This document shows positions 1 through 64,000 of a stretch of 64,000 nucleotides of DNA, in pieces (position 1 is the first letter of the stretch; the number at the start of each line of letters is the position of its first letter). The notes beneath the pieces are model-generated. The model was not told the origin of the DNA, ran no database searches, and was given only the letters and a program-made list of their open reading frames with translations. Source of the DNA: Methanosarcina barkeri str. Wiesmoor (GTDB lineage: Archaea > Halobacteriota > Methanosarcinia > Methanosarcinales > Methanosarcinaceae); the NCBI RefSeq assembly GCF_000969985.1, contig NZ_CP009526.1:4526001-4590000 (forward strand), given 5' to 3'. Both the position numbers and the translations under genes were made by a program.

Positions 1-263
1 TTTGTAAAGAAATAGATACAGAGTTTTTAAATGACGCACCAGGAAGCATAAAAGGAGATTACGAAAACAAGGTTACTAACTTTATCTTAACCGTTTCAGA
101 TAATGGAGTTGGCATCCCAGAAAACATTAATTTAGAAGATTCTGGCACTCTTGGCTTTCAGTTAATTGCTATCCTTGTAGACCAACTAGAAGGCAAATTT
201 GAATTAAAAAGAAACTCTGGAACTGAATTTTTTATAAAATTTGCAATACCGGAAAAGGAATAA
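1..263 (+). CDS. Sensor histidine kinase, C-terminal end (partial)
   Basis: The reading frame is open from the left window edge (first full codon at position 3) to a TAA at 261-263, giving 86 visible residues. It shows the end of a GHKL/HATPase_c ATP-binding domain: the G1 box DNGVGIP, a G2-like stretch GTLGFQLI, and the final strand GTEFFIKFAIP. Such C-terminal domains phosphorylate a histidine in two-component or soluble sensor kinases. Sensor domains lie outside the window, so the signal cannot be guessed. The spacing of G1 to G2 and the short C-terminus fit the HWE/HisKA_2-like kinases common in Methanosarcina; that subfamily call is inference. Confidence 0.8.
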   Translation, partial: CKEIDTEFLNDAPGSIKGDYENKVTNFILTVSDNGVGIPENINLEDSGTLGFQLIAILVDQLEGKFELKRNSGTEFFIKFAIPEKE

Positions 264-1034
264 GAATTTTCTCAGGGACTTTCGTTACTCTTATATTTAA
301 GTTGTACAGTAAATATGGTATATAATTTCAATCTTCAGAAAAGTTTAGAATCACTAACATTTCACCGGTTATTGCACCAACTCTGGATATAAATAAGAAC
401 AACAGTGTCTGTCAGTTATTGAAAAATCGAATATATAAAAATTTTTATATGTTTACTTAAAAATAACAAATCCACTCATTTTTTATAATTGATTGACAAT
501 TCACGGGCATAACCTAAGAAAGGTTGATTTTATTACATTTAATGGTGTTTAACAATGTCCAAAAAAACTTCTAAACCAATATCTCGTAGAGAACACGATC
601 AAATGAAACGCAGTAGAATAAATAATAGCACACAATCATCGGATAATAAAGGTATAATTGAAAAATGCAAGAACCTTCTCAAGAAAAAAAACTAAGAAAA
701 TTAAGTAAATAAGATTTAAAATTAATTTTACCATAATTTCAAGTTCACTATGCGTTTTAGGTAGAGAAGAGAAACAAAGTTTTTATAATCATTTAAAGGC
801 TGTTGATTATTTAGTCCTTTTTATTCATACTATTTTTACTTTTGTTTCCCACCTCTTTTTTAATATAAACCATTCTTAACGTTATTTTTACTTTATCTCC
901 AGATTTGAACCTTTTTTACATTCCAATCTTTACTTCTCGTTGTCAAAGATGTCAAACTGCAAGCAGTGTTAAACAGGTCAGCAAGCAGACAATTTATTAA
1001 ACATAGACGATTTTATTGAATTGGGGAAATTATC
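264..1034. other. AT-rich intergenic region
   Basis: About 770 bases between the kinase fragment and the peroxiredoxin. Apart from one possible small basic ORF (555-695), I see no coding signal. A small inverted repeat, AACCT/AGGTT, lies near 513-527. Confidence 0.5.
555..695 (+). CDS. Possible small basic protein (46 aa)
   Basis: An ATG-initiated 46-codon frame begins MSKKTSKPISRREHDQMKRS and ends in a run of lysines (KNLLKKKN). It is hydrophilic, strongly basic and has no cysteines or membrane segment. A weak purine-rich patch (GGTG) lies about 10 bases before the ATG. It matches no family I recognise. It could be a small nucleic-acid-binding protein or a chance ORF in AT-rich DNA. Confidence 0.3.
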   Translation: MSKKTSKPISRREHDQMKRSRINNSTQSSDNKGIIEKCKNLLKKKN

Positions 1035-1511
1035 ATGAGTGGGATTAAAATCGGAGACAAAATCCAGGATTTCAGGCTAAGAGACCATAAACAGAAAGAA
1101 GTACATCTATATGATTTCGCTGGCAAGAAAGTTCTTTTATCATTCCATCCACTCGCCTGGACAAGCGTGTGTGCAGAACAGATGAAATCACTTGAGGAAA
1201 ACTACGAAATGTTCACAAGATTGAACACGGTGGCTTTTGGTATAAGTGTGGATCCCATACCATCAAAAAGAGCCTGGGCTAAGGAACTTGGAATTACACA
1301 TATCAAGCTTCTTTCAGACTTCTGGCCGCATGGGGAGGTTGCCAGATCATATGGAATATTCAGAGAAAAAGAGGGGGTCTCTCAGAGGGCGAACATAATT
1401 ATTGACGAGGAACAGAAGGTTATATTCTTCGAAGAGTACCCTATGCATGAACTTCCTGATATAACAAAAATTGCAAAAATTCTGAAACAGGGGAGTAAGG
1501 TTCAGCTCTAA
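1035..1511 (+). CDS. Peroxiredoxin (AhpC/TSA family, one-Cys type)
   Basis: A 158-residue thioredoxin-fold peroxidase that should reduce hydrogen peroxide and alkyl hydroperoxides in the cytoplasm. The active-site motif PLAWTSVC (residues 39-46) fits PxxxTxxC, with Cys46 as the peroxidatic cysteine. No other cysteine is present, so it must work as a one-Cys enzyme or use an external thiol partner. The N-terminus (IGDKIQDFRLRDH) and the later SDFWPHGEVARSYG segment are typical of the BCP/AhpE-like branch. A GGGGAAAT ribosome site precedes the ATG. It stands alone, with no reductase gene beside it. Methanogens are strict anaerobes, so a role in oxygen-stress defence is expected from the family. 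Confidence 0.9.
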   Translation: MSGIKIGDKIQDFRLRDHKQKEVHLYDFAGKKVLLSFHPLAWTSVCAEQMKSLEENYEMFTRLNTVAFGISVDPIPSKRAWAKELGITHIKLLSDFWPHGEVARSYGIFREKEGVSQRANIIIDEEQKVIFFEEYPMHELPDITKIAKILKQGSKVQL

Positions 1512-1656
1512 AAAACAAAGCAGTAGAGATAACATAAGTAATAAAACCACAGGAACCAAGAAGGGAGAAAGTAAACAACGAATCACAGAATGAAGGTGGT
1601 AAAGAGAAAAAGGTCAGAAAACCCACCGTTTCAATAATTATTCTCTTATTTGCTCT

Positions 1657-1750
1657 TCAAATTTTATTATATATTATTCAAATTTTATTATATATTATTC
1701 AAATTTTATTATATATTATTCAAATTTTATTATATATTATTCAAATTTTT
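1657..1750. repeat. 21-nt tandem repeat, 4 copies plus a partial
   Basis: Four near-perfect copies of a 21-nt unit (TCAAATTTTATTATATATTA plus T) start at 1657, 1678, 1699 and 1720, followed by a partial copy at 1741. The array is pure A/T apart from one C per unit, and lies in the 394-bp gap between two convergent genes. Confidence 0.9.
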
Positions 1751-1780
1751 TCATTTTATTTATTCCGAATTATCCACATA

Positions 1781-1893
1781 GGACTTACGCACTCAAGATA
1801 CAAAACCAAGCACAATAAGCGGCGTAATTAGAGATTCTTTTTAGACCGTTAAAGTTTAACGCTATCGATTTCCCGTTTCAACCGCGTAAGTCT
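1781..1893. mobile_element. MITE-like remnant with ACTTACGC inverted ends
   Basis: GGACTTACGC at 1781-1790 is matched 9/10 by the reverse complement of GCGTAAGTCT at 1884-1893. The ~113-bp interior has no ORF. Its right half resembles 20950-21000 (shared GATTTCCC...TTCAACCGC core), which supports a dispersed repeat rather than chance. The parent insertion sequence is not in the window. Confidence 0.45.
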
Positions 1894-1905
1894 TGCACGT
1901 ATGAT

Positions 1906-2874
1906 TTAGCCCATTGTAAATTCCATACTACTTAATTCCGTATCAATTCCCTCAAAGAGTTCTCTCAGTGCTATCCTGAGTCTGCGGACCTCTACCTGCC
2001 AGATTCTTTTGCTAACCTGCTTGTCTCCCCCGGCTTTAACAGCTGCCATCCAGGAGTATTTTCTGGCGATTTTTTTGTTGTTTGAGGGAAAACGAAAGGC
2101 TTTTCCAGTTTTCTGGTTAGTGTACTTTTCGTTGATCAGAAATTCATATATTTCCTGAACTCTTTCAAGTAGTTTTTTTTCACTTTCTGACCCTGAATAT
2201 CCAAAAAGCACAAGATTCCAGAGGCGGAACTGCACATTATGAAGCTCGTGAGAAAGGTTCTCGGAAACCGAGACTTCCAGCATCTTCTTGAACTCAAGAT
2301 AAATGTCCGTGTTTCCTAAGCCTGAAGGCAGAATGTTTCCAAGCGAGATCATAACGTGAATACATTCATGAAAAAGAATTCTGGCTATCAGGAACTCAAC
2401 TCTCTCCTGTAAGTTCCAGAATTTTTTTACAATATCTTCATCCCAGAGCTGGTAAGGGTTAATGAGGATCATGGACCTGTAGACAATCCTTTTTTCTTTC
2501 TGTGAGACCAGACGCTTGGGATAAAGAGTCATTCCCAGTATTTTTCCGAAAAATTGAACCCTGACAGCCAAATCCCAGCAGTACTCCCATTCCCCTGAAC
2601 TTATACACTTTATCCTGTAATAGTTTCCATCAAAGTGAACTTTCTCAAGCAGTCGGTACATATCTTTACTGTGTACCTTGATCAATGACTTTATCATGGG
2701 TTCCCTATAGATCCGAAGGTCAAGATAAGGCACATTCGGGATTGAAGCAGGAAGTGAAGCAGAAAGTGAAGTCGGCGAGAAAATATTCAGATCCTGGAAT
2801 CCATAAGACCATAAATTTGAGTTCCCGTCCAAACAATTGACTTCCTTATCAACTGGCATGGTCTTTTTTTTCAT
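1906..2874 (-). CDS. Hypothetical protein with an HExxH motif
   Basis: A 322-residue protein from the ATG at 2874. An in-frame TTG six codons further upstream is possible, but GAGGGGA six bases before the ATG decides for the ATG. The segment RILFHECIHVMISLG (HECIH at about 169-173) matches the HExxH zinc-metalloprotease signature in a helix. I could not place a third zinc ligand with certainty, so peptidase activity is only suggested. No signal peptide or membrane segment is visible, and the C-terminus is rich in Arg and Lys. It converges with the peroxiredoxin and lies downstream of the thiF-like gene on the same strand, 133 bases apart. I do not recognise the family. Confidence 0.75.
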   Translation of the reverse strand: MKKKTMPVDKEVNCLDGNSNLWSYGFQDLNIFSPTSLSASLPASIPNVPYLDLRIYREPMIKSLIKVHSKDMYRLLEKVHFDGNYYRIKCISSGEWEYCWDLAVRVQFFGKILGMTLYPKRLVSQKEKRIVYRSMILINPYQLWDEDIVKKFWNLQERVEFLIARILFHECIHVMISLGNILPSGLGNTDIYLEFKKMLEVSVSENLSHELHNVQFRLWNLVLFGYSGSESEKKLLERVQEIYEFLINEKYTNQKTGKAFRFPSNNKKIARKYSWMAAVKAGGDKQVSKRIWQVEVRRLRIALRELFEGIDTELSSMEFTMG

Positions 2875-3007
2875 CAAATTCCCCTCGTACAAGATCCCCT
2901 GTAATAAGAATCCTATGTGATATTATTACTGAAGATATATATAAATTGGTCAATAGACGGCAGGGAATTGAAATAAAGAGATACCCTGACTTAAAATGGT
3001 AAAGATC

Positions 3008-3751
3008 TCATTTATCTCTACATGTTTCCTTAATATTCCCACAAACAGGACAATTATTTAGCTTTGAGAGTGAAATCTCACTGAAATTTCCGGAAAGTCC
3101 ATTCCAGAACAGAAGGCGACCTTCCAGAAGCTTCCCCTGTCCTGTCAGGAATTTAATTACTTCATTTGCCTGGATGGAACCTATGATCCCTGGGGTTGCC
3201 CCTAAAACTGGAAAAACTTCCTTTTTGGAAATGCGTGGAAAAATACAGTAAAAACAAGGAGTTTTTCCAGGCACTATTGTTGTCACCTGGCCGTCATAGC
3301 CGGTAACTGCCCCATGTATTAAAGGAATCCTTCTTTTTATGGCAAGCTTGTTAAGCATATGCCTAGTTTCGAGGTTATCAAGCGCATCAACTATAACGTC
3401 ACATTCAGGAACCAGAGCTTCGAGATTTGATTCGGTAAGCATCTCTGCTATGGTTTCAACCTCGATATCCGGGTTCATGGAGAGCAGTTTTTCCTTTGCT
3501 GATTCTATCTTAAGCCTCCCTATATCCTTTTGATGGTGAAGGAACTGCCTATTTAGATTGCTAGGATCCACGGAATCGAAATCCGCAAGAATTATTTTTC
3601 CAACTCCTGCTATTGCAAGATAGGTGGAAACCGGGCTCCCCAGCCCGCCTGCCCCGGCAACCAGCACTTTTGCTTTCTTCAACTTTTCCTGTCCCTCTTC
3701 CCCAAAAAGAAGGATCTGCCGGCTGTATTTTTCACGTTCGAAATCATTCAT
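3008..3751 (-). CDS. ThiF/MoeB/HesA-family E1-like adenylyltransferase
   Basis: A 247-residue enzyme expected to adenylate the C-terminal glycine of a small ubiquitin-fold sulfur carrier (MoaD, ThiS or an archaeal SAMP) for molybdopterin, thiamine or tRNA thiolation, or for protein tagging. Visible motifs: nucleotide loop GAGGLG (33-38), DFDSVDPSNLNRQF (57-70) with the catalytic Arg, DALDN (122-126), and two CxxC zinc pairs (C166/C169 and C234/C237). The region where ThiF and many E1s carry a catalytic cysteine (between about 171 and 185, before LGATPGIIGSIQANEVIK) contains none, so it probably stops at adenylation, as MoeB does. No carrier-protein gene is adjacent, so the partner is unknown. 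Confidence 0.9.
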   Translation of the reverse strand: MNDFEREKYSRQILLFGEEGQEKLKKAKVLVAGAGGLGSPVSTYLAIAGVGKIILADFDSVDPSNLNRQFLHHQKDIGRLKIESAKEKLLSMNPDIEVETIAEMLTESNLEALVPECDVIVDALDNLETRHMLNKLAIKRRIPLIHGAVTGYDGQVTTIVPGKTPCFYCIFPRISKKEVFPVLGATPGIIGSIQANEVIKFLTGQGKLLEGRLLFWNGLSGNFSEISLSKLNNCPVCGNIKETCRDK

Positions 3752-4231
3752 GCAAGGACTCCGGAATTCGATATATTTTTAGAATGCTATTTCTATTTTT
3801 TCGTCACCAGGAATATTCTCACTCAGGTGAATTTAAATCATTCTTCTTAATCATCACCTTTCTTATGCATAATTTCTTCGGATGGTTAAAAGGCAGGATC
3901 ATCAGGACTGCAGGAACTCTAATCAAGGTAGATACCAACCCAACTTTAATTAAGGTGGATACCAGCCCAGAACAAAAAGTCTGATAAAAATCTGGGCTTT
4001 AGTAGTATCAAAGCAGAAAGGTATATCACTGAGAAGAAACATAATCCGCAGGCATATTGGTGGTAGGGACAATAATTTTTAGAAAAATTAATTAAGGCAA
4101 GGCCCATAAAAATAGGAAGTTCATTTTTTTACATTATTCTAACCGTCTATTGCAGTTCAATACTGTAGCATCTTTCTCACATACTAGAGGCAGGATGCTG
4201 AAAAAAAGAAATTTATAAAGGTCTTGAAATT
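3752..4231. other. Intergenic region between divergent genes
   Basis: This 480-bp gap separates the minus-strand thiF-like gene from the plus-strand ravA-like gene and must hold both promoters. It contains the 27-nt direct repeat at 3915-3968. No further gene is supported. Confidence 0.5.
3915..3968. repeat. 27-nt direct repeat, 2 copies
   Basis: Two abutting 27-nt copies (3915-3941 and 3942-3968) differ at four positions, all transitions. Core: AAGGT(A/G)GATACCA. It lies in the thiF-like/ravA-like intergenic region. Confidence 0.8.
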
Positions 4232-5752
4232 ATGAGAGTCCTGGATTTAAAGAATACGGTCATCACTATCAAACAGGAGTTTTCAGGCTATTTTAAAGAA
4301 CGAGATGCTGAAATTAACGGGTCTCTTCTTGCACTCCTTTCTGGCGAACATGTCCTTTTACTTGGCCCACCTGGAACTGCAAAAACCCTGCTTGCAAGCA
4401 AAATCTGCGAAACTATAGATGGAGGAAACTTTTTTCATTATCTTCTGACCCGCTTTTCCACGCCTGAAGAGGTATTTGGACCGCTTTCCCTTAAGGCGCT
4501 TGAGAGGGACGAGTTCAGCAGGCGGATAGAGGGTTACCTTCCAACTGCGCATATTGCTTTGCTGGATGAGATTTTCAAGGCAAATAGTTCCATCTTAAAC
4601 AGCATGTTAACTGTACTGAATGAGAGGAAATATCATAACGGCAAGGAGCTTATTGAGGTGCCTCTTTTTACTGTTTTTGGAGCTTCCAACGAGCTGCCGG
4701 AAGAAGACGAAAGCCTCGAAGCCCTTTACGACCGTTTTTTGTTCCGATACAAAGTGGATTATATCCAGCACGAAGAGAACCTTGAAGACCTGATCTTCAA
4801 AAACACCGAAGATTTCGTGCCCTCAACGAAACTCAGTATAGAAGACATAAAGGAAACGCAAAAAAGAGCAAGAGACCTCCCTGTTGATCCTGAGGTTCGG
4901 TCAATTATAAAGGCACTCCGGAGAGAACTCAGGAACTCAAATATTTTTGTCTCGGACCGACGCTGGAAGAAAATTGTAAATATACTCAGAGTAGCTTCAT
5001 TCGTAAACGGACATACCAGTGTAGACCGGATGACTGCTGTCCTGCTGCAGCACGTACTCTGGGAAGTGCCGGAACAGAAGGAAGCAATCAGGAAACTTAT
5101 TCTGGACAGGGTTGTTTCAGGGGGCACGGATACTGGCAAATTTAAACTGGATGTCCTTGATCTGAAAAACTCCATTTACGGTTGTTTGCAGCAGGAACTG
5201 CCGGATCTGGTAGCCTGTAATAAGTGCTACGAAGAAGAGAGAAGGACAACAGGCGGCTTGAAAAGCTCAAGGTTTTCAGGGGTCAAAGCGCAGAGGAGCC
5301 TCACATTCGACAATTCCCTTGACCTGCTGAAACACCATACCGAGTTTCCTACCCATACCTACAGTTTCGGGCTCGATTATAGCAATGTCAACAGTTCCTT
5401 GAGCCTCGAATCCCTGGCAGAACAATTCCTCAGAAAATACGGGTTTGAATTCAAGATCAGCCTTGATTATGGAGATAAGAAGCTCTATGAAAAAGAGTAC
5501 GAAAATCTGGAAGAAAGACTGAACTATTTCAAAAAGCAAATCCAGGAAGAAGAAAAAGCGCTTGAAGAAACCCTTCGGGAAAATATCTGGGTTTCAGGGC
5601 AGGACAGCCAGGAAATCCTGATGAAATATCGCTCCAAAAATACCGATGTTTACGAGATTGCAAACAGTCTAAACGAAGTAAGGCTCCTGCTTGAAAAACC
5701 CAGAGTATTTGATGTAACCATTGAAAAAGCAGGAGAGGTAGTTGAAACTTAA
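4232..5752 (+). CDS. ravA: RavA-like MoxR-family AAA+ ATPase
   Basis: A 506-residue MoxR AAA+ ATPase. Walker A is GPPGTAKT (45-52), Walker B is IALLDE (108-113), followed by the MoxR-typical FKANSSILNSMLTVLNERKYHNG and the sensor-1 segment VFGASNELPEEDESLEALYDRFLFR. The C-terminal third is charged and helical (EYENLEERLNYFKKQIQEEEKALEE), where bacterial RavA carries its LARA region. MoxR proteins act as chaperones that insert cofactors or remodel complexes with a VWA partner. That partner is the next gene (5942-7780), separated by 189 bases of tandem repeats. The length is close to E. coli RavA. Its clients in archaea are unknown. Confidence 0.88.
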   Translation: MRVLDLKNTVITIKQEFSGYFKERDAEINGSLLALLSGEHVLLLGPPGTAKTLLASKICETIDGGNFFHYLLTRFSTPEEVFGPLSLKALERDEFSRRIEGYLPTAHIALLDEIFKANSSILNSMLTVLNERKYHNGKELIEVPLFTVFGASNELPEEDESLEALYDRFLFRYKVDYIQHEENLEDLIFKNTEDFVPSTKLSIEDIKETQKRARDLPVDPEVRSIIKALRRELRNSNIFVSDRRWKKIVNILRVASFVNGHTSVDRMTAVLLQHVLWEVPEQKEAIRKLILDRVVSGGTDTGKFKLDVLDLKNSIYGCLQQELPDLVACNKCYEEERRTTGGLKSSRFSGVKAQRSLTFDNSLDLLKHHTEFPTHTYSFGLDYSNVNSSLSLESLAEQFLRKYGFEFKISLDYGDKKLYEKEYENLEERLNYFKKQIQEEEKALEETLRENIWVSGQDSQEILMKYRSKNTDVYEIANSLNEVRLLLEKPRVFDVTIEKAGEVVET

Positions 5753-5762
5753 GAACTTCTAG

Positions 5763-5846
5763 AATATAGCTGAAAATTACTAAAATATAACTGAAAATTA
5801 CTAAAATATAACTGAAAATTACTAAAATATAACTGAAAAATCTCTG
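5763..5846. repeat. 21-nt tandem repeat between the ravA-like and viaA-like genes
   Basis: Units AATATAACTGAAAATTACTA plus A start at 5763, 5784 and 5805, with a diverged copy at 5826. A second, unrelated 21-nt duplication (ACTTAACTAAAAACTCCTAA) follows at about 5870-5912. Together they fill most of the intergenic gap inside this probable operon. Confidence 0.85.
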
Positions 5847-5941
5847 AAATATAATAGATAAGAAGACAACTTAACTAAAAACTCCTAAAACTTAACTAAA
5901 AACTCCTAAAACTTTGGAGAATTTCCGGAAAAGGAAAAAAT

Positions 5942-7780
5942 ATGCAGGAATTAAAAAAGCGGAAGGAAGATTTTGAGGGTATTCACGGATCCGGCTCATC
6001 TTTATCGTTTAGCCATGCCTTCAATCCTTCCACAATATTGAATATTGAGCTCAGGGATGTCCTGGCAACTCCACGAAAGATTCCAAGGCAAGTAAGGGAA
6101 GAAATTGCAGAAATTCTTATTTATGAGCTATTTTCAGAAGATGGGTACGAAATAAAAGATGAAAAGCTGTTTATGAGAAAATTTGGAGCTTTTTATCCAA
6201 TTTTTATAGGTTTAAGGGATTTTGGAGTTTGGAATGAAATAAAAACTCTTACCGGAGCCAACAATCTGGCAGGTGTTTTTATACTCAGAGCCCTACTTGA
6301 AGAACTTTTTACACTTCTGGATGACTATGGAAAATTGGAATCTAAATTTTCAAAAAAGTTCGCAAGAAACCTGGAAAAAAGCCTTAAAGCTCTGAGGAAG
6401 CTAATCGATGAAACTCAATCGGCATGGGAACAAAACAGAATAAGAGATCTTGAGGAAAATTTCTGGTTTCAGGAAAATCCTAACATATCCAATCAACAGG
6501 CAACTCAGGAAAACAAACAGGAAAATCCTCTCGAACAAGAAAGTTCCCTTACACAGGAGAATTCTCTTCCACAGGAGAGTTCTCTTCCACAGGAGAGTTC
6601 CTTCCAGCAGGAAAATTCTCTTGAGCAGGAGAGTTCCTTCCAGCAGGAAAGTTCTCTGCAAGACCCTGAGCATGAGAACTGGGAAAATCCAGATATACAG
6701 GCTGGAAATACTGCGGAATCCGAAAGACTTGCTTCAATGACTCTGAACTTCATGTCTTCAGAGAAGGCAGGAGAAGTACTGGATTCTGTTATAGAAGAAA
6801 GCATAGCTGCAAAAATTGAAGAGCTTATCCCTGTGCTTGAAGACCACCTTGAAATGCTAGAAATTCTCTCAATGCTCTTTCCGGGCAGAGCCTGGGATTA
6901 CTCCTTGAAGGCTCTTCACAGAGAATATTTTGGAAACCTTGAAAAATACGCCGCACTTCTTAGAAAGAGCTCGGCAATTCACGAAATTCTTGAGCAGGTA
7001 GGAAGAATCGAACTTGAGTACGGCTCAAAAAAGCTGAGTTTATCTCCGTATAGCAAAAGCGAAGTCCATTCGGTTACCTTTTCAGGCGATCTCCGTACAT
7101 TACTTCCAGCAGAAACCGTAAAGCTAAAAAATCCTCTACTGAAGCGTAAATTCTATGCTGATATGCTTGAAGGAAAACTCCTGACCTACCAGCTAAAAGG
7201 AGAAAACTGGAACTCGGATAGTGCCGGAAAAAAGAGAAAAGGACCTGTAGTCGCCCTTGTAGATACCTCGGCGTCGATGAGAGGAAGCCCAGAGCTTCTT
7301 GCAAAAGCTGTAGTTCTGGCAGTTACGCGAAGAATGTTGACAGAAAACAGGGATGTTAAAGTGATTCTCTTCTCCTCTAAGTGGCAGACAGTCGAAATTG
7401 AACTTACAAATAAAAAGCGTATGGGTGAGGAGTTTCTGGAGTTCCTGAAATTTACTTTCGGCGGAGGCACTGATTTTAATACCGCACTTCGAGCAGGCCT
7501 TAAGGCTATGAAAAACGAAAAAGCTTTCGAGGGAGCTGATCTTCTTTTCCTTACCGATGGTTATTCCGAACTCTCAGAAAAGCCCCTTATTCGGGAATGG
7601 AATGAGATAAAAGCCGAAAGAAGAGCCCGGATCTTTTCCCTGATTATCGGAAATTATGATGCCGGCGGACTGCAACAGATTTCGGATCACACGTATCTTA
7701 TAGGGAATGCCGAAAACTGGAATGTTGCAGAAAGTCCTGCAAGTTTTGTGAAAGCTATAAGCAAACCTTATAGGTTTTAA
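5942..7780 (+). CDS. viaA: ViaA-like VWA-domain protein
   Basis: A 612-residue protein that ends in a von Willebrand factor A domain with an intact metal-ion site: DTSAS at 441-445, then GGGTDF and LTDGYSE. VWA proteins of this type bind the ATPase encoded just upstream and couple it to clients. The N-terminal half is helical (LRDVLATPRKIPRQVREEIAE, then long amphipathic stretches), as in ViaA. Between about 190 and 240 lies a Gln/Glu/Ser repeat built from SLPQES/SFQQEN-like units, an insertion not expected in ViaA (E. coli ViaA is near 480 residues). The ribosome site GGAAAAGGA precedes the ATG. It converges with the next gene. Confidence 0.85.
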   Translation: MQELKKRKEDFEGIHGSGSSLSFSHAFNPSTILNIELRDVLATPRKIPRQVREEIAEILIYELFSEDGYEIKDEKLFMRKFGAFYPIFIGLRDFGVWNEIKTLTGANNLAGVFILRALLEELFTLLDDYGKLESKFSKKFARNLEKSLKALRKLIDETQSAWEQNRIRDLEENFWFQENPNISNQQATQENKQENPLEQESSLTQENSLPQESSLPQESSFQQENSLEQESSFQQESSLQDPEHENWENPDIQAGNTAESERLASMTLNFMSSEKAGEVLDSVIEESIAAKIEELIPVLEDHLEMLEILSMLFPGRAWDYSLKALHREYFGNLEKYAALLRKSSAIHEILEQVGRIELEYGSKKLSLSPYSKSEVHSVTFSGDLRTLLPAETVKLKNPLLKRKFYADMLEGKLLTYQLKGENWNSDSAGKKRKGPVVALVDTSASMRGSPELLAKAVVLAVTRRMLTENRDVKVILFSSKWQTVEIELTNKKRMGEEFLEFLKFTFGGGTDFNTALRAGLKAMKNEKAFEGADLLFLTDGYSELSEKPLIREWNEIKAERRARIFSLIIGNYDAGGLQQISDHTYLIGNAENWNVAESPASFVKAISKPYRF

Positions 7781-7872
7781 GTTCCAGGATATTTTTGATT
7801 CTCGAACATTTTTGACTGCGGGACAGTTTTGGCCGCAGAGTATTTTTTAAGATATTCCTGGTCCTTTGTATT

Positions 7873-8619
7873 TCAATGCCTGTGCTTGAAAAGTTTCTGC
7901 AGACCTTCTCCAAAATCTTCCAGGTCTTTCCGTGCCGGGGTCTGGCGCCTGGATATACTTGACAGGACAGAAAATGCGGCCTGTTTACTCCGGCTAGCTC
8001 CTTTAAGCAGCCCGATTTCGATCATTGCAACTATCAATTCGGAAATAATTTTGCGGTCTCTGGGACTCAGGTTATTCCATGTTTCGTTGATCTTTTTCGA
8101 GGAATCAATTATTGATTCTTTTCCTTCGGATGCTATTGTTGAGGCTTTTGAGGAAGCTACTTTTGAGGCACTAATTATCTGTTTTCTTCCATATGAAGCC
8201 GTTTCCAGAAAGATTTTGAAAGCATTCTCTGAGATCTTTTTTAGTCTTGCTCTGTGATTAATAGGGATCTCCTCTCCCGATGCTTTTCGGAAATCACTTT
8301 CAGAGCCTCGGCTCTCCAAAATTTTACGTACCTCTATAAAGATCTCAATAATCTCTTCCTCAGACCTCGTTTTAAGATATTCTCGGAGTTTTTCCATAAG
8401 GTCCGAGTCAATTGGTTCTGAATACGCTTCATAAGAGGGGCTCGGATCGCGGAAACAGTTTCCATCTATCTCAACGTCATCTACCTCAACGAAATCAGCA
8501 TCAATTATAGGACTGGATCCAAAGATAGCTTCACGTGATGAAGCCTTTCTGGATTTGGATTTATTCCGAATCCTGAACCCTGCATCTGAAAGTCTGTCGA
8601 ATACTCTGTCTTTAAGCAA
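7873..8619 (-). CDS. Hypothetical helical charged protein
   Basis: A 248-residue protein starting at a TTG (MLKDRVFDRLSDAGFRIRNK); GGGGTG about nine bases upstream supports this start. It is rich in Ser, Lys, Glu and Arg, with an acidic stretch (IIDADFVEVDDVEIDGN) and long predicted helices (LREYLKTRSEEEIIEIFIEVRKILESRG; LSPRDRKIISELIVAMIEIGLLKGASRSK). There is no signal peptide and no cysteine motif. It is convergent with the VWA gene, with under 100 bases between the stops. The opposite frame here (7829-8257) is Phe/Ser/Leu-rich with no family feature, so the minus-strand frame is preferred. I do not recognise a family. Confidence 0.7.
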   Translation of the reverse strand: MLKDRVFDRLSDAGFRIRNKSKSRKASSREAIFGSSPIIDADFVEVDDVEIDGNCFRDPSPSYEAYSEPIDSDLMEKLREYLKTRSEEEIIEIFIEVRKILESRGSESDFRKASGEEIPINHRARLKKISENAFKIFLETASYGRKQIISASKVASSKASTIASEGKESIIDSSKKINETWNNLSPRDRKIISELIVAMIEIGLLKGASRSKQAAFSVLSSISRRQTPARKDLEDFGEGLQKLFKHRH

Positions 8620-8863
8620 GAAAATGCACCCCTGCTTGAGAATAAATGCCTTCCCTCTTAAAACAAAAAACTTTACTTGCGCGGAAATAATTAGTAGTCA
8701 GCAACTTTAGTATCAACCCTCTGTTAAATATAAGGTTAATTTAATTACCCGCGTATTAATTTTACTATTAACTTATTACCTATCAGGAATTTAATTTTGA
8801 GACTTGATATCTTTTTCTGTTTATTTCTTTTCAGGTATCCTCTTCATATTGAGTGGAAATCCT

Positions 8864-9049
8864 TTAATTTTCACTCAATGAGCTTTTTTCTCTGATTAGT
8901 TGAACCAGAGATGGCATCTCAAACGTACTGCCGACTCTATAACATATGTACTGATATGCACTTATCCCCAGTTTCTTTGCCGTCTGAACAATCGTCATAA
9001 ATGTATCATTTGCCTTTGTTCCTTCCTCTGTTATGGTTTGAAAGCTCAT
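8864..9049 (-). pseudogene. Probable transposase C-terminal fragment
   Basis: A 61-codon frame reads TEEGTKANDTFMTIVQTAKKLGISAYQYICYRVGSTFEMPSLVQLIREKS. This pattern (xxxTxxxTAKKLGIxxYxYIxxR followed by PSLxxLI) looks like the extreme C-terminus of DDE transposases of the IS66-like kind. No upstream catalytic region remains, so I read it as debris rather than a gene. The family assignment rests on pattern memory only. Confidence 0.45.
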
Positions 9050-9503
9050 ATCCCTATTTTAATATTTTTCATGGTCCTGCTACCCCTTTTGTCAGAATGA
9101 AACTTTAGGGACTAAGTTACGAATTATAGGCTCCCTTGCCTGTACATATTTGTCATTTTTATATGGAAATTTATAATATCTTCAGTAATTTCAGAATTTG
9201 ACATTATTTTCAACATTAAATGAATAACTGATCCACAGTTAATTAATTGTATTATGCAAAAGCAGCCTTAAGGAATCTTCTCTTAAGGTATCTCATGGCC
9301 CTGTTTCTCTGCATGCTAAGAACCATTGGATATCGATTTGTATTGGTAGCAGTCAAAATATATCCCTTTTAGTTGACACCTTCAAATCTGGCTCCTCCTT
9401 ATTTTCAGAAGGACCACTCAAAGTTATTAACTTACCATTATCTGTTTCTTATTCATGATTTGAGATTTTCGATCCTTTCGCATACCCCCAGAATAACTGC
9501 ATT
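9050..9503. other. Intergenic region with possible gene debris
   Basis: No complete gene. On the minus strand about 9230-9345 there is a start-less frame of some 40 codons ending NRAMRYLKRRFLKAAFA and a stop, which looks like the tail of a decayed gene. I cannot name it. Confidence 0.4.
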
Positions 9504-10451
9504 TTAACCTTTATTAATCGCTTTTAAACACTTACGTGCTTCTTTGATTAGATAATTCCTGTGGCTGCCTCGATGAATGCGTGCTGAACGAAGTAAACCT
9601 ATGCTCATGAAAAAAGGCAAAACTTTAGTAATATAGGCAAAGTCCTTTTCATCATTGCTATATTCCCAGAGGAAGTTTCCTATGTATGGTTCGGCCTTCC
9701 AGCTTCCCCCTTTATGCCATTCGAACTCGTTTTTAAGTTCTGCAGTGAGAATTCCCAGGTCTCTAACAGGATGAGCATGCAACCAAGAGCTTTCAAAATC
9801 AATTGCATAAGGCTTACCTTTATAAAATATATAATTGGAGGGATTGACATCCCTGTGAACCATACAGCCGCATTCCCTGTCGAGCCAAGAACTGTACCAC
9901 CATTCTCCAAGCAGTTTATTAAAAGTCTTTCTAGTATCATGATCCAGTTTCAGATGGCCCAGAACCTCATGATAATTTCTGAATTCATTTTCTCTATTGT
10001 AAGAGGACTTAGTATTATCGTGAAGATGTCGAAGCATATATGCAACGGCAGTAAGCCGCTCATCGAGTTTTTTGTCATGTTTTATGTACCAAGCCAAAGA
10101 TTTACCGGGTATGTATTCGGTTACAAGTGCACAGTTAAATTTTTTATTTACTGCAAGTGGTTTTGCAACATTTATTATTGAAGAGGCTCTTTCCAGGTTC
10201 TTATATTCCTTCATCATACCTTTATAAGAATTATAATTTTTCAGTTGTCCTGTAGGTTCAGAAAAAAACTTTGCCACTACACTGTAGTGTTGGCCCTTGA
10301 AATGATACTTGCAGACAGTATGAGAAGAATTTGATTTAAAAACATCAACCAAACAACGCTTATTCTTAAGCTGATCCTTTACAACTTTCTCAACAAGCCA
10401 ATCTCTGAAAGGATTTCCAGGACTTAAAGTATTTACATATTGATATGCCAC
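9504..10451 (-). CDS. APH-family phosphotransferase (protein-kinase fold)
   Basis: A 315-residue kinase-fold protein. A lysine in VVAKFF (K61) sits where the ATP-binding Lys is expected, and the catalytic loop HRDVNPSN (199-206) followed by AIDFE (216-220) gives the HxDxxxxN...D pattern of aminoglycoside phosphotransferases, choline kinases and related small-molecule kinases. The substrate is unknown; an antibiotic-resistance role should not be assumed. Start: GTG at 10451 with GGTGGGT five bases upstream. It is alone between two non-coding stretches, with no operon partner. Confidence 0.8.
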   Translation of the reverse strand: MAYQYVNTLSPGNPFRDWLVEKVVKDQLKNKRCLVDVFKSNSSHTVCKYHFKGQHYSVVAKFFSEPTGQLKNYNSYKGMMKEYKNLERASSIINVAKPLAVNKKFNCALVTEYIPGKSLAWYIKHDKKLDERLTAVAYMLRHLHDNTKSSYNRENEFRNYHEVLGHLKLDHDTRKTFNKLLGEWWYSSWLDRECGCMVHRDVNPSNYIFYKGKPYAIDFESSWLHAHPVRDLGILTAELKNEFEWHKGGSWKAEPYIGNFLWEYSNDEKDFAYITKVLPFFMSIGLLRSARIHRGSHRNYLIKEARKCLKAINKG

Positions 10452-11148
10452 CTTATACCCACCACTTTAAAAATATATTTATGATTATAACTGTAATCAA
10501 CAGTTACAGATTTCATTTTAAAAATATCACTATTGACAAAAGAGCAGATAGTGATTTTGATTATATATACTGATATTGGATACTATTGAATTGAATTTAT
10601 TTATTACTACTGGTGACTAACTATAAGTTCTAATATCCTCTTGAATGTAGGCTAATTGATTGGAGACTAAAACACTCATAGCAGCTTCAAATACTACATG
10701 TAGTGATTTCCGATCTGAATATTAGAATATTAAAAACGAATTTGATAATAATGAATTATCTTCTCATTCATTTCCCCTAAGAAATTGATTTAGCTCCAGA
10801 GTTGGGTGATTTTTGAAATTACATTCGTCATTGGATTTGGTAATCAGATCGATTTTAATTCCCAAATCAATCATGCGTTTTTGAAAATATAAAAACGAGC
10901 AAATAATTATTTACAAGCAGGAGAAGAAATCTGAAAAGAAGACTCATAGATTGTGCAGCCATAGTAATTGCAGCCATAGTAATTGCAGCCATAGTAATTG
11001 CATCTATTATTCCTGCTATCCAGGCAAAAAAGGGATGTAATTATGAATTTTTAAAAATATCTTTTACTTTTTTCAAACTATTCAGGAGAAGGAACAAGAT
11101 ACTTCTCAAGCACCAGACCTCATATCTTGCGAACTTACTTTTGCTTAA
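10452..11148. other. Intergenic region with a 15-nt triple repeat
   Basis: Mostly AT-rich non-coding sequence. It contains the triplicated 15-mer at 10955-10999, in a short frame that resembles a signal peptide but lacks a start codon. No intact gene is supported. Confidence 0.45.
10955..10999 (+). repeat. 15-nt tandem repeat, 3 exact copies
   Basis: GCAGCCATAGTAATT occurs three times in a row at 10955, 10970 and 10985. Read in frame it gives (AAIVI)x3 after KRRLIDC, followed by ASIIPAIQA, much like a signal peptide with an expanded hydrophobic core. Only an upstream stop, and no ATG, GTG or TTG, is found in frame, so this is probably the remnant of a secreted-protein gene. Confidence 0.75.
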
Positions 11149-11892
11149 TTATATTATACTATCAACAACCTTCTCTTTTTCTCCTCTAGAGAAAACTCTG
11201 CAAACTTGCAGATGCCAGCGCTTGCAATCGGATTCTGGTGCATCAACCTCAATAAAATTGTAGCACTGAGACATTTTTCCACGGACTTTGGAAGAGCAGA
11301 CAGTTCCCGCACTGATTACAAGCATGTCGTTTAATCTCCAGACCCAGGGGATGTGCCAGTGCCCACAGAGCACGAGGTTGACACCAGAGCGGTCCAGGAG
11401 TTCCAGAACATCTCCTGCATCTACAAGTACATTATTTCCCCTGCCAGTTCTGGGGATCGGGATAAGATGGTGGTGAAGGGCAAAAACTTTGAAACCGTTT
11501 ACTGAGAAAGTATTCTCTATCCAGTTGTAATTTTCCCTACCAATATGCCCTTCGTCGAGTTCCGGCTGGGAAGAATCAAGCCCTACTACAGTGATCTCAC
11601 CAAATTGTCCAGAAGTTGATCTGGTTTTAAAAAGATCCTCAAAAAAGAGGTAACCGGCATTTCTAGAGTCATGGTTTCCTGGAACTATCACTTTGTTTTT
11701 GCATTCAATCCTGTCAATGAATTTCTTTGCTCCATTGTACTCGGCTGCAAGCCCGTTTTCCGTCAGGTCACCAGTGATTACTATAATATCCGGAGAACTC
11801 CTGTTTATGTTTTCAAGCATGGAATTTGCAATCTCGGGCATATAATATGCCTCTGAGAAATGAATATCTGAAATATGTACTATTCTTTTAAT
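11149..11892 (-). CDS. Metallophosphoesterase with a non-standard (ATT) start
   Basis: A calcineurin-like phosphoesterase. From the first ATG (11841) the protein lacks the first metal motif, but the same frame continues upstream and encodes KRIVHISDIHFSEAYY, supplying the DxH motif. Counted from an ATT at 11892, the 247-residue protein has D9/H11, GDLTEN (41-46), GNHD (72-75), the ALHHH segment (138-142) and GHWH (177-180), all five metal-binding blocks in order. GAGG lies seven bases before the ATT. An in-frame TAA lies six codons further up, and no ATG, GTG or TTG occurs between. So either ATT initiates, or the start codon has mutated and the gene is failing. The substrate is unknown (phosphodiesters are usual for the family). 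Confidence 0.8.
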   Translation of the reverse strand: MKRIVHISDIHFSEAYYMPEIANSMLENINRSSPDIIVITGDLTENGLAAEYNGAKKFIDRIECKNKVIVPGNHDSRNAGYLFFEDLFKTRSTSGQFGEITVVGLDSSQPELDEGHIGRENYNWIENTFSVNGFKVFALHHHLIPIPRTGRGNNVLVDAGDVLELLDRSGVNLVLCGHWHIPWVWRLNDMLVISAGTVCSSKVRGKMSQCYNFIEVDAPESDCKRWHLQVCRVFSRGEKEKVVDSII

Positions 11893-12704
11893 TTCTATTC
11901 CTCTGTCTTACTCATTCGCGTTTCAACGTTGAGAATAATAATTAATAGCGTTATATATAGTTATTCGATTTAGTCAATATATAAGAACTAAAAAAAGTAA
12001 TTAATAAGATAAGTATATATCCTATATATAAAATTAAATATTTAATCTAGTGAATTTTTCTTTGATATTCGATTTTTTTGGCTGACCTTTGTTCCAAATT
12101 AATCTGAGAAAATAAAAAACGTACATTTTGGGAGTTGAGGCACAAAAAGCAAGTACGTAAAATCGTGAAGATGCCAACTTATTGATTCATGGCCACCAAA
12201 AAAGAAAAAGGAAGAGATTTGAGCACTGGCTCACTGTAAAAAAAGTAACATGGGATAGTTAATCAAGTCCTTTGTGAAGGCATATTTCTGGTCTATTCGT
12301 ATACCTGGTCTATTCGTATACCTGGTCTGTTCATAGGTTCTGGTCCCACGTTACCAATCAATAATACTCAGCTCTCGTATATATATTTTTGTTTTTTCTA
12401 TAGAATAATCTCAATAAGTATTATTTTTAACTTTAAAAACAATACTTTTTATTTTAATATTTCTTTTGGATATATTGGAAAATATTATCCTCCAAATATA
12501 CCTTCTTTGCAAAAAACACCTAAAAATCCTGTATGTTCAACCAGCTCATTTTTTGTTCTGTTCATAGGACGTAAAATAAATAGTCCACTCTAGATCAATT
12601 TCTTTTTTTGCTAATTTTCTTTTAATTTCTCTATATGTTCTTTCATCTTTCGTTCAGAGAATTTAGATATAGAGCCCTAATTATTCCACTTTCGATTTTT
12701 TTCA
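11893..12704. other. Long AT-rich intergenic region
   Basis: No intact gene. A 17-nt unit (GGTCTATTCGTATACCT) is repeated near 12290-12330, and the following 12330-12400 matches a block at 14070-14140 on the far side of the glycosyltransferase gene. A start-less minus-strand frame near 12560-12660 (DERTYREIKRKLAKKEIDLE...) may be gene debris. Confidence 0.5.
12290..12395. repeat. Left copy of an imperfect repeat flanking a glycosyltransferase gene
   Basis: The block TTCTGGTCCCACGTTAC, then CTCAGCTCTCGTATATATAT, recurs as TTCTGGTCCCACGCTAC, then GCGCAGCCCCCTATATATAT, at 14050-14130 in the same orientation. Both copies are preceded by TCTGGTCTRTTYGTAT. Confidence 0.7.
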
Positions 12705-13841
12705 TTAAATCTTCCTTTTAACCTTTCCTTCAAGAAATCTCCTTACAGTTGCAGGCCCGTCAAGTTCCTCTGCAAGTTCTTTCAATCCTCTGGTTTTTTT
12801 GTAGTATTCGTCCTCTTCCAGAATTTTTTTAATGCAGGCAAGAATAGTTTCCGGCTCGGCAAGGTAGCTCATTCTCTTCCCGTATCCCTCTTCTTCAAGT
12901 ACAGTTGAGTTATTTTCCTGTTCTATGTGCTTTTCATCCGGAAAAGAAAGCACAGGAAGTCCGAAAGAAAGGCTCTCAAGAATTGTTCCATGTCCTCCTG
13001 CAGTGATTACCAGGTCAGAGCCTTTGTAATAAGGAAAAGGATTTTCCGTAAAGCATGTAAATTCGACATTTTCCGGGATTTTTGAAAACTGTTTGGGATC
13101 TATTTCGGGCCCGGAAATAAAGGTATAATGGATAGTATGATCCAGTTTTGCAGCTTCAAGTACGCTCCAAAATATGGTTGCTCTGTATCCGAAAGCGCCA
13201 ATGGTTGAAAGGACGTTTGGGTGCTGGAAGGCTTTTGATTCGACTTCACGATATTTGCACCTGATAAGGGGGCCGCTGAAAAAAATGGTATTATTGATAC
13301 TTTTACTAAAATTGAAATTTTTTCTGTTTACAGAGTACGGAGGAGGAAAATCAGGCACAATAATGCCATCTACACTTTTGAAGATGTAATTGTAAAAACT
13401 CTGGACTAGTTTTCCTGCTACTGTCACCAGGAAATCCTGATTCTGAAAAAACTCCACCATATTGAACTGGTGGCCAATAAAATACACAGGAATCTTTTTA
13501 ATCTGTGCAGCAAGGATACCTGTATAGTAACCATCCGAAAGTACAATATCAGGTTTGAGTTCCTCAATCAACCTCAGAAGCTTTCTGAACTCTGAAAGAG
13601 AAATACTTTTTAAGGTTTCTTTAATGGATTTTTTGACATCAAAAATTCCGGATTCTCCAACTAGCCTTATTTCAGGAGGGATCTCATATGCCTGATACCC
13701 TGTTTTTTCTACCAGTTTTTTTGAGTAACCATATGCTCCAAAGTATACCTCATGCCTGGCAGTCAGAAACTCTTGTCCCAAAGCAAGGCAGCGACTTGTG
13801 TGTCCAAGCCCTTCTCCGCACATGAAAAGTAAGACTTTCAT
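12705..13841 (-). CDS. GT28/MurG-like glycosyltransferase
   Basis: A 378-residue GT-B fold glycosyltransferase. The N-terminal loop GEGLGHTSR (9-17) is the acceptor-side glycine-rich motif of the MurG/GT28 group, and the C-terminal donor site reads ITAGGHGTILESLSFGLPVLSFPDEKHIEQENNS, the classic UDP-sugar binding region. Substrates are unknown; in methanogens such enzymes decorate lipids, S-layer proteins or surface polysaccharides. No membrane anchor is visible, so a cytoplasmic or membrane-peripheral site is expected. ATG start with only a weak ribosome site. It is a lone gene flanked by related repeats (12290-12395 and 14050-14130), as if the cassette had been inserted or the flanks duplicated. 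Confidence 0.85.
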   Translation of the reverse strand: MKVLLFMCGEGLGHTSRCLALGQEFLTARHEVYFGAYGYSKKLVEKTGYQAYEIPPEIRLVGESGIFDVKKSIKETLKSISLSEFRKLLRLIEELKPDIVLSDGYYTGILAAQIKKIPVYFIGHQFNMVEFFQNQDFLVTVAGKLVQSFYNYIFKSVDGIIVPDFPPPYSVNRKNFNFSKSINNTIFFSGPLIRCKYREVESKAFQHPNVLSTIGAFGYRATIFWSVLEAAKLDHTIHYTFISGPEIDPKQFSKIPENVEFTCFTENPFPYYKGSDLVITAGGHGTILESLSFGLPVLSFPDEKHIEQENNSTVLEEEGYGKRMSYLAEPETILACIKKILEEDEYYKKTRGLKELAEELDGPATVRRFLEGKVKRKI

Positions 13842-14664
13842 TTTATTTCAATCCCAGTATATACCTTTCTTTCATTACTCTAAACCGTTATCTATGGACT
13901 TAATATTTTCAAAAACAATTTGCGTAAAAGTAAGCTATTCTGTACGAAACAGTTGTATATTTTTCAAAAATAGAATGAAGAGATTTAGAGACAAAACCCA
14001 ATTTAAAAAAGAGTAGCACAGGAAATTTGGGTTTAATAGATGTTGGCATGTTTTCTGGTCTGTTTGTATGTTCTGGTCCCACGCTACTAAGTAATAAAGC
14101 GCAGCCCCCTATATATATTTTCTTGTTCTACATAATTAGTTAGGCAAGTACTAAGATTATACCCAAAAAGTATATTTATTTACCAAAAATTTATTTGCCA
14201 AAATCTTTGCCTCTGAATAAAAAATATCATTAAGCAACCATATAATGTTCTACAGAAGCTGCCTCTGCAGAGAATTTCAGGTTCTGGTTTCTGGTTTGAA
14301 AGTAATGTGATCAGCAGGATGATGTCTGGAATTTAACCTATTTTTCAGATTATGTTGTCTAATCTGAATTATTTAATTTTATAATAAAGATTCTTTAGAC
14401 TGTAATAGTATTCTTTTGTATACAGTTTATGGAGAACTATCAAGTATATAAATGAGTATATATCCTAAATATTTTAATAAATAACTGATACAGCAAAATA
14501 GAGTTACATAGCCATATTTCACAAATATTGAGTATAAATCTGCATATATTCTATATGTGAAAGATTCAAATACAGCTGGCTTCTTTTTTAAAATTGGGAT
14601 TTGTATTTTTTATATTGTGTTAAACCATAAACTTAAAAATTATTCCCAATGTTGAGGTAATAAT
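13842..14664. other. Long AT-rich intergenic region
   Basis: Divergent promoter region of about 820 bases between the glycosyltransferase and the alkaline phosphatase genes. It holds the right copy of the flanking repeat (14050-14130). TATA-like boxes occur near 14445. No gene is seen. Confidence 0.5.
14050..14130. repeat. Right copy of the imperfect repeat flanking the glycosyltransferase gene
   Basis: See the left copy at 12290-12395. Shared core TCTGGTCCCACG(T/C)TAC followed by a CTATATATATTTT stretch. Confidence 0.7.
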
Positions 14665-16434
14665 ATGGAGACTAAGGAAACTGATACTTTATTAATTATT
14701 ATAGTAACAGGACTTTTGCTGCTTGGAACTGTTGGTTCTGCAGCCGCTGCACAATTTGGTTCGAATTCTAGCGTAAACTTCACGAATTCTACTAACTGCA
14801 AATTTCCTGTAACGCCGGAAGCTAAAATAAAGAACGTGATTGTCCTGATTCCTGATGGTTGTTCCCAAAGTGTGGAGACTTTAGCTCGCTGGTATAGTGG
14901 AAAGCCTCTTGAGCTTGACAATATGGTGACTGGAACGGTTTCTACTTATAGCACTGATTCAGTCATTACCGACTCTTCTTCAGCTGCAACCGCATTTGCT
15001 GCGGGATATAAAACTACTAACGGTTTTTTAAGCGTTGGACCAAGCAATAGTTCTGTGTTAAGTACACTGGAAATTCCACCTGAAGAACTGCAGTACAGAC
15101 CACTTGCAACAGTACTTGAAGGCTCAAAGCTAGAAGGCAAAGCTACAGGACTTGTAGCAACCTCTCGTGTGAGCCATGCCACACCTGCAGCTTTTGCTGC
15201 TCACGTTGATAACAGAGATAATGAAACCGAAATCATGAAACAGATGGTTTATGAAAACGTTGATGTGATTTTTGGTGGCGGTTCAAGTTATCTCGTACCT
15301 GTAGCCGAGGGAGGAAAAAGGACTGACGGAGAAAACCTGACAAAAGTACTTCTTGACAGAAACTACCAGTATGTTGACAGCAGAGATCAGATGATGAACC
15401 TGACCACTGGCAAGGTATGGGGTCTTTTTGCCAGTAGCCACATGATGCCGGATATCGATCGCTCCTCACTTGCACCTGAACAGCCTTCTCTTGCAGAAAT
15501 GACCAATAAGTCCATTGAACTGTTATCTCAGGATAAAAATGGCTTCTTCTTAATGGTCGAAGGCAGCCAGGTTGACTGGGCAGATCACGCCAATGATCCT
15601 AACTATGCTGTAACCGATTTTCTGGCTTTTGATAAAGCTGTTAAGGTTGCAGTTGACTTTGCTAAAAAGGACGGACATACTCTAGTCCTAGCTTCCCCGG
15701 ATCATAATACAGGCGGCATGACTATTGGCAGCAACTCTGACTCCAATTATACATCCACAACCGTAGAAGATGTCATTGAGCCTCTCAAGGGTATGAAACT
15801 CAGTTCCACAGGTCTTGAGACAAAAATAGGGACTAATCTTTCATCTGAAAATATCAAAAAACAGTTAAAAAACTGGTGGAGCATTGATGCTACTGATGAA
15901 GATATAGCTGAAATTCTTAAGCTCTACAACGATGGAAAAGGCCTCTCACTTGACTATGCAATTAGTGAGGTAATCAGCCGCAATCACACAGTAATTGGCT
16001 GGACTACTCATGGACATTCCGGAGACGATGTCCCTCTGTGGGCGTATGGTCCTAACGATCTAACAGGCCATGTTGACAATACAGAAATTGCAGGACACAT
16101 AGCTAAAGAACTCGGATTTGACCTTAACAAGACTAACTCGCATCTCTTTATTGATGTGGGTAAGGTTTTCTCCAAAGATAACGGAGATGGAAAACTGGAT
16201 AAAAATGAATACCTGCTAAATATGACAAATTCCTCAAACCCTGTGCTGGAAATTGGAGATGCAAAACTGCCAGTGGACACGAATATTCTTATCAAGAATG
16301 GCGTAGCGCATGAGTTAGAAGGAATAGTCGTCTACGCTCCAGCAACTGATAAAGTCTATATTCCCTGTGAAGCACTTTCACTTGTAAATGGAACAAAAAT
16401 TAATGTAACTCAAAAAGCAGCCGAAACTGCCTGA
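14665..16434 (+). CDS. Alkaline phosphatase, exported
   Basis: A 589-residue alkaline-phosphatase superfamily enzyme that should release phosphate from monoesters outside the cell. An N-terminal hydrophobic segment (about residues 9-30, LLIIIVTGLLLLGTVGSAAAA) is a signal peptide or anchor, and many NxS/T sequons follow. Metal and catalytic motifs are complete: LIPDG (Asp64), TDSSSAATAFAAGYKT with nucleophile Ser104, EGSQVDWADHAND, LASPDHNTGG, and GWTTHGHSGDDVPLWAYGP. Near the C-terminus DNGDGKLDKNEYLL resembles an EF-hand or dockerin-type calcium loop. GAGGTAA lies five bases before the ATG. It is a stand-alone gene, and phosphate control is possible but not visible. Confidence 0.95.
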   Translation: METKETDTLLIIIVTGLLLLGTVGSAAAAQFGSNSSVNFTNSTNCKFPVTPEAKIKNVIVLIPDGCSQSVETLARWYSGKPLELDNMVTGTVSTYSTDSVITDSSSAATAFAAGYKTTNGFLSVGPSNSSVLSTLEIPPEELQYRPLATVLEGSKLEGKATGLVATSRVSHATPAAFAAHVDNRDNETEIMKQMVYENVDVIFGGGSSYLVPVAEGGKRTDGENLTKVLLDRNYQYVDSRDQMMNLTTGKVWGLFASSHMMPDIDRSSLAPEQPSLAEMTNKSIELLSQDKNGFFLMVEGSQVDWADHANDPNYAVTDFLAFDKAVKVAVDFAKKDGHTLVLASPDHNTGGMTIGSNSDSNYTSTTVEDVIEPLKGMKLSSTGLETKIGTNLSSENIKKQLKNWWSIDATDEDIAEILKLYNDGKGLSLDYAISEVISRNHTVIGWTTHGHSGDDVPLWAYGPNDLTGHVDNTEIAGHIAKELGFDLNKTNSHLFIDVGKVFSKDNGDGKLDKNEYLLNMTNSSNPVLEIGDAKLPVDTNILIKNGVAHELEGIVVYAPATDKVYIPCEALSLVNGTKINVTQKAAETA

Positions 16435-16551
16435 AAATGTAAGTTAACTGACGGGGACTATTTCCCTGTTCTTATTTTTTGCTCTGTCCATGGATTGTGA
16501 AATGTGAAATGTGTCTTCACCAGACCACATTTGAGAAGTCCGGAATAGGTC

Positions 16552-17985
16552 TTAATTTAAAAACTGACATACTTCCCACGCAAACTGTGGAGAAGTTTTT
16601 TTTCTGGCTGTACGTTTACTGAAGATAGTACGATCCAGGACCCGTCGAGGGGTATCAGTGCTCCCTTCCCCTGCATCTCTTTCTGCAGAGAATTGACCGC
16701 TGCCTTTTGGCGTCAACGCTATATTAAAGGCGGCATTGACATCGGCATGGTCAACGTGCCCGCAGTGTGGACACTCAAATTGCTTGCTGTGTCGGTTGCC
16801 TATACGTCCGCAGCGGCTGCATTTTTTGCTAGTCGCATGGGGATCAATATAAACTACCTCTACTCCTTGCAGCCTAGCTTTGTATTCAATAAACTGTTGA
16901 AGTTGCTGAAAAGACCAGCTGTTCAGGGAGTATTCGCCTGACCATGATTGTTTTTCTAGTGTGTTTTTACTTTTGAGAGAATTTTTGTTAATTCCCTTAC
17001 TTCTATTTTTGTCCCTATCTTTTTCCCTTTTTCTGTTTTTATTTTTCTTGCCTTTTCCTGACTCTCCAATCTTGCTATTGAGTTTCCGCATTCCTTTAAG
17101 GTTTTCCAGTTTGATCCCACATCCGTTATACAGGGCAACATCCACAATCTTTCGGCTGATTTTATGGTTCAAGTCCTTTACAATATTTTTTTCCCTAATT
17201 TGTACAGCTTTTAATTCTTTACTTCTGCCCAGTTTATAGAGCCGCTTTTTTATGTTTTCGTATTTTTTATGCGTATGGTATCGCATTTTTCCTAACTTCC
17301 AGATTTTTCCGGATTCGGGATCCGCTACAACTGCAATATGTCCTTTAGTATTGCGATCAACTCCTATATAGTGTTCGGACCTTTTGAGCTCGTCGTCTGG
17401 GAAGACAACTGCTACATAAGCATAGATGTTATCGATTTCTATCTGGGAAATTTTTGTAAAGTTGTTGGAAAAATGATAGTTCAGCAGAAGTTTCAGACAG
17501 GGAATTGTAATGGTTCGCTCCTTCCTGTCAATACGGACCGCCCGCGAAGGAATGATCAATTTAACATTCTTTGCAGATTTAAAGTCCTGGTTTCGGGAAT
17601 ATTTTTTGAGAATCTGGCCGGAAATAACTGACTTTAAGCCTATATGCTTTACATCTCCAGGAGAAAGAGATTCAGATACAGGAAGTGAATTAGGCGCAGA
17701 CAGAGAACCGGGAGAAGGAAGAGAAGAAGAAATAAGCGGAAAGTCCTGAGAAAACTCAGAATAAGTAGAGAATGAGGATGAAGGAGAAGAGGGAAGAGAA
17801 GAAACAGATTTTTGTATGGGAGGCGAGTTAAGGCTTCGGTTTTGAGTCTGATGCTTAATACAGAACTCCGCAACCTTTCGAGCCTTTCGGAGTTCCTCTG
17901 AAAAATTTCGATTGTGCTTGATTTTATAAGTAAGTAACATCCGGGTTATTGCTCCACGGTCATTATCCGTTATATTTTTAGCCAA
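16552..17985 (-). CDS. tnpB: TnpB-type RNA-guided nuclease (IS605 OrfB / IS1341 group)
   Basis: A 477-residue TnpB. The RuvC catalytic residues are all present: D210 (IGVDRN), E294 (IKLENLKG) and D415 (DHADVNAAFNIA), with a zinc ribbon C389/C392...C405/C408 between the last two. TnpB nucleases cut DNA guided by an RNA made from the transposon right end. No tnpA is nearby, so it is an IS1341-like solitary element. Unusual features: a Ser/Pro-rich insertion (about 52-110) after the N-terminal helices and a Lys/Arg/Asn-rich insertion (about 310-345) after the RuvC-II Glu. The listed start is TTG without a ribosome site; ATG at residue 16 (MLLTYKIKHNRNFS) matches the usual family start and is the likelier one (17940). 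Confidence 0.9.
   Translation of the reverse strand: MAKNITDNDRGAITRMLLTYKIKHNRNFSEELRKARKVAEFCIKHQTQNRSLNSPPIQKSVSSLPSSPSSSFSTYSEFSQDFPLISSSLPSPGSLSAPNSLPVSESLSPGDVKHIGLKSVISGQILKKYSRNQDFKSAKNVKLIIPSRAVRIDRKERTITIPCLKLLLNYHFSNNFTKISQIEIDNIYAYVAVVFPDDELKRSEHYIGVDRNTKGHIAVVADPESGKIWKLGKMRYHTHKKYENIKKRLYKLGRSKELKAVQIREKNIVKDLNHKISRKIVDVALYNGCGIKLENLKGMRKLNSKIGESGKGKKNKNRKREKDRDKNRSKGINKNSLKSKNTLEKQSWSGEYSLNSWSFQQLQQFIEYKARLQGVEVVYIDPHATSKKCSRCGRIGNRHSKQFECPHCGHVDHADVNAAFNIALTPKGSGQFSAERDAGEGSTDTPRRVLDRTIFSKRTARKKTSPQFAWEVCQFLN
16572..16595 (-). other. Right-end hairpin of the tnpB element (possible omega-RNA 3' structure)
   Basis: On the minus strand, CTTCtCCAC pairs with GTGGGAAG around the loop AGTTTGC (one bulged base). 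It lies inside the last codons of tnpB, where IS200/IS605-group elements carry their right-end hairpin and where the guide-RNA scaffold of TnpB ends. The element boundary and guide would lie at lower coordinates (about 16440-16560). Position and shape are seen; function is inferred. Confidence 0.45.
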
Positions 17986-18469
17986 TACAAGTACTTGTGA
18001 ATAAATCTATAAGTTATATTCAATTTCTATATATAATTAGCATAAAGATATTTAAGCATTTTGCCGGAGTATATGAAGAGATTTTCTTGCAATAAGGTGT
18101 CAAGAATTAGTTTTAAAAGCAAAACCTGAACTGGTGGGAAACTTATATTTAGAATTTATCTCAAAAACCATTTTATTTTTGAACATTAACTCGAAATTGT
18201 CAAGATACTATGGTAAATAGGTAGTCTAATCACGATTATTTTTTTATGTCTTTAGTGTTTTTCTTTTAATTTACATATTCTTTCAATGTGACATTATACT
18301 ATTTATTTGCAGAAAGAATCAATTTATTTTTCACAAATACACGTAATAACTAAAAAAATATATTTTTTAGCGAAATATCTATATAGCCATTTTGCATTCT
18401 TTTGATTGAATAGAATTCTTGAACTTTTACACTACAAGGAATTTTTGAATAAAATGGTCGTGCTTGTTT
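17986..18469. other. Intergenic region upstream of tnpB and the PHP gene
   Basis: AT-rich, no gene. A perfect 12-bp palindrome ACAAGTACTTGT (17987-17998) abuts the tnpB frame and may belong to the element's left end. Confidence 0.45.
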
Positions 18470-19468
18470 ATGCAAGGAAAAACCGGAAACAATGCTAAAA
18501 CAACTGTAAGCGCTGAGGTTGCAGAAACTCTTCTTCAGGAAGGATGGAGAAAAGTGGATCTACATGTACACTCTTCCTGTTCCTATGACGTCCCTCCTGT
18601 TCAGACGATGCACCCAAGAGTTCTTTTTGAAAAAGCAAGGTCGCAAGGACTTGATTTTGTGACTTTTACCGACCATGATACTGTCAAAGCTTACGATCTG
18701 CTTGGTTGGGATAAGGAAAGACTGGTTCCAGGGGTTGAGATTTCAATTAGTGATCCTGAACATATAGGACATACTCTACACGTTAATGTTTTTGAACTTG
18801 ATTCGGAAGAATTTAAGGAACTTGAGTTGATCGCAGATCAAGAACATGATTTTAAAAGCTTTATCCACTATCTAAGGACTCACGATCTTCCCCATATGTA
18901 TAATCATCCCTTTCAGTTTACTGTCGGAGACAGACCTAATCTATGGGCTATACCTGAACTTATAAAGCAATTTCCCATTGTTGAATATAACATGCAAAAC
19001 TTAACGGAAAAAAACCTCATGGTTGCAACACTAGCCAGAAAGTACGGAAAAGGAATTGCTGCGACTACAGATAGCCATACAGGAGGTATGGGAGCTGTTT
19101 ATACCCTTGCAAAAGGTGAAACTTTCAGGGAATTTTTTGAAAATATTAAAAAAGGAAATTCATATATTGTAGTTGAAGGAGGGACCAGGCAACATCTTAC
19201 AAAAGAATGGAGTTCCTGGATTGAGCTTATTTTTTCCATGGATCGACAGTTAAGAGAAGATTATAATTTCACTACAAATGTCTGGAGCTTTGACAGATTA
19301 ATAAATTTTTTTACAAATGGGAAAATTAGAGAATTTCCCAGAATTAACAGCCTGACAATGAAGTTTTTCCAGAATTTCTCCAGATCAGGACTCCCTGCTT
19401 ATATATACATAAAGACTGAAAAGCCTCTGGTTTCTAGAATAGAAGAGATCTTGAATCAGATAGCATGA
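18470..19468 (+). CDS. PHP-domain metal-dependent phosphoesterase
   Basis: A 332-residue protein with PHP-domain motifs in order: DLHVHSSCSYD (about 31-41), TFTDHDT, PGVEIS, YNHPFQF, and AATTDSHTGG. These supply the His/Asp cluster that binds two or three metals in PHP phosphatases and nucleases. It lacks a polymerase or helix-hairpin-helix partner, so it is a stand-alone PHP enzyme of unknown substrate. The C-terminal 130 residues (from about 205) have no recognisable motif. ATG at 18470 is preferred over the TTG two codons upstream; neither has a convincing ribosome site. No operon partner. Confidence 0.85.
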   Translation: MQGKTGNNAKTTVSAEVAETLLQEGWRKVDLHVHSSCSYDVPPVQTMHPRVLFEKARSQGLDFVTFTDHDTVKAYDLLGWDKERLVPGVEISISDPEHIGHTLHVNVFELDSEEFKELELIADQEHDFKSFIHYLRTHDLPHMYNHPFQFTVGDRPNLWAIPELIKQFPIVEYNMQNLTEKNLMVATLARKYGKGIAATTDSHTGGMGAVYTLAKGETFREFFENIKKGNSYIVVEGGTRQHLTKEWSSWIELIFSMDRQLREDYNFTTNVWSFDRLINFFTNGKIREFPRINSLTMKFFQNFSRSGLPAYIYIKTEKPLVSRIEEILNQIA

Positions 19469-20227
19469 ATTATATAATAATTAAATGACTCAAACGTATA
19501 ATTTAAAGTAAATTTATTAACTTTTTGATTTTATAAAGAATTTATATAAATCAGCTCAATAGGTTAAGTATGAATAAGTAAAAAATGTATTAGTCTCTTC
19601 ATTTCAAGTGAGGTTCATTATTTGAGAGGATTTGTACGAGCTAATCATTTCACTAATTTTTTGTTGTTTGACTTTTTATCAACTAGTTTGCCCTTAATTA
19701 AACAAATACTATATCTCTTCGCTGTTTTATATTAGTTGAAATAAAAATAGTTGCTTAATTAGAAAAAGCCAGAAAAAAGATAAACATTAATCTTGAATGC
19801 GATTTTTCAGCAACAAATATTTTCTAAATTAGAACTTCGCGGTTGGACTGAGAAATCAATAGCATAAAATCTGAATTTGGAGTAGGACCATGTACTTTTA
19901 TCACTATATTTTTTAATATATTACTATATACAATATATACAAAAAATATTTAACATTGTTTATCTAATTACCACGTAAAGTTTTTCTAGTACTCTCAAAT
20001 AGCTCATATGAGCTGTAGATATACCTCATATGCAACTCACAAGATCAACTTGAGATCTTTACTGATGTTGATGCCCAAAAAATCTCAAAGAATTTATAAG
20101 ACAGTATCTGAAGGAAAATCAGACAAATATTAAAGGTTCACGGTAGGACAATGTCAATATTCTGAACCGTGATAATACATGACAGTAATGTTTCTTTCAA
20201 TTCACAATTGATACAAGATAAAATTTT
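19469..20227. other. AT-rich intergenic region
   Basis: No gene supported. A perfect 14-bp palindrome AGCTCATATGAGCT lies at 20001-20014, and AGATC/GATCT arms follow at about 20042-20058, upstream of the pentapeptide gene. They could be regulatory. Confidence 0.4.
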
Positions 20228-20758
20228 GTGGAAATGGGAAGTGGTTGTGAAATGTTTACTATTAAAGAATCGAACCTTAACAAAGGTTACCTTGAAGGGA
20301 GTAACCTTAAAGGATTTGACCTTACAGGTGCTGAGCTTATGGAGGTAAACCTTGAGGGGACTGACCTTAAAGGGGCTAACCTTAAAGGAGCTAACCTTAA
20401 AGGAGCTAACCTTGAGGGAGCTAACCTTGAAGGAGCTAACCTTGAAGGAGCTGACTTAAGTTGGGCTATACTTAAAGGAGCCAATCTAGAGGCAACTAAT
20501 CTTATAAAAGCTAATCTTAAAAAAGCTAACCTTAAAAGAGCGAACCTTAGAGAAGCTGACCTTTTTATGGCTAATCTTGAGGGAGCTAACCTTAAAGAGA
20601 CTCATTTTTTATCATTAGACCAGTTTTCAAAAGTTAAAACACTTTATGATACAAAATTAGATGAAGAATTACTCACATCATTAAAAGGAAAATACCCTTA
20701 CCTATTTAAGTCACTAGAACAACAGTTTCTAGAACATCAGAGCAACCTTTTACTATAA
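20228..20758 (+). CDS. Pentapeptide-repeat protein
   Basis: A protein of up to 176 residues consisting largely of A(N/D)LxG/xAxL pentapeptide repeats (about residues 17-130), which fold as a right-handed quadrilateral beta helix. A non-repetitive C-terminal tail (HFLSLDQFSKVKTLYDTKLDEELLTSLKGKYPYLF) follows and is typical of this family. Function is usually unknown; some members mimic DNA and protect gyrase, but nothing here points to that. The repeats are also nearly identical at DNA level (GGAGCTAACCTTAA), so copy number may vary. Start uncertain: GTG at 20228, ATG at 20234 or ATG at 20252 (MFTIKESNL). Confidence 0.8.
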   Translation: MEMGSGCEMFTIKESNLNKGYLEGSNLKGFDLTGAELMEVNLEGTDLKGANLKGANLKGANLEGANLEGANLEGADLSWAILKGANLEATNLIKANLKKANLKRANLREADLFMANLEGANLKETHFLSLDQFSKVKTLYDTKLDEELLTSLKGKYPYLFKSLEQQFLEHQSNLLL

Positions 20759-20775
20759 AACGTTGCTATTTCATT

Positions 20776-20907
20776 GAGCCTATCCCGAAATTCAGAATTT
20801 GATTTTTTTGAATCTTGTATTTGGAACAATCAATTGAATACCTAATCACTAAAATAATCCCAAAAACTCACGATGATTTAGAATAAAATAGGTTTTGGGA
20901 TAGGCTC
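20776..20907. mobile_element. MITE, copy A (GAGCCTATCCC inverted ends)
   Basis: Ends are GAGCCTATCCCGAAA and its inverted partner TTTTGGGATAGGCTC, with ATT on both sides as a likely 3-bp target duplication. It is 132 bp without an ORF. The interior (TCTTGTATTT..AATCAAT) is a diverged version of copies B (47231-47359) and C (53295-53424). Ends and 3-bp duplication suggest mobilisation by an IS5-group transposase. Confidence 0.8.
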
Positions 20908-20949
20908 ATTGATTATATTCTCTTATTTATTCAAAAATCAGCAGCATGC

Positions 20950-21005
20950 TAGACAGTTGAAGAAGGTTTAATGCGACTGATTTCCCAATTCAACCGCTTA
21001 AACTC
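20950..21005. mobile_element. Fragment related to the ACTTACGC MITE-like element
   Basis: GACTGATTTCCCAATTCAACC, shown here as separate matches GATTTCCC and TTCAACCGC, aligns with 1860-1886. Only the right part of the element is present. Low-copy degraded repeat. Confidence 0.35.
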
Positions 21006-21072
21006 TATCCTTAAAGTACCTTTTAATGATTATGATAGCATTATTCCTTTTATAAATACTTTCTAAATTCAA

Positions 21073-21321
21073 TTAGATACTTTCTTTATACTGCATAATC
21101 TCATCAGAATACTTACTAAATCCAATTAGATACTTTTTTATATTGCATTGTCTCATCAGTTTACCATATTTAACTTCCTGTTCGGCCTCAGTTAGTAGCT
21201 CCTCCGGTGTCTCTACGGTCAATTCGGTAAAGTGTTTTATAGCTAATGAGTAATTCTTTTCCGTGTTCGATCGCGGGTTTAGAGTGTACAGCCACTCCCT
21301 AATTACCGGATCATTACACAA
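21073..21321 (-). pseudogene. Truncated tyrosine recombinase/integrase, N-terminal domain
   Basis: An 82-codon frame starting at TTG: CNDPVIREWLYTLNPRSNTEKNYSLAIKHF then LTEAEQEVKYGKLMRQCNIKKYLIGF. This is a SAM-like core-binding (N-terminal) domain of a phage-type tyrosine recombinase. The catalytic domain with the R-H-R-Y residues is absent. The end of the fragment is duplicated: about 45 bases at 21064-21106 are repeated at 21116-21160. It is a relic of an integrated element; no attachment site is evident. Confidence 0.6.
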
Positions 21322-21478
21322 GTCGTTAAAGTGTATAAGAAAATAACCAGGCTTATAATCTATTAACTTTGGACCGACACTTTAACAGGAGTATTCCGCT
21401 TGATAATTTTGAAACAAGCTATATTACAGAATGCTTGCGTATGCGGAACAATTTCTACAGGTATGTTAGAGGTATACG

Positions 21479-21802
21479 ATGGAGACTAGAGATACAGTAT
21501 TTCTTGTTGTGATGGTTCTGTCATCCTTTCTTCTATCTTTTGAGTGGCTTAGAAGGTTTGCATATAAACCAACAAATCCCCTGATTATTCTATCGGTTAT
21601 GGTTCTGGTAGGAACACTAGCTGTCATGCTCATCTCTGTTAACAATAGGCTTCAGGAACTCGAAAACAAAATGGAAGCAAAGGACCGCACCCTCAAGGTC
21701 AACATGGAGGGTACAGAAACAAAGATTGAAGAACGGATGAATGAGCTATCAAGCAAAATTGATAATGCAGTTTACGAATTCAACCGCAGAAAATACCACT
21801 AA
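21479..21802 (+). CDS. Small membrane protein with a coiled-coil tail
   Basis: A 107-residue protein with two hydrophobic segments (about 7-24, VFLVVMVLSSFLLSFEWL, and 33-53, NPLIILSVMVLVGTLAVMLIS) followed by a charged helix with heptad spacing (VNNRLQELENKMEAKDRTLK...). Probable topology: two transmembrane helices with both ends on one side. GAGGT lies six bases before the ATG. It looks like a real gene by composition and ribosome site. I do not recognise its function, and its neighbours are only debris. Confidence 0.7.
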   Translation: METRDTVFLVVMVLSSFLLSFEWLRRFAYKPTNPLIILSVMVLVGTLAVMLISVNNRLQELENKMEAKDRTLKVNMEGTETKIEERMNELSSKIDNAVYEFNRRKYH

Positions 21803-22562
21803 TCTCATCTATAATATTTTATTTTAAGGCAAAACATTTAATTTCCTATTTTAAAAAGCATAGTTTGAATCCCAGAATTTGTTAACAATCAAATTTAATT
21901 TTTTTATATAGGAGTACTTAATACTTTAGAAGTATGCTCATTCTAGGGCAGGGATCTTCTATATATGCAAAGTGAATTGAAAAAAAAGACTTAAGTACTT
22001 TTTGAACGGATTCTCAAGCTACATTCAGTTTTGAATTTAATTTATTGACATTTATCCAAATATTAATCCTAATATATGCTAATTTTTAATATCCATCATC
22101 TATGGAGTCATTTTTTGGGTCATAACAAACGACTCCATGATTTTCAATACCTTTTTGATATCTTTATTTATAAAAAGTAGATTTCGGAACTAAGGAGATT
22201 CGGAACTACTGCAGTTACAGGAATTATGAAATACATGAAAAAATCCGTTAAGTACTAACATTTCATGCGGTCTTTTCAGCCAGGGCAATCTAGAGCAATA
22301 CCAAGGCAATGGCAATAAATAGGTGAGTTTTGGTAAGCCCGGGTACATTGTTCCTGGCAACTATGCGTACTAGAAAGAAAAAAGCTGGCTCAGTCTAAAG
22401 CAAAATATTACGTAGATGTCCCGATGAATTCATTATATAAAGCTATCGGCTGGATCGTCGAACTGATTATGGAAAGAAAAACGCTAAAGGAAATAGCTGA
22501 ACTAAGAAAATAATCCTTTTTAAGTCAGTTGTTGACTTCACTTTATATATAAAATTAAATAA
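21803..22562. other. Intergenic region with a gene remnant
   Basis: No intact gene. Near 22370-22513 a frame reads KYYVDVPMNSLYKAIGWIVELIMERKTLKEIAELRK and a stop (ATG at 22424, stop at 22511-22513). Related coding appears in another frame just upstream (KPGYIVPGNYAY), which suggests a frameshifted relic. I cannot name the parent protein. Confidence 0.4.
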
Positions 22563-22635
22563 TAGTCCTGAGCGGATTCGAACCGCTGTCCCGGGCTCCA
22601 AAGGCCCGAAGGATTGACCACTACCCTACAGGACT
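22563..22635 (-). tRNA. tRNA-Gln (anticodon TTG)
   Basis: A 73-nt cloverleaf on the minus strand. Acceptor arms AGTCCTG/CAGGACT pair fully with discriminator A. The anticodon stem CGGGC/GCCCG encloses the loop CTTTGGA, so the anticodon is TTG (reads CAA, and by wobble CAG). The T arm AGCGG-TTCGAAT-CCGCT is perfect and the D arm carries GGGTAGTGGTC. The 3' CCA is not encoded. No intron. In methanogens this tRNA is charged with Glu and then amidated by GatDE (known, not visible here). Confidence 0.95.
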
Positions 22636-23759
22636 GCATGTTAAAGCTTTTACTTATAGATTAATTCTTGTACTTAATTTTTGTGCCAGATCAGAACTGT
22701 TTTATGTTAATTTTCCAGAAATATTTCTTTCCTCTTTATTCTTTATTTCAATAATTCTTGTCAGGACTTTACATATCTTTATACTTTTCGATACAGTCTT
22801 TTTTTGGCTTTGAAATATCTTCCATGGAACTATTTTTCGCTAACAGGCAATTTTTCATATAATTAATTTAAAATAATTTATTTCATTATTATATTGTGGA
22901 GCTGGAAGAGAAAGGGTATGATTGAATAGCGAAGTAGTGTATTGTGACAGAATTACCCGGGAGCTGGCAGTTCTTGCTTCAGGATATGTTAGATGGGAGC
23001 ATACTTATGAAGCGGCTGTATTGGGGGATACAGCAAACGGATTGAATTGCTCTCGGGCATCTCCTTACTTAGCTGCTTTTCTTCTTACTTAGATATTTGT
23101 GCATTCTTAATATCCACTGGCTTGATTTTCGCAGCAGGAATTGTATTGGTTGAAATTTATGTTGCCCCAGTCAGGGAAAGCTTAATATTCATGTTTAAGT
23201 TTGAGGTATTTTCTAGCTTAATTATCATCAGTTTTGCTTTCGAAGAAAAATTATAATTTTAATACAGATAAAATTTATTTATCCGTATTGAGTACACTTC
23301 TCATTTGAATCCTGCGTAATTTTTTAAATTACTTATTGCCGTTCTTAGTGATAAATATTAATTTTTTACTTATCATTTTCGTCCTATTTTCAGGGGGAAA
23401 TCAATACTGAGCTTATATTAATAAAATAATTTAATATCATTGACATCTGTAATTTATTTTAATATCAAAAAATATTATTTGAATAGTAATATTATGTTTT
23501 CAGAAGACTGAGACACAAAATCCAGAATAGGAGAAAAAAAATTATAAATAACTTATACACTTTTGAAAAAGATAATATATATTGAATTCGTATAGCATTC
23601 TAGCAATGCTATAACATCTGAATAGAACTGCTAATCTTTAATCTGGTTAAAAAATGAGAGGGGTACAAACTGAAATTATGTATATTGTAAACCAGAAGCA
23701 AAAATCCTACTTTGGACGTTAAACCCCGATTAGCTCCCGAAACGTAATAAAATAGTGGG
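22636..23759. other. Long intergenic region downstream of the regulator promoter
   Basis: About 1.1 kb with no intact gene. It contains the possible HTH fragment at 22922-23092 and otherwise very AT-rich sequence. Confidence 0.45.
22922..23092 (+). pseudogene. Possible N-terminal fragment of a regulator
   Basis: A TTG-initiated 56-codon frame (NSEVVYCDRITRELAVLASG...AAVLGDTANGLNCSRASPYL) preceded by AGGGT. Its end looks like the start of a helix-turn-helix, then the sense breaks off in a stop. It is probably a truncated gene, but this rests on weak pattern matching. Confidence 0.25.
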
Positions 23760-24554
23760 TTGATAGAAGTGAAAGCTAACGGACTCTTAAGCATTCTCAC
23801 CTTTTCAGAAAAAAGGAAGGATATTCTATTTTTACTTCAAGAGAATCCAAGAACTCTTTCCGAAATTAAAGATTATTTTGATGTAAGGTCACCTGAAATC
23901 CTGCCTCGCCTTAAAGAAATGGAAAACGCAAATTTGATTATCAGGCAGGAGGGAATGTATCGACTGACACCTATCGGAAAAGTTTCAGCCATACATTACA
24001 AGCCCTTACTGGATACTCTAACAGCTATAGAAGCAAACGAAATTTTCTGGAAAGAACACGAACTTACTGCGATTCCTGAAATATTGTTGAACAGACTCCA
24101 GGAACTCAAAGAGTGCAGAGTCGTAAGAGATGAACAGGAACATATTTATGATACTCATAAGGCGTTTATGGAGAATGTAAGGGCTTCTGCCCACTTCATG
24201 GGCTTTTCATCTATTTTTCTTCCAAGCCATCCCATTTTGTTTTTAGATTTAGCCCGCAGGAATATTCCTATTTCAATAATTCTTACACCTAATGTATTTT
24301 TTAAAATAAAAAGTGAACATAGTGTTGAGATTGAAGAATTCCTTAAATACAAGCACACTGGCCTTTATGTATACGACAATGCAAAAGTAGCCTTTGTGGT
24401 AACAGACCGTTTCTTATCCCTTTCACTTTTTTTCAAAAATGGAACTTTTGATCCTCGAAACGACCTGATAGGTTTTGACTCGCCTTCAATTAAATGGGGA
24501 GAAGATCTTTTTAAGTATTATAAAGAGAACTCAATTGAAATAAAGGACCTATAA
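23760..24554 (+). CDS. Winged-helix transcriptional regulator (FilR1/DUF1724 type)
   Basis: A protein of 261-264 residues. An N-terminal winged HTH (KRKDILFLLQENPRTLSEIKDYFDVRSPEILPRLKEMENANLIIRQEGMYRLTPIGK) is followed by a C-terminal alpha/beta domain (FMGFSSIFLPSHPILFLDLARRNIPISIILTPNVF...GLYVYDNAKVAFVVTDRFLSLSLFFKNGTFDPRNDLIGFDSPSIKWGEDLFKYYK) characteristic of the FilR1 group, widespread in Methanosarcina. FilR1-like proteins control methanogenesis and morphology genes in some species; its ligand is unknown. Start: TTG at 23760 or, better placed behind GGTTGAT, GTG at 23769. It converges with the UbiA gene. Confidence 0.88.
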   Translation: MIEVKANGLLSILTFSEKRKDILFLLQENPRTLSEIKDYFDVRSPEILPRLKEMENANLIIRQEGMYRLTPIGKVSAIHYKPLLDTLTAIEANEIFWKEHELTAIPEILLNRLQELKECRVVRDEQEHIYDTHKAFMENVRASAHFMGFSSIFLPSHPILFLDLARRNIPISIILTPNVFFKIKSEHSVEIEEFLKYKHTGLYVYDNAKVAFVVTDRFLSLSLFFKNGTFDPRNDLIGFDSPSIKWGEDLFKYYKENSIEIKDL

Positions 24555-24726
24555 AATATATTGAAAGTTTCTGGAAAGAAACCTTCAAATTGGAGAAAGC
24601 AATCGGGATTGCAGGATTTGGTTTTTTCCAGGTAGATCTCCAAATAAATGGGCAAAATTTTCTAAATATATTTATGTTTCTTCACTGCGTTCTCACTTTC
24701 ACGCAAATTTTCATTCTTAATATATT

Positions 24727-25650
24727 TTATGCTAGGAAAACACTTGCAATAGTTCTCAATCCGACAATCGAGGTTGATTCTCCATCTACAAGAATTGTTC
24801 TTTCTAACTTGCGGAAACGAGACTCTACGTTATCAGTTTTTGTATAATTATGGATGCAGATCAGGCCACATATAAAGCTGTAGAGGATAATGATAGGTTC
24901 AAAAGCAAGAACTCCATTAATTAGAGAAATACCAAGAATCAAGTGGGAGAGCAGGTGCAATCCGAGAAGGAAATTACGGGTATTTTGTACTCCAAGGCTT
25001 ACAGGAAGGGTTTTGAGACCTGCGAGAGTATCTCCTTTGATATCTTTGAAGTCATATATAGCAGAATTGATGAAGAGCTTAACCCCAAAGAAAGTGAAAA
25101 CTAAAAGTATGGGGAGCATGCTCTTACAGGTGCTGCCTGCAAGCCCTGAAATGAAGGCCCCCCATGTGAGACCTACAACAAAATTTTTGACTCCAAGACC
25201 ACCTTTGAGTTTTAAAGCGAATTTTCCAATTTTAATGCCTTTACTATAAAGGAAGCCGGTTACGAGAGGTAAGAATGCAAGTACTAGCATTCCTTCTTTT
25301 GCCAGTACATAGCTCCCTATCACGAAGGTAATCAAAGAGGCTGCAAACCCTATTTCCTTTCTTGATCCACTTAACTCTTTCCGGTTTACAATATCTTCTT
25401 CTGAGCCAAGAGCCCTATCGAGCGTATATACACTGTAAATTACGAGTCCTCCCGCAATACAGGTGAATATACTTGAATGAATTTGAAGCAGGAGGAAAGC
25501 AATATGAATCCTTAGTGCGCCTGAAAACGCAACTAAAATGGAACTTTTTAAAAGTTCTAGTGTGGCATTATTTTTCCCAAATTCGGGGGTATTCTTTCGT
25601 CTGTACCTGAGAAAACGTTCAAAACTTCCGAAAAATACATTGGAGCTCAT
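24727..25650 (-). CDS. UbiA-family prenyltransferase
   Basis: A 307-residue integral membrane protein with about eight hydrophobic helices. UbiA-type aspartate motifs: the first is YTLDRALGSEED (N/DxxxD-like) and the second is DFKDIKGD (DxxxDxxGD), which bind the prenyl diphosphate through Mg2+. Family members make menaquinone/methanophenazine-type lipids, archaeal ether lipids (DGGGP synthase) or heme O. A role in methanophenazine or another isoprenoid is conceivable, but nothing here picks the substrate. ATG start. It converges with the regulator gene, with about 170 bases between the stops. Confidence 0.85.
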   Translation of the reverse strand: MSSNVFFGSFERFLRYRRKNTPEFGKNNATLELLKSSILVAFSGALRIHIAFLLLQIHSSIFTCIAGGLVIYSVYTLDRALGSEEDIVNRKELSGSRKEIGFAASLITFVIGSYVLAKEGMLVLAFLPLVTGFLYSKGIKIGKFALKLKGGLGVKNFVVGLTWGAFISGLAGSTCKSMLPILLVFTFFGVKLFINSAIYDFKDIKGDTLAGLKTLPVSLGVQNTRNFLLGLHLLSHLILGISLINGVLAFEPIIILYSFICGLICIHNYTKTDNVESRFRKLERTILVDGESTSIVGLRTIASVFLA

Positions 25651-26222
25651 AAAAATAATATTGGAACACTTTTAAATATTATTTATTCAGTATAAGATTT
25701 TACAATGTTTGTAAGGTATAAGGAATCGTCTATGTTTTAGAGAAATAAGCTAACACTAGCTGAGTAAACTAATGATTATTTTAGAAGAAAATCATGTTCT
25801 CACTATCCTTAAAAAGATTGGTGTGTATCCTGAAGGACATTTAAACAATTAAAATATTTTTCATACACACGCCTGCGGTTTCCATAGTAAGAAATAGATG
25901 TAAACTACTCACTCGAAACAGCGAAGAGCCTTAAATAAATCTGCCGGGTAGAACTAGTGCCGCTTCAATCCTCAAGAATTCACCAATCACGAATAATTGC
26001 AATCGATTTTATACGACATTTTATCGTTGACATAACATTAGTGGAAATCTTGGAAAAACGATTCAAAATATACTTGAATAAAATCTATTTAGGACTAAGT
26101 GAAAATTTACGAAAAAATTAGCTATTACAGGAAATAAAAGCTTTTCCGAAAGGCCCTGATAGGCAGGAAAGAGAAAAAATTAAAAATAGGGGGCAATAAA
26201 GCCCAGAAAAGGATTACAACTA
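25651..26222. other. Intergenic region
   Basis: 572 bases without a supportable gene. An ATG-initiated 26-codon frame at 25772 (MIILEENHVLTILKKIGVYP...) could be debris. Confidence 0.45.
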
Positions 26223-26825
26223 TTATAAAGGAACTATTTTCTTTCCATATGCTTCATTTAATACTTGGCCAAGGGCTGTGTATATTGCAGAGAGTCCTGT
26301 AAGGATTCCTTCATAACCAGCTATCTTCAGGATTCCAGTGCTTCCCAGATAATTTCCTGCTGCAAGCAAGAAGAACAGGATTGTAAGGGTCAGGAAAACA
26401 ACGGAGAGAGCCCTTGAGCCTTTGAGCGTACCTATGAACATGAATAGGGTGAAAACTCCCCACATGAACAGGTATGCAGCAAATGGTAGTGACTCTGTGG
26501 CCAGCCCTGCATAGTCTGGAGACTTAGGAATAAGGACAATCCCCACCAGAGATAGCCAGAAAAACCCGAATGAGGTAAAAGCCGTGGCCCCAAAGGTATT
26601 TCCTTTCTTCCATTCCTCGATTCCGGCAATGACCTGAGCTAACCCACCGTAAAAGATGCCCATCGAAAGGATCATCGCATTCATTGGATAGAAACCCGCA
26701 TTGTGTATATTCAAAAGCACAGTTGTCATTCCGAAACCCATCAAACCCAGAGGAGCAGGGTTTGCGGATAAATCCGTGATTTTTATATCACGAATATTCA
26801 TGACATCTTTAATATTTTGACTCAT
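26223..26825 (-). CDS. GPR1/FUN34/YaaH-family acetate carrier
   Basis: A 200-residue membrane protein with six hydrophobic helices. It carries the family signature [23 protein letters not shown] near the N-terminus and a tight [24 protein letters not shown] segment. Homologues (SatP/YaaH, and AceP in Methanosarcina) move acetate or succinate across the membrane, usually with protons. In an acetoclastic methanogen this fits acetate uptake for growth on acetate. GGAGGA lies 8 bases before the ATG. Single gene, followed by a non-coding stretch. Confidence 0.93.
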
Positions 26826-27071
26826 AAAATTAAATCCTCCTTCCCGTTACCGGAAATTTAGCCTAAACTTCCAATAAAAATCACATTAAGAAAATCAATT
26901 GTTTTTAAGGTCCATTTTTCACATTTCGGAAATATGTAATTGTTAATACTTATAATTAAGGACAGTAATTATATTTTTAATATAATATAAATATATTATA
27001 TAAAAATTTACAAGTGCTGTTAAGAGTTTTCATAATAAGTTATTTATGAACGGGTGTGGAATTTGCTTCAT

Positions 27072-28616
27072 ATGACTCAGGCAAAAAAACCACTTATGCT
27101 CATTATTCTTGATGGCTGGGGCTACAGGGAAGCAAGAGAAGGAAACGCTATCCTGGCAGCTAGAACTCCAAATCTTGACCACCTGATAGAAGAATATCCC
27201 TGGTGTTTCTTAGAAGCCTCAGGGGAAGCTGTAGGCCTTCCAGAGGGCCAGATGGGAAACTCAGAAGTCGGGCACCTGAATATCGGGGCAGGGCGAATTG
27301 TGTACCAGGATCTAACCCGAATAAATTTCTCCATAAGGAAAGGTGACTTCTTCAAGAATCCTGCTTTTTTGGGTGCAATTTCAAATGCCAAAGCCAACGA
27401 TTCCAGCCTGCATCTCATGGGGCTTGTCTCCTACGGAGGCGTTCACAGCTATATGGCCCATATTCATGCCCTTATCAAGCTCGCACAGCAGGAAGGGGTG
27501 AAAAAAGTATATATACATGCTTTTTTGGACGGCAGAGACGTGCCTCCTAAAGCCGCCCTTAAAGATATAGAGGAGCTTGATGCTTTTTGTAAGGAGAACG
27601 GAAATGCTAAAATTGCAACTATATCAGGGCGCTATTACGCAATGGACAGAGATAAGCGCTGGGATAGAACAAAACTTGCCTATGATGCCCTGACTATGGG
27701 AGTTGCGCCTTACAAAACACCTGATGCAGAAACTGCAGTTTCTGAAGCTTATAAAAGAGGAGAAACTGATGAGTTTGTAAAACCGACTGTAATCACAGAT
27801 TCAGAAGGAAAGCCTGAGGCAGTCATAAAAGATAATGATTCTATAATCTTCTTCAATTTCAGGCCTGATAGAGCAAGGCAGCTTACCTGGGCTTTTGTAA
27901 ATAAAGACTTTGAGAACTTTCCCAGAGAAAAACACCCGAAAGTTTACTATGTTTGTATGGCCCAGTATGATGAAACACTGGACTTGCCTATAGCTTTCCC
28001 ACCGGAAGAACTTGAAAATGTGCTTGGCGAAGTACTGAGCAAGCAGGGGCTGGCCCAGCTTCGGATTGCCGAAACCGAAAAGTATGCTCATGTGACTTTT
28101 TTCCTGAACGGAGGACAGGAAAAATGCTATGAAGGAGAGGATCGCTGCCTCATCCCATCACCAAAGATTGCTACATATGACCTTAAGCCCGAAATGAGTG
28201 CATATGAAGTTACGGAGGAAGTTATAGGGAGGATTCGGTCAGGAAAGTATGATGTGATTGTCCTTAACTTCGCAAACATGGATATGGTCGGGCACACCGG
28301 AATCTTTGAGGCTGCAGTAAAGGCAGTGGAAGCCGTAGATAGCTGCGTGGGCAAAATTGCCACGGTTCTGAAAGAAGTAGGAGGTGTAGCGATTATAACT
28401 GCAGACCACGGGAATGCCGAACAGATGGAAAACCCGACAACGGAAGAGCCGCATACTGCACATACTTCAAATCCGGTAAAGTGCATTTACTTCGGAAATG
28501 ATGAAGTTAAAGGACTTAAGAACGGAAAACTGTGTGATCTTGCACCAACCCTTCTAGAACTCCTCAAGATCCGAAAGCCTGAGGAGATGACAGGAGAATC
28601 TCTTATTATAAAATAA
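27072..28616 (+). CDS. gpmI: 2,3-bisphosphoglycerate-independent phosphoglycerate mutase
   Basis: A 514-residue alkaline-phosphatase-superfamily mutase that interconverts 3- and 2-phosphoglycerate in glycolysis/gluconeogenesis. It is the long (GpmI) type: metal site [11 protein letters not shown], phosphoserine motif [15 protein letters not shown], insertion domain with [28 protein letters not shown], and the C-terminal [12 protein letters not shown] and [14 protein letters not shown] at 27072 fits the family N-terminus ([11 protein letters not shown]); GTG at 27054 and TTG at 27063 are also in frame and GGGTGTGG lies just before them, so the true start is a little uncertain. Archaea more often use the short ApgM type; both types occur in Methanosarcina. 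Confidence 0.96.
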
Positions 28617-28900
28617 TAATTAAAGAAGGAAAAAATAATCTGAAAATTACTAAAGAACGAGAAAAACAGCCGGAAATTTCAGAAACCTTTATTTTTTCGT
28701 CCTAATTGTTCCCTTTTATAATTTTCCCTTCGATTCCTTCTCTTTTTATACTTCACTTCTTTTGTTATTTTAATTATATATAGAATTAAAATTGGGTAAA
28801 AGATAATTTTTAAAAGATTAAATACCAGCAGCTACAATAAAAGGGGCACAAGACTTCAGAAGTCATAAAGCTTTAAGTGCAGTTTTGGAGTTTAACAGGA

Positions 28901-29857
28901 ATGATCAAAATAACCACTCCTTGCCGAATTCATATGACACTTATTGATATGAATGCGGAGATCGGAAGAGTCGATGGAGGAGCAGGACTAACCCTTTCCT
29001 CTCCCAATATAAAAATTACGGCTGAAGAAGCCGATGGAGTCAATATAGAAGGCCGGCAGGGTTTTGCCGATCGGATGAAAAGAGCTGCAGAATCCCTGCT
29101 TCCAGAGGGTAAAGGAATCAGGATAAACGTACAGGAAGTGTACCCAGCACATGTAGGTTTCGGATCAGGAACTCAGTCATCCCTGGCCGCGGCAGCAGCC
29201 GTTAATGAACTGTATGGGCTTGGGAAGAGCGTTAGAGAACTTGCACTTGCAGTAAAAAGAGGAGGGACTTCGGGTATAGGAGTAGCTGCTTTTGAGAAAG
29301 GCGGGTTTATAGTTGACGGAGGGCATAAGTTCAACGATAAAAATGGTTTTATGCCATCAGCTGCCAGCAAAGTACCGCCCGGGCCAGTGCTCTTCAGAGA
29401 GGATTTTCCTCAATGGGACATGGTAGTAGCAATCCCCAACGACAAGGGAATGCATGACCAGGAAGAAGTCGAGACCTTCAAGAAATTCTGCCCCCTCCCT
29501 GTAGAAGAAGTCAGGGAAATTTCCCATGTCGTACTCATGCAGATGATGCCTGCCGTGATAGAAGAAGATATAGTGAATTTCGGGGCCGCAGTAAATCATG
29601 TTCAGACTGTTGGCTTTAACAAAAGGGAGAGCCTTATCTGGCCTGAGTTTGTGAAAAATATTGCATCTTTTATGCGCAGCCGGAGCTACGGAGCCGGGGT
29701 AAGTTCCTTTGGGCCTGTAGTATATTCTTTTGTAGACAACAAATCAGAAGGCAGGCAGCTTCAGTCGGAAGTCCAGAAAATGCTTGACGAGTCGGTAGGT
29801 GGAATCACAATGATGACTCGGGCAAAGAACAGCGGTGCAGAAATATCTGAAATATAA
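28901..29857 (+). CDS. Beta-ribofuranosylaminobenzene 5'-phosphate synthase
   Basis: A 318-residue GHMP-fold enzyme. It condenses 4-hydroxybenzoate (or p-aminobenzoate) with phosphoribosyl diphosphate, an early step of tetrahydromethanopterin (here tetrahydrosarcinapterin) synthesis. Features: start TPCRIHMTLIDMN, the glycine/serine loop HVGFGSGTQSSLAAAAAVNELYG, GGTSGIGVAAFEKGGFIVDGGH, and a final YGAGVSSFGPVVYSF. ATG at 28901 with GGAG ten bases upstream is preferred; an in-frame GTG lies eight codons further up. It converges with the Cys-rich gene at 29883, with only 25 bases between the stops. Confidence 0.95.
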   Translation: MIKITTPCRIHMTLIDMNAEIGRVDGGAGLTLSSPNIKITAEEADGVNIEGRQGFADRMKRAAESLLPEGKGIRINVQEVYPAHVGFGSGTQSSLAAAAAVNELYGLGKSVRELALAVKRGGTSGIGVAAFEKGGFIVDGGHKFNDKNGFMPSAASKVPPGPVLFREDFPQWDMVVAIPNDKGMHDQEEVETFKKFCPLPVEEVREISHVVLMQMMPAVIEEDIVNFGAAVNHVQTVGFNKRESLIWPEFVKNIASFMRSRSYGAGVSSFGPVVYSFVDNKSEGRQLQSEVQKMLDESVGGITMMTRAKNSGAEISEI

Positions 29858-29882
29858 AAAGATCCTCGCTCCTTTTAACTCA

Positions 29883-30224
29883 TTACTTTTTTTTGATTTT
29901 CATTTGTTCCCCGCAGCAAACAAATTCTTTAAGGTCACAACAGCCTTCGGACAGGCAGCTCAGGTTGCATTCTTTTACAACCGTCAGCTCAAAGCCGCAG
30001 TGTCTGCAGACCAGGGAATCCCCTGTCTTCAGTTCATAGCAGGAATAGGTCCGCAGTTTCATCGGCTCGTTACAGCAGATGAACTGGGAGCGGGTACAGC
30101 ACCCCTCACCTTCATAGGCTTTCTCACATTCGTTTACGACTTTTAGTTCAAAGCCGCAGTGCTCGCAGACCAGGACCTGTTCCTTTTTCAGATCATAGCA
30201 CCTGGCATTTATCACTTCCGTCAT
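29883..30224 (-). CDS. Cys-rich protein with two desulforedoxin-like modules
   Basis: A 113-residue protein made of two tandem ~55-residue modules, each CYxLK...LVCxHCGFELxVVxEC...EGCC...FxCCxxxM. The CxxCG...CCG-like frame resembles desulforedoxin / desulfoferrodoxin N-terminal iron sites, but each module adds an ECxxxC/EGCC cluster, giving about eight Cys per module. Metal binding (Fe, Zn, Ni or Co) is inferred. GGAGGTTGA precedes the ATG. It is the last gene of the cbiMNQO-CDF transcription unit, 59 bases after the CDF stop. Paralogues lie at 35041-35220 and 35240-35590. Confidence 0.85.
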   Translation of the reverse strand: MTEVINARCYDLKKEQVLVCEHCGFELKVVNECEKAYEGEGCCTRSQFICCNEPMKLRTYSCYELKTGDSLVCRHCGFELTVVKECNLSCLSEGCCDLKEFVCCGEQMKIKKK

Positions 30225-30283
30225 TTTTCAACCTCCATTAGTTCTGTTCTCAATGTCTTGCTGTTCAGCTTCAAATTACCCGT

Positions 30284-31414
30284 TCAATGCTCATGCGGAG
30301 GATATCCCACGTGCTCATGTTCCTCAATGCGGTGGTATTCTTCCCCGGAATACCCCATCGGGTCCACATGAATGACAGCGTTGGAAAGATATTCAAGGTG
30401 ATGCATCATTTCATGCCTGACATCCATAGCAATTTCATGCCCTTCTTTAACAGATAGCACGGGATCAACTGCTATGTTCACTTCAGCATGCAGCCTGTGC
30501 CCTATCCAGCGCACTCGTACTTCTTTTATTTCCTTCACCCCTTCAACATGGACGATTTCATGCTCAATTTCCTCTACTACTTCCGGGTCCACACCGTCGA
30601 GCATACGGGTAAAGACAGCTTTGCCGGAGTCCCAGACAATGTGCAGGATTGCCAGGGTGATAATAAGTCCTATAATCGGGTCCGCAAGGGGATAACCGAG
30701 CCAGACGCCAACAGCTCCGAAGAGCACAGCCAGGCTTGTATACCCGTCTATCCGGGCATGGTAGCCGTCGGCAATAAGGACTGCACTTCCTATTTCCTTT
30801 CCTACCTTGACCCGGAATTCAGCCACGATTTCATTTCCTATAAACCCGATAATTGAAGCAGCAGCAACGGCTCCCAGAAAACTCAAACTCTGGGGGTGGA
30901 AGAGCCGGTCGATTGACTCATAAGCTACCACCAGGACGCTAAAGAGCATCAGAAAGACTATTAAAACCCCTGCCAGGTCTTCTACTCTGCCGTAGCCGTA
31001 GGTGAAGCGCTTATTCGCTTCCCTGCGAGAGAGAATAAAGGCGAAACCCAGGGGGATCGCTGTTGCGGCATCCCCGAAGTTATGGATGGTATCAGCAAGA
31101 AGAGCGACACTCCCTGTGACGTACACGATTACAACCTGGACCAGAGCGGTTGCCATGAGCCCTACAAAAGACCACTTGACAGCCCAGATCCCCCTTTCCG
31201 TGGAGATGATGGAAGGGTCTACAGCCCCATGGGTGTGAACATGGGCGTGCTTGCTGTGGTTGTGGGTATGTTCGTACTCTTCAAAGTCAGCGTTTGGAAG
31301 CGTTTGAATTCCCCCGGTAAATTCCCACTTTTCAAGAAGCTTCGGATTTTTGTTCTTTGACTTCCAGAACTGCCTTCCAATCCTGAGCCTTTCCTGTTTC
31401 CCTGTTAAAAACAC
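30284..31414 (-). CDS. Cation diffusion facilitator (CDF) metal exporter
   Basis: A 376-residue CDF-family transporter. An N-terminal cytosolic tail holds a His cluster (His 49-62, alternating HxH). Six membrane helices include [15 protein letters not shown] and [15 protein letters not shown], whose Asp/His residues form the transport site. A cytoplasmic ferredoxin-like domain follows ([22 protein letters not shown]), and the tail is again His-rich ([13 protein letters not shown]). CDFs export Zn, Co, Ni, Cd or Fe against protons. The GTG start at 31414 overlaps the upstream cbiO by 83 bases; I found no later in-frame start before the first helix. Its place behind a Ni/Co importer suggests efflux of the same metals. 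Confidence 0.92.
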
Positions 31415-32702
31415 CTACTTTAATCCTGACCCCACTTTTTTTACAGTAGTCCGAAATCCGCCTGACAGCGTGGTCCACCATCCCCCCGCCTGTAAAAATC
31501 AGGACGTTCTTCCCGCAAAGTGCCATCAGGATGGATTTATCGATTACCCCGACAGTGAAATCCAGTTTCAGGTGATCACTCTCCAAAATGAGTTTGGTCC
31601 TTTTACCCATCGCACCAGTTACATCGAAGTCTGCGGAAGCAAGAAGTTCTTTGATTTCTTTAAGTTTATAGCTGTCCGTATCATAGACAAGAACTTTCCC
31701 TATCCCAGCCGCCTTCCTCTTTACAGCCACGATAGCCTGCCCATTCTCATGAATATGTAGCACCCTTGCATCCATAACTTCCTCGGAACACTGCTTCCCG
31801 ATCTCTTCCATATATAACCCGAAGTCAAGCCTATCCCCTTCTTTAACTCCTTCGGGCACATCCACCCAGATAAGGGATGGGGGTTTTAAAGTATCCACGA
31901 TTTCGGGAACTGTTTTTGGCACTCTGTTTACTGAAGCCATATTTCTTTTCTGGATCTCGTAGTAAATCTCAAGTATCATGGGAATCTTGAGCCCGGCATC
32001 TTTGAGCATGCCAGGATCGCAAAATACCTCCTCAGGGGTGCCGCTCCCGATGATTTTCCGGTTTACGAGAAGGTAGATGTAGTCAGCCCAGGAATACGCA
32101 AAGTCCACATCGTGAGTTGAGATCACGATTGTCTTTTCGAACTGGTTCAGCTCATTTAACAGGTCGAGGATCTCGTCCGCCCCTACGGGGTCCAGGTTGG
32201 CAAGGGGCTCGTCAAGGATGATAACTTCAGGTTCCATCACCACAACCCCTGCGACTGCAACCCTCTTTTTTTGTCCCCCGCTCAAGTGGTGAGGGGGCTT
32301 GTCTTTTAGTTCCAGAAGCCCCACATATTCCAACGTCTCGTTTACTTTTGCAACTACTTCTTCTTCTGTCATCTCAAGGTTCGTGGGCCCGAAAGCCACG
32401 TCCTGGTAAACTGTAGGAGCAAATATCTGGTCATCGGAGTTCTGAAACACGATACCTATGCTTTTACGTATCTCCCGGAGAGAAGGTGTGTCGTAGAGAA
32501 GTGGCTTGCCGTGAAAGATGATTTTCCCTTCCTGAGGTTCCAGAGTACCGTTCAGGAGCAAGAAAAGAGTGGATTTTCCGGAACCGTTGGGCCCCACAAA
32601 GGCAATCTTTTTTCCCTTATCAATCGAGATGCTGATCCCCTCTATTGCCAGGGTGCCGTCCGGATAGGTGTATTTAAGGTCTGTTGTCTCCAGAATTGCC
32701 AT
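31332..32702 (-). CDS. cbiO: CbiO-like ECF ATPase with an extra C-terminal domain
   Basis: A 456-residue ATPase energising the cobalt/nickel importer. The first ~270 residues are a standard CbiO: Walker [11 protein letters not shown]-loop [22 protein letters not shown], signature LSGGQKKR, Walker B VIILDEP and the H-loop STHD. The last ~185 residues are extra compared with the usual 270-290-residue length: they begin [18 protein letters not shown] and include [23 protein letters not shown] and [21 protein letters not shown] do not recognise this domain. ATG at 32702 is chosen because GAGGTTAAGG precedes it; a TTG lies five codons upstream. Confidence 0.93.
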
Positions 32703-32732
32703 TGTCCTTAACCTCAATCAGGGGTTCATTCA

Positions 32733-33515
32733 TTATACTATCTGGACGTTTTTCGTGAAGTACAGCAGGAGTAAAACGGATAAGAAGTATGCTGCGGTCA
32801 GTACGATTTCCGGGGCTTTTATCGGTCTTTTTGCTTCAAAAAGGACCAACTTTCCACTGTAGCACCTTGAATTCATAGAGACAAAGAGCTTCTCACCCTG
32901 TTCCCAAGCCCTTATGAACAGGGTGCTTGAAAGCATTGCCAGGGAGTGAAACGAAGTTTTCATGTCCTTATACCCAAGCCTGGTGCTCTGGGCAAATTTA
33001 ATAGAAACGGCAACGTCCAGAAAGACGAAGATATAGCGGTAGATCAGCATGGAAAGTTCCACAAAGACATCGGGTAGTTTCCAGGCCTTAAGGACGGAAA
33101 AAAGCTCCACCATGGGAGTCGTAAGCGCCAGAAAAAAAAGACAGCACATGCCTCCAAGTGTTCTTGCAAGAACCAGAAATGCCATATTAAGCCCGCCGGT
33201 ATTTACTGAAAAACGGTAGCCAAATAGGTCGAAGCTAAAAAGTTCGGGACCGATCCCGAAAAAAAAGGCTATTATCACAATCCCGGCTAAAGAAAAACCC
33301 ACCGGAGCTCCAAGGATTTGCAGATATGCCTTTTTATTGGTCTTTCCGAGATAAACCGTTGCAAAGCTCATGCAAAGGGCTATGAAAAGGGGTGGGATTG
33401 GAGAGATAGAGGACACCCCTGCAAGTATCCCGAAAGCCGCTGCTATCATCTTGAGGTTGTTGTTCGTATGCCTCAGAGGACTCAACAGAGCATAATCGTC
33501 CATCATCCTGTGCAT
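32733..33515 (-). CDS. cbiQ: CbiQ, ECF transporter transmembrane (T) component
   Basis: A 260-residue membrane protein with about five or six hydrophobic helices, the T component linking the ATPase to the substrate-binding CbiMN. Typical features are the Arg-containing coupling-helix regions AQSTRLGYKDMKTSFHSLAML and FIRAWEQGEKLFVSMNSRCYSG (the family's Ala-Arg-Gly-like ends). GGGGAGG ten bases before the ATG at 33515 supports this start. It is 30 bases from both cbiN and cbiO, on the same strand. Confidence 0.93.
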   Translation of the reverse strand: MHRMMDDYALLSPLRHTNNNLKMIAAAFGILAGVSSISPIPPLFIALCMSFATVYLGKTNKKAYLQILGAPVGFSLAGIVIIAFFFGIGPELFSFDLFGYRFSVNTGGLNMAFLVLARTLGGMCCLFFLALTTPMVELFSVLKAWKLPDVFVELSMLIYRYIFVFLDVAVSIKFAQSTRLGYKDMKTSFHSLAMLSSTLFIRAWEQGEKLFVSMNSRCYSGKLVLFEAKRPIKAPEIVLTAAYFLSVLLLLYFTKNVQIV

Positions 33516-33545
33516 GCCGGTGTTGCCTCCCCTCAATTAGCTGCC

Positions 33546-33863
33546 TTACTTATGCTTCAAATCATTCTGTCTGGCTTCTGTTCTGCCCTTTTCTTTTCCC
33601 CTGTAGTACCCGATGAAATAGCCGATTATTATAGCTCCTATCGAAGCCTGCACCACAAAGAGAAGAGTTTCGATTTCCCCGCTTGGGGGTTCCCAGATAG
33701 GTTTAATCCAGGGCTCGTATTTCCCCCCGGTAATCTCTTTTACCTTCTTTCCCCCCTGCTCGTCCGAACCGCCGTACTCCGCATGAGTAAAAATGGAGAC
33801 ATAGAGGAACTGGACTATGAACAGAACAAGAATTACCAGGACTGCAATTTCCAGTTTTCCCAT
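33546..33863 (-). CDS. cbiN: CbiN-like ECF transporter subunit
   Basis: A 105-residue protein with an N-terminal membrane helix (about 5-25), an extracytoplasmic loop (YGGSDEQGGKKV...KPIWEPPSGEIETLLF) and a second helix (VVQASIGAIIIGYFIGYYRG). This two-helix topology and the W-x-P-PSGEIE-x-LLF segment are typical of CbiN. It helps CbiM load Co2+ or Ni2+. The ATG directly follows the cbiM stop, and its ribosome site AAGGAGA sits inside cbiM, so the two are translationally coupled. Confidence 0.93.
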   Translation of the reverse strand: MGKLEIAVLVILVLFIVQFLYVSIFTHAEYGGSDEQGGKKVKEITGGKYEPWIKPIWEPPSGEIETLLFVVQASIGAIIIGYFIGYYRGKEKGRTEARQNDLKHK

Positions 33864-34559
33864 TTAAGCCTTCGTCTCCTTTAGTTTTCTTACTTGCGAG
33901 TCGGTAAGCACGTCAAGCCTGACCATCAAATCGCCCTTTGCCTGCAGCACGTACTTGAAGAGCAGAGTGATCAGCGAAGCTTCGAGGATCGCAAGTGGGA
34001 TCTGGGTAATCGCAAAAACGCTCAGGAACGCTACGAGTGAACCTTCAACACCTCCGGGGTTCGCCGGAAAAGCCAGTGCAAGCTGCGTTGAGGTCACAAC
34101 GTACGTGACCCAATCTGCCAGGGTTGCTGTTACAAAAGCTGACACATAAAAATTAACGTTCAAACGCATCATGGTTTTATATATGGCATAAGCAACAAAG
34201 GGTCCTATGATCCCCATGGACATTAGGTTCGCCCCGAAAGTCGTAATTCCTCCGTGAGCCAAAAACAAAGCCTGGTAAAGCAGGACAATTGCAGAGAGCA
34301 CTGATGTTATTGCAGGCCCGAAAAGTATGACTGCCATCCCGGTTCCGGTTGGATGAGAAGTACTGCCGGTAACCGAAGGCAGCTTAAGCGATGATAACAC
34401 AAAAATAACAGCTCCTGATACAGCGATCAGAGGCAGCACTTCAGGTTTTTCTTTCACCAGCTTGTTCAGCCGGAAAATTCCATAAGCAAATACCGGTATT
34501 GAGAGTATCCACCAGATCTGCCACCAGGGACCCGGAAGGAAACCTTCGAATATGTGCAT
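33864..34559 (-). CDS. cbiM: CbiM, substrate-specific (S) component of the Co/Ni importer
   Basis: A 231-residue membrane protein. The mature N-terminus MHIFEGFLPGPWW is the CbiM/NikM signature, where the N-terminal Met amine, His2 and a later His co-ordinate the metal. Here TSHPTGTGMAVILFGP carries the inner His. Several hydrophobic helices follow. Nickel (coenzyme F430, hydrogenases, CODH) and cobalt (corrinoid methyltransferases) are both essential in Methanosarcina, and the sequence does not tell which is transported. It is the first gene of a six-gene minus-strand unit that has an operator-containing promoter (34621-34672). Confidence 0.95.
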   Translation of the reverse strand: MHIFEGFLPGPWWQIWWILSIPVFAYGIFRLNKLVKEKPEVLPLIAVSGAVIFVLSSLKLPSVTGSTSHPTGTGMAVILFGPAITSVLSAIVLLYQALFLAHGGITTFGANLMSMGIIGPFVAYAIYKTMMRLNVNFYVSAFVTATLADWVTYVVTSTQLALAFPANPGGVEGSLVAFLSVFAITQIPLAILEASLITLLFKYVLQAKGDLMVRLDVLTDSQVRKLKETKA

Positions 34560-34620
34560 ATATTATCCAACACTCCCCATTCATAGATTCCCATCATGTC
34601 GTTATATGTCAAATTTAGTT

Positions 34621-34672
34621 GAGTATATATAAAGTAAACTTTATATTAGTTGAGTATATAAAGTGAACTTTA
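34621..34672 (-). promoter_or_regulatory. Promoter of the cbiMNQO unit with two palindromic operators
   Basis: Two copies of the inverted repeat TAAAGT-N2-ACTTTA lie at 34630-34643 (centre AA) and 34659-34672 (centre GA), 29 bases apart, each next to GAGTATATA. On the minus strand each gives a CTTTATATA(TA) archaeal TATA box, so a bound repressor would block TBP. The proximal TATA is about 65 bases before cbiM. The likely regulator would sense nickel or cobalt; its identity is unknown. Confidence 0.6.
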
Positions 34673-34749
34673 TTTAGCGCTTCTAATTAGGTTTACTGAA
34701 ATTTTAAACAAATTTATTTTGCTTTTAATTTCCTTTTCCTGATTTGAAA

Positions 34750-34940
34750 ATAATTACTTTGGGAAAATTATAATGAATAATTACTTTGGGAAAATTATAG
34801 TGGATAATTACTTTGGGAAAATTATAATGGATAATTACTTTGGGAAAATTATAGTGGATAATTACTTTGGGAAAATTATAATGGATAATTACTTTGGGAA
34901 AATTATAGTGGATAATTACGTGGGAAGAATTACTTGGGAA
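34750..34940. repeat. 27-nt tandem repeat, 6 copies plus a degenerate one
   Basis: Units of ATAATTACTTTGGGAAAATT plus ATA(A/G)TGG start at 34750, 34777, 34804, 34831, 34858 and 34885, with a decayed copy at 34912. The A/G position alternates strictly, so the array behaves as a 54-nt dimer repeat. The plus strand is open (NYFGKIIVD/MD peptide), but without a ribosome site I do not call a gene. The array separates the two operons of the metal island. Confidence 0.9.
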
Positions 34941-35040
34941 AAATCAGGAATGCGTCAAATCATAAACAGAATTCAAAGACCCATTTGTTCAAAGACCCAT
35001 TTTCGCAAAAATAGAGTACCGTTTTTTAGTAGATTCGGGC

Positions 35041-35220
35041 TCACTCTACCAGGGTCATGGGTTTGCCGCAGCATTTGAATTCGTTGATTTCGCAGCAGCC
35101 TTCACTTTCACATGTTTTGTCACACTCCCTTACAACTGTCAATTCAAAACTGCAGTCATCACAGACAAGTTTCTGTCCTTTTTTCAATTCAAAGCATTTC
35201 TTATGTAAGTGGTGAACCAT
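35041..35220 (-). CDS. Cys-rich single-module desulforedoxin-like protein
   Basis: A 59-residue protein with one module: CFELKKGQKLVCDDCSFELT, then VVRECDKTCESEGCCEINEF and KCCGKPM. It aligns with each half of the two-module proteins at 35240-35590 and 29883-30224, except that the usual CxxCG has Ser (CDDCSF). GGAGGGTAA precedes the ATG. It starts 19 bases after the stop of the upstream paralogue and surely shares its mRNA. Metal binding is inferred from the Cys pattern. Confidence 0.85.
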   Translation of the reverse strand: MVHHLHKKCFELKKGQKLVCDDCSFELTVVRECDKTCESEGCCEINEFKCCGKPMTLVE

Positions 35221-35239
35221 TTCTTACCCTCCGTTCCCC

Positions 35240-35590
35240 TTATACTTCTTTCCTGATAAGTTTCATAGCCTTGCCGCAGCACATCATTTCAGTTACGTCA
35301 CAGCAGCCTTCCTTCTTGCAGCTCTGATCGCATTCATCCACGACCTCCACCTTGAAACCGCAGTCGTCACAAATAAGAAAGTCTCCCTTCTTCATCTCGT
35401 AGCAGCGAGCATGCTGTTTCAGGGCCATTGGTTTGCCACAGCACATCAATTCTTCTACATCGCAGCAGCCTTCTTTCTTGCAGCTCTCGTCGCATTCCTT
35501 TGTTACCATTACTTCGAATCCACAGTCATCACAGTAAAGGGAATCTCCCATTTTCATTTGATAACACCTGAGGTGTGTATGGTGTACCAT
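35240..35590 (-). CDS. Cys-rich protein with two desulforedoxin-like modules
   Basis: A 116-residue protein with two modules, each CYxMKxGDxLxCDDCGFxVxVxxECDxSCKKEGCCDVxExMCCGKxM. The halves are close duplicates of each other. CxxCG and CCG pairs match the desulforedoxin iron site; the inserted ECDxSCKKEGCC adds four or five thiols. The N-terminus (MVHHTHLR) contributes histidines. AGGGGGA precedes the ATG. A good TATA box lies about 90 bases upstream (35681-35692). It leads a two-gene unit upstream of the cbiM operon on the same strand. Possible roles: metal storage or chaperone, redox protein, sensor. Confidence 0.87.
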   Translation of the reverse strand: MVHHTHLRCYQMKMGDSLYCDDCGFEVMVTKECDESCKKEGCCDVEELMCCGKPMALKQHARCYEMKKGDFLICDDCGFKVEVVDECDQSCKKEGCCDVTEMMCCGKAMKLIRKEV

Positions 35591-35680
35591 AATGTCCCCC
35601 TATTTTGAAAAATTGTATTAAAGTGTTCTAAACTTAGCACTTTGAGTAAGGTCTATATTATTATTAAATAGATATTATAA

Positions 35681-35692
35681 TTATATATAAAG
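35681..35692 (-). promoter_or_regulatory. TATA-box promoter of the Cys-rich gene pair
   Basis: On the minus strand CTTTATATATAA matches the archaeal TATA consensus. Initiation about 25 bases downstream would leave a leader of roughly 65-70 bases before the ATG at 35590. Confidence 0.5.
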
Positions 35693-35854
35693 AGGGAAAT
35701 GGCTAAAAATCGTTAGCCTTAGAGCTAATATAAAACATAAAACTTTAAATAGGTAAGATAAATGCAGTTCTCTAGATCCTTAAACCATGCGGGAGAGAAA
35801 AAGAAGCGTAAGACTCTTGAACTGAAAAAAGATACATAAAAAATATTTTCCTGG

Positions 35855-35905
35855 GAAAATATTTGTATGGAGAAAATATTTGTATGGAGAAAATATTTGT
35901 ATGGA
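35855..35905. repeat. 17-nt tandem repeat, 3 copies
   Basis: GAAAATATTTGTATGGA occurs at 35855, 35872 and 35889, flanked by partial copies (AATATTTTCC before, AAAAATATCC after). Located just beyond the stop of the DGC gene. Confidence 0.85.
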
Positions 35906-35934
35906 AAAAATATCCCTGGATTAACACCAGGTTT

Positions 35935-36309
35935 TCATAACTTGTCTGCAAGTTTTTCCATGATCTCGCTGACCAGAGAGTCGGAGATGTTCATTTCTCT
36001 GTTAAGTTTCATCCCGAGTTCCTTTGTGAGGATGAGGTGACAATCTGTCTCAAAACCAGCTCTTCGTAGCATTTTCATCGAGCAGTTGAAATCACAGCCA
36101 TCGATCGCAATTATTTTGTCACAGCGGGTCGCAGCAATTAGAAAATCCGAACGCTGGGATCCAATTCCTGCCGTGCACTTGAAGGTACCAAGGCCTCTAT
36201 TTTCCATTTCAATTCCCAGGCGGGTTGAAAGCTGTCCAAGGTTCGTGGCACCTGCACAGGGAAATATCAATACAGTGCCGTTTTCTGATGATGATTTTGA
36301 TTCAGACAT
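35935..36309 (-). CDS. DGC-domain putative zinc-binding protein
   Basis: A 124-residue protein with the pattern IFPCAGATNLGQLSTRLGIEM, then FKCTAGIGSQRSDF, RCDKIIAIDGCDFNCSMKML. The single IDGC...C motif defines the DGC family, thought to bind a metal through its conserved cysteines. ATG at 36309, with AAGG upstream, is favoured over a TTG three codons earlier. It neighbours the metal island but has its own spacing, so a functional link is only suggestive. Confidence 0.8.
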   Translation of the reverse strand: MSESKSSSENGTVLIFPCAGATNLGQLSTRLGIEMENRGLGTFKCTAGIGSQRSDFLIAATRCDKIIAIDGCDFNCSMKMLRRAGFETDCHLILTKELGMKLNREMNISDSLVSEIMEKLADKL

Positions 36310-36463
36310 AGCGTTCAAAACCTTCGTTTGTTTTTATAAAAAACGCAGTATGTCTCATATCCACTGAAGTATATAACACTCAAGAAACAGCTAATGCTTA
36401 TTATTCAAATCATTAATGAACCGACAAAAAATAGAAAGGAGGGAGAAAAGTTGATGGAAATTA

Positions 36464-37480
36464 TCAGAACCACTGGTCTAGGGTCTGCTGCCTCCCCCTG
36501 GATACTACCTTCAGACGTTCTACGGCTTTTTTCACTCTATCCACAGAGAAGTCGTTTTCCTTGCAAAGGAATTTGATGAGTTTTTCGGAATCAGGTTTGC
36601 CCCACTTGATTTCATAGTCATCCGTAACATCAGGATGAGTAAAAAGTTCCCTGATTCTGTCCAGTTCTTTGATTTCCACCCCTTTTTCTCGGAGTACGGC
36701 ATGGATGTCTCCATGCTTTTTAATCAGTTTAAGGGCTGTTTTGGGACCCACTTTTTCCAATCCTTTGTTAAAATCGGTACCGACACAAATTGCAATATCA
36801 ATAAGTTGCTCCCTATTTATTCCCAGAACTCCCAGTGTCTCTTCCAGTTCAATCAATTCAAGTTCGACATCAACATACACATGCTTTCCAGGGAGCTTGC
36901 GCTTGCCAGTGACAGCAAGATTGCGGATGACAGTCGGAGCTCCGAAAAGGAAAGAATCGTAGTCCTGGGAAGCAACATAATCGGCATCTTTTTTAAGGAC
37001 CATATGGGCAGCCTGCGCCTCTCCTTCACAGGGAGCCTGTATCCACGGAATGCCCATTATGCTGAGGAGGTATTTGGAATCTTCAACAATTTCCTGGTCA
37101 ACCTTTGAAGAAGCCTGAGCATATTTATAAGCGGCTTCAAGATCCCCTTCAACTTTTGCATTTTCCCATTTTTCCAGTGAAGATTCTCTAACTTCTTTCC
37201 TTCGGTTCAGGGTCTCAGATTTCAGGTCTGGAGGCTTACCATCAAAAATGAAAACAGGTTTGATGCCAACTTCAATCAGGCTCGCTGTCCTGTAGAGCAG
37301 GCCAGAGAGGTGAGACGTCACTTTCCCGCGTGAATTAACCAGAGGATTTCCATCCCGCTGGCGAATAATACTCAAAAATTGGTGCAGCGTGTTAAACGCA
37401 TCAATTGCAACCACCTGATTTGTAAGATCCGAAAGCTCAATTTTTCTTTTCTGGAGCAGGTCGCCTATATCTGTGCCCAT
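36464..37480 (-). CDS. fen: Flap endonuclease 1 (FEN1)
   Basis: A 338-residue structure-specific 5' flap nuclease for Okazaki-fragment maturation and base-excision repair. The N-terminal domain begins MGTDIGDLL with [12 protein letters not shown]; the internal domain holds the acidic cluster [12 protein letters not shown] and [13 protein letters not shown] helix-hairpin-helix follows ([42 protein letters not shown]). The C-terminus QQTLDQWF is a PCNA-binding PIP box. Length and order are exactly those of the archaeal family. ATG start. Single gene. Confidence 0.97.
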
Positions 37481-37805
37481 ATTTTTCCCTCGAGTGTCTG
37501 AAATTTACCAGAAAAAAGTAGCTTTTTCACTACCTTCCTTCCCTTTCATTACTTTCCTTCTTAGTCTTTTCTTTCTTCATTTCTTTAGTTCTTTCTTTCA
37601 ATTTCCAACTGTTATGCGGAAAGCCAATATCAAGATACTTTACTGCAGGTCAATTTCAAAACGCTTTGCAGCAGGTTAATATCGAAGAAACTTTACAGCA
37701 ATTATGTGATTTATTGCTCAATACGCTTTATAGATACTGAAGTCTTATATTTACCGCGTGTTCAGAGTTATCCTGAGATACTTATCGATGAATATACACT
37801 GTTGA

Positions 37806-38315
37806 AAGGCAGTACTACTCAGAAGGAATTCTGAGCACAAAACATATTCAGGTGAACTTCCAGATGGTATAAAGGGCGAATTTGGTAATGGAATCAAATC
37901 TCTGATAATCACTTTTAACCATGTTGCTAATGTTTCAGAGCCAAAAATACATGAATTTCTGGAAAACATTGGTGTTCATATATCTAAAGCCACTATTTCT
38001 CGAATCTTGACAAAAGATATTAATATTTTTCATCAGGAGAAAGCTGAGATTTTCCTGGAAGGACTTAAAGCTACGCCTTATCAGCAGATAGATGATACAG
38101 GTGCAAGAGTCAATGGTGTCAATTATTATACTGAGATTCTTTGTAATCCTGATTATACTGCTGATTTTACAGTTCCCAATAAGAATCGGGAAAACATTTT
38201 AGATGTGCTTTTATGTGGAAAAGAAAAACGTACTGCTTTGTCCCGCGCCCAGCGCGGCTGGAACATAAAAGCCCTGATAAGCGAGAAAAGCAAAAAAATC
38301 AAGGGCATTGTTTAG
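37806..38315 (+). pseudogene. Decayed DDE transposase (internal fragment)
   Basis: A frame closed by stops on both sides reads LPDGIKGEFGNGIKSLIITFNHV, later IGVHISKATISRIL and ATPYQQIDDTGARVNGVNYYTEILCN, ending in VPNKNRENILDVLL. The QIDDTGARVNG block carries a catalytic-Asp motif of a DDE transposase common in Methanosarcina. N-terminal and C-terminal parts are missing, and the sequence after about 38215 (TALSRAQRGWNIK...) no longer fits, so the fragment is probably spliced to other DNA. Confidence 0.65.
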
Positions 38316-38354
38316 AGCTGAAACGAGTTTCTGTCAGTTATTATAACTTTATTT

Positions 38355-38693
38355 TTATTTTTCTGTCGGTCGGCCCCGAAAATCCGATTCAACTTTTATA
38401 ACTATCCGCCTGCAAACCTCGTCCATCAGTTTCCAGTAATCTTCGACCTGCCGGTAGATTTCTTCTGCAACTTCCTCAAAATTAACGTGCTCAGCAACGT
38501 GCCTAATCTCTTCTTTCTCGTCGATCATTTCAAGTACCTGAACCGTTTATTCTTCATCTATGAGCCCGACCTTGAAAACCATTTTCATGCAGGACTTTGG
38601 TGACCCACAGGCAAATCCTTCATGGACAAAGAGATAATCTTTTACGAGTCTCCAGAAAATTTCTACGCTGTGATTGGAAACTGAGCGACTAAC
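38355..38693 (-). pseudogene. Decayed HI0074-type HEPN protein (MNT/HEPN module partner)
   Basis: Minus-strand coding reads SVEIFWRLVKDYLFVHEGFACGSPKSCMKMVFKVGLIDEE, a TAA (38547-38549), then TVQVLEMIDEKEEIRHVAEHVNFEEVAEEIYRQVEDYWKLMDEVC. This is the nucleotidyltransferase substrate-binding (HI0074) family, a HEPN protein that pairs with a minimal nucleotidyltransferase as a toxin-antitoxin module. The in-frame stop, the altered NRTSH region and the missing N-terminus show decay. No MNT gene is present. Confidence 0.65.
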
Positions 38694-38787
38694 ATCGTAC
38701 ACATAGCAACATAGTAAATATCCAAAAAAATATTAACATAAACCGAAAAAAGACAGTAGATTTCTTTTTCTTTATAGGTTGGTTGGA

Positions 38788-40155
38788 ATGATAGAAGAAG
38801 ACATATTAGAATATTGTAACAACAAAATTTACGAATATTCAGGAACTGGAGAGTTATTATTTGAAGATGGACAGAAATTCGATTGTGAGTTTGTAGCTTT
38901 CCAAATGAAAAATGGTAAGATTCTGTTTCATGCAAAACGTTGTCGATCAAAAATCCAACAATATTCTTCTCCTAAAAAAGGATACTGTCGCGCAAGTTTT
39001 GTGGGAGTTACTGATAAAAAATATAAGATTTCTGGAGAAAATGGCCTTATAATACATATTGAATCAGTAAATGATGAAAGGTCTATTACATGCTCTTTTG
39101 AAATACTGAATGTGCAGATTTTAGAAAATGAGAACAAAAGAGAAGTTCACTTTGGTATTACAAACTTCGAATTCACAGGAAACGAATGCAATGAAAGAAT
39201 TTTAACTCTTAACCTAAAAGAGTCAGCAAGAATATCAATCCAAAAGTTGCAAGCTTATAAAAAAATAATGAGATGGATTAAAACATTTAGATCCATAGAT
39301 GTAACTTGTGAAGCTATATTTAACTTGTCCGAAGAAAAATTTGAAAACACAATAGAAATTCTTGACAATTTACTTTATGCTATGTCGATTGCAAGAGGAA
39401 CAAAAATCCAATGGATATATTATGAAATTTTTGACGATAAAGAAATTTGTATTTCAAGAGTGCACTCATCCTCCAGAGTGACAAAAGTTTATAGTTCGTA
39501 TAACCTTATTGATCCTAAAGATACAAATTCAACAAAAATTTTCCTAGAGAATGCAAAACCAATTTTTGGTGAAAAAAACAAACTCGTGGAACCAATGAGA
39601 GAACTAATAGACTCTCACCTCGACTCACTTATTCCAGGAGTTTATTTGGAAACGAAAGGAGCCAACCTTGGAATAACAATGGAAATGTTAAAAGAAAGTT
39701 TTATAAGAACCGCTGAAAAAGATGGAATAAATAAAGAAAATATACTCACTGAAGAAAAATTTAAAGAGTTGGAAAAGTCAATTAAGAAGTGTATTAAATT
39801 TGAAGTTAAAGAAAAAGAGAAAAGAGCTCTTATGTATAAAAACTTAAAGTCTATTAATAGAAGACCCTTCAATACTTTAATATCAGATTTTTGTAAAGAA
39901 ATAAACTTTGAGGTCAATGAAGATCAGGTTCAACTTTTTGTTAAATGTAGAAATAAGCTTGTACACACAGGGAATTTCTATTGTAGATATGCTACTGAAG
40001 ATAAAGAAAGATATCCACAATTAAAAGATGAATTATCCGAATACCGCTTCTTAGTCGACTTTATAAATAAATTGCTTTTAAAATCATACGGATACAAGGG
40101 TTTTTATCTTGATTGGAGTTCTACTGAAGGGCCAGTATGCAAAGAACTAGTGTAA
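38788..40155 (+). CDS. HEPN-domain protein, candidate ApeA-like defence nuclease
   Basis: A 455-residue protein. The C-terminal region contains FVKCRNKLVHTGNF: Arg388-x4-His393, the catalytic RNxxxH motif of HEPN ribonucleases, in a helical domain. The N-terminal ~150 residues are beta-rich (YEYSGTGELLFEDGQKFDCEFVAFQMKNGKILFHAK), a layout seen in ApeA-type abortive-infection proteins, though I cannot prove homology. Codon use is very A-rich compared with the neighbouring GlyRS gene, and the gene sits between decayed transposase/HEPN genes and a housekeeping gene, which fits transfer. Start: ATG at 38788; an in-frame TTG lies three codons upstream. No recognised ribosome site. Confidence 0.7.
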   Translation: MIEEDILEYCNNKIYEYSGTGELLFEDGQKFDCEFVAFQMKNGKILFHAKRCRSKIQQYSSPKKGYCRASFVGVTDKKYKISGENGLIIHIESVNDERSITCSFEILNVQILENENKREVHFGITNFEFTGNECNERILTLNLKESARISIQKLQAYKKIMRWIKTFRSIDVTCEAIFNLSEEKFENTIEILDNLLYAMSIARGTKIQWIYYEIFDDKEICISRVHSSSRVTKVYSSYNLIDPKDTNSTKIFLENAKPIFGEKNKLVEPMRELIDSHLDSLIPGVYLETKGANLGITMEMLKESFIRTAEKDGINKENILTEEKFKELEKSIKKCIKFEVKEKEKRALMYKNLKSINRRPFNTLISDFCKEINFEVNEDQVQLFVKCRNKLVHTGNFYCRYATEDKERYPQLKDELSEYRFLVDFINKLLLKSYGYKGFYLDWSSTEGPVCKELV

Positions 40156-40392
40156 GTCTGAAAGAAATAAAATTTCACTTCTTTTGACTCATAAGTCATT
40201 ATAGGTCATTTATACTGACTTCGTTTTAGGCCAACAACTGCACACATTTACATTTATAAACCCAAAACCTCTCCAACTGACTCAGAGCAGTGCAAATTTA
40301 ATATAATGACACCTTTATCCATCTAGTATTTCCTACAAATCAAAATTACAATTATCTGAGATCCCCTAATCAATTTCACGAGGATTTTTAAA

Positions 40393-42216
40393 ATGGACAC
40401 ATACGAGAAGGTATTCGAGCTGGCTAAACGCCGGGGGTTCTTATGGAACTCCTTTGAGCTGTATGGCGGAAGCCGCGGATTTTATGATTATGGGCCTCTT
40501 GGGAGCACATTGAAGAGGCGGATCGAGCAAACCTGGAGAGAGTTTTACGTTATCCAGGAAGGGTTTATGGAAATCGAATGCCCGACAATCGGGATCGAGG
40601 AAGTCTTTATTGCATCCGGGCACGTTGGAGGTTTTTCGGACCCTCTGTGCGAATGCATGAACTGTAAAGAAGCATTCCGGGCCGATCACCTTGTAGAAAA
40701 CGTAATGGAAGCTGCGGGGACCCTGAGTGCAGAAGAACTCACTAAGGTTATAAAGGAAAACGATATCCGATGCCCGGAGTGCGGTGGAAAATTCGGCGAC
40801 GCCTATGAATTTAACCTGATGTTCAAAACCACAATTGGGCCCGGCACTGGAAGACAGGGATACCTCAGGCCGGAGACAGCACAGGGTATGTTTGTCGATT
40901 TCCAGAGGCTGTCCCGCTTCTACAGAGACAAGCTGCCTTTTGGAGCCGTACAGATCGGGAAATCCTACAGAAATGAAATCGCACCCAGGCAAGGTGTAAT
41001 CCGTCTCAGAGAATTCACACAGGCCGAGTGCGAGATTTTCGTTGACCCACGCAACAAGAAACACCCCAACTTCGAACGTTTTGCAGACAGAGAACTTGTA
41101 CTCTATTCCCAGAAAGCACAGGAGAAAGGCGAACCTTTCAGGATGACTGTACGGGAAGCTGTAGAGACCGGAGTTATTGCACACGAAGTCCTGGGCTACA
41201 ACATTGCACTTACCAATGAGTTTTTGACAAAGGTTGGAATTGATCCTGCAAAACTCAGGTTCAGACAGCACCTGAAAGACGAAATGGCGCATTACGCAAT
41301 CGACTGCTGGGATGCTGAGATCGAGACCGACCGGTTCGGCTGGGTCGAGATCGTGGGAATTGCCGACAGGACGGATTACGACCTTAAAGCTCATGCAAAG
41401 GTTAGCAAGACCGAGCTTTATGTGTATGTCGAATACGACGAGCCGAAGATGGTAACTCGTTTTGTTGTAAAGCCTAACATGGGCAAGCTCGGGCCTCTCT
41501 TTAAGGGCAAGGCAAAAGCTGTCGCAGATGCCTTAAAACAGCTTTCCGAAAAAGAACTATCAAAGGATGAGATAAAAGTTACCGTGGACGGAGAAGAGTT
41601 TACAGTCGGTTCTGATGCGGTGGACTTTGCGGAGGAAACCGTTAAAGTCAGTGGAGAAAACGTCACTCCTCACGTAATCGAGCCTTCTTATGGGATCGAC
41701 AGGATCTTCTACGGTGTTATGGAGCACGCCTATGACGAAGAAAACGTGGCTCAGAAGGTTGCCGAATCCGAGCTTAAAGGCACAGAAGAAACTGAGAAGG
41801 AATCCGAAGCCGGAAAGGGGGAAAGTGAAACTGAGGGAGAAGAGGAAGCCCGTCTCGTCATGCACTTTTCAAGCGCAGTTGCCCCGGTACAGGTTGCAGT
41901 CCTCCCGCTTCTGACCCGCAAAGAGCTTGCAGACCCTGCAAAGGATATCATTGTAAAACTCAGGGAAAAGACCCTGCTTGTCAATTATGATGATTCCGGA
42001 ACCATCGGGCGTCGCTACAGGAGAAACGATGAAATCGGAACGCCTTACTGTGTTACTGTAGATTACGATACCCTCAAAGACGGGACTGTAACTATAAGGG
42101 ATAGAGATTCCATGCGCCAGATCCGAGCTCCGGTAAAAGGTATCGAAAACGTGCTCTATGAACTTATTTACAGAGGCAGAAATTTCGAATCCGCAGGCAA
42201 GCCCTTTAACTTCTAA
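40393..42216 (+). CDS. glyS: Glycyl-tRNA synthetase
   Basis: A 607-residue class II synthetase of the alpha2 archaeal/eukaryotic type, which charges tRNA-Gly. Visible: motif 1 region RGFLWNSFELYGGSRGFYDYGPLGS, zinc site CECMNC with CPECGG, motif 2 IGKSYRNEIAPRQGVIRLREFTQAECEIF, motif 3 EPSYGIDRIFYGVMEHAY, and the C-terminal anticodon-binding domain (VAPVQVAVLPLL). Between motif 3 and the anticodon domain (about 455-487) is an acidic Glu/Lys/Ser-rich insertion. It is longer than the ~570 residues usual in archaea because of this insert. Single gene, ATG start after CGAGGATTTTTAAA. Confidence 0.97.
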   Translation: MDTYEKVFELAKRRGFLWNSFELYGGSRGFYDYGPLGSTLKRRIEQTWREFYVIQEGFMEIECPTIGIEEVFIASGHVGGFSDPLCECMNCKEAFRADHLVENVMEAAGTLSAEELTKVIKENDIRCPECGGKFGDAYEFNLMFKTTIGPGTGRQGYLRPETAQGMFVDFQRLSRFYRDKLPFGAVQIGKSYRNEIAPRQGVIRLREFTQAECEIFVDPRNKKHPNFERFADRELVLYSQKAQEKGEPFRMTVREAVETGVIAHEVLGYNIALTNEFLTKVGIDPAKLRFRQHLKDEMAHYAIDCWDAEIETDRFGWVEIVGIADRTDYDLKAHAKVSKTELYVYVEYDEPKMVTRFVVKPNMGKLGPLFKGKAKAVADALKQLSEKELSKDEIKVTVDGEEFTVGSDAVDFAEETVKVSGENVTPHVIEPSYGIDRIFYGVMEHAYDEENVAQKVAESELKGTEETEKESEAGKGESETEGEEEARLVMHFSSAVAPVQVAVLPLLTRKELADPAKDIIVKLREKTLLVNYDDSGTIGRRYRRNDEIGTPYCVTVDYDTLKDGTVTIRDRDSMRQIRAPVKGIENVLYELIYRGRNFESAGKPFNF

Positions 42217-42354
42217 AAATTAAAAACTGGTAGTTCCTGAGCTGTGGGCTAAAAAGCCTGCAGCAAAGTTTTTAGTTTTTTATGTTTATTAAAATTAAAT
42301 TAAAAAATTGAATTAAAAATCTGAAACGAATAGCCTCGGATAAATTAATCTGGA

Positions 42355-42480
42355 ATAAATTAATCTGATCTGAAAATCTGAAATAAATTAATCTGATCTG
42401 AAAATCTGAAATAAATTAATCTGATCTGAAAATCTGGAATAAATTAATCTGATCTGAAAATCTGGAATAAATTAATCTGA
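42355..42480. repeat. 28-nt tandem repeat, 4 copies plus a partial
   Basis: ATAAATTAATCTGATCTGAA plus AATCTG(A/G)A starts at 42355, 42383, 42411 and 42439, with a partial copy at 42467. It ends about 20 bases before the hef start codon and thus lies in its leader or promoter region. Confidence 0.9.
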
Positions 42481-42501
42481 AAGAAACGATCCTGAAATAG
42501 A

Positions 42502-45318
42502 ATGAACGAGAATCTTTTTTCTGAAAAACCTGGGTTCATGAAGCACCCGCTGATAAAACCCAATACCGTTGAGCAGAGGCTATATCAGTTGAATCTTGCT
42601 GGAAAGGCACTCGAAGGATCAAGCCTTGTTGTGCTTCCTACTGGGCTTGGAAAAACCATAATAGCTCTTTTTGTAATTGTTTCCAGGCTTCAGCGTTTCG
42701 GGGGAAAAGCGCTGGTTCTTTCTCCAACAAAACCGCTTGTTGAGCAGCATGCGGCTTTTTTCAAAAAAGTAATGGCTCTTCCTGAAGATAAAATTCTCAC
42801 TTTTACGGGCAGCATTGCGCCTGCAGAACGTGAAAAACTCTGGGCTCAGGGGGAATTGATAGTATCCACTCCTCAGGTGATTGAAAACGATCTTCTTACA
42901 AAAAGAATCAGCCTTGAAGATGTAACCCACATAACCTTTGACGAAGCCCACAGGGCAGTCGGAAATTACGCTTATACCTTTATTGCGGAAAAATACTTCG
43001 AAAGCGCAAAAAACCCTCATGTGCTCGGAATTACTGCAAGCCCTGGAAGTTCGGACGAGAAAATCTCTGAAGTCTGCCAGGCTTTGCACATTGAAAATGT
43101 CTCGGTGAAAACTGAGAAAGATAAGGATGTCCGTCCTTATGTGCAGGAAAAAAAGATAGAATGGTTTCAGGTTCAGCTTCCTTCCGAAATGGCCGAAATC
43201 CGGGGCTATCTGGAAAAAATTTTTGATGACCGGCTTGTAACCGTAAGAGATTTGGGTTTTTCAGTAGGCAGCAGGAAATATGTCTCTAAAAAAGACCTCT
43301 TGCTTCTCCAGAAGAAACTGCAGGGTGAAATCCGGATTGGAGGTGACCCTGCAGTTTTTACTGCTATGTCTGTACTTGCGGAAATGTTGAAGGTGAATCA
43401 CGCCGTAGAAATGATTGAGACTCAGGGGCTTGAGCCCCTCAGGAAGTACCTGGAGAAACTTGATGCTGAAGCCTCTTCAAACAGTGCAAGCAAGGCTTCA
43501 AAAAGACTGATGGACGATCTCTACATGAGAAAAGCCCTTTACAGAGTAAAGGAATGCGAGGTCGAACATCCAAAACTAGAGCTTGCACGAAAACTCGTAT
43601 CCAAACAGCTAAAAGGAAGTCCTGATTCCAGAGTAATTGTTTTTACGAATTACAGGGACACAGCAGAGATAGTGGTAAATGCCCTCTCAGAAATTCCAGA
43701 AATTGTCCCTATCCGTTTTGTAGGGCAGGCCTCTCGCCGTAAGGACAAAGGGCTTACGCAAAAACAACAGGTGGAAGTTCTTGATAAGTTTAGAGCAGGA
43801 GAATATAACGTACTTGTAGCTACCTCAGTTGCTGAAGAAGGGCTTGATATCCCTTCAACAGACCTGGTATTATTCTACGAACCCATTCCCTCGGAAATCC
43901 GGAGCATCCAGCGTAAAGGCCGAACAGGCAGACAGCATAAAGGTAGAGTCATTATACTTGTAACAAAGGGTACACGCGATGAAGCCTATTACTGGAGCAG
44001 TAAGAGCAAGGAAAAAAGGATGCTAAATAGTATGCACGGGCTTGAAGCTCTTCTGGACCCAAAAGACTCAAAGCAGGGTTTGAAACTTTCAGACTTTGAG
44101 TCCAAAGCTTTTATTCCGGCTGATACACAGAACGAAGCTGGAAATGAGACTAAAATAAATAACAGATTCGAAAATGCTAATATAACGCAGGAAAATCAAA
44201 ATCCGATGCAGAAAAGCAATGATCTTGATGTAAATCTCAGTGGTTTTGTAAACAGCAGGGGCAAAGCTGTAGATAGTAACGTTTTTGCAGATAACAAGGA
44301 TGAGGCTGTAGATAGCAGTAGTTTTGCAGACATCGGAGACAGGGCTACAGATGTTAGATATTTAGCTGCAGACTGTGGGGATTTAACTGTAGGCAGCAGG
44401 GATATGGGGACAGGGTCAGACTACAACAAGGCGAATGAAGAAATTAACGAAGAGAACTGTGGGGTCGGAAAAGAAGAAGAAAGAAAGAAGAATCGGAGTT
44501 GGAAAGAAAGCGAAAAAGGAAAAGAACAAAAGAATGAAGAAAAAAGCAAAGAAGAAAACGTAAAAGAAAGACAAAAAACTTTTGTCTATTTTGAAACTCT
44601 TTCTGGAAAGAAAACGGAACTCACACCTGAAACTGCTGCAGAAGTATCCAAAATAGAAACAAACTCCGAATCCCCGAAAATAGTAGTGGACTTCAGGGAA
44701 GCAAAAAGCGGGGTTGCAAATGTTCTCGATAAGCTTGGAGTAGAAGTTATTTTTACCACGCTTGAAATTGGTGATTACGTTGTAAGCGACCGCCTTGCCG
44801 TGGAGAGAAAGCGCACGGATGACTTTGTAAACTCTCTTGTTGATGGAAAACGAAATCTTTTTGCACAATTATCGGATCTTACAAGAGTATATCAAAAGCC
44901 TGTTCTTATTATTGAAGGAACAGAACTTTTCACTTCAAGGCAAATCAACCCTAATGCTATTTACGGCTCCTTAATATCCATTGCTATTGATTTTGGAGTG
45001 TCACTATTATATTCAAGAGATGAAGAAGAAACTGCTGCAATTTTAAAAATGCTTGCAAAGCGTGAGCAGATAGGAAATAAAAGAGAGGTCAATCCCCACG
45101 GGAAAAAGTCAGCAAGTACCCTTCCCGAGCAGCAGGAATACCTGGTATCCGCGATCGCAGACATCGGGCCGAAAGCTGCAAGAAACCTTCTTTTGCACTT
45201 TGGCTCAGTAGAGGCTATTATGAAAGCTGATGCCAAAGAACTCAAGAAAGTAAACTTAATAGGACCAAAAAGAGCAACAAAAATTAGAGAACTCATTGAG
45301 GCTCCCTATAAAGGATAA
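42502..45318 (+). CDS. hef: Hef helicase/nuclease (XPF/FANCM family)
   Basis: A 938-residue fusion acting on stalled forks. The N-terminal SF2 helicase has LPTGLGKT (Walker A), the DEAH box in ITFDEAHRAVG, and motif VI QRKGRTGRQHKG. The C-terminal XPF-type nuclease has GDYVVSDRLAVERKRTDDF (ERKxxxD). Tandem helix-hairpin-helix motifs close the protein (IADIGPKAARNLLLHFGSVEAIMKADAKELKKVNLIGPKRATKIRELI). The linker (about 545-705) is unusually long, polar and repetitive, rich in Asp/Gly/Lys/Glu, likely unstructured. ATG after GAAAGAAACGA. Monocistronic. Confidence 0.97.
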   Translation: MNENLFSEKPGFMKHPLIKPNTVEQRLYQLNLAGKALEGSSLVVLPTGLGKTIIALFVIVSRLQRFGGKALVLSPTKPLVEQHAAFFKKVMALPEDKILTFTGSIAPAEREKLWAQGELIVSTPQVIENDLLTKRISLEDVTHITFDEAHRAVGNYAYTFIAEKYFESAKNPHVLGITASPGSSDEKISEVCQALHIENVSVKTEKDKDVRPYVQEKKIEWFQVQLPSEMAEIRGYLEKIFDDRLVTVRDLGFSVGSRKYVSKKDLLLLQKKLQGEIRIGGDPAVFTAMSVLAEMLKVNHAVEMIETQGLEPLRKYLEKLDAEASSNSASKASKRLMDDLYMRKALYRVKECEVEHPKLELARKLVSKQLKGSPDSRVIVFTNYRDTAEIVVNALSEIPEIVPIRFVGQASRRKDKGLTQKQQVEVLDKFRAGEYNVLVATSVAEEGLDIPSTDLVLFYEPIPSEIRSIQRKGRTGRQHKGRVIILVTKGTRDEAYYWSSKSKEKRMLNSMHGLEALLDPKDSKQGLKLSDFESKAFIPADTQNEAGNETKINNRFENANITQENQNPMQKSNDLDVNLSGFVNSRGKAVDSNVFADNKDEAVDSSSFADIGDRATDVRYLAADCGDLTVGSRDMGTGSDYNKANEEINEENCGVGKEEERKKNRSWKESEKGKEQKNEEKSKEENVKERQKTFVYFETLSGKKTELTPETAAEVSKIETNSESPKIVVDFREAKSGVANVLDKLGVEVIFTTLEIGDYVVSDRLAVERKRTDDFVNSLVDGKRNLFAQLSDLTRVYQKPVLIIEGTELFTSRQINPNAIYGSLISIAIDFGVSLLYSRDEEETAAILKMLAKREQIGNKREVNPHGKKSASTLPEQQEYLVSAIADIGPKAARNLLLHFGSVEAIMKADAKELKKVNLIGPKRATKIRELIEAPYKG

Positions 45319-45319
45319 A

Positions 45320-45440
45320 TGACGGAAAAAGTAACGAAAAAAGTAACGAAAAAAGTCAAATTTCTCTAGACTTTTTCTTTTCTTTCCTTCCTTACTCTCT
45401 TCTGTTCTATATTTTTTGTTTTTTCATATTTTCGTAATCT
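45320..45440 (+). terminator. Pyrimidine-rich terminator region of hef, with a 12-nt repeat
   Basis: After the hef stop, GAAAAAAGTAAC-like units repeat about three times (45324-45358), followed by a long T/C-rich tract (45361-45440, several runs of five or six T). Archaeal termination uses such T tracts without a hairpin. Function is inferred from position and composition. Confidence 0.4.
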
Positions 45441-45487
45441 ATTGACTTCTTTTTACTCTTTTATTTCTGGTCTTTTTACTCTTACCT

Positions 45488-46168
45488 TTATAACTGCCTC
45501 AGGCGTTCTATAAGCCCAAGCCCTTTTCCAATTAATTCTAAATCCTCGGCAATCCTACGTGGGTCTGTTTCATCCTGAAGGCAATTTGCAATGTTGACCA
45601 TCTTTCTAAAAAGAAGGTCTTCCAGTACTTCCCGGTCTCTATGGACTCCGGCTACCTTTGATAATGCCGCAGGTTTTTCTTCTCTTTCTGAAGGTGCGGC
45701 CTGGACTACAGGAGCTTCAGGAACTTTAGATGAAGAAACTGTATGAGATACAGGAACTGTAGGAGCTCTATGAGCAGCAGGGGTTCTTCTTGATTCTTCT
45801 TTTTCAGGAGGTAATACAGGAATTTCCTCTTCTATAGTCTCGAGAGCTTTTTCCTCTTCTTCGGCAGTTTCAGAGGCTTTCATCCCGAATCTTGATTTTT
45901 GCCTGTGTGCCTGGACTCTCTTCTTACTCTCAAAAGAAGATTTGTCTTTTTCTGTAGACGGCGTGGGTTCAGGAGCCTGAGCCTGGACTTCCACGGCTGG
46001 TTCAGGAGCTTCCCTCTCTTCCTGAACATCACATATAGGACAGATTACTCTACCTTGATAGCGGAATTTTGGAGCTCCGCAGACTTTACAATGCTCAGCA
46101 AGCATTGTGCCCCCTAGTTCAAGGAAGCGGGCTATTCGCTTTACTTTTTTATCTTTTTCAGAATCCAT
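45488..46168 (-). CDS. Zinc-ribbon protein of the Sjogren/scleroderma autoantigen 1 (p27) family
   Basis: A 226-residue protein. The N-terminal zinc ribbon reads IARFLELGGTMLAEHCKVCGAPKFRYQGRVICPICD (C-x2-C...C-x2-C), the defining element of the autoantigen p27 family found in most euryarchaea. A Pro/Glu/Ala-rich disordered middle and a C-terminal helix (LEDLLFRKMVNIANCLQDETDPRRIAEDLELIGKGLGLIERL) follow. ATG at 46168 with GGAAGGT upstream is chosen over a start 16 codons earlier. The function is unknown. Divergent from the UPF0147 gene. Confidence 0.85.
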   Translation of the reverse strand: MDSEKDKKVKRIARFLELGGTMLAEHCKVCGAPKFRYQGRVICPICDVQEEREAPEPAVEVQAQAPEPTPSTEKDKSSFESKKRVQAHRQKSRFGMKASETAEEEEKALETIEEEIPVLPPEKEESRRTPAAHRAPTVPVSHTVSSSKVPEAPVVQAAPSEREEKPAALSKVAGVHRDREVLEDLLFRKMVNIANCLQDETDPRRIAEDLELIGKGLGLIERLRQL

Positions 46169-46446
46169 AATTCTGACCTTCCTTTGTTCGCGGCTTCTTA
46201 TGCATTTGCTTCTCACTTATTTTATAAAATTTTTCCTGTAGCTCACTGTATATGAAACTAATTTATACTGTATAACTTCGAAAAAGGAAACAAATACAGA
46301 ATCACAATGAGTAGACTCTGAAGGGAAGCAACCTTTAAAATTACCGATAATATTTTATATAACAAGCCTATCTTAGACTAATCTATATTATATTAGCTAT
46401 ATTAACTCTAATTTTTATATCATAATTAACTGCGAAGGTGATTCGA

Positions 46447-46719
46447 ATGTCATCAAATGATTCAGCAGATGTTATAAAACAATGTCTTCAAGTTCTAGAA
46501 AGTATAACCAGTGACTCTTCAGTCCCTAGAAATATCAGGCGTTCCGTAAATGAAATTATGGATATACTGAACAACGAATCCGAACCTCTCTTTCTTAGAG
46601 CGGCATCAAGCATTTCCATTCTCGAAGATATAAGCAATGATCCTAACCTTCCTCTGCACACAAGAACTTTGATATGGAATCTTTCAAGCCAACTCGAGAC
46701 CATTCCTGTAGATGAGTAA
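46447..46719 (+). CDS. UPF0147 family protein
   Basis: A 90-residue all-helical archaeal protein, [74 protein letters not shown], with the pattern of the UPF0147 family (conserved in euryarchaea, function unknown). A near-perfect AGGTGAT ribosome site lies four bases before the ATG at 46447, which decides against a GTG three codons upstream. Monocistronic, divergent from the zinc-ribbon gene. Confidence 0.92.
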
Positions 46720-47660
46720 TCCTGTAGATGAATAGTATAGCCATAGATTCTTAAAATGTAAGAATAGAATTTGCGTGGGAGCAAATACTGGAAACAGGCA
46801 AGCTCCGAGAAAAACATCTCTCGAGATGATCTTGCTAAAAAATCCCGAACTTTAACTAATTCTAAAAAAAGAACTAAAAGGTAACAACCTTACTATTCTA
46901 TTAGCTACCTCAAGCTGATTTTGGGATTGTCTTCTGGAAGTTAGGGAATATCAACAAGGAAAAATCCCTTTTCCTTCTTTTTTATATCTTTTCCCTAGAA
47001 CTGAATTAAAACTCTGGATCTTAAAATCGGATTATAAGTTGATTCAAGAATATATGAGGACTGAATAGAAAAGAATGTAAAAAGATAAAATGGAAACGAA
47101 TGTAAGAGGATTAAATAGAAAAAATAAAGGATAGAATAAAAGTAACAGTCTAATAAAAACAATACAGTAAAATACGTTGATAAATGCAATAAAATAAAAA
47201 TAAGGTAATAATAAAGAAAATAATAATAGAGAGGTTATCCCAAAACTTGAAATTTGCTTCTTGGACCTTGTATTTTGAATAATCAATCAAGCTCATGATC
47301 ATGAAAATAATTATGAAAATTCCCAATGATTAAGAGTAAAGTGGCTTTGGGATAGGCTCATAATAAAATAAAAATAATAGAATAAAAATGAAAGTGAATA
47401 AAAATGAAAGTTTAAGGAATTTCAAACTCAGGTGTAACTCAAACTATATAAGGGGAAGATTTAAGGAATTCTGAACATAGTATATACAGGGAAAAAATAT
47501 ATACACAGAAGTCAGATATTTGAAGAGAATTTCTTAGATGAAATTTTAGAATTCTGGAAAACATATAGAAAACCTATATAACTATTTTAGTTCTAAGCCA
47601 AAAATTAGTTTTTAGGCGGAAAACTAATCGTGTAAAAGGCTAAGAAGCGCTAAAGGGGGT
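46720..47660. other. Intergenic region containing MITE copy B
   Basis: About 940 bases with no intact gene. Other than the MITE at 47231-47359, the sequence is very A-rich (many AATAAAAA/GAATAAAAATGAAAGT units at about 47365-47415). Confidence 0.5.
47231..47359. mobile_element. MITE, copy B
   Basis: 129 bp with ends GAGGTTATCCCAAAAC and CTTTGGGATAGGCTC. The interior (GGACCTTGTATTTTGAATAA, ATCAATCAAGCTCATGATCA) is almost identical to copy C (53295-53424), with only a few substitutions. Flanks AGA/ATA are a decayed target duplication. Confidence 0.85.
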
Positions 47661-48296
47661 ATGAAAATCGTGCTTGAAGAAATCTCGGCCCGGATAAGAG
47701 AAAATTTTGAGGCCAAGGACAGTATAAGGGAAGAGGGATTGAAGGTTTCCCGGGAAGTTGTCAGGGAATGCAGGACAGCATCATTTGCTCTTCACGACCA
47801 GAAATTTGAAAAGGCAGATAAAAGTATCAAAACCGCAGGACATGCACTTGAGAAACTTGAAGTTCTTTTCGAAGGGCATGCTGATATTTATCATGCAGGC
47901 TTTGTAGAACATGCCCAGCAGGAGTATTCAGAGGTTTCAGTCCTCAGCAGCCTGCTGAAAGAAGAAGGAAAAAAACTTCCCTCCCCTGAAGAGTTAAGGG
48001 TTGAATATGCAGCTTACCTTAATGGGCTTGGGGACGTTGTCGGAGAGCTTAGGAGACATGTTCTGGACCTTATAAGGGAAGAGTCCTTTGAGAAAGCCGA
48101 AGCGTTTTTAGGTATAATGGAAAATATCCATGCAGTGCTTATGGACTTTGACTACCCTGATGCCATAACCGGAGGATTGAGGCGAAAAACCGACGTATCC
48201 CGCTCCTTAATAGAAAAGACACGTGGCGATGTTGTTAATGCAATTGGTCAGAAAAAGCTTGAGACTGCGATGCGAAATCTGGAATCAAAACTTTAA
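47661..48296 (+). CDS. Translin-family protein
   Basis: A 211-residue helical protein of the translin/TRAX group (archaeal C3PO-like). Characteristic: HAGFVEHAQQEYSE, NGLGDVVGELRRHVLDLIREESFEKAEAFLGIMENIH, and FDYPDAITGGLRRKTDVSRSLIEKTRGDV. The glutamates in GELRRH and the DYPDAITGGLRR block belong to the nucleic-acid binding and RNase surface of the family. Eukaryotic relatives process RNA and bind single strands; the archaeal role is not well defined. GGGGGT precedes the ATG. Monocistronic. Confidence 0.92.
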   Translation: MKIVLEEISARIRENFEAKDSIREEGLKVSREVVRECRTASFALHDQKFEKADKSIKTAGHALEKLEVLFEGHADIYHAGFVEHAQQEYSEVSVLSSLLKEEGKKLPSPEELRVEYAAYLNGLGDVVGELRRHVLDLIREESFEKAEAFLGIMENIHAVLMDFDYPDAITGGLRRKTDVSRSLIEKTRGDVVNAIGQKKLETAMRNLESKL

Positions 48297-48759
48297 AGCT
48301 TAGACAAAAGAATGCTTAACATCGAGCAAATTCGTACTTTTTGAACCGCAAAAGTTAAAGTTGGTCATAAAACGCAATTCACTAATATACAGCTTCCACT
48401 AATATACAGCTCACCCGATAACTATTAAACCGCTGATTATTTTAACAATTACTAGCCGTCCGGTAGTTTAACTGTTTAAACTTTGGAATCTGGAATTCCC
48501 AAGTCAATCAATTTAGAATTAAAGGTGACAATTTACAATTACATATAAACAGTCTTAGCATTGGAGTTGACAGCTTATATTGACAGGCTTATATTGACAG
48601 CTTATAATTACACTTAACTAATTACACTTAACAGGTTTAGAATTGAACTTAACAGCTTATAACTATACATAACAAACTTAGAATTCAAATAATCTAGAAT
48701 TCTAATAATCTAGAATTTCAATAATCTAGAATTCTAATAATCTATTCAAGAGGATATGC
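48297..48759. other. Intergenic region with short repeats
   Basis: No gene. Contains scattered TTACACTTAAC/CTTATA units (about 48565-48670) and the 16-nt tandem repeat just before sepS. Confidence 0.5.
48688..48743. repeat. 16-nt tandem repeat, 3.5 copies
   Basis: AATAATCTAGAATTCT at 48688, 48704 (one swap) and 48720, plus AATAATCT at 48736. Each unit contains the palindrome CTAGAATTCTAG in staggered form. Ends 16 bases before the sepS start. Confidence 0.9.
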
Positions 48760-50379
48760 ATGAAATTTGATCCGGAAAAAATAAAAAGGGACGCTAAAGA
48801 GAACTTCGACCTTACCTGGAACGAGGGAAAAAAACTGGTCAGGACGCCTACCCTGAACGAACGTTACCCCAGGACCATTTTGAAATATGGAAAAGCCCAT
48901 CCCGTTTACGATACAATCCAGAAACTTAGAGAAGCTTATTTAAGAATGGGCTTTGAAGAGATGATGAACCCTCTGATAGTGGATGATAAAGAGGTACATA
49001 AGCAGTTTGGAAGCGAAGCTCTTGCAGTCCTAGATCGCTGTTTTTATCTTGCAGGCCTGCCAAGGCCGAACGTTGGAATTTCCGATGAGCGCACCGCAGA
49101 GGTAAAAGAGATTCTCGGGGATATAGGCAACGATGGAGTGGAAAAGATAAGGCAGGTTCTCCATTCGTATAAAAAAGGAAAGATAGAAGGAGACGACCTT
49201 GTGCCCGAGATTTCAACAGTGCTTGGAGTTTCGGACGCCCTTGTTGCCGATATGATCGACAAGGTTTTCCCGGAATTTAAAGAGCTTGTACCCCAGGCAA
49301 GCACAAAGACACTCCGCAGCCATATGACAAGCGGCTGGTTTATTTCCCTCGGTGCCCTCCTTGAAAGACAAGAGCCTCCCTTCCACTTCTTCTCTGTAGA
49401 CCGCTGTTTCAGGAGAGAACAGCAAGAGGATGCCTCCAGACTCATGACCTATTATTCGGCTTCCTGCGTAATTATGGATGAAGGTGTGACTGTTGACCAT
49501 GGAAAAGCCGTTTCAGAAGGACTCCTTTCCCAGTTTGGATTTGAAAAATTCCTTTTCAGACCCGATGAGAAACGCAGCAAATACTATATTCCTGACACAC
49601 AAACCGAGGTATTTGCTTTCCATCCAAAACTTGTGGGTTCTAACTCAAAGTACTCTGACGGCTGGATCGAGATTGCAACTTTTGGAATTTATTCTCCAAC
49701 AGCACTTGCCCAATATGATATTCCGTGTCCTGTAATGAACCTCGGGCTCGGAGTGGAAAGGTTGGCAATGATTCTTCATGATGCCCCTGATATCCGCTCT
49801 CTTACCTACCCACAGATTCCACAGTATACTGAATGGGAAATGTCAGATGGCGAACTCGCAAAACAGGTTTTCGTAGATAAAGTACCCGAAACTTCTGAGG
49901 GACTTGCGATTGCAGCTTCCATTGTTTCCCAATGCGAACTGCATGGGGAAGAACCAAGTCCCTGTGAATTCCCTTCCTGGGAAGGAGAGATTTGCGGGAG
50001 AAAAGTAAAAGTTTCCGTAATCGAGCCAGAAGAAAACACAAAGCTCTGCGGACCTGCAGCTTTTAATGAGGTTGTAGCCTATCAGGGAGATATAATGGGA
50101 ATTCCAAATACCAAAAAATGGCAGAAAGCTTTTGAAAACCATTCTGCAAGGGCAGGAATTCGCTTTATTGAAGCATTTGCAGCTCAGGCTGCCAGGGAAA
50201 TTGAAGAAGCTGCTCTGTCAGGAGCAACTGAGCATATAGTCAGGATAAGAATCGCCAAAGTTCCCTCGGAAGTTAACCTGAGAATAGGCTCTATTGCCCA
50301 GCGTTATGTTACGGGCAAAAAGAAAAAAATAGATATGAGAGGCCCGGTTTTCACATCTGTAAAAGCTGAATTCGTGTGA
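48760..50379 (+). CDS. sepS: O-phosphoseryl-tRNA(Cys) synthetase (SepRS)
   Basis: A 539-residue class II synthetase that attaches phosphoserine to tRNA-Cys. SepCysS then converts it to Cys-tRNA, the route used by methanogens. It resembles PheRS-alpha in its catalytic core: motif 2 HFFSVDRCFRREQQEDASRLMTYYSASCV, substrate region KYYIPDTQTEVFAFHP, and motif 3 MNLGLGVERLAMIL. The N-terminal KFDPEKIKRDAKENFDLTWNEGKKLV and the C-terminal anticodon-binding part match family length. AGAGG precedes the ATG by seven bases. An overlapping out-of-frame ATG lies four bases before. Followed after 44 bases by a DUF169 gene in the same direction. Confidence 0.96.
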   Translation: MKFDPEKIKRDAKENFDLTWNEGKKLVRTPTLNERYPRTILKYGKAHPVYDTIQKLREAYLRMGFEEMMNPLIVDDKEVHKQFGSEALAVLDRCFYLAGLPRPNVGISDERTAEVKEILGDIGNDGVEKIRQVLHSYKKGKIEGDDLVPEISTVLGVSDALVADMIDKVFPEFKELVPQASTKTLRSHMTSGWFISLGALLERQEPPFHFFSVDRCFRREQQEDASRLMTYYSASCVIMDEGVTVDHGKAVSEGLLSQFGFEKFLFRPDEKRSKYYIPDTQTEVFAFHPKLVGSNSKYSDGWIEIATFGIYSPTALAQYDIPCPVMNLGLGVERLAMILHDAPDIRSLTYPQIPQYTEWEMSDGELAKQVFVDKVPETSEGLAIAASIVSQCELHGEEPSPCEFPSWEGEICGRKVKVSVIEPEENTKLCGPAAFNEVVAYQGDIMGIPNTKKWQKAFENHSARAGIRFIEAFAAQAAREIEEAALSGATEHIVRIRIAKVPSEVNLRIGSIAQRYVTGKKKKIDMRGPVFTSVKAEFV

Positions 50380-50423
50380 AAGCCAGAAAAGCGTGAAGGC
50401 CAGAAAAAACAGGAGCAAATTAC

Positions 50424-51167
50424 ATGCACACCGACCAAAGCCCTTTTTCAAAATATCCAGAGCTCAGCCGATTGATGGAGACCGGCGAGCCTGTATGTGT
50501 AACCTTTGAAACAGAGCACGAAATTGGGCGCAAAGTCGGAAGTAAAGTAGGGTGCGAAGCTGAAAAAAGTATTGAGGGAAAAAACGAGGAGATAATAGCT
50601 AGTACAGGAGACGAAAAATTTCCTGAAAAATCCCATTTTCTTTTTTGCGAACTTGTGCAGAAAGCCCGTATGGGAGAAGCGTTCCTTATTTCAGGGCAGA
50701 GCTGCTCTCCTGGAGATTATGTGCTTGGCTTTTCTGAAAAGAGCCCTGCAACATACTACCTGAATTCCGGAAGATATAAAGACTCGCAGGCTGCGGAAAA
50801 TGCAGCCTTATCACTCCCGAGATTGAAAAAAAAGTTTTGCTTTATAAGAGTCGAGCCCCTGTCCCTGAACACAGGTAGTTTTGATGTGCTGATTCTTTTT
50901 CTGAAGCCCGAAAAAGCTATGCGCATTGTTCAGGCAAGTGCCTACTCGGAAGGAAAAAGGGCAGTAATGGATACAATGGGTGCAGCCTCAATCTGCGGAG
51001 ACTGTACCGTACTTGCATACAGGGAAAGTATGGGCCTATCTTTCGGGTGCAAGGGATCAAGAAAACATAGTGGATATGCAGACTTTGAAGTTCCTCTTGG
51101 GCTTTCTTTTGAAAAAGCATCTGAAATAGAAAGAATTCTCTCAAAACTTCCGGAAACGAGGGAGTAA
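50424..51167 (+). CDS. DUF169 family protein
   Basis: A 247-residue protein of the DUF169 family: ELSRLMETGEPVCVTFE at the start, then HFLFCELVQKARMGEAFLISGQSCSPGDYVLGF, the central FDVLILFLKPEKAMRIVQA, MGAASICGDCTVLAYRESMGLSFGCKGSRKHSGY, and EVPLGLSFEKASEIERIL. Conserved Cys (FCEL, CSPG, CGDC, GCKG) suggest metal or cofactor binding. The function is unknown. A 45-residue polar stretch (about 33-65) is an insertion of low complexity. It lies 44 bases behind sepS, so co-transcription is likely, but a link to Cys-tRNA formation is not established. Confidence 0.85.
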   Translation: MHTDQSPFSKYPELSRLMETGEPVCVTFETEHEIGRKVGSKVGCEAEKSIEGKNEEIIASTGDEKFPEKSHFLFCELVQKARMGEAFLISGQSCSPGDYVLGFSEKSPATYYLNSGRYKDSQAAENAALSLPRLKKKFCFIRVEPLSLNTGSFDVLILFLKPEKAMRIVQASAYSEGKRAVMDTMGAASICGDCTVLAYRESMGLSFGCKGSRKHSGYADFEVPLGLSFEKASEIERILSKLPETRE

Positions 51168-51473
51168 AAAGTTAATTCAAGAATTTTCTGGTTTCCAAGA
51201 GCAAATAAAGAATTATTGAAACTATATGTGCTTCTATACCTGATAGTCTTCCAAAAATCAGGAAGAAAAACCCATTCTGGAATTAGTAAGAAAATCTCAT
51301 TCTGGAATTTGTAAGTAACCCTTTCTTTTAACTCATTTTTAAACTCAATTTTTTTGAAAAATCTGCAACCGAAAGCATGGCATTTTTTGTTGAAAAACTT
51401 ATATGAAACATATATTCGGCAGGCCGACATAAATTAAAGTAAAATATCTTTTCCAGATCGGGTGGAGATAAGT

Positions 51474-52496
51474 TTAGTCCATTACAGCCGGGATAATACA
51501 TTCTTTAATCAATTTCCACCTATCAAGAGGATTAACAATGAATTCTGACGCAATTGCTATGACCAGGTCTTTTTCCGGAATACAACAAATAACATTACCG
51601 CCGTCGCCCAGTGCCAAATACGCAAAAACTCCATCCTCTTCGCGTAACCACCACAGATAACCGTATTTATTGAGGTTCATTGCTGTTGATTCGTCAATCC
51701 ATGTCCCGGAAATAATCTGATTATTGTCCCAAATTCCATGGTTAAGATATAGAAAACCGAAACGTGCCATGTCACGGGGAGTCAGCGTAAGTCCCCATCC
51801 TCCTGTAGAGTTACCGTTTGGGTCTTTAACCCATCCTTTCACATTTTTCCCGAATAAATCATCAAACCCAAACGCTTTCATTTCATGATCCGGGATTTCT
51901 TTCATGCCAATGGGTCTAAATAAGCGTTCGTTGGCAAATTCACGGGCACTTTTTCCTGTGCTACGCGTAATGATAGTTGAAAGCAGGTGCGCCCCTGCAG
52001 TGGAATACTTAAAAGTTCCAATACTTCCCTTTTGACCCAGCATATTCAGAATATACTTTACCCAGTCAGATTGCATACACATCCTGTCCAGCGGTTCGTG
52101 CCAATCCTCAAATGGATAGGGAGCCGTCATAGTGAGAAGATGGCGTATGGTGATTTCTCGTTTCTGTAAATCAGCAGAATCGGGAACATACTCAGGGAAA
52201 AAATCCAGCACCTTCTGGTCTACATTTTTAATATATCTTGCATCTATGGCAATACCAATAAGAGCAGATATTATGCTTTTCGTCACAGATGCCACATGGT
52301 GTGTATCATCCGGGCTATAACCATTAAAGTATCTTTCATAAGCAATATCTCCATTTTTCACAACAACAATACCATTGATATTGCTATACTCGGATTTTAT
52401 CAGAGGTTCAAGCTCTGAAAGCTTTTTAGAATCCATTCTCAAGGTTACCGGATCTACAGCTTTCCATTTTATAGTTGGCCAGTAGTTTCTTTGCAT
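51474..52496 (-). CDS. Beta-lactamase-fold serine hydrolase
   Basis: A 340-residue member of the serine beta-lactamase/class C penicillin-binding-like family. Catalytic motif SVTKS (SxxK) is followed by the YSTAG tyrosine motif, where YxN is usual but Asn is replaced by Thr. It has no signal peptide, so it acts inside the cell. Such esterase-like proteins act on esters or peptides; archaea lack peptidoglycan, so a penicillin-binding role is excluded. ATG at 52496 preceded by GGAAAGTG; a GTG three codons earlier is possible. Convergent with the DUF169 gene. Confidence 0.88.
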   Translation of the reverse strand: MQRNYWPTIKWKAVDPVTLRMDSKKLSELEPLIKSEYSNINGIVVVKNGDIAYERYFNGYSPDDTHHVASVTKSIISALIGIAIDARYIKNVDQKVLDFFPEYVPDSADLQKREITIRHLLTMTAPYPFEDWHEPLDRMCMQSDWVKYILNMLGQKGSIGTFKYSTAGAHLLSTIITRSTGKSAREFANERLFRPIGMKEIPDHEMKAFGFDDLFGKNVKGWVKDPNGNSTGGWGLTLTPRDMARFGFLYLNHGIWDNNQIISGTWIDESTAMNLNKYGYLWWLREEDGVFAYLALGDGGNVICCIPEKDLVIAIASEFIVNPLDRWKLIKECIIPAVMD

Positions 52497-53159
52497 TATA
52501 GACACTTTCCAAAAGACATATTATAGTACTTTTGTTCTTAACTCTCATTTAAGCGTTTTAATACATTTTTATCACTAACAAAGAGATTAATAACTCCATA
52601 TGTTAGAAATATAGCAAAATAACAGTAATTTATTACATAAAATCTATTAAATAGGCGTAAATTCGTTATATTGCATGTTTTTTTGGTTAATTTTCTTATT
52701 AAACCAATTAAGATCACGATCTTTAAGATTAGGATCTATATCCATACATTTGACTGGTAATATGAAATCAAAAACGTCGAATACCTCCAAAAATAATATT
52801 TATTTAGAATTTTTGTACAATGTGATATCCAGAGATTTCACAAGTGTTCACCAAAAAAAGGAGTACAATATTTCTAAATAAATTTTACGATTTTAAATTG
52901 GATTAAACAGAGTTTTAAATATAAATAATACGTATTTTTTGGAAAAAAGACATAATGCACTATATTTTATAGAAAAAAGTATTAATTTATTTTTAATTTC
53001 AAATCAGAATTTAAGTCCCCAAAACTTTTGTTATTTTGTTTAGCGAGAGTTGAGAAAAATTACAGTTTTTATAGCCTTTTCAATTTGTAGAATACTCATA
53101 AATCGAGAGAGACTGGAAGGATTGGAATTTGGTTTTAGACTCTCAAGATTATAGAGATT

Positions 53160-53288
53160 TTACCAACTATCTTTGACTCTCTTGAAGGGAACATACCCAT
53201 TAACACAACCAATTGACATAGCATAGAGTTCTTCACAATGTTCCGGGAAATTACCCATAAGAAGTGATTTTTGAGCTCTGCCACCATA
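53160..53288 (-). pseudogene. C-terminal gene fragment beside MITE copy C
   Basis: A frame ending in TAA reads KSLLMGNFPEHCEELYAM, then SIGCVNGYVPFKRVKDSW. It reads like real protein, but the upstream part is cut off a few bases before the MITE end, so the MITE or a later deletion may have broken the gene. I cannot name the protein. Confidence 0.35.
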
Positions 53289-53294
53289 TTAGAA

Positions 53295-53424
53295 GAGGTC
53301 ATCCCAAAACTTGAAATTGGCTTCTTGGACCTTGTATTTTGAATAATCAATCAAGCTCATGATCATGAAAATAATTCTGAGACTTCCCAATGATTAAGAG
53401 TAAAGTGGCTTTTGGGATAGACTC
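53295..53424. mobile_element. MITE, copy C
   Basis: 130 bp with ends GAGGTCATCCCAAAAC and CTTTTGGGATAGACTC, flanked by GAA on both sides (3-bp target duplication). Nearly identical inside to copy B at 47231-47359; related to copy A at 20776-20907. Confidence 0.85.
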
Positions 53425-53570
53425 GAAAATAAAAATGGTATAATTCACTTCTCACCAAATGTCATTATAGGCCCAAATTACTTCAATATGTTCCAAAAAC
53501 GCTATCAAGATAAAATATTTATTTTCAAAAAAATACTGCAAAATATTGGATCCAGAACTACCAGTGGGAT

Positions 53571-53582
53571 GAATTTATATAG
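53571..53582 (+). promoter_or_regulatory. Thermosome promoter (TATA box)
   Basis: TTTATATAG (53574-53582) matches the archaeal TATA box. Initiation about 25 bases downstream would give a leader of roughly 45-50 bases before the ATG at 53654. No heat-shock operator is evident. Confidence 0.5.
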
Positions 53583-53653
53583 AAGTACAAACATGTAAAA
53601 TGCGATTTTAATTGCAGAGCTATTTCAAACTCATACTAATGGAGGATTAAATC

Positions 53654-55321
53654 ATGGCAGGACAGCCAATATTCATTTTAAAAGAAGGAAGTAAGCGAAC
53701 CAGAGGCAGGGATGCCCAGAATAATAATATTATGGCTGCAAAAGCAGTAGCAGAAGCAGTCAGGACAACCCTTGGTCCCAAGGGCATGGATAAAATGCTT
53801 GTGGACTCCATGGGCGATGTGGTTATTACAAACGACGGGGCAACCATTCTCAAAGAAATGGACATCGAACATCCTGCAGCAAAGATGGTAGTAGAAGTAG
53901 CCAAGACACAGGATGAGGAAGTAGGAGACGGCACTACCAGTGCAGCTGTGGTCGCAGGCCAGCTCTTAAGTAAAGCTGAGGATTTAATTGAACAGGAAAT
54001 CCACCCGACAATTATCGCATCAGGATACAGGCTTGCAGCCGAAAAAGCTGTAGAAGTCCTGAATTCCCTTGCAATGACAGTAGAACTGTCCAACCGTGAC
54101 CTGCTGGTCAGCATTGCTGAAACAGCAATGACTGGAAAGGGTGCTGAGTCCTCCAAAAAACTCCTCTCAGAGATTGCTGTAGATGCTGTAACAAGCGTTG
54201 TAGACAAAAATGGAAAGAATAGTGTTGACAAAGACAACATCAATGTTGTTAAGAAAGTCGGTGGCAAGGTCGAGGATTCTGAGCTTATCCGGGGCATGAT
54301 AATTGATAAGGAAAGAATCCACCCCAACATGCCTGAAAAAGTAAAGGACGCAAAAATCATTCTTCTCAACAGTGCAATCGAACTGAAGGACACTGAAGTA
54401 GATGCGGAAATCTCTATAACCTCTCCTGACCAGCTTCAGTCCTTCCTTGATCAGGAAGAGCAGATGCTTAAAAAGATCGTCCAGAAGGTTATCAGCAGCG
54501 GAGCAAATGTTGTCTTCTGCCAGAAGGGAATTGAAGAACTTGCCCAGCACTATCTTGCAAAAGCAGGTATCTTTGCTGTCCGCAGAGTTAAGAAGAGCGA
54601 CATGGAAAAACTCGCAAGAGCAACAGGCGGCAAACTCATCACCAACATGGATGAAATCACTCCTGAAGACCTCGGATATGCAGCACTCGTTGAAGAGAAA
54701 AAGGTTGGTGGAGACAGCATGACTTTTGTCACAGGCTGCGACAACCCGAAAGCTGTAACAATCCTGCTGCGCGGCGGTACAGAGCATGTTGTTGATAGTA
54801 TTGACAGTGCTCTTGAAGATGCCCTGCGTGTGGTCGGAGTTGCAATCGAAGATGAGAAGCTCGTTGCAGGCGGCGGTTCCCCTGAAGTTGAGGTTGCACT
54901 CAGGCTCCAGGAATACGCAGCAACTCTCGAAGGCAGAGAACAACTTGCAGTCAAAGCCTATTCTGAAGCTCTTGAAATCATTCCAAGAACTCTTGCAGAA
55001 AACGCAGGTTTAGATCCAATTGACATGCTCATGGATCTGCGTTCACAGCACGAGAAAGGTGTAAAGGCCGCAGGACTCAATGTTTACGAAGGCAAAGTCG
55101 TTGACATGTGGAAAAACTTCGTAGTAGAACCCCTCAGAGTCAAGACCCAGGTTATCAATGCAGCTACCGAGTCTGCAGTTATGATTCTCAGGATCGACGA
55201 CGTCATAGCTTCTACCCGTGCAGCAGGCCCTGAAGAAGGCGGAATGCCTCCAGGAGCAATGGGTGGAATGCCGGGCGGAATGCCACCAGGAATGGGCGGA
55301 ATGCCTCCAGGAATGATGTAA
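53654..55321 (+). CDS. ths: Thermosome (group II chaperonin) subunit
   Basis: A 555-residue group II chaperonin subunit that folds proteins in an ATP-driven double ring. Signature [27 protein letters not shown], the ATP site [28 protein letters not shown], and a C-terminal tail of [11 protein letters not shown] repeats lining the ring cavity. GGAGG lies about 8 bases before the ATG. Methanosarcina species carry up to five chaperonin-like genes; which paralogue this is cannot be told here. GC content is higher than nearby intergenic DNA, as usual for highly expressed genes. Single gene. Confidence 0.97.
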
Positions 55322-55470
55322 TCCGGAAAGGTAACAAAATCATTTTGGGATAAACAGGAAAAGGCACGGTTTTCAAGCCATGCCTTCCTTTTAGCCCTTA
55401 AAAATTGAAGTCTGAAAAACTCTCTTCCGGCCTCTCACCGGAAATCAATGTGAATCTCCAAGTAACTCTC

Positions 55471-55505
55471 TTTTTTCAGGCTTTTTCAGGCTTTTTCAGG
55501 CTTTT
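55471..55505. repeat. 10-nt tandem repeat
   Basis: CTTTTTCAGG repeated three times (55471-55500, first copy TTTTTTCAGG), with related TTTTCAGGTTTTTCAATTC downstream. T-rich, in the convergent gap between the thermosome and cdc6 genes, so it may double as a terminator. Confidence 0.75.
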
Positions 55506-55582
55506 CAATATTATTTAGGTTATTTTCAGGTTTTTCAATTCTGAAAGTATAGCTTCTTATCTGGCTTTACAGGACTTTTTAC

Positions 55583-56704
55583 TCACTTCTTTTCAAGGCA
55601 ATTAAGAACATCTTCAGCTCTGAATTTTGTTTTTATAATTCTCGTCCTACCTCTCTGGCCCTTGCCGGTAAAATCCGCATCTATGTAGTTAAGCACCTGG
55701 AGCTTGTTGACAATTCCATAAAAGCGAGTATATCCAAGCTGAGTTAATTCATGGAAGGACTTGTAAAGTTCACCTGCCTGGACTTCTCCTCTTTTTGCTA
55801 TTAGCTCAAGCAGATGTTTTTCAGGACCTGACAGGAGGCTTATACTCCTGCACAGATGAAGCAGTTTGGACGCTTCATAAGCTTTTTCCACATCTTCAGA
55901 AGAGATTGTGCGGCTTCCCCTGCGTTCGGCATTAAAACCGGAACGTTTTAGAAGGTCAATTCCAACTCTGAGGTCCCCTGTCCTTTCTACATACGATACT
56001 ACGAGTTCAAGTAACTCATCAGAAATCACTTTAGGATAAAAGCCGTATTTTACCCGGTCTTTGAGAATATCAAGAATTTCAGCACTTTCGTATCTCGGGA
56101 AAGGAATATCTTCGGGCAGGAATACCGAATTCACCCTCGAATCCAGGCAATAAAGGTCCGAGGAGTCGTTTACAATTCCAATTATCCCTATCTTTGTTCC
56201 GGGGTACTGCTCATGTGCCCTTAAAAGCGAGTACATCACCTCATTGGCATGCCCTTCATAGCAGAGATAATTGAGGTCATCCAGAGCAACAAGCAGAACT
56301 TTCTCCGAGGAAACTAGAAAATTAACTACGGCTTCAAAGATTTTCCTGAAAGCAACTCCTGAGTTGGGAGGAGAAATTCCAAAAAGTTTCCTGTAAATCC
56401 TTGACATTACTGCAAAACGTGTGGAATCAATCTGACAGTTAACTTTGACAGTAACAATACCAGTTGCATGGGCTTCAACTTCCCCGAATACTTTCATAAC
56501 TGCACTGGTCTTTCCTGTTCCGGGAGGACCTACAAGCAAACAATTCAAAGGCCGCATACCGCGCAGGGCTGGCCTGAGGGCAAATCTGAGCCCATTTAAT
56601 TGTGACTCCCTATGAGGAAAATATTCAGGGAGATAGTCAGGCTCAAGCACTGACGGGTCCTTAAATAGGGTCTCATCCCAGAGTAGTATATCATTACCTG
56701 TCAA
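55583..56704 (-). CDS. cdc6: Orc1/Cdc6 replication initiator
   Basis: A 373-residue AAA+ initiator that binds origins and helps load MCM. Walker A GPPGTGKT follows LNCLLV; Walker B VALDDLNYL; sensor-1 IGIVNDSS; sensor-2 RTGDLRVGIDLLKRSG. A C-terminal winged helix (LELIAKRGEVQAGELYKSFHELTQLGYTRFYGIVNKLQVLNYIDADFTGKGQRGRT) binds DNA. The N-terminus HRESQLNGL is typical. Start TTG at 56704, with GGAG nine bases upstream. The 1-kb AT-rich gap upstream could hold an origin. Methanosarcina usually has two cdc6 genes; this could be either paralogue. Confidence 0.95.
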   Translation of the reverse strand: MTGNDILLWDETLFKDPSVLEPDYLPEYFPHRESQLNGLRFALRPALRGMRPLNCLLVGPPGTGKTSAVMKVFGEVEAHATGIVTVKVNCQIDSTRFAVMSRIYRKLFGISPPNSGVAFRKIFEAVVNFLVSSEKVLLVALDDLNYLCYEGHANEVMYSLLRAHEQYPGTKIGIIGIVNDSSDLYCLDSRVNSVFLPEDIPFPRYESAEILDILKDRVKYGFYPKVISDELLELVVSYVERTGDLRVGIDLLKRSGFNAERRGSRTISSEDVEKAYEASKLLHLCRSISLLSGPEKHLLELIAKRGEVQAGELYKSFHELTQLGYTRFYGIVNKLQVLNYIDADFTGKGQRGRTRIIKTKFRAEDVLNCLEKK

Positions 56705-57711
56705 GAGAAGTTACTCCAGAAGTTATTAGTCTGTTATTATTAATAATTGAAAGCTCGGATATTGAAAGCTCAGTAATATTGAAAGCTTAGTAGTATTAAA
56801 AGTTCAGTAATATTAAAGCTAAGTAATATTAAAGCTAAGTAATATTAAAGCCCAGTAATATTAAAGCTCAGTAATATTGAAAGTTAGGGATCGTAAAAGT
56901 ATTTTTGAATGAAATCTAGCTTTGAATAGAATCTAGCTTATTGAACTACAAATACAGGAATAAGGTAGTTCCATATTCTGAATTGAGTAATCTCTAAGCA
57001 ACCAAGCAAGATTTCACACGAATAAACTTTACTTAGTAAGAGAGATTCATATTTAGTATTAATAAACTAAATTCTTGATAAGCCGGATTTTGAGATTATT
57101 CCTTAATATTTTTTAAATTTTTAGTAGATAGGTTTTACTGCATTTAGCTTTTTTGAATTGTTACTCAATAGAACTATTTAAGCCGAAAAATAATGAGCCA
57201 GTAGTACGAGATATTAGTTACGAGATATTAGTTCGAACTAGTAATAAGAATTAGTTTGCATTTCGAGCTAGTAATAAGAATTAGTTTGAAAAATAACAAT
57301 CACTGATGAACTGTAACAGATAAAAAGAATAACATTAGATTTATTTATAAGGATTTGAGCAATAATTACATAAAAACAATTAAGAAGAATAAATTAAGAA
57401 GGATAATTTAGAAAAAAAATAACTCTATCGAAATCCTGTGGTTTATAGCGTCTAAACCAATTTAACTGTAGTTTCAGATATACATCTATACATTTAACTT
57501 AATTATAATCCTTTCAATTACAGGAAATAACGACGAGCTGGAAAGAGCGAAATTCATATCTTTAGTTATGAAATAGTCCACTTAACCACACCCCTGATGG
57601 GAGTTTTCGCTCAAGCCTTTTTTGAAAAAGCTTGCAGTCAAACCTATTTAAAAAAAGCTTTCAGGCAAGCCATTTCACAAAAATTTGGGGACTTGGGTGG
57701 GAGAAAAAAGT
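56705..57711. other. AT-rich repeat-bearing region upstream of cdc6 (candidate origin)
   Basis: About 1 kb without a gene, strongly AT-rich, with the 16-nt repeat array at 56751-56886 and duplicated motifs (ACTAGTAATAAGAATTAGTTTG twice near 57236-57290, seen as AGTAATAAGAATTAGTTTG). The position beside an Orc1/Cdc6 gene fits archaeal origins. I find no classic ORB sequence (a G-rich box plus TTCCAGTGGA-like core), so the call is tentative. Confidence 0.35.
56751..56886. repeat. 16-nt tandem repeat upstream of cdc6
   Basis: AGTAATATTAAAGCTA-type units at 56806, 56822, 56838, 56854 and 56870 (16-nt step), preceded by longer-spaced ancestors (ATTGAAAGCTCAGTAATATT) from 56751. Confidence 0.85.
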
Positions 57712-60459
57712 ATGGAAATAGAATCAAAATTTCTGGTAATGGAAGAAACGGATTTTCAGGCCCTTGAAAACCTTTCAAAACTTGCTTCATACTCTCTTTC
57801 GGAAGCTAAAATCCAGTTAAATGAAGATATTTTCTTTGATACTGAGAACCGGGCTATTATGGCTTCGGGCTATTACCTGAGGGTCAGGAAATCATCTGGG
57901 GAAGATGGAAGCTGGGTAACCATTAAAAGCCTGGGAGGTTTTGAAGATGGAACTCACAGACGAGAAGAATATGTAAGTTTCCTGCCTGAGGGAATCCCAG
58001 TACTCGCATGTCCTGATTCCCGTATTAGAGACCTTATTTTTGAATTTACGGCAGGACTTGACCTTTTTCCGTTGCTGTCCCTCAAACAGAAAAGGGTAAT
58101 TCGTCAGGTAAAAATGGGAAAAAGGATTATAGCTGAAGCTTACCTGGACCGGGTAAACCTGAAAAATAAAGGCAGGGAAAAGCACTATAATGAATTTGAA
58201 ATTGAGCTTAAAAGCGAAGGAAGCTCGGAAGATCTGGAAACTATCAGGCTTTTCCTGCTCAAGAATTACAACCTGGCAGAAAGCACTTTTTCCAAATTCG
58301 AAAAAGCTTTTCTTTTCATGGAGAACCTTCCTGAAAAAACCTTCCTTAACCTGAGAGAAAGAGCTTTTTGCGCACAGCTTGCAGACCAGAAAAACGTGTA
58401 TGGGAAGCAGGCTCAGATTTTGACGGAACTTGATAAAGGAAAGAGCTGTGAAGATCTTAGCCTACTTCTGAAAGTTCCTCAAACCAAAATAAGAGTCCTG
58501 CGCTCAGAGTTTAAAGAGAAGAGACTTTCTATTTTTCCTTTTACAACCTATAAAGAAAAAGATCCTGAATTCCATATTCAGGCTGGAAAAAATTGTATTT
58601 CAAAAAAGGAAAAGAAAACGTTAGAATTTAAACAATGGAATCCGGAAAGCCTGCTTGAGTATTACGGAGCAAATAAAAATCAGGCCAAAAAAAGCAGGGA
58701 ATACGCTCTTACGCTTTTTGATGGGCTGTCTGTATGCCACAGACTAGGACAGGAAGAGAGAAAACTACTGGGACTTGCAGCCTTCCTGAAGGATACCGGA
58801 AACTCCATTTTTCCTGGCGAGAGCGCACGTATGAGCAGAGAAATTCTTCTGACACATCCTGTAAAAGGACTCAGGCTTCATGAAATATTAATGCTCGCCC
58901 TAGTCATTGAACTTCAGGATCTTTTTGTAAGCCATTACGTAAGCGAAAAAAGCTTAATCCCAACCTTCAAAGGATTCCACACGGGGCTGCCTCCCGGTCT
59001 ACAGAACAAAACCCTGATGCTTGCAGCCATTGTGTCAATTTCAGACCTTTTCACATCCCTCAAAATCCAACCAGGAAAGATAAGGTCGCTTGAAAACATT
59101 CTGGAGATAGAAATAATAGGGGATGTAACTGAAAAAACTGCAAAAAAGTTTGAAGCACAAAGTAAACTCTGGAAATCTCTCTACGGAAAAAAACTCCTGT
59201 TTTCTCAGGCTGCTGAGAAAGAAGAAATCCGAATCTCTGAAGAATTCGAAATAAAGGAAATAAAAACAAAAGAATCTGAAATAAAGGAAACAGAAACAAA
59301 AGAAACAGAAACAAAAGAAACAGAAACAAAAGAAACAGAAACAAAGGAAACAAAAACAAAGAAACGGGTCGGAGAGGAAAAGAAGCCAGAAAAAAAACAG
59401 GTAGAGAAAGAGAAAAAACCAGAAAAAAAACAGGCTTCAAGGGAGAAAAAACCAGAAAAAAAGAAGTGCAGGCCGGATGAAGAGGTAACTGTCAAACCTA
59501 CTGACTCTATGGCACAGCTTGCCTGCAGGATATTTTCCTATCAATTTTCCTGTATGCTTTCTCATGAAGAAGGAACTATAAAAGGGGAGGAAATCGAAGA
59601 ATTACATGATATGCGGGTTGCAGTCCGCAGAATGAGAGCTGCAGCAAAAGTTTTTGAGGCTTATCTTGATTCCGAGCAGCTTGAACCTCATCTCAAAGGG
59701 CTCAGGAAAACGCTTGGATCACTGGGGGAAGTCAGAGACCTGGACGTTTTCCGCGAAACGGCCGAAAAATACCTAAAAACCCTGCCTTTGGGACACGAGA
59801 ATGATCTGGATCCACTTTTTTCAGTGCTTACGGAAGAGCGAGAAAAAGCCAGGAAAAACATGCTTGATTATCTCGACAGTGAAAAATACAGATCTTTCAA
59901 AAGAGACTTTTCAGACACACTTGCCTCTCCCGAAATCCTGATCCTTCCTGCAACTAACAAAAAACATGATGCATTGCCCCATAGAGTAAGAGAAGTGCTT
60001 CCTTCAATCCTCTATGCACGTTTAGCAGATATCAGTGCTTACTCTGAATGGGTGGAAGGTCCTTATCTTTCTGTAGAACGCCTGCACAGGCTCAGGATTG
60101 CAGCCAAGGGAATGCGTTATACCCTTGAGTTCTTTGAGAGCGTACTTGGAGAAGACGCAAAAACCCTGATCAAAGAACTCAAAAACCTTCAGGATCACCT
60201 TGGGAATCTTCACGATGCAGTTATTGCAGTTGACCTCCTGGGTTCTTACTTGAGAACCGGAGAATGGAGTTCTACCGAGAGTGAAAAAGCTTCCGGGGAA
60301 AAAAAATATTCCGAAGGTACAGAAGGAATAGAAGCCTATCTTGAATACAGAGAAGAAGAACTCCAGACTCTGTTCAATGCCTTTCCCGATGCCTGGAAAA
60401 ATATATGTAATGGAAGTTTCAGGGAAAGGATTGAAAACGCAGTGAGAAAACTGTACTAA
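57712..60459 (+). CDS. CYTH-HD-like-CHAD fusion (triphosphate/polyphosphate protein)
   Basis: A 915-residue multidomain protein. Residues 1-200 are a CYTH domain (start MEIESKFL, the ExExK motif; LRVRKS, WVTIKS, EIELKS), a triphosphate tunnel fold hydrolysing inorganic or organic triphosphates. Then follows a degenerate HD-like region similar to the Ppx C-terminal part (ALTLFDGLSVCHRLGQEERKLLGLAAFLKDTG). A Lys/Glu/Thr repeat linker (about 520-590) leads to a CHAD domain (ELHDMRVAVRRMRAAAKVFEAYL, LHRLRIAAKGMRYTLEFFESVLG, LQDHLGNLHDAVIAV), which binds polyphosphate. ATG at 57712 with GGTGGGAG upstream is chosen; a TTG lies nine codons earlier. It converges with the Ppx gene. Confidence 0.92.
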   Translation: MEIESKFLVMEETDFQALENLSKLASYSLSEAKIQLNEDIFFDTENRAIMASGYYLRVRKSSGEDGSWVTIKSLGGFEDGTHRREEYVSFLPEGIPVLACPDSRIRDLIFEFTAGLDLFPLLSLKQKRVIRQVKMGKRIIAEAYLDRVNLKNKGREKHYNEFEIELKSEGSSEDLETIRLFLLKNYNLAESTFSKFEKAFLFMENLPEKTFLNLRERAFCAQLADQKNVYGKQAQILTELDKGKSCEDLSLLLKVPQTKIRVLRSEFKEKRLSIFPFTTYKEKDPEFHIQAGKNCISKKEKKTLEFKQWNPESLLEYYGANKNQAKKSREYALTLFDGLSVCHRLGQEERKLLGLAAFLKDTGNSIFPGESARMSREILLTHPVKGLRLHEILMLALVIELQDLFVSHYVSEKSLIPTFKGFHTGLPPGLQNKTLMLAAIVSISDLFTSLKIQPGKIRSLENILEIEIIGDVTEKTAKKFEAQSKLWKSLYGKKLLFSQAAEKEEIRISEEFEIKEIKTKESEIKETETKETETKETETKETETKETKTKKRVGEEKKPEKKQVEKEKKPEKKQASREKKPEKKKCRPDEEVTVKPTDSMAQLACRIFSYQFSCMLSHEEGTIKGEEIEELHDMRVAVRRMRAAAKVFEAYLDSEQLEPHLKGLRKTLGSLGEVRDLDVFRETAEKYLKTLPLGHENDLDPLFSVLTEEREKARKNMLDYLDSEKYRSFKRDFSDTLASPEILILPATNKKHDALPHRVREVLPSILYARLADISAYSEWVEGPYLSVERLHRLRIAAKGMRYTLEFFESVLGEDAKTLIKELKNLQDHLGNLHDAVIAVDLLGSYLRTGEWSSTESEKASGEKKYSEGTEGIEAYLEYREEELQTLFNAFPDAWKNICNGSFRERIENAVRKLY

Positions 60460-60548
60460 CGTAGTGGGAAAACTGTACCAACGTAGTGAAAAATCTGTAC
60501 TAACATAGTGGGAAAACTGTACTAATGTAGTGAAAAATCTGTGCTAGT
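60439..60548 (+). repeat. 22-nt tandem repeat derived from the CHAD gene end
   Basis: Five 22-nt units (GTAGTGGGAAAACTGTACTA plus AC) start at 60439, 60461, 60483, 60505 and 60527. The first unit is the last codons and stop of the CYTH-CHAD gene, so the array grew by duplicating the gene's 3' end. The gap lies between convergent genes. Confidence 0.9.
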
Positions 60549-60712
60549 GCAGTAAACTACTCAATAAATTTATGTATGGATGAGATTCATGAATAAACTT
60601 ATTTAATAAATATGAACTTTTTAAATAGATTTTAATAAAATTTAAATAAGCTTTCTGAGCAAGTTTTCTTCAGGTTTTTTAAGAACTTATTTTATATTAT
60701 TAAATTGTTAAC

Positions 60713-62362
60713 TTAACTTTTCGAGGACATTTTGACATCTGGAAGTTCCTCAAGCTCAGCATCTCCTTCAAGAACTAAGGGAACTCCAGCATCTTGCTTT
60801 ATAAGAACTTTAGACTGAAGATTGTATCCGAATATTTTCTTGAAGTATTTTTTCTGCTTCTCTACTTCCCAGATTTCAAGCTGGCACTCCCGCTGGGCGT
60901 GCATTTCAAGCACCAGACTATCGGTAGAAGCAATGTAAAACCGGACATGAGAAATAATTCCATTGTGAGAACGATCCAGCCCTTCGGCAATACGGAGCAG
61001 GGCACTGAGAACTTTTATACTTTTGACTACATCTTTATTAAGCCCGACAAGATTGGGATGTTTCTTTTTAGGCGTATTTTTCCTGTGGAAATAGGCAAGA
61101 TTTGCTATTATTTCGATTTCTTCAGGCTGGAAGCCCGGAAGATTGCTCTCCCTTATAAGGTGATAGGCATGGGCCTGATGGGTATCATATGATAGGAATG
61201 TCCCTATGTCGTGCAATGTGGAACCGTATTCAAGAAGTTCCCTTTCTCCTTCTCTGAATTTATAAATTCCAAGAGCCTGAATACTGTCAAAGAGCTCAAG
61301 AGCAAGTCTGGTAACGGTATGAGCATGTTCTTCATCGAAATTGCAGGTAAGCCCAAGCTGCATAATGCTGCGTTTTCTTACCGACATCTGCGTAATCATG
61401 TAGGAGAATTCACTCTTTGAGATATAGTCTACAAGCAGCCCCTCTCGAAGCCCGCGTTTACTTATCCTGATTTCGGAAAGCTCCATCTCTTCCATAAAGG
61501 TCTCAATAATTGCAGCCCCTGCGATAATAATATCTGCTCTTTGCGCATTGATTCCCGGGAATTTGCGCCGCTCTTCGAGGGGTATGGCGCACATTGCCCT
61601 GACTATTTTCTTCAGGTCTTCATACTCCAGTTTCTCAAAACTCTCACGGGCTGTTTTGCGCAGGTAGACAAAAGCGATCCTGGCAAGGTTTTCAATTGTT
61701 CCCGAACTTCCAATTGAACAGCTTATATCGTACTCGGAAAGGTCTTTTATTATATCTGTAATCTTGCGCCGAATATAAGCTTTAATCTGCTCATACTGTT
61801 CCTCGGAAACAGGCCCGGTTTCGTCCGGCAAAAACATATTTGTCAGCCTGACAGCTCCAAGGTTAAAGGAATAAAGGTAATAACATTGGATCTGGTCCCC
61901 TACTGATACTTCAGTGCTCCCGCCTCCGATATCTATGAACAGAGCTTTTGAGTTCCCGAGCCGAAGCCCGCTTGAAACCCCAAGGTAAATGAGGCGAGCT
62001 TCTTCAGTTCCGGAAATCGTACAAACTTCCAGGTTTGCTTCTTTTTTCAACATTTCGAGAAGCTGAACCTTATTGCTTGCATCTCGCGTTGCTGAGGTAG
62101 CCACAGCTATGACCTCTTCTGCCCTGTAGGCTCTGGCAAGTTCCATGAACTTTTTACAGACAACAACTGCGCGTTCTATCGCCTTAGGCTGCAGAATCCT
62201 GTCTATGAATTCCCCATCCCCGAGTCTGACCGTTTCCTTCTGCTTGGTCAGGGGCAGGTAAGACCCATTGGGATTGATCCGGACCAGAAGAAGCCGGATC
62301 GAGTTAGTGCCTATATCGATAAACGCAACAACTCTGCCTTCGGAGATTTTCTCGGGTTCCAT
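60713..62362 (-). CDS. ppx: Exopolyphosphatase / guanosine pentaphosphatase (Ppx/GppA)
   Basis: A 549-residue enzyme of the ASKHA fold that splits orthophosphate from polyphosphate ends (or converts pppGpp to ppGpp). Phosphate-1 loop FIDIGTNSIRLLLV, second loop LFIDIGGGSTEVSVG, EARLIYLGV before it, IGSSGTIENLARI, then a C-terminal HD domain (TLHDIGTFLSYDTHQAHAYHLI) that in other Ppx proteins supports dimerisation or hydrolysis. AGGTGGT seven bases before the ATG at 62362 decides the start; a longer frame begins 27 codons upstream. Archaea do not use (p)ppGpp widely, so polyphosphate is the likely substrate. Confidence 0.94.
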   Translation of the reverse strand: MEPEKISEGRVVAFIDIGTNSIRLLLVRINPNGSYLPLTKQKETVRLGDGEFIDRILQPKAIERAVVVCKKFMELARAYRAEEVIAVATSATRDASNKVQLLEMLKKEANLEVCTISGTEEARLIYLGVSSGLRLGNSKALFIDIGGGSTEVSVGDQIQCYYLYSFNLGAVRLTNMFLPDETGPVSEEQYEQIKAYIRRKITDIIKDLSEYDISCSIGSSGTIENLARIAFVYLRKTARESFEKLEYEDLKKIVRAMCAIPLEERRKFPGINAQRADIIIAGAAIIETFMEEMELSEIRISKRGLREGLLVDYISKSEFSYMITQMSVRKRSIMQLGLTCNFDEEHAHTVTRLALELFDSIQALGIYKFREGERELLEYGSTLHDIGTFLSYDTHQAHAYHLIRESNLPGFQPEEIEIIANLAYFHRKNTPKKKHPNLVGLNKDVVKSIKVLSALLRIAEGLDRSHNGIISHVRFYIASTDSLVLEMHAQRECQLEIWEVEKQKKYFKKIFGYNLQSKVLIKQDAGVPLVLEGDAELEELPDVKMSSKS

Positions 62363-62443
62363 TATTACCACCTGAAAGCCCTGTCTTTCGTTTTTCTCGA
62401 AGGAGTCGAGAAACTCAAAATAAGCTTCGCAATAATAGTTCAT

Positions 62444-62961
62444 ATTTTTATTCTATTTTAGATTATTTGGCAGTGTGCCGAAAGTTTGCAATCGTTATTA
62501 TTTTTATATATATTTTCCCCATAGATGGGATAGTTTGACTATTTATACACTTGATAAAGAAAGAGTATTAAGAGAGATCTTTTTCAGGCTTTTACTGCAT
62601 TTTAGTAATTGGGAAAATTAAGCCGTCGGTTATTGAAAAAACACATATATGTGTAAATTTAAAATGATTTTTGTATTTCGTGACGAAGTAGTAAGCATGA
62701 ACCCCAGTATTCATATAAATTAGATACAATTTAAGTTTATAGACACATTAAGGCTGCAAAAATTTAGTTTTTAGTTTTGTCATAGTTTTGTCATTTTGTT
62801 GTTTTTGGGCAGTGTGTCGGATTTTCATTAAAACCATAAATTTCGAGAAGTTATAATGTAGCAATTCCATGTTGGGAGGTCAATTTTCCCATTGTACGTA
62901 AAAACTTGACTTTAAATTTACAGAAAATTTGCGACACTGCCACGGGAGGAGGACAATTAAA
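62444..62961. other. Divergent promoter region with inverted-repeat elements
   Basis: About 500 bases. GGCAGTGTG(C/T)CG motifs at 62469 and 62808 and the inverted form GCGACACTGCC at 62931-62941 mark one or two non-coding insertion-like elements. No gene is seen. Confidence 0.5.
62808..62941. mobile_element. MITE-like element with GGCAGTGT inverted ends
   Basis: GGCAGTGTGTCGGATTTTC at 62808 and the inverted partner GAAAATTTGCGACACTGCC at 62923-62941 form imperfect ~19-bp terminal repeats around 96 non-coding bases. A third copy of one end is at 62469. The right end lies directly at the ribosome site of the following gene, so the element should contribute to its leader or promoter. No clear target duplication is seen. 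Confidence 0.45.
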
Positions 62962-64000
62962 ATGACAGCTCATTTTTTAAATTCTTTAATTTCTGTATTA
63001 TTGACGATAGTAATAATTCCGGGATTAATACCCTGTATAGTATCTGCTGCAGATGAACAGTTTGCAGATGGCGGAAATTCGACAAATAGTACGCTGACCC
63101 CCAACCTTATATTAGAAGACCTCTCCACTGACCCTGAATCTCCAAAGCCTGATAGCAAAGCCGTTATTAATTCATTTGTTAAGAACGTAGGAAATGAAAC
63201 CTCAGAACCAACGAATATAATATATATAATTGGTGAAACCGAGGAAAAAGAAGAAGTCCCGGCAATAGAGGCTGGATCAGAAAAATTAATTTCCTACACT
63301 TGGACAACTCCTGACACGGAAGAAACAGTAACAATAAAGGCTTCTTTAGAAAACATAGAGAATAGTGAGAAAGAAATTACTGTGAAAATAGTACAGGAGT
63401 CACTTCCGGATCTGATAGTTGAAGACCTGTATCCAGAATCATCAACACAACCCGAAGCCGGAGAAACTTTGAACTTTACCCTGAAAATAAAGAATGTAGG
63501 AGAGGCAACTGCCAATAATAGTACTGCAAAATACAGTAGTGACGGAACTTCAGGAGAAATCTCTATCCCTGAACTTTCAGCAGGGACAAGTACAAGTGCA
63601 GAATTTTCACTGATTCCTGGAAATGAAGAGAACATGAGTGTAACAGCGGTCGCAGATTCTGGGAATACCATTAGTGAAAGTGATGAAGACAATAATGAAA
63701 TGTCAAAAACCATAAGTGTAAAACGTAAGCTTCCTGACCTGAAAATAGAATCGATTTCCCTGAGCCCTGAAAAACCGCATCCCGGGGAGAATATAACCTT
63801 TACGGCAACAGTGAAGAATAATGGTTCTGCAGCTGCAGAGAACAGCGAAATTAAGTATGATATCAAGGGAAACAATGAAAGTTATACGGGAGTTACACCG
63901 CTACCAGCTCTTGCAGCAGGCGAAACCGGAACAGGGACTTTTTTCTGGACTCCTGGAAACGAAGGGCAAATTGAAGTAAAAACAACTGTGGACACGGGAA
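62962..64000 (+). CDS. CARDB-repeat surface protein (partial, C-terminus outside window)
   Basis: The frame starts at ATG 62962 with GGGAGGAGG before it and runs off the window after 346 codons. The N-terminus MTAHFLNSLISVLLTIVIIP and a following PCIVSAADEQ give a signal peptide. Then come repeated ~100-residue CARDB/FN3-like beta domains (PDLIVEDLYPESS...GETLNFTLKIKNVGEATANNSTAKY...; PDLKIESISLSPEKPHPGENITFTATVKNNGSAAAENS). NxS/T sequons are frequent, as expected for a glycosylated exported protein. Such proteins form archaeal cell-surface or adhesion layers; the partner is unknown. No sign of a frameshift. Confidence 0.85.
   Translation, partial: MTAHFLNSLISVLLTIVIIPGLIPCIVSAADEQFADGGNSTNSTLTPNLILEDLSTDPESPKPDSKAVINSFVKNVGNETSEPTNIIYIIGETEEKEEVPAIEAGSEKLISYTWTTPDTEETVTIKASLENIENSEKEITVKIVQESLPDLIVEDLYPESSTQPEAGETLNFTLKIKNVGEATANNSTAKYSSDGTSGEISIPELSAGTSTSAEFSLIPGNEENMSVTAVADSGNTISESDEDNNEMSKTISVKRKLPDLKIESISLSPEKPHPGENITFTATVKNNGSAAAENSEIKYDIKGNNESYTGVTPLPALAAGETGTGTFFWTPGNEGQIEVKTTVDTG

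Follow-up and report, generated by a model that had tools for sequence, protein, structure and literature searches.

A divergent ApeA-like HEPN protein encoded in a variable slot upstream of the GlyRS gene of Methanosarcina barkeri

The 64,000-nucleotide stretch of Methanosarcina barkeri str. Wiesmoor DNA that was analysed, referred to here as the window, carries upstream of its GlyRS gene an open reading frame on the + strand (38788-40155) that begins with ATG, has zero internal stop codons and encodes 455 aa. Its GC content is 29-31% as against 48-50% for GlyRS, in agreement with an earlier note on this DNA that had described the base composition of the two genes as unlike. The features of the locus are as follows.

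37806..38315, + strand: fragment of a transposase-like gene, dead; a partial piece whose ORF piece has no Pfam match
38355..38702, - strand: decayed HI0074-type (NTase_sub_bind) HEPN gene, N-truncated, with one in-frame stop
38690..38787, + strand: upstream non-coding stretch, near-identical in G178, with a sharp left edge to the fossil
38788..40155, + strand: CDS for the ApeA-like beta-domain/HEPN protein, 455 aa, with a 95% aa ortholog in G178
38824..39642, + strand: N-terminal beta-rich domain, residues 13-285, from an AlphaFold2 model, with the element order of a true ApeA_NTD1 protein
39646..40086, + strand: C-terminal HEPN domain, residues 287-433, from a sub-cut-off HEPN_Apea match, profile-profile comparison and a helical bundle in the AlphaFold2 model
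39949..39966, + strand: predicted RNase active site R388-N-K-L-V-H393, with invariant R and H at a helix-end position
40244..40392, + strand: conserved GlyRS leader, right border of the variable slot

The earlier note had placed the gene by itself in a decayed neighbourhood, beside a dead transposase and a dead HI0074-type HEPN gene, and this description held in each part. The transposase-like gene survives as a partial piece, and its other genomic copies are likewise broken. The pieces of the HI0074-type gene in the window match Pfam weakly (E 0.036), and a homologous fragment in another Methanosarcina matches PF08780 with an E-value of 9e-22. No recognised defence gene lies beside the window copy, only these fossils. 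The idea that the HI0074-type fossil belongs to the same cargo as the ORF was rejected, as the fossil occurs in species that lack the ORF; it is an older resident of the site.

The slot between the fossil and GlyRS (window 38690-40392, compared at sites L092-L102) is hypervariable in Methanosarcina. Its right border, the GlyRS leader, is conserved: 30 Methanosarcina genomes were compared, and nearly all show 79-93% identity, with only shorter matches in the most distant ones. In G166, where the ORF is absent, fossil-side DNA directly adjoins the leader, and in G161 and G175 the two are separated by ~100-210 bp, compared with ~1.6 kb in the window. The cargo found in the slot elsewhere differs and includes a HerA-type operon with a DUF6884 gene, HepT/nucleotidyltransferase pairs, a pentapeptide-repeat ion channel and a CAAX-protease-like gene. 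A clean left-right insertion with a target-site duplication was sought at the window site and none was found. Adjacency of FEN1 and GlyRS was also considered as ancestral synteny that the insertion had disrupted, and discarded, FEN1 being absent from the 5.7-16 kb around GlyRS in 12 other Methanosarcina.

Comparison with the G178 ortholog gave a dN of 0.022 and a dS of 0.087 over the ORF, with zero frameshifts, and the resulting dN/dS of ~0.25 indicates that the ORF has been kept functional under purifying selection. Since dS between the same two genomes is 0.17, 0.35 and 0.42 along GlyRS, the gene block dates from later than the DNA flanking it. Upstream of the ORF, positions 38701-38800 are identical at 100 of 100 bases apart from small indels, and leftward of 38701, in the fossil, identity to G178 is 81-86%. 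A recent exchange of the ORF together with its promoter would be the simplest reading of this jump in identity and of the dS values.

Three further features were seen in the window. An ORF at 16552-17985 has a TnpB/IS605-like C-terminal zinc-finger region, read from the sequence (CSRCG...CPHCG, DVNAAFNI). The ORF at 34773-35078 opens with head-to-tail repeats of 9-10 residues (NYFGKIIVD/NYFGKIIMD) and is probably tandem-repeat DNA rather than a gene. Tandem repeats of the AATAAATTAATCTGATCTG type occupy 42330-42490, just upstream of a Hef-like helicase gene.

HEPN domains are metal-independent RNases whose active site reads Rx4-6H, the residue that follows the arginine being N, D or H, and sits at the end of helix 3 (PMC3710099). 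The C-terminal RNKLVH of the window protein, taken in the earlier note for a HEPN RNxxxH site, satisfies this rule, including the polar residue after R. The motif alone is weak evidence, because R[NDH]xxxH arises by chance in 3.2% of shuffled copies of the protein. R388 and H393 are, however, invariant in 18 of 18 aligned family members, with no other column invariant, which at the sequence level is strong evidence for a HEPN motif. The AlphaFold2 model (pLDDT 83.4, pTM 0.81) places the motif where a HEPN site is expected, at a helix end and loop start: the C-terminal domain consists of helices spanning 287-433, and RNKLVH (388-393) closes helix 378-394. The separate beta-rich N-terminal half that had been proposed earlier is also seen in the model, with strands at 13-153 and 172-227, and is presumed to act as a sensor or inhibitor.

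Direct searches with the window protein returned little. The sole match in a Pfam scan was HEPN_Apea (PF18739), at E 0.0022 and 18.8 bits against a cut-off of 24.4; PADLOC Cas13-ApeA gave E 0.067, below its cut-off; NCBIfam gave zero matches; and ApeA_NTD1 (PF18862) gave nothing at E <= 5 for the protein and nothing at E <= 0.001 in G000. No match to a non-defence enzyme was found. Sequence searches of the PDB, whether by the protein itself or by family profiles, returned no convincing match, and viral contigs, plasmids and phages searched with the window protein gave zero matches. When plasmids were searched with two relatives, one found a weak, HEPN-only Burkholderia match and the other none.

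Of 31 Methanosarcina genomes, only 2 have the gene at this locus (the window and G178, 95% identity), which refutes its universal presence there. Homologues of 35-37% and 26-28% identity were found at another locus of the Methanosarcina genome G174 and in one Methanococcoides genome, respectively, and a profile built from these four sequences finds relatives phylum-wide. A 14-member profile detected relatives in 17 of 238 genomes from the class, Methanosarcina accounting for 9 of the 17, and the loci are scattered. The family is patchy and not a core gene. Such a distribution speaks against a housekeeping or regulatory RNA-processing enzyme, as do the high divergence of the family and the AT-rich, recently exchanged state of the window copy; RNA processing is the role of some HEPN proteins, Las1 and RNase LS among them (PMC3710099), but we regard this explanation as extremely unlikely here.

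Two further groups of HEPN genes were observed. A subfamily of 543-572 aa with RHxxxH replacing RNxxxH (L127:5737-7380, L129:5807-7435, L130:6079-7794) has, in each of three Methanosarcina genomes, the same 742-770-aa gene as its neighbour; it seems to be a stable family branch with more vertical inheritance. The other group is another HEPN family from Methanosarcina (L038:451-1833, L040:1420-2769), a pair that is 61% identical and carries RNYLVH; in profile comparison it matches the window family (E 9e-7) and does not match true ApeA.

The relation to ApeA was examined with a set of 12 proteins from the same phylum that have a strong ApeA_NTD1 match, all of which also match PADLOC ApeA and PDC-S58. 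Aligned by hhalign, the 14-member window family and true ApeA matched with an E-value of 1.4e-12 over 348 collinear columns (71-433 of 469), compared with 0.24 for a full-length control with reversed target. The HEPN halves alone gave 8.3e-8 against ApeA HEPN with 14 members (reversed control 0.16) and 9.4e-10 with 18 members. For the N-terminal halves, 14 members matched the ApeA_NTD1 alignment at 1.4e-5 over 193 columns (shuffled controls 0.31 or worse); with 18 members the match shrank to the last 94 columns, in the second half, at 4.7e-4, and with the three closest sequences only there was no match of this domain to ApeA. Homology of the N-terminal domain to that of ApeA is not claimed as settled, because the four added members weakened the match, which then left out the first ~170 residues.

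The window protein and a true ApeA_NTD1 protein were each modelled with AlphaFold2 from its own alignment, and the two models agree in the order of their elements: strands, a long helix (185-203 in the window protein, 192-210 in true ApeA), two strands, and C-terminal helices (246-433 and 257-432), the motif lying at the end of the same helix in both. Aligned by secondary structure, the N-terminal domains scored 240, whereas 25 element shuffles scored 129 +/- 47 with a maximum of 205. The kinship to ApeA put forward in the earlier note is thus borne out by the family profiles and by the order of elements in the models; at the level of single-protein profile searches it was not, HEPN_Apea falling below its curated Pfam cut-off and ApeA_NTD1 being unmatched. 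The window protein is a divergent sister lineage built like ApeA, not a strict ApeA.

A structural search with the window model gave no significant PDB match. One 222-aa viral model matched it at E 4.4e-4. For the window and the true ApeA models alike, the top PDB folds repeatedly include Hcp and tail-tube proteins, at E-values of ~0.01-0.3, none significant alone. These modelled folds suggest that the window protein and ApeA may carry a tail-tube-like sensor domain. A more specific proposal, that the ApeA-type N-terminal domain is a tail-tube/Hcp-like decoy barrel which would co-assemble with viral tail-tube or ring proteins and so bring the HEPN domains together and switch on the RNase, seems very doubtful to us.

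The neighbourhoods of relatives bear on function. A type IIG restriction-modification (R-M) gene is the immediate upstream neighbour, in the same orientation, of the relatives in G379 (51 bp away) and G383 (77 bp away). In G184 an N6-methylase gene, judged to be type IIG by its N6_Mtase match and sequence, lies 283 bp upstream, also on the same strand. A type ISP R-M gene is found within 2.5 kb of the relative in G186, with a terminase gene nearby, and a type III R-M near the relative in G458; in G168 a remnant of the HEPN gene adjoins BREX, and in G370 a Fic gene is nearby. Many relatives are solitary, in ordinary surroundings. Proximity to R-M was evaluated by the presence of a single marker family, N6_Mtase, no more than 5 kb away, using per-genome counts made by hand from hit lists. 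The first genome set, where the pattern was first noticed, had 3 cases against 0.28 expected (P 0.003), the hold-out set of 11 later genomes had 1 against 0.22 (P 0.20), and the combined 26 genomes had 4 against 0.5 (P 0.002), a value driven by the first set. Because that set is not free of selection, the R-M linkage is supportive and not conclusive.

These associations argue against reading the protein as a stress or maintenance toxin, that is, a HEPN RNase restrained by its own N-terminal domain and freed by physiological stress, sitting in a toxin-antitoxin hot spot and serving no dedicated antiviral role. The R-M genes directly upstream of three relatives, the BREX, ISP or type III R-M genes near others and the kinship with ApeA, a reported defence protein (PMC7699616), all weigh on the other side, and no adjacent nucleotidyltransferase or other antitoxin gene accompanies the window copy (no minimal nucleotidyltransferase gene is found among the ORFs of window 34000-46000). 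The toxin reading draws on the MNT/HepT pairs that occupy the slot in other Methanosarcina, on the window copy having neither R-M nor CRISPR genes as direct neighbours and on the many solitary relatives; overall we judge it rather unlikely.

Two other settings were observed among relatives. In two haloarchaea (L086:6861-7997, L090:4400-5536) a DUF4238 gene lies directly downstream of the HEPN gene, and its product is a possible partner of the HEPN protein. In a Methanococcoides genome (G098, L078:918-9677), an ApeA-like HEPN gene (7916-9283, - strand) adjoins a casposon-like Cas1/family B polymerase set, and beyond the HEPN gene 115 nt of the polymerase 3' end recur in inverted orientation. 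Terminal repeats were sought for this casposon-like element and none could be delineated; the HEPN gene is possibly casposon cargo.

One may also ask whether the gene serves competition between mobile elements, excluding rival viruses, plasmids or casposons, and not host immunity. The Methanococcoides arrangement, the terminase gene near the G186 relative and the recent exchange of the window block would all agree with cargo of this kind. The window copy, however, has no intact mobile element around it, and in two species the gene, at a chromosomal site, shows purifying selection; we find this account quite improbable.

We therefore favor, with a probability of roughly two in three (0.66), a model in which the ORF product works alone as an ApeA-type effector with two domains, a solitary abortive-infection RNase. 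The N-terminal beta-rich domain (~13-285) would keep the protein inactive and sense an infection cue, while the C-terminal HEPN domain (~287-433) would be a metal-independent RNase acting as a dimer via R388 and H393. Infection by a virus or other mobile element would release the RNase, which would cut RNA and stop the cell or the element. The gene would travel between Methanosarcina lineages and be retained in the variable slot upstream of GlyRS. We infer the RNase activity, dimerisation, sensing and antiviral role of the window protein, the antiviral function being drawn by analogy from its relatives. N-terminal domains of the Abi type have been proposed to sense viral components and restrain the toxin (PMC3710099).

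Little has been charted of archaeal immunity outside CRISPR and restriction. In a 2026 survey nearly a third of archaeal genomes had no other detected system, and many single-gene candidates were reported in archaea (PMC12988326). The present family is a concrete case that current defence models miss despite its ApeA-like layout, the PADLOC ApeA models giving a convincing E-value for 1 of the 14 members scanned, and its alignment could seed a detection model. The archaeal protein encoded at the locus is related to a known defence protein, and it is divergent, unmodelled and apparently functional. Methanosarcina has workable genetics, so the function of the family is directly testable.

Among known systems, MNT-HEPN (HepT/HI0074) toxin-antitoxin pairs have the HEPN fold in common with the window protein and are common at the same slot in other Methanosarcina, but they combine a small HEPN protein with a paired nucleotidyltransferase, and the window protein has neither. 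HEPN_RiboL-PSP (PF18735), a name covering PD-T4-2, PD-T4-5, PD-T7-3 and ApeA (PMC10952713), matches three family members weakly (E 0.0015-0.05, all below the cut-off) and leaves the window protein unmatched. ApeA (PF18862 plus PF18739; PADLOC Cas13-ApeA/PDC-S58), reported as an anti-phage system with HEPN domains (PMC7699616), is likewise a single gene of 450-500 aa with a beta-rich N-terminal domain, a long helix, two strands and a HEPN domain with Rx4H at a helix end. It differs in that the window protein lacks an ApeA_NTD1 match and reaches HEPN_Apea and PADLOC ApeA only below threshold, reads YSGTGELLFED where the true ApeA N-terminal domain starts with GxWW (in alignment A3, G8 is invariant and W10 nearly so), and lacks the YHRR present after the conserved glutamate in true ApeA proteins. 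Tha, a solitary HEPN system of staphylococcal phages, compared here by its description, is also one gene with a C-terminal HEPN domain bearing RNxxxH, RNase activity and an abortive outcome (PMC11087260). Its N-terminal part has no confident fold, unlike the well-predicted beta domain of the window protein, and it has a known trigger, a phage tail protein. Tha is a precedent for a one-gene HEPN system set off by a phage protein (PMC11087260), and by analogy the window protein fits the sensor-plus-HEPN scheme of Abi, Tha and ApeA.
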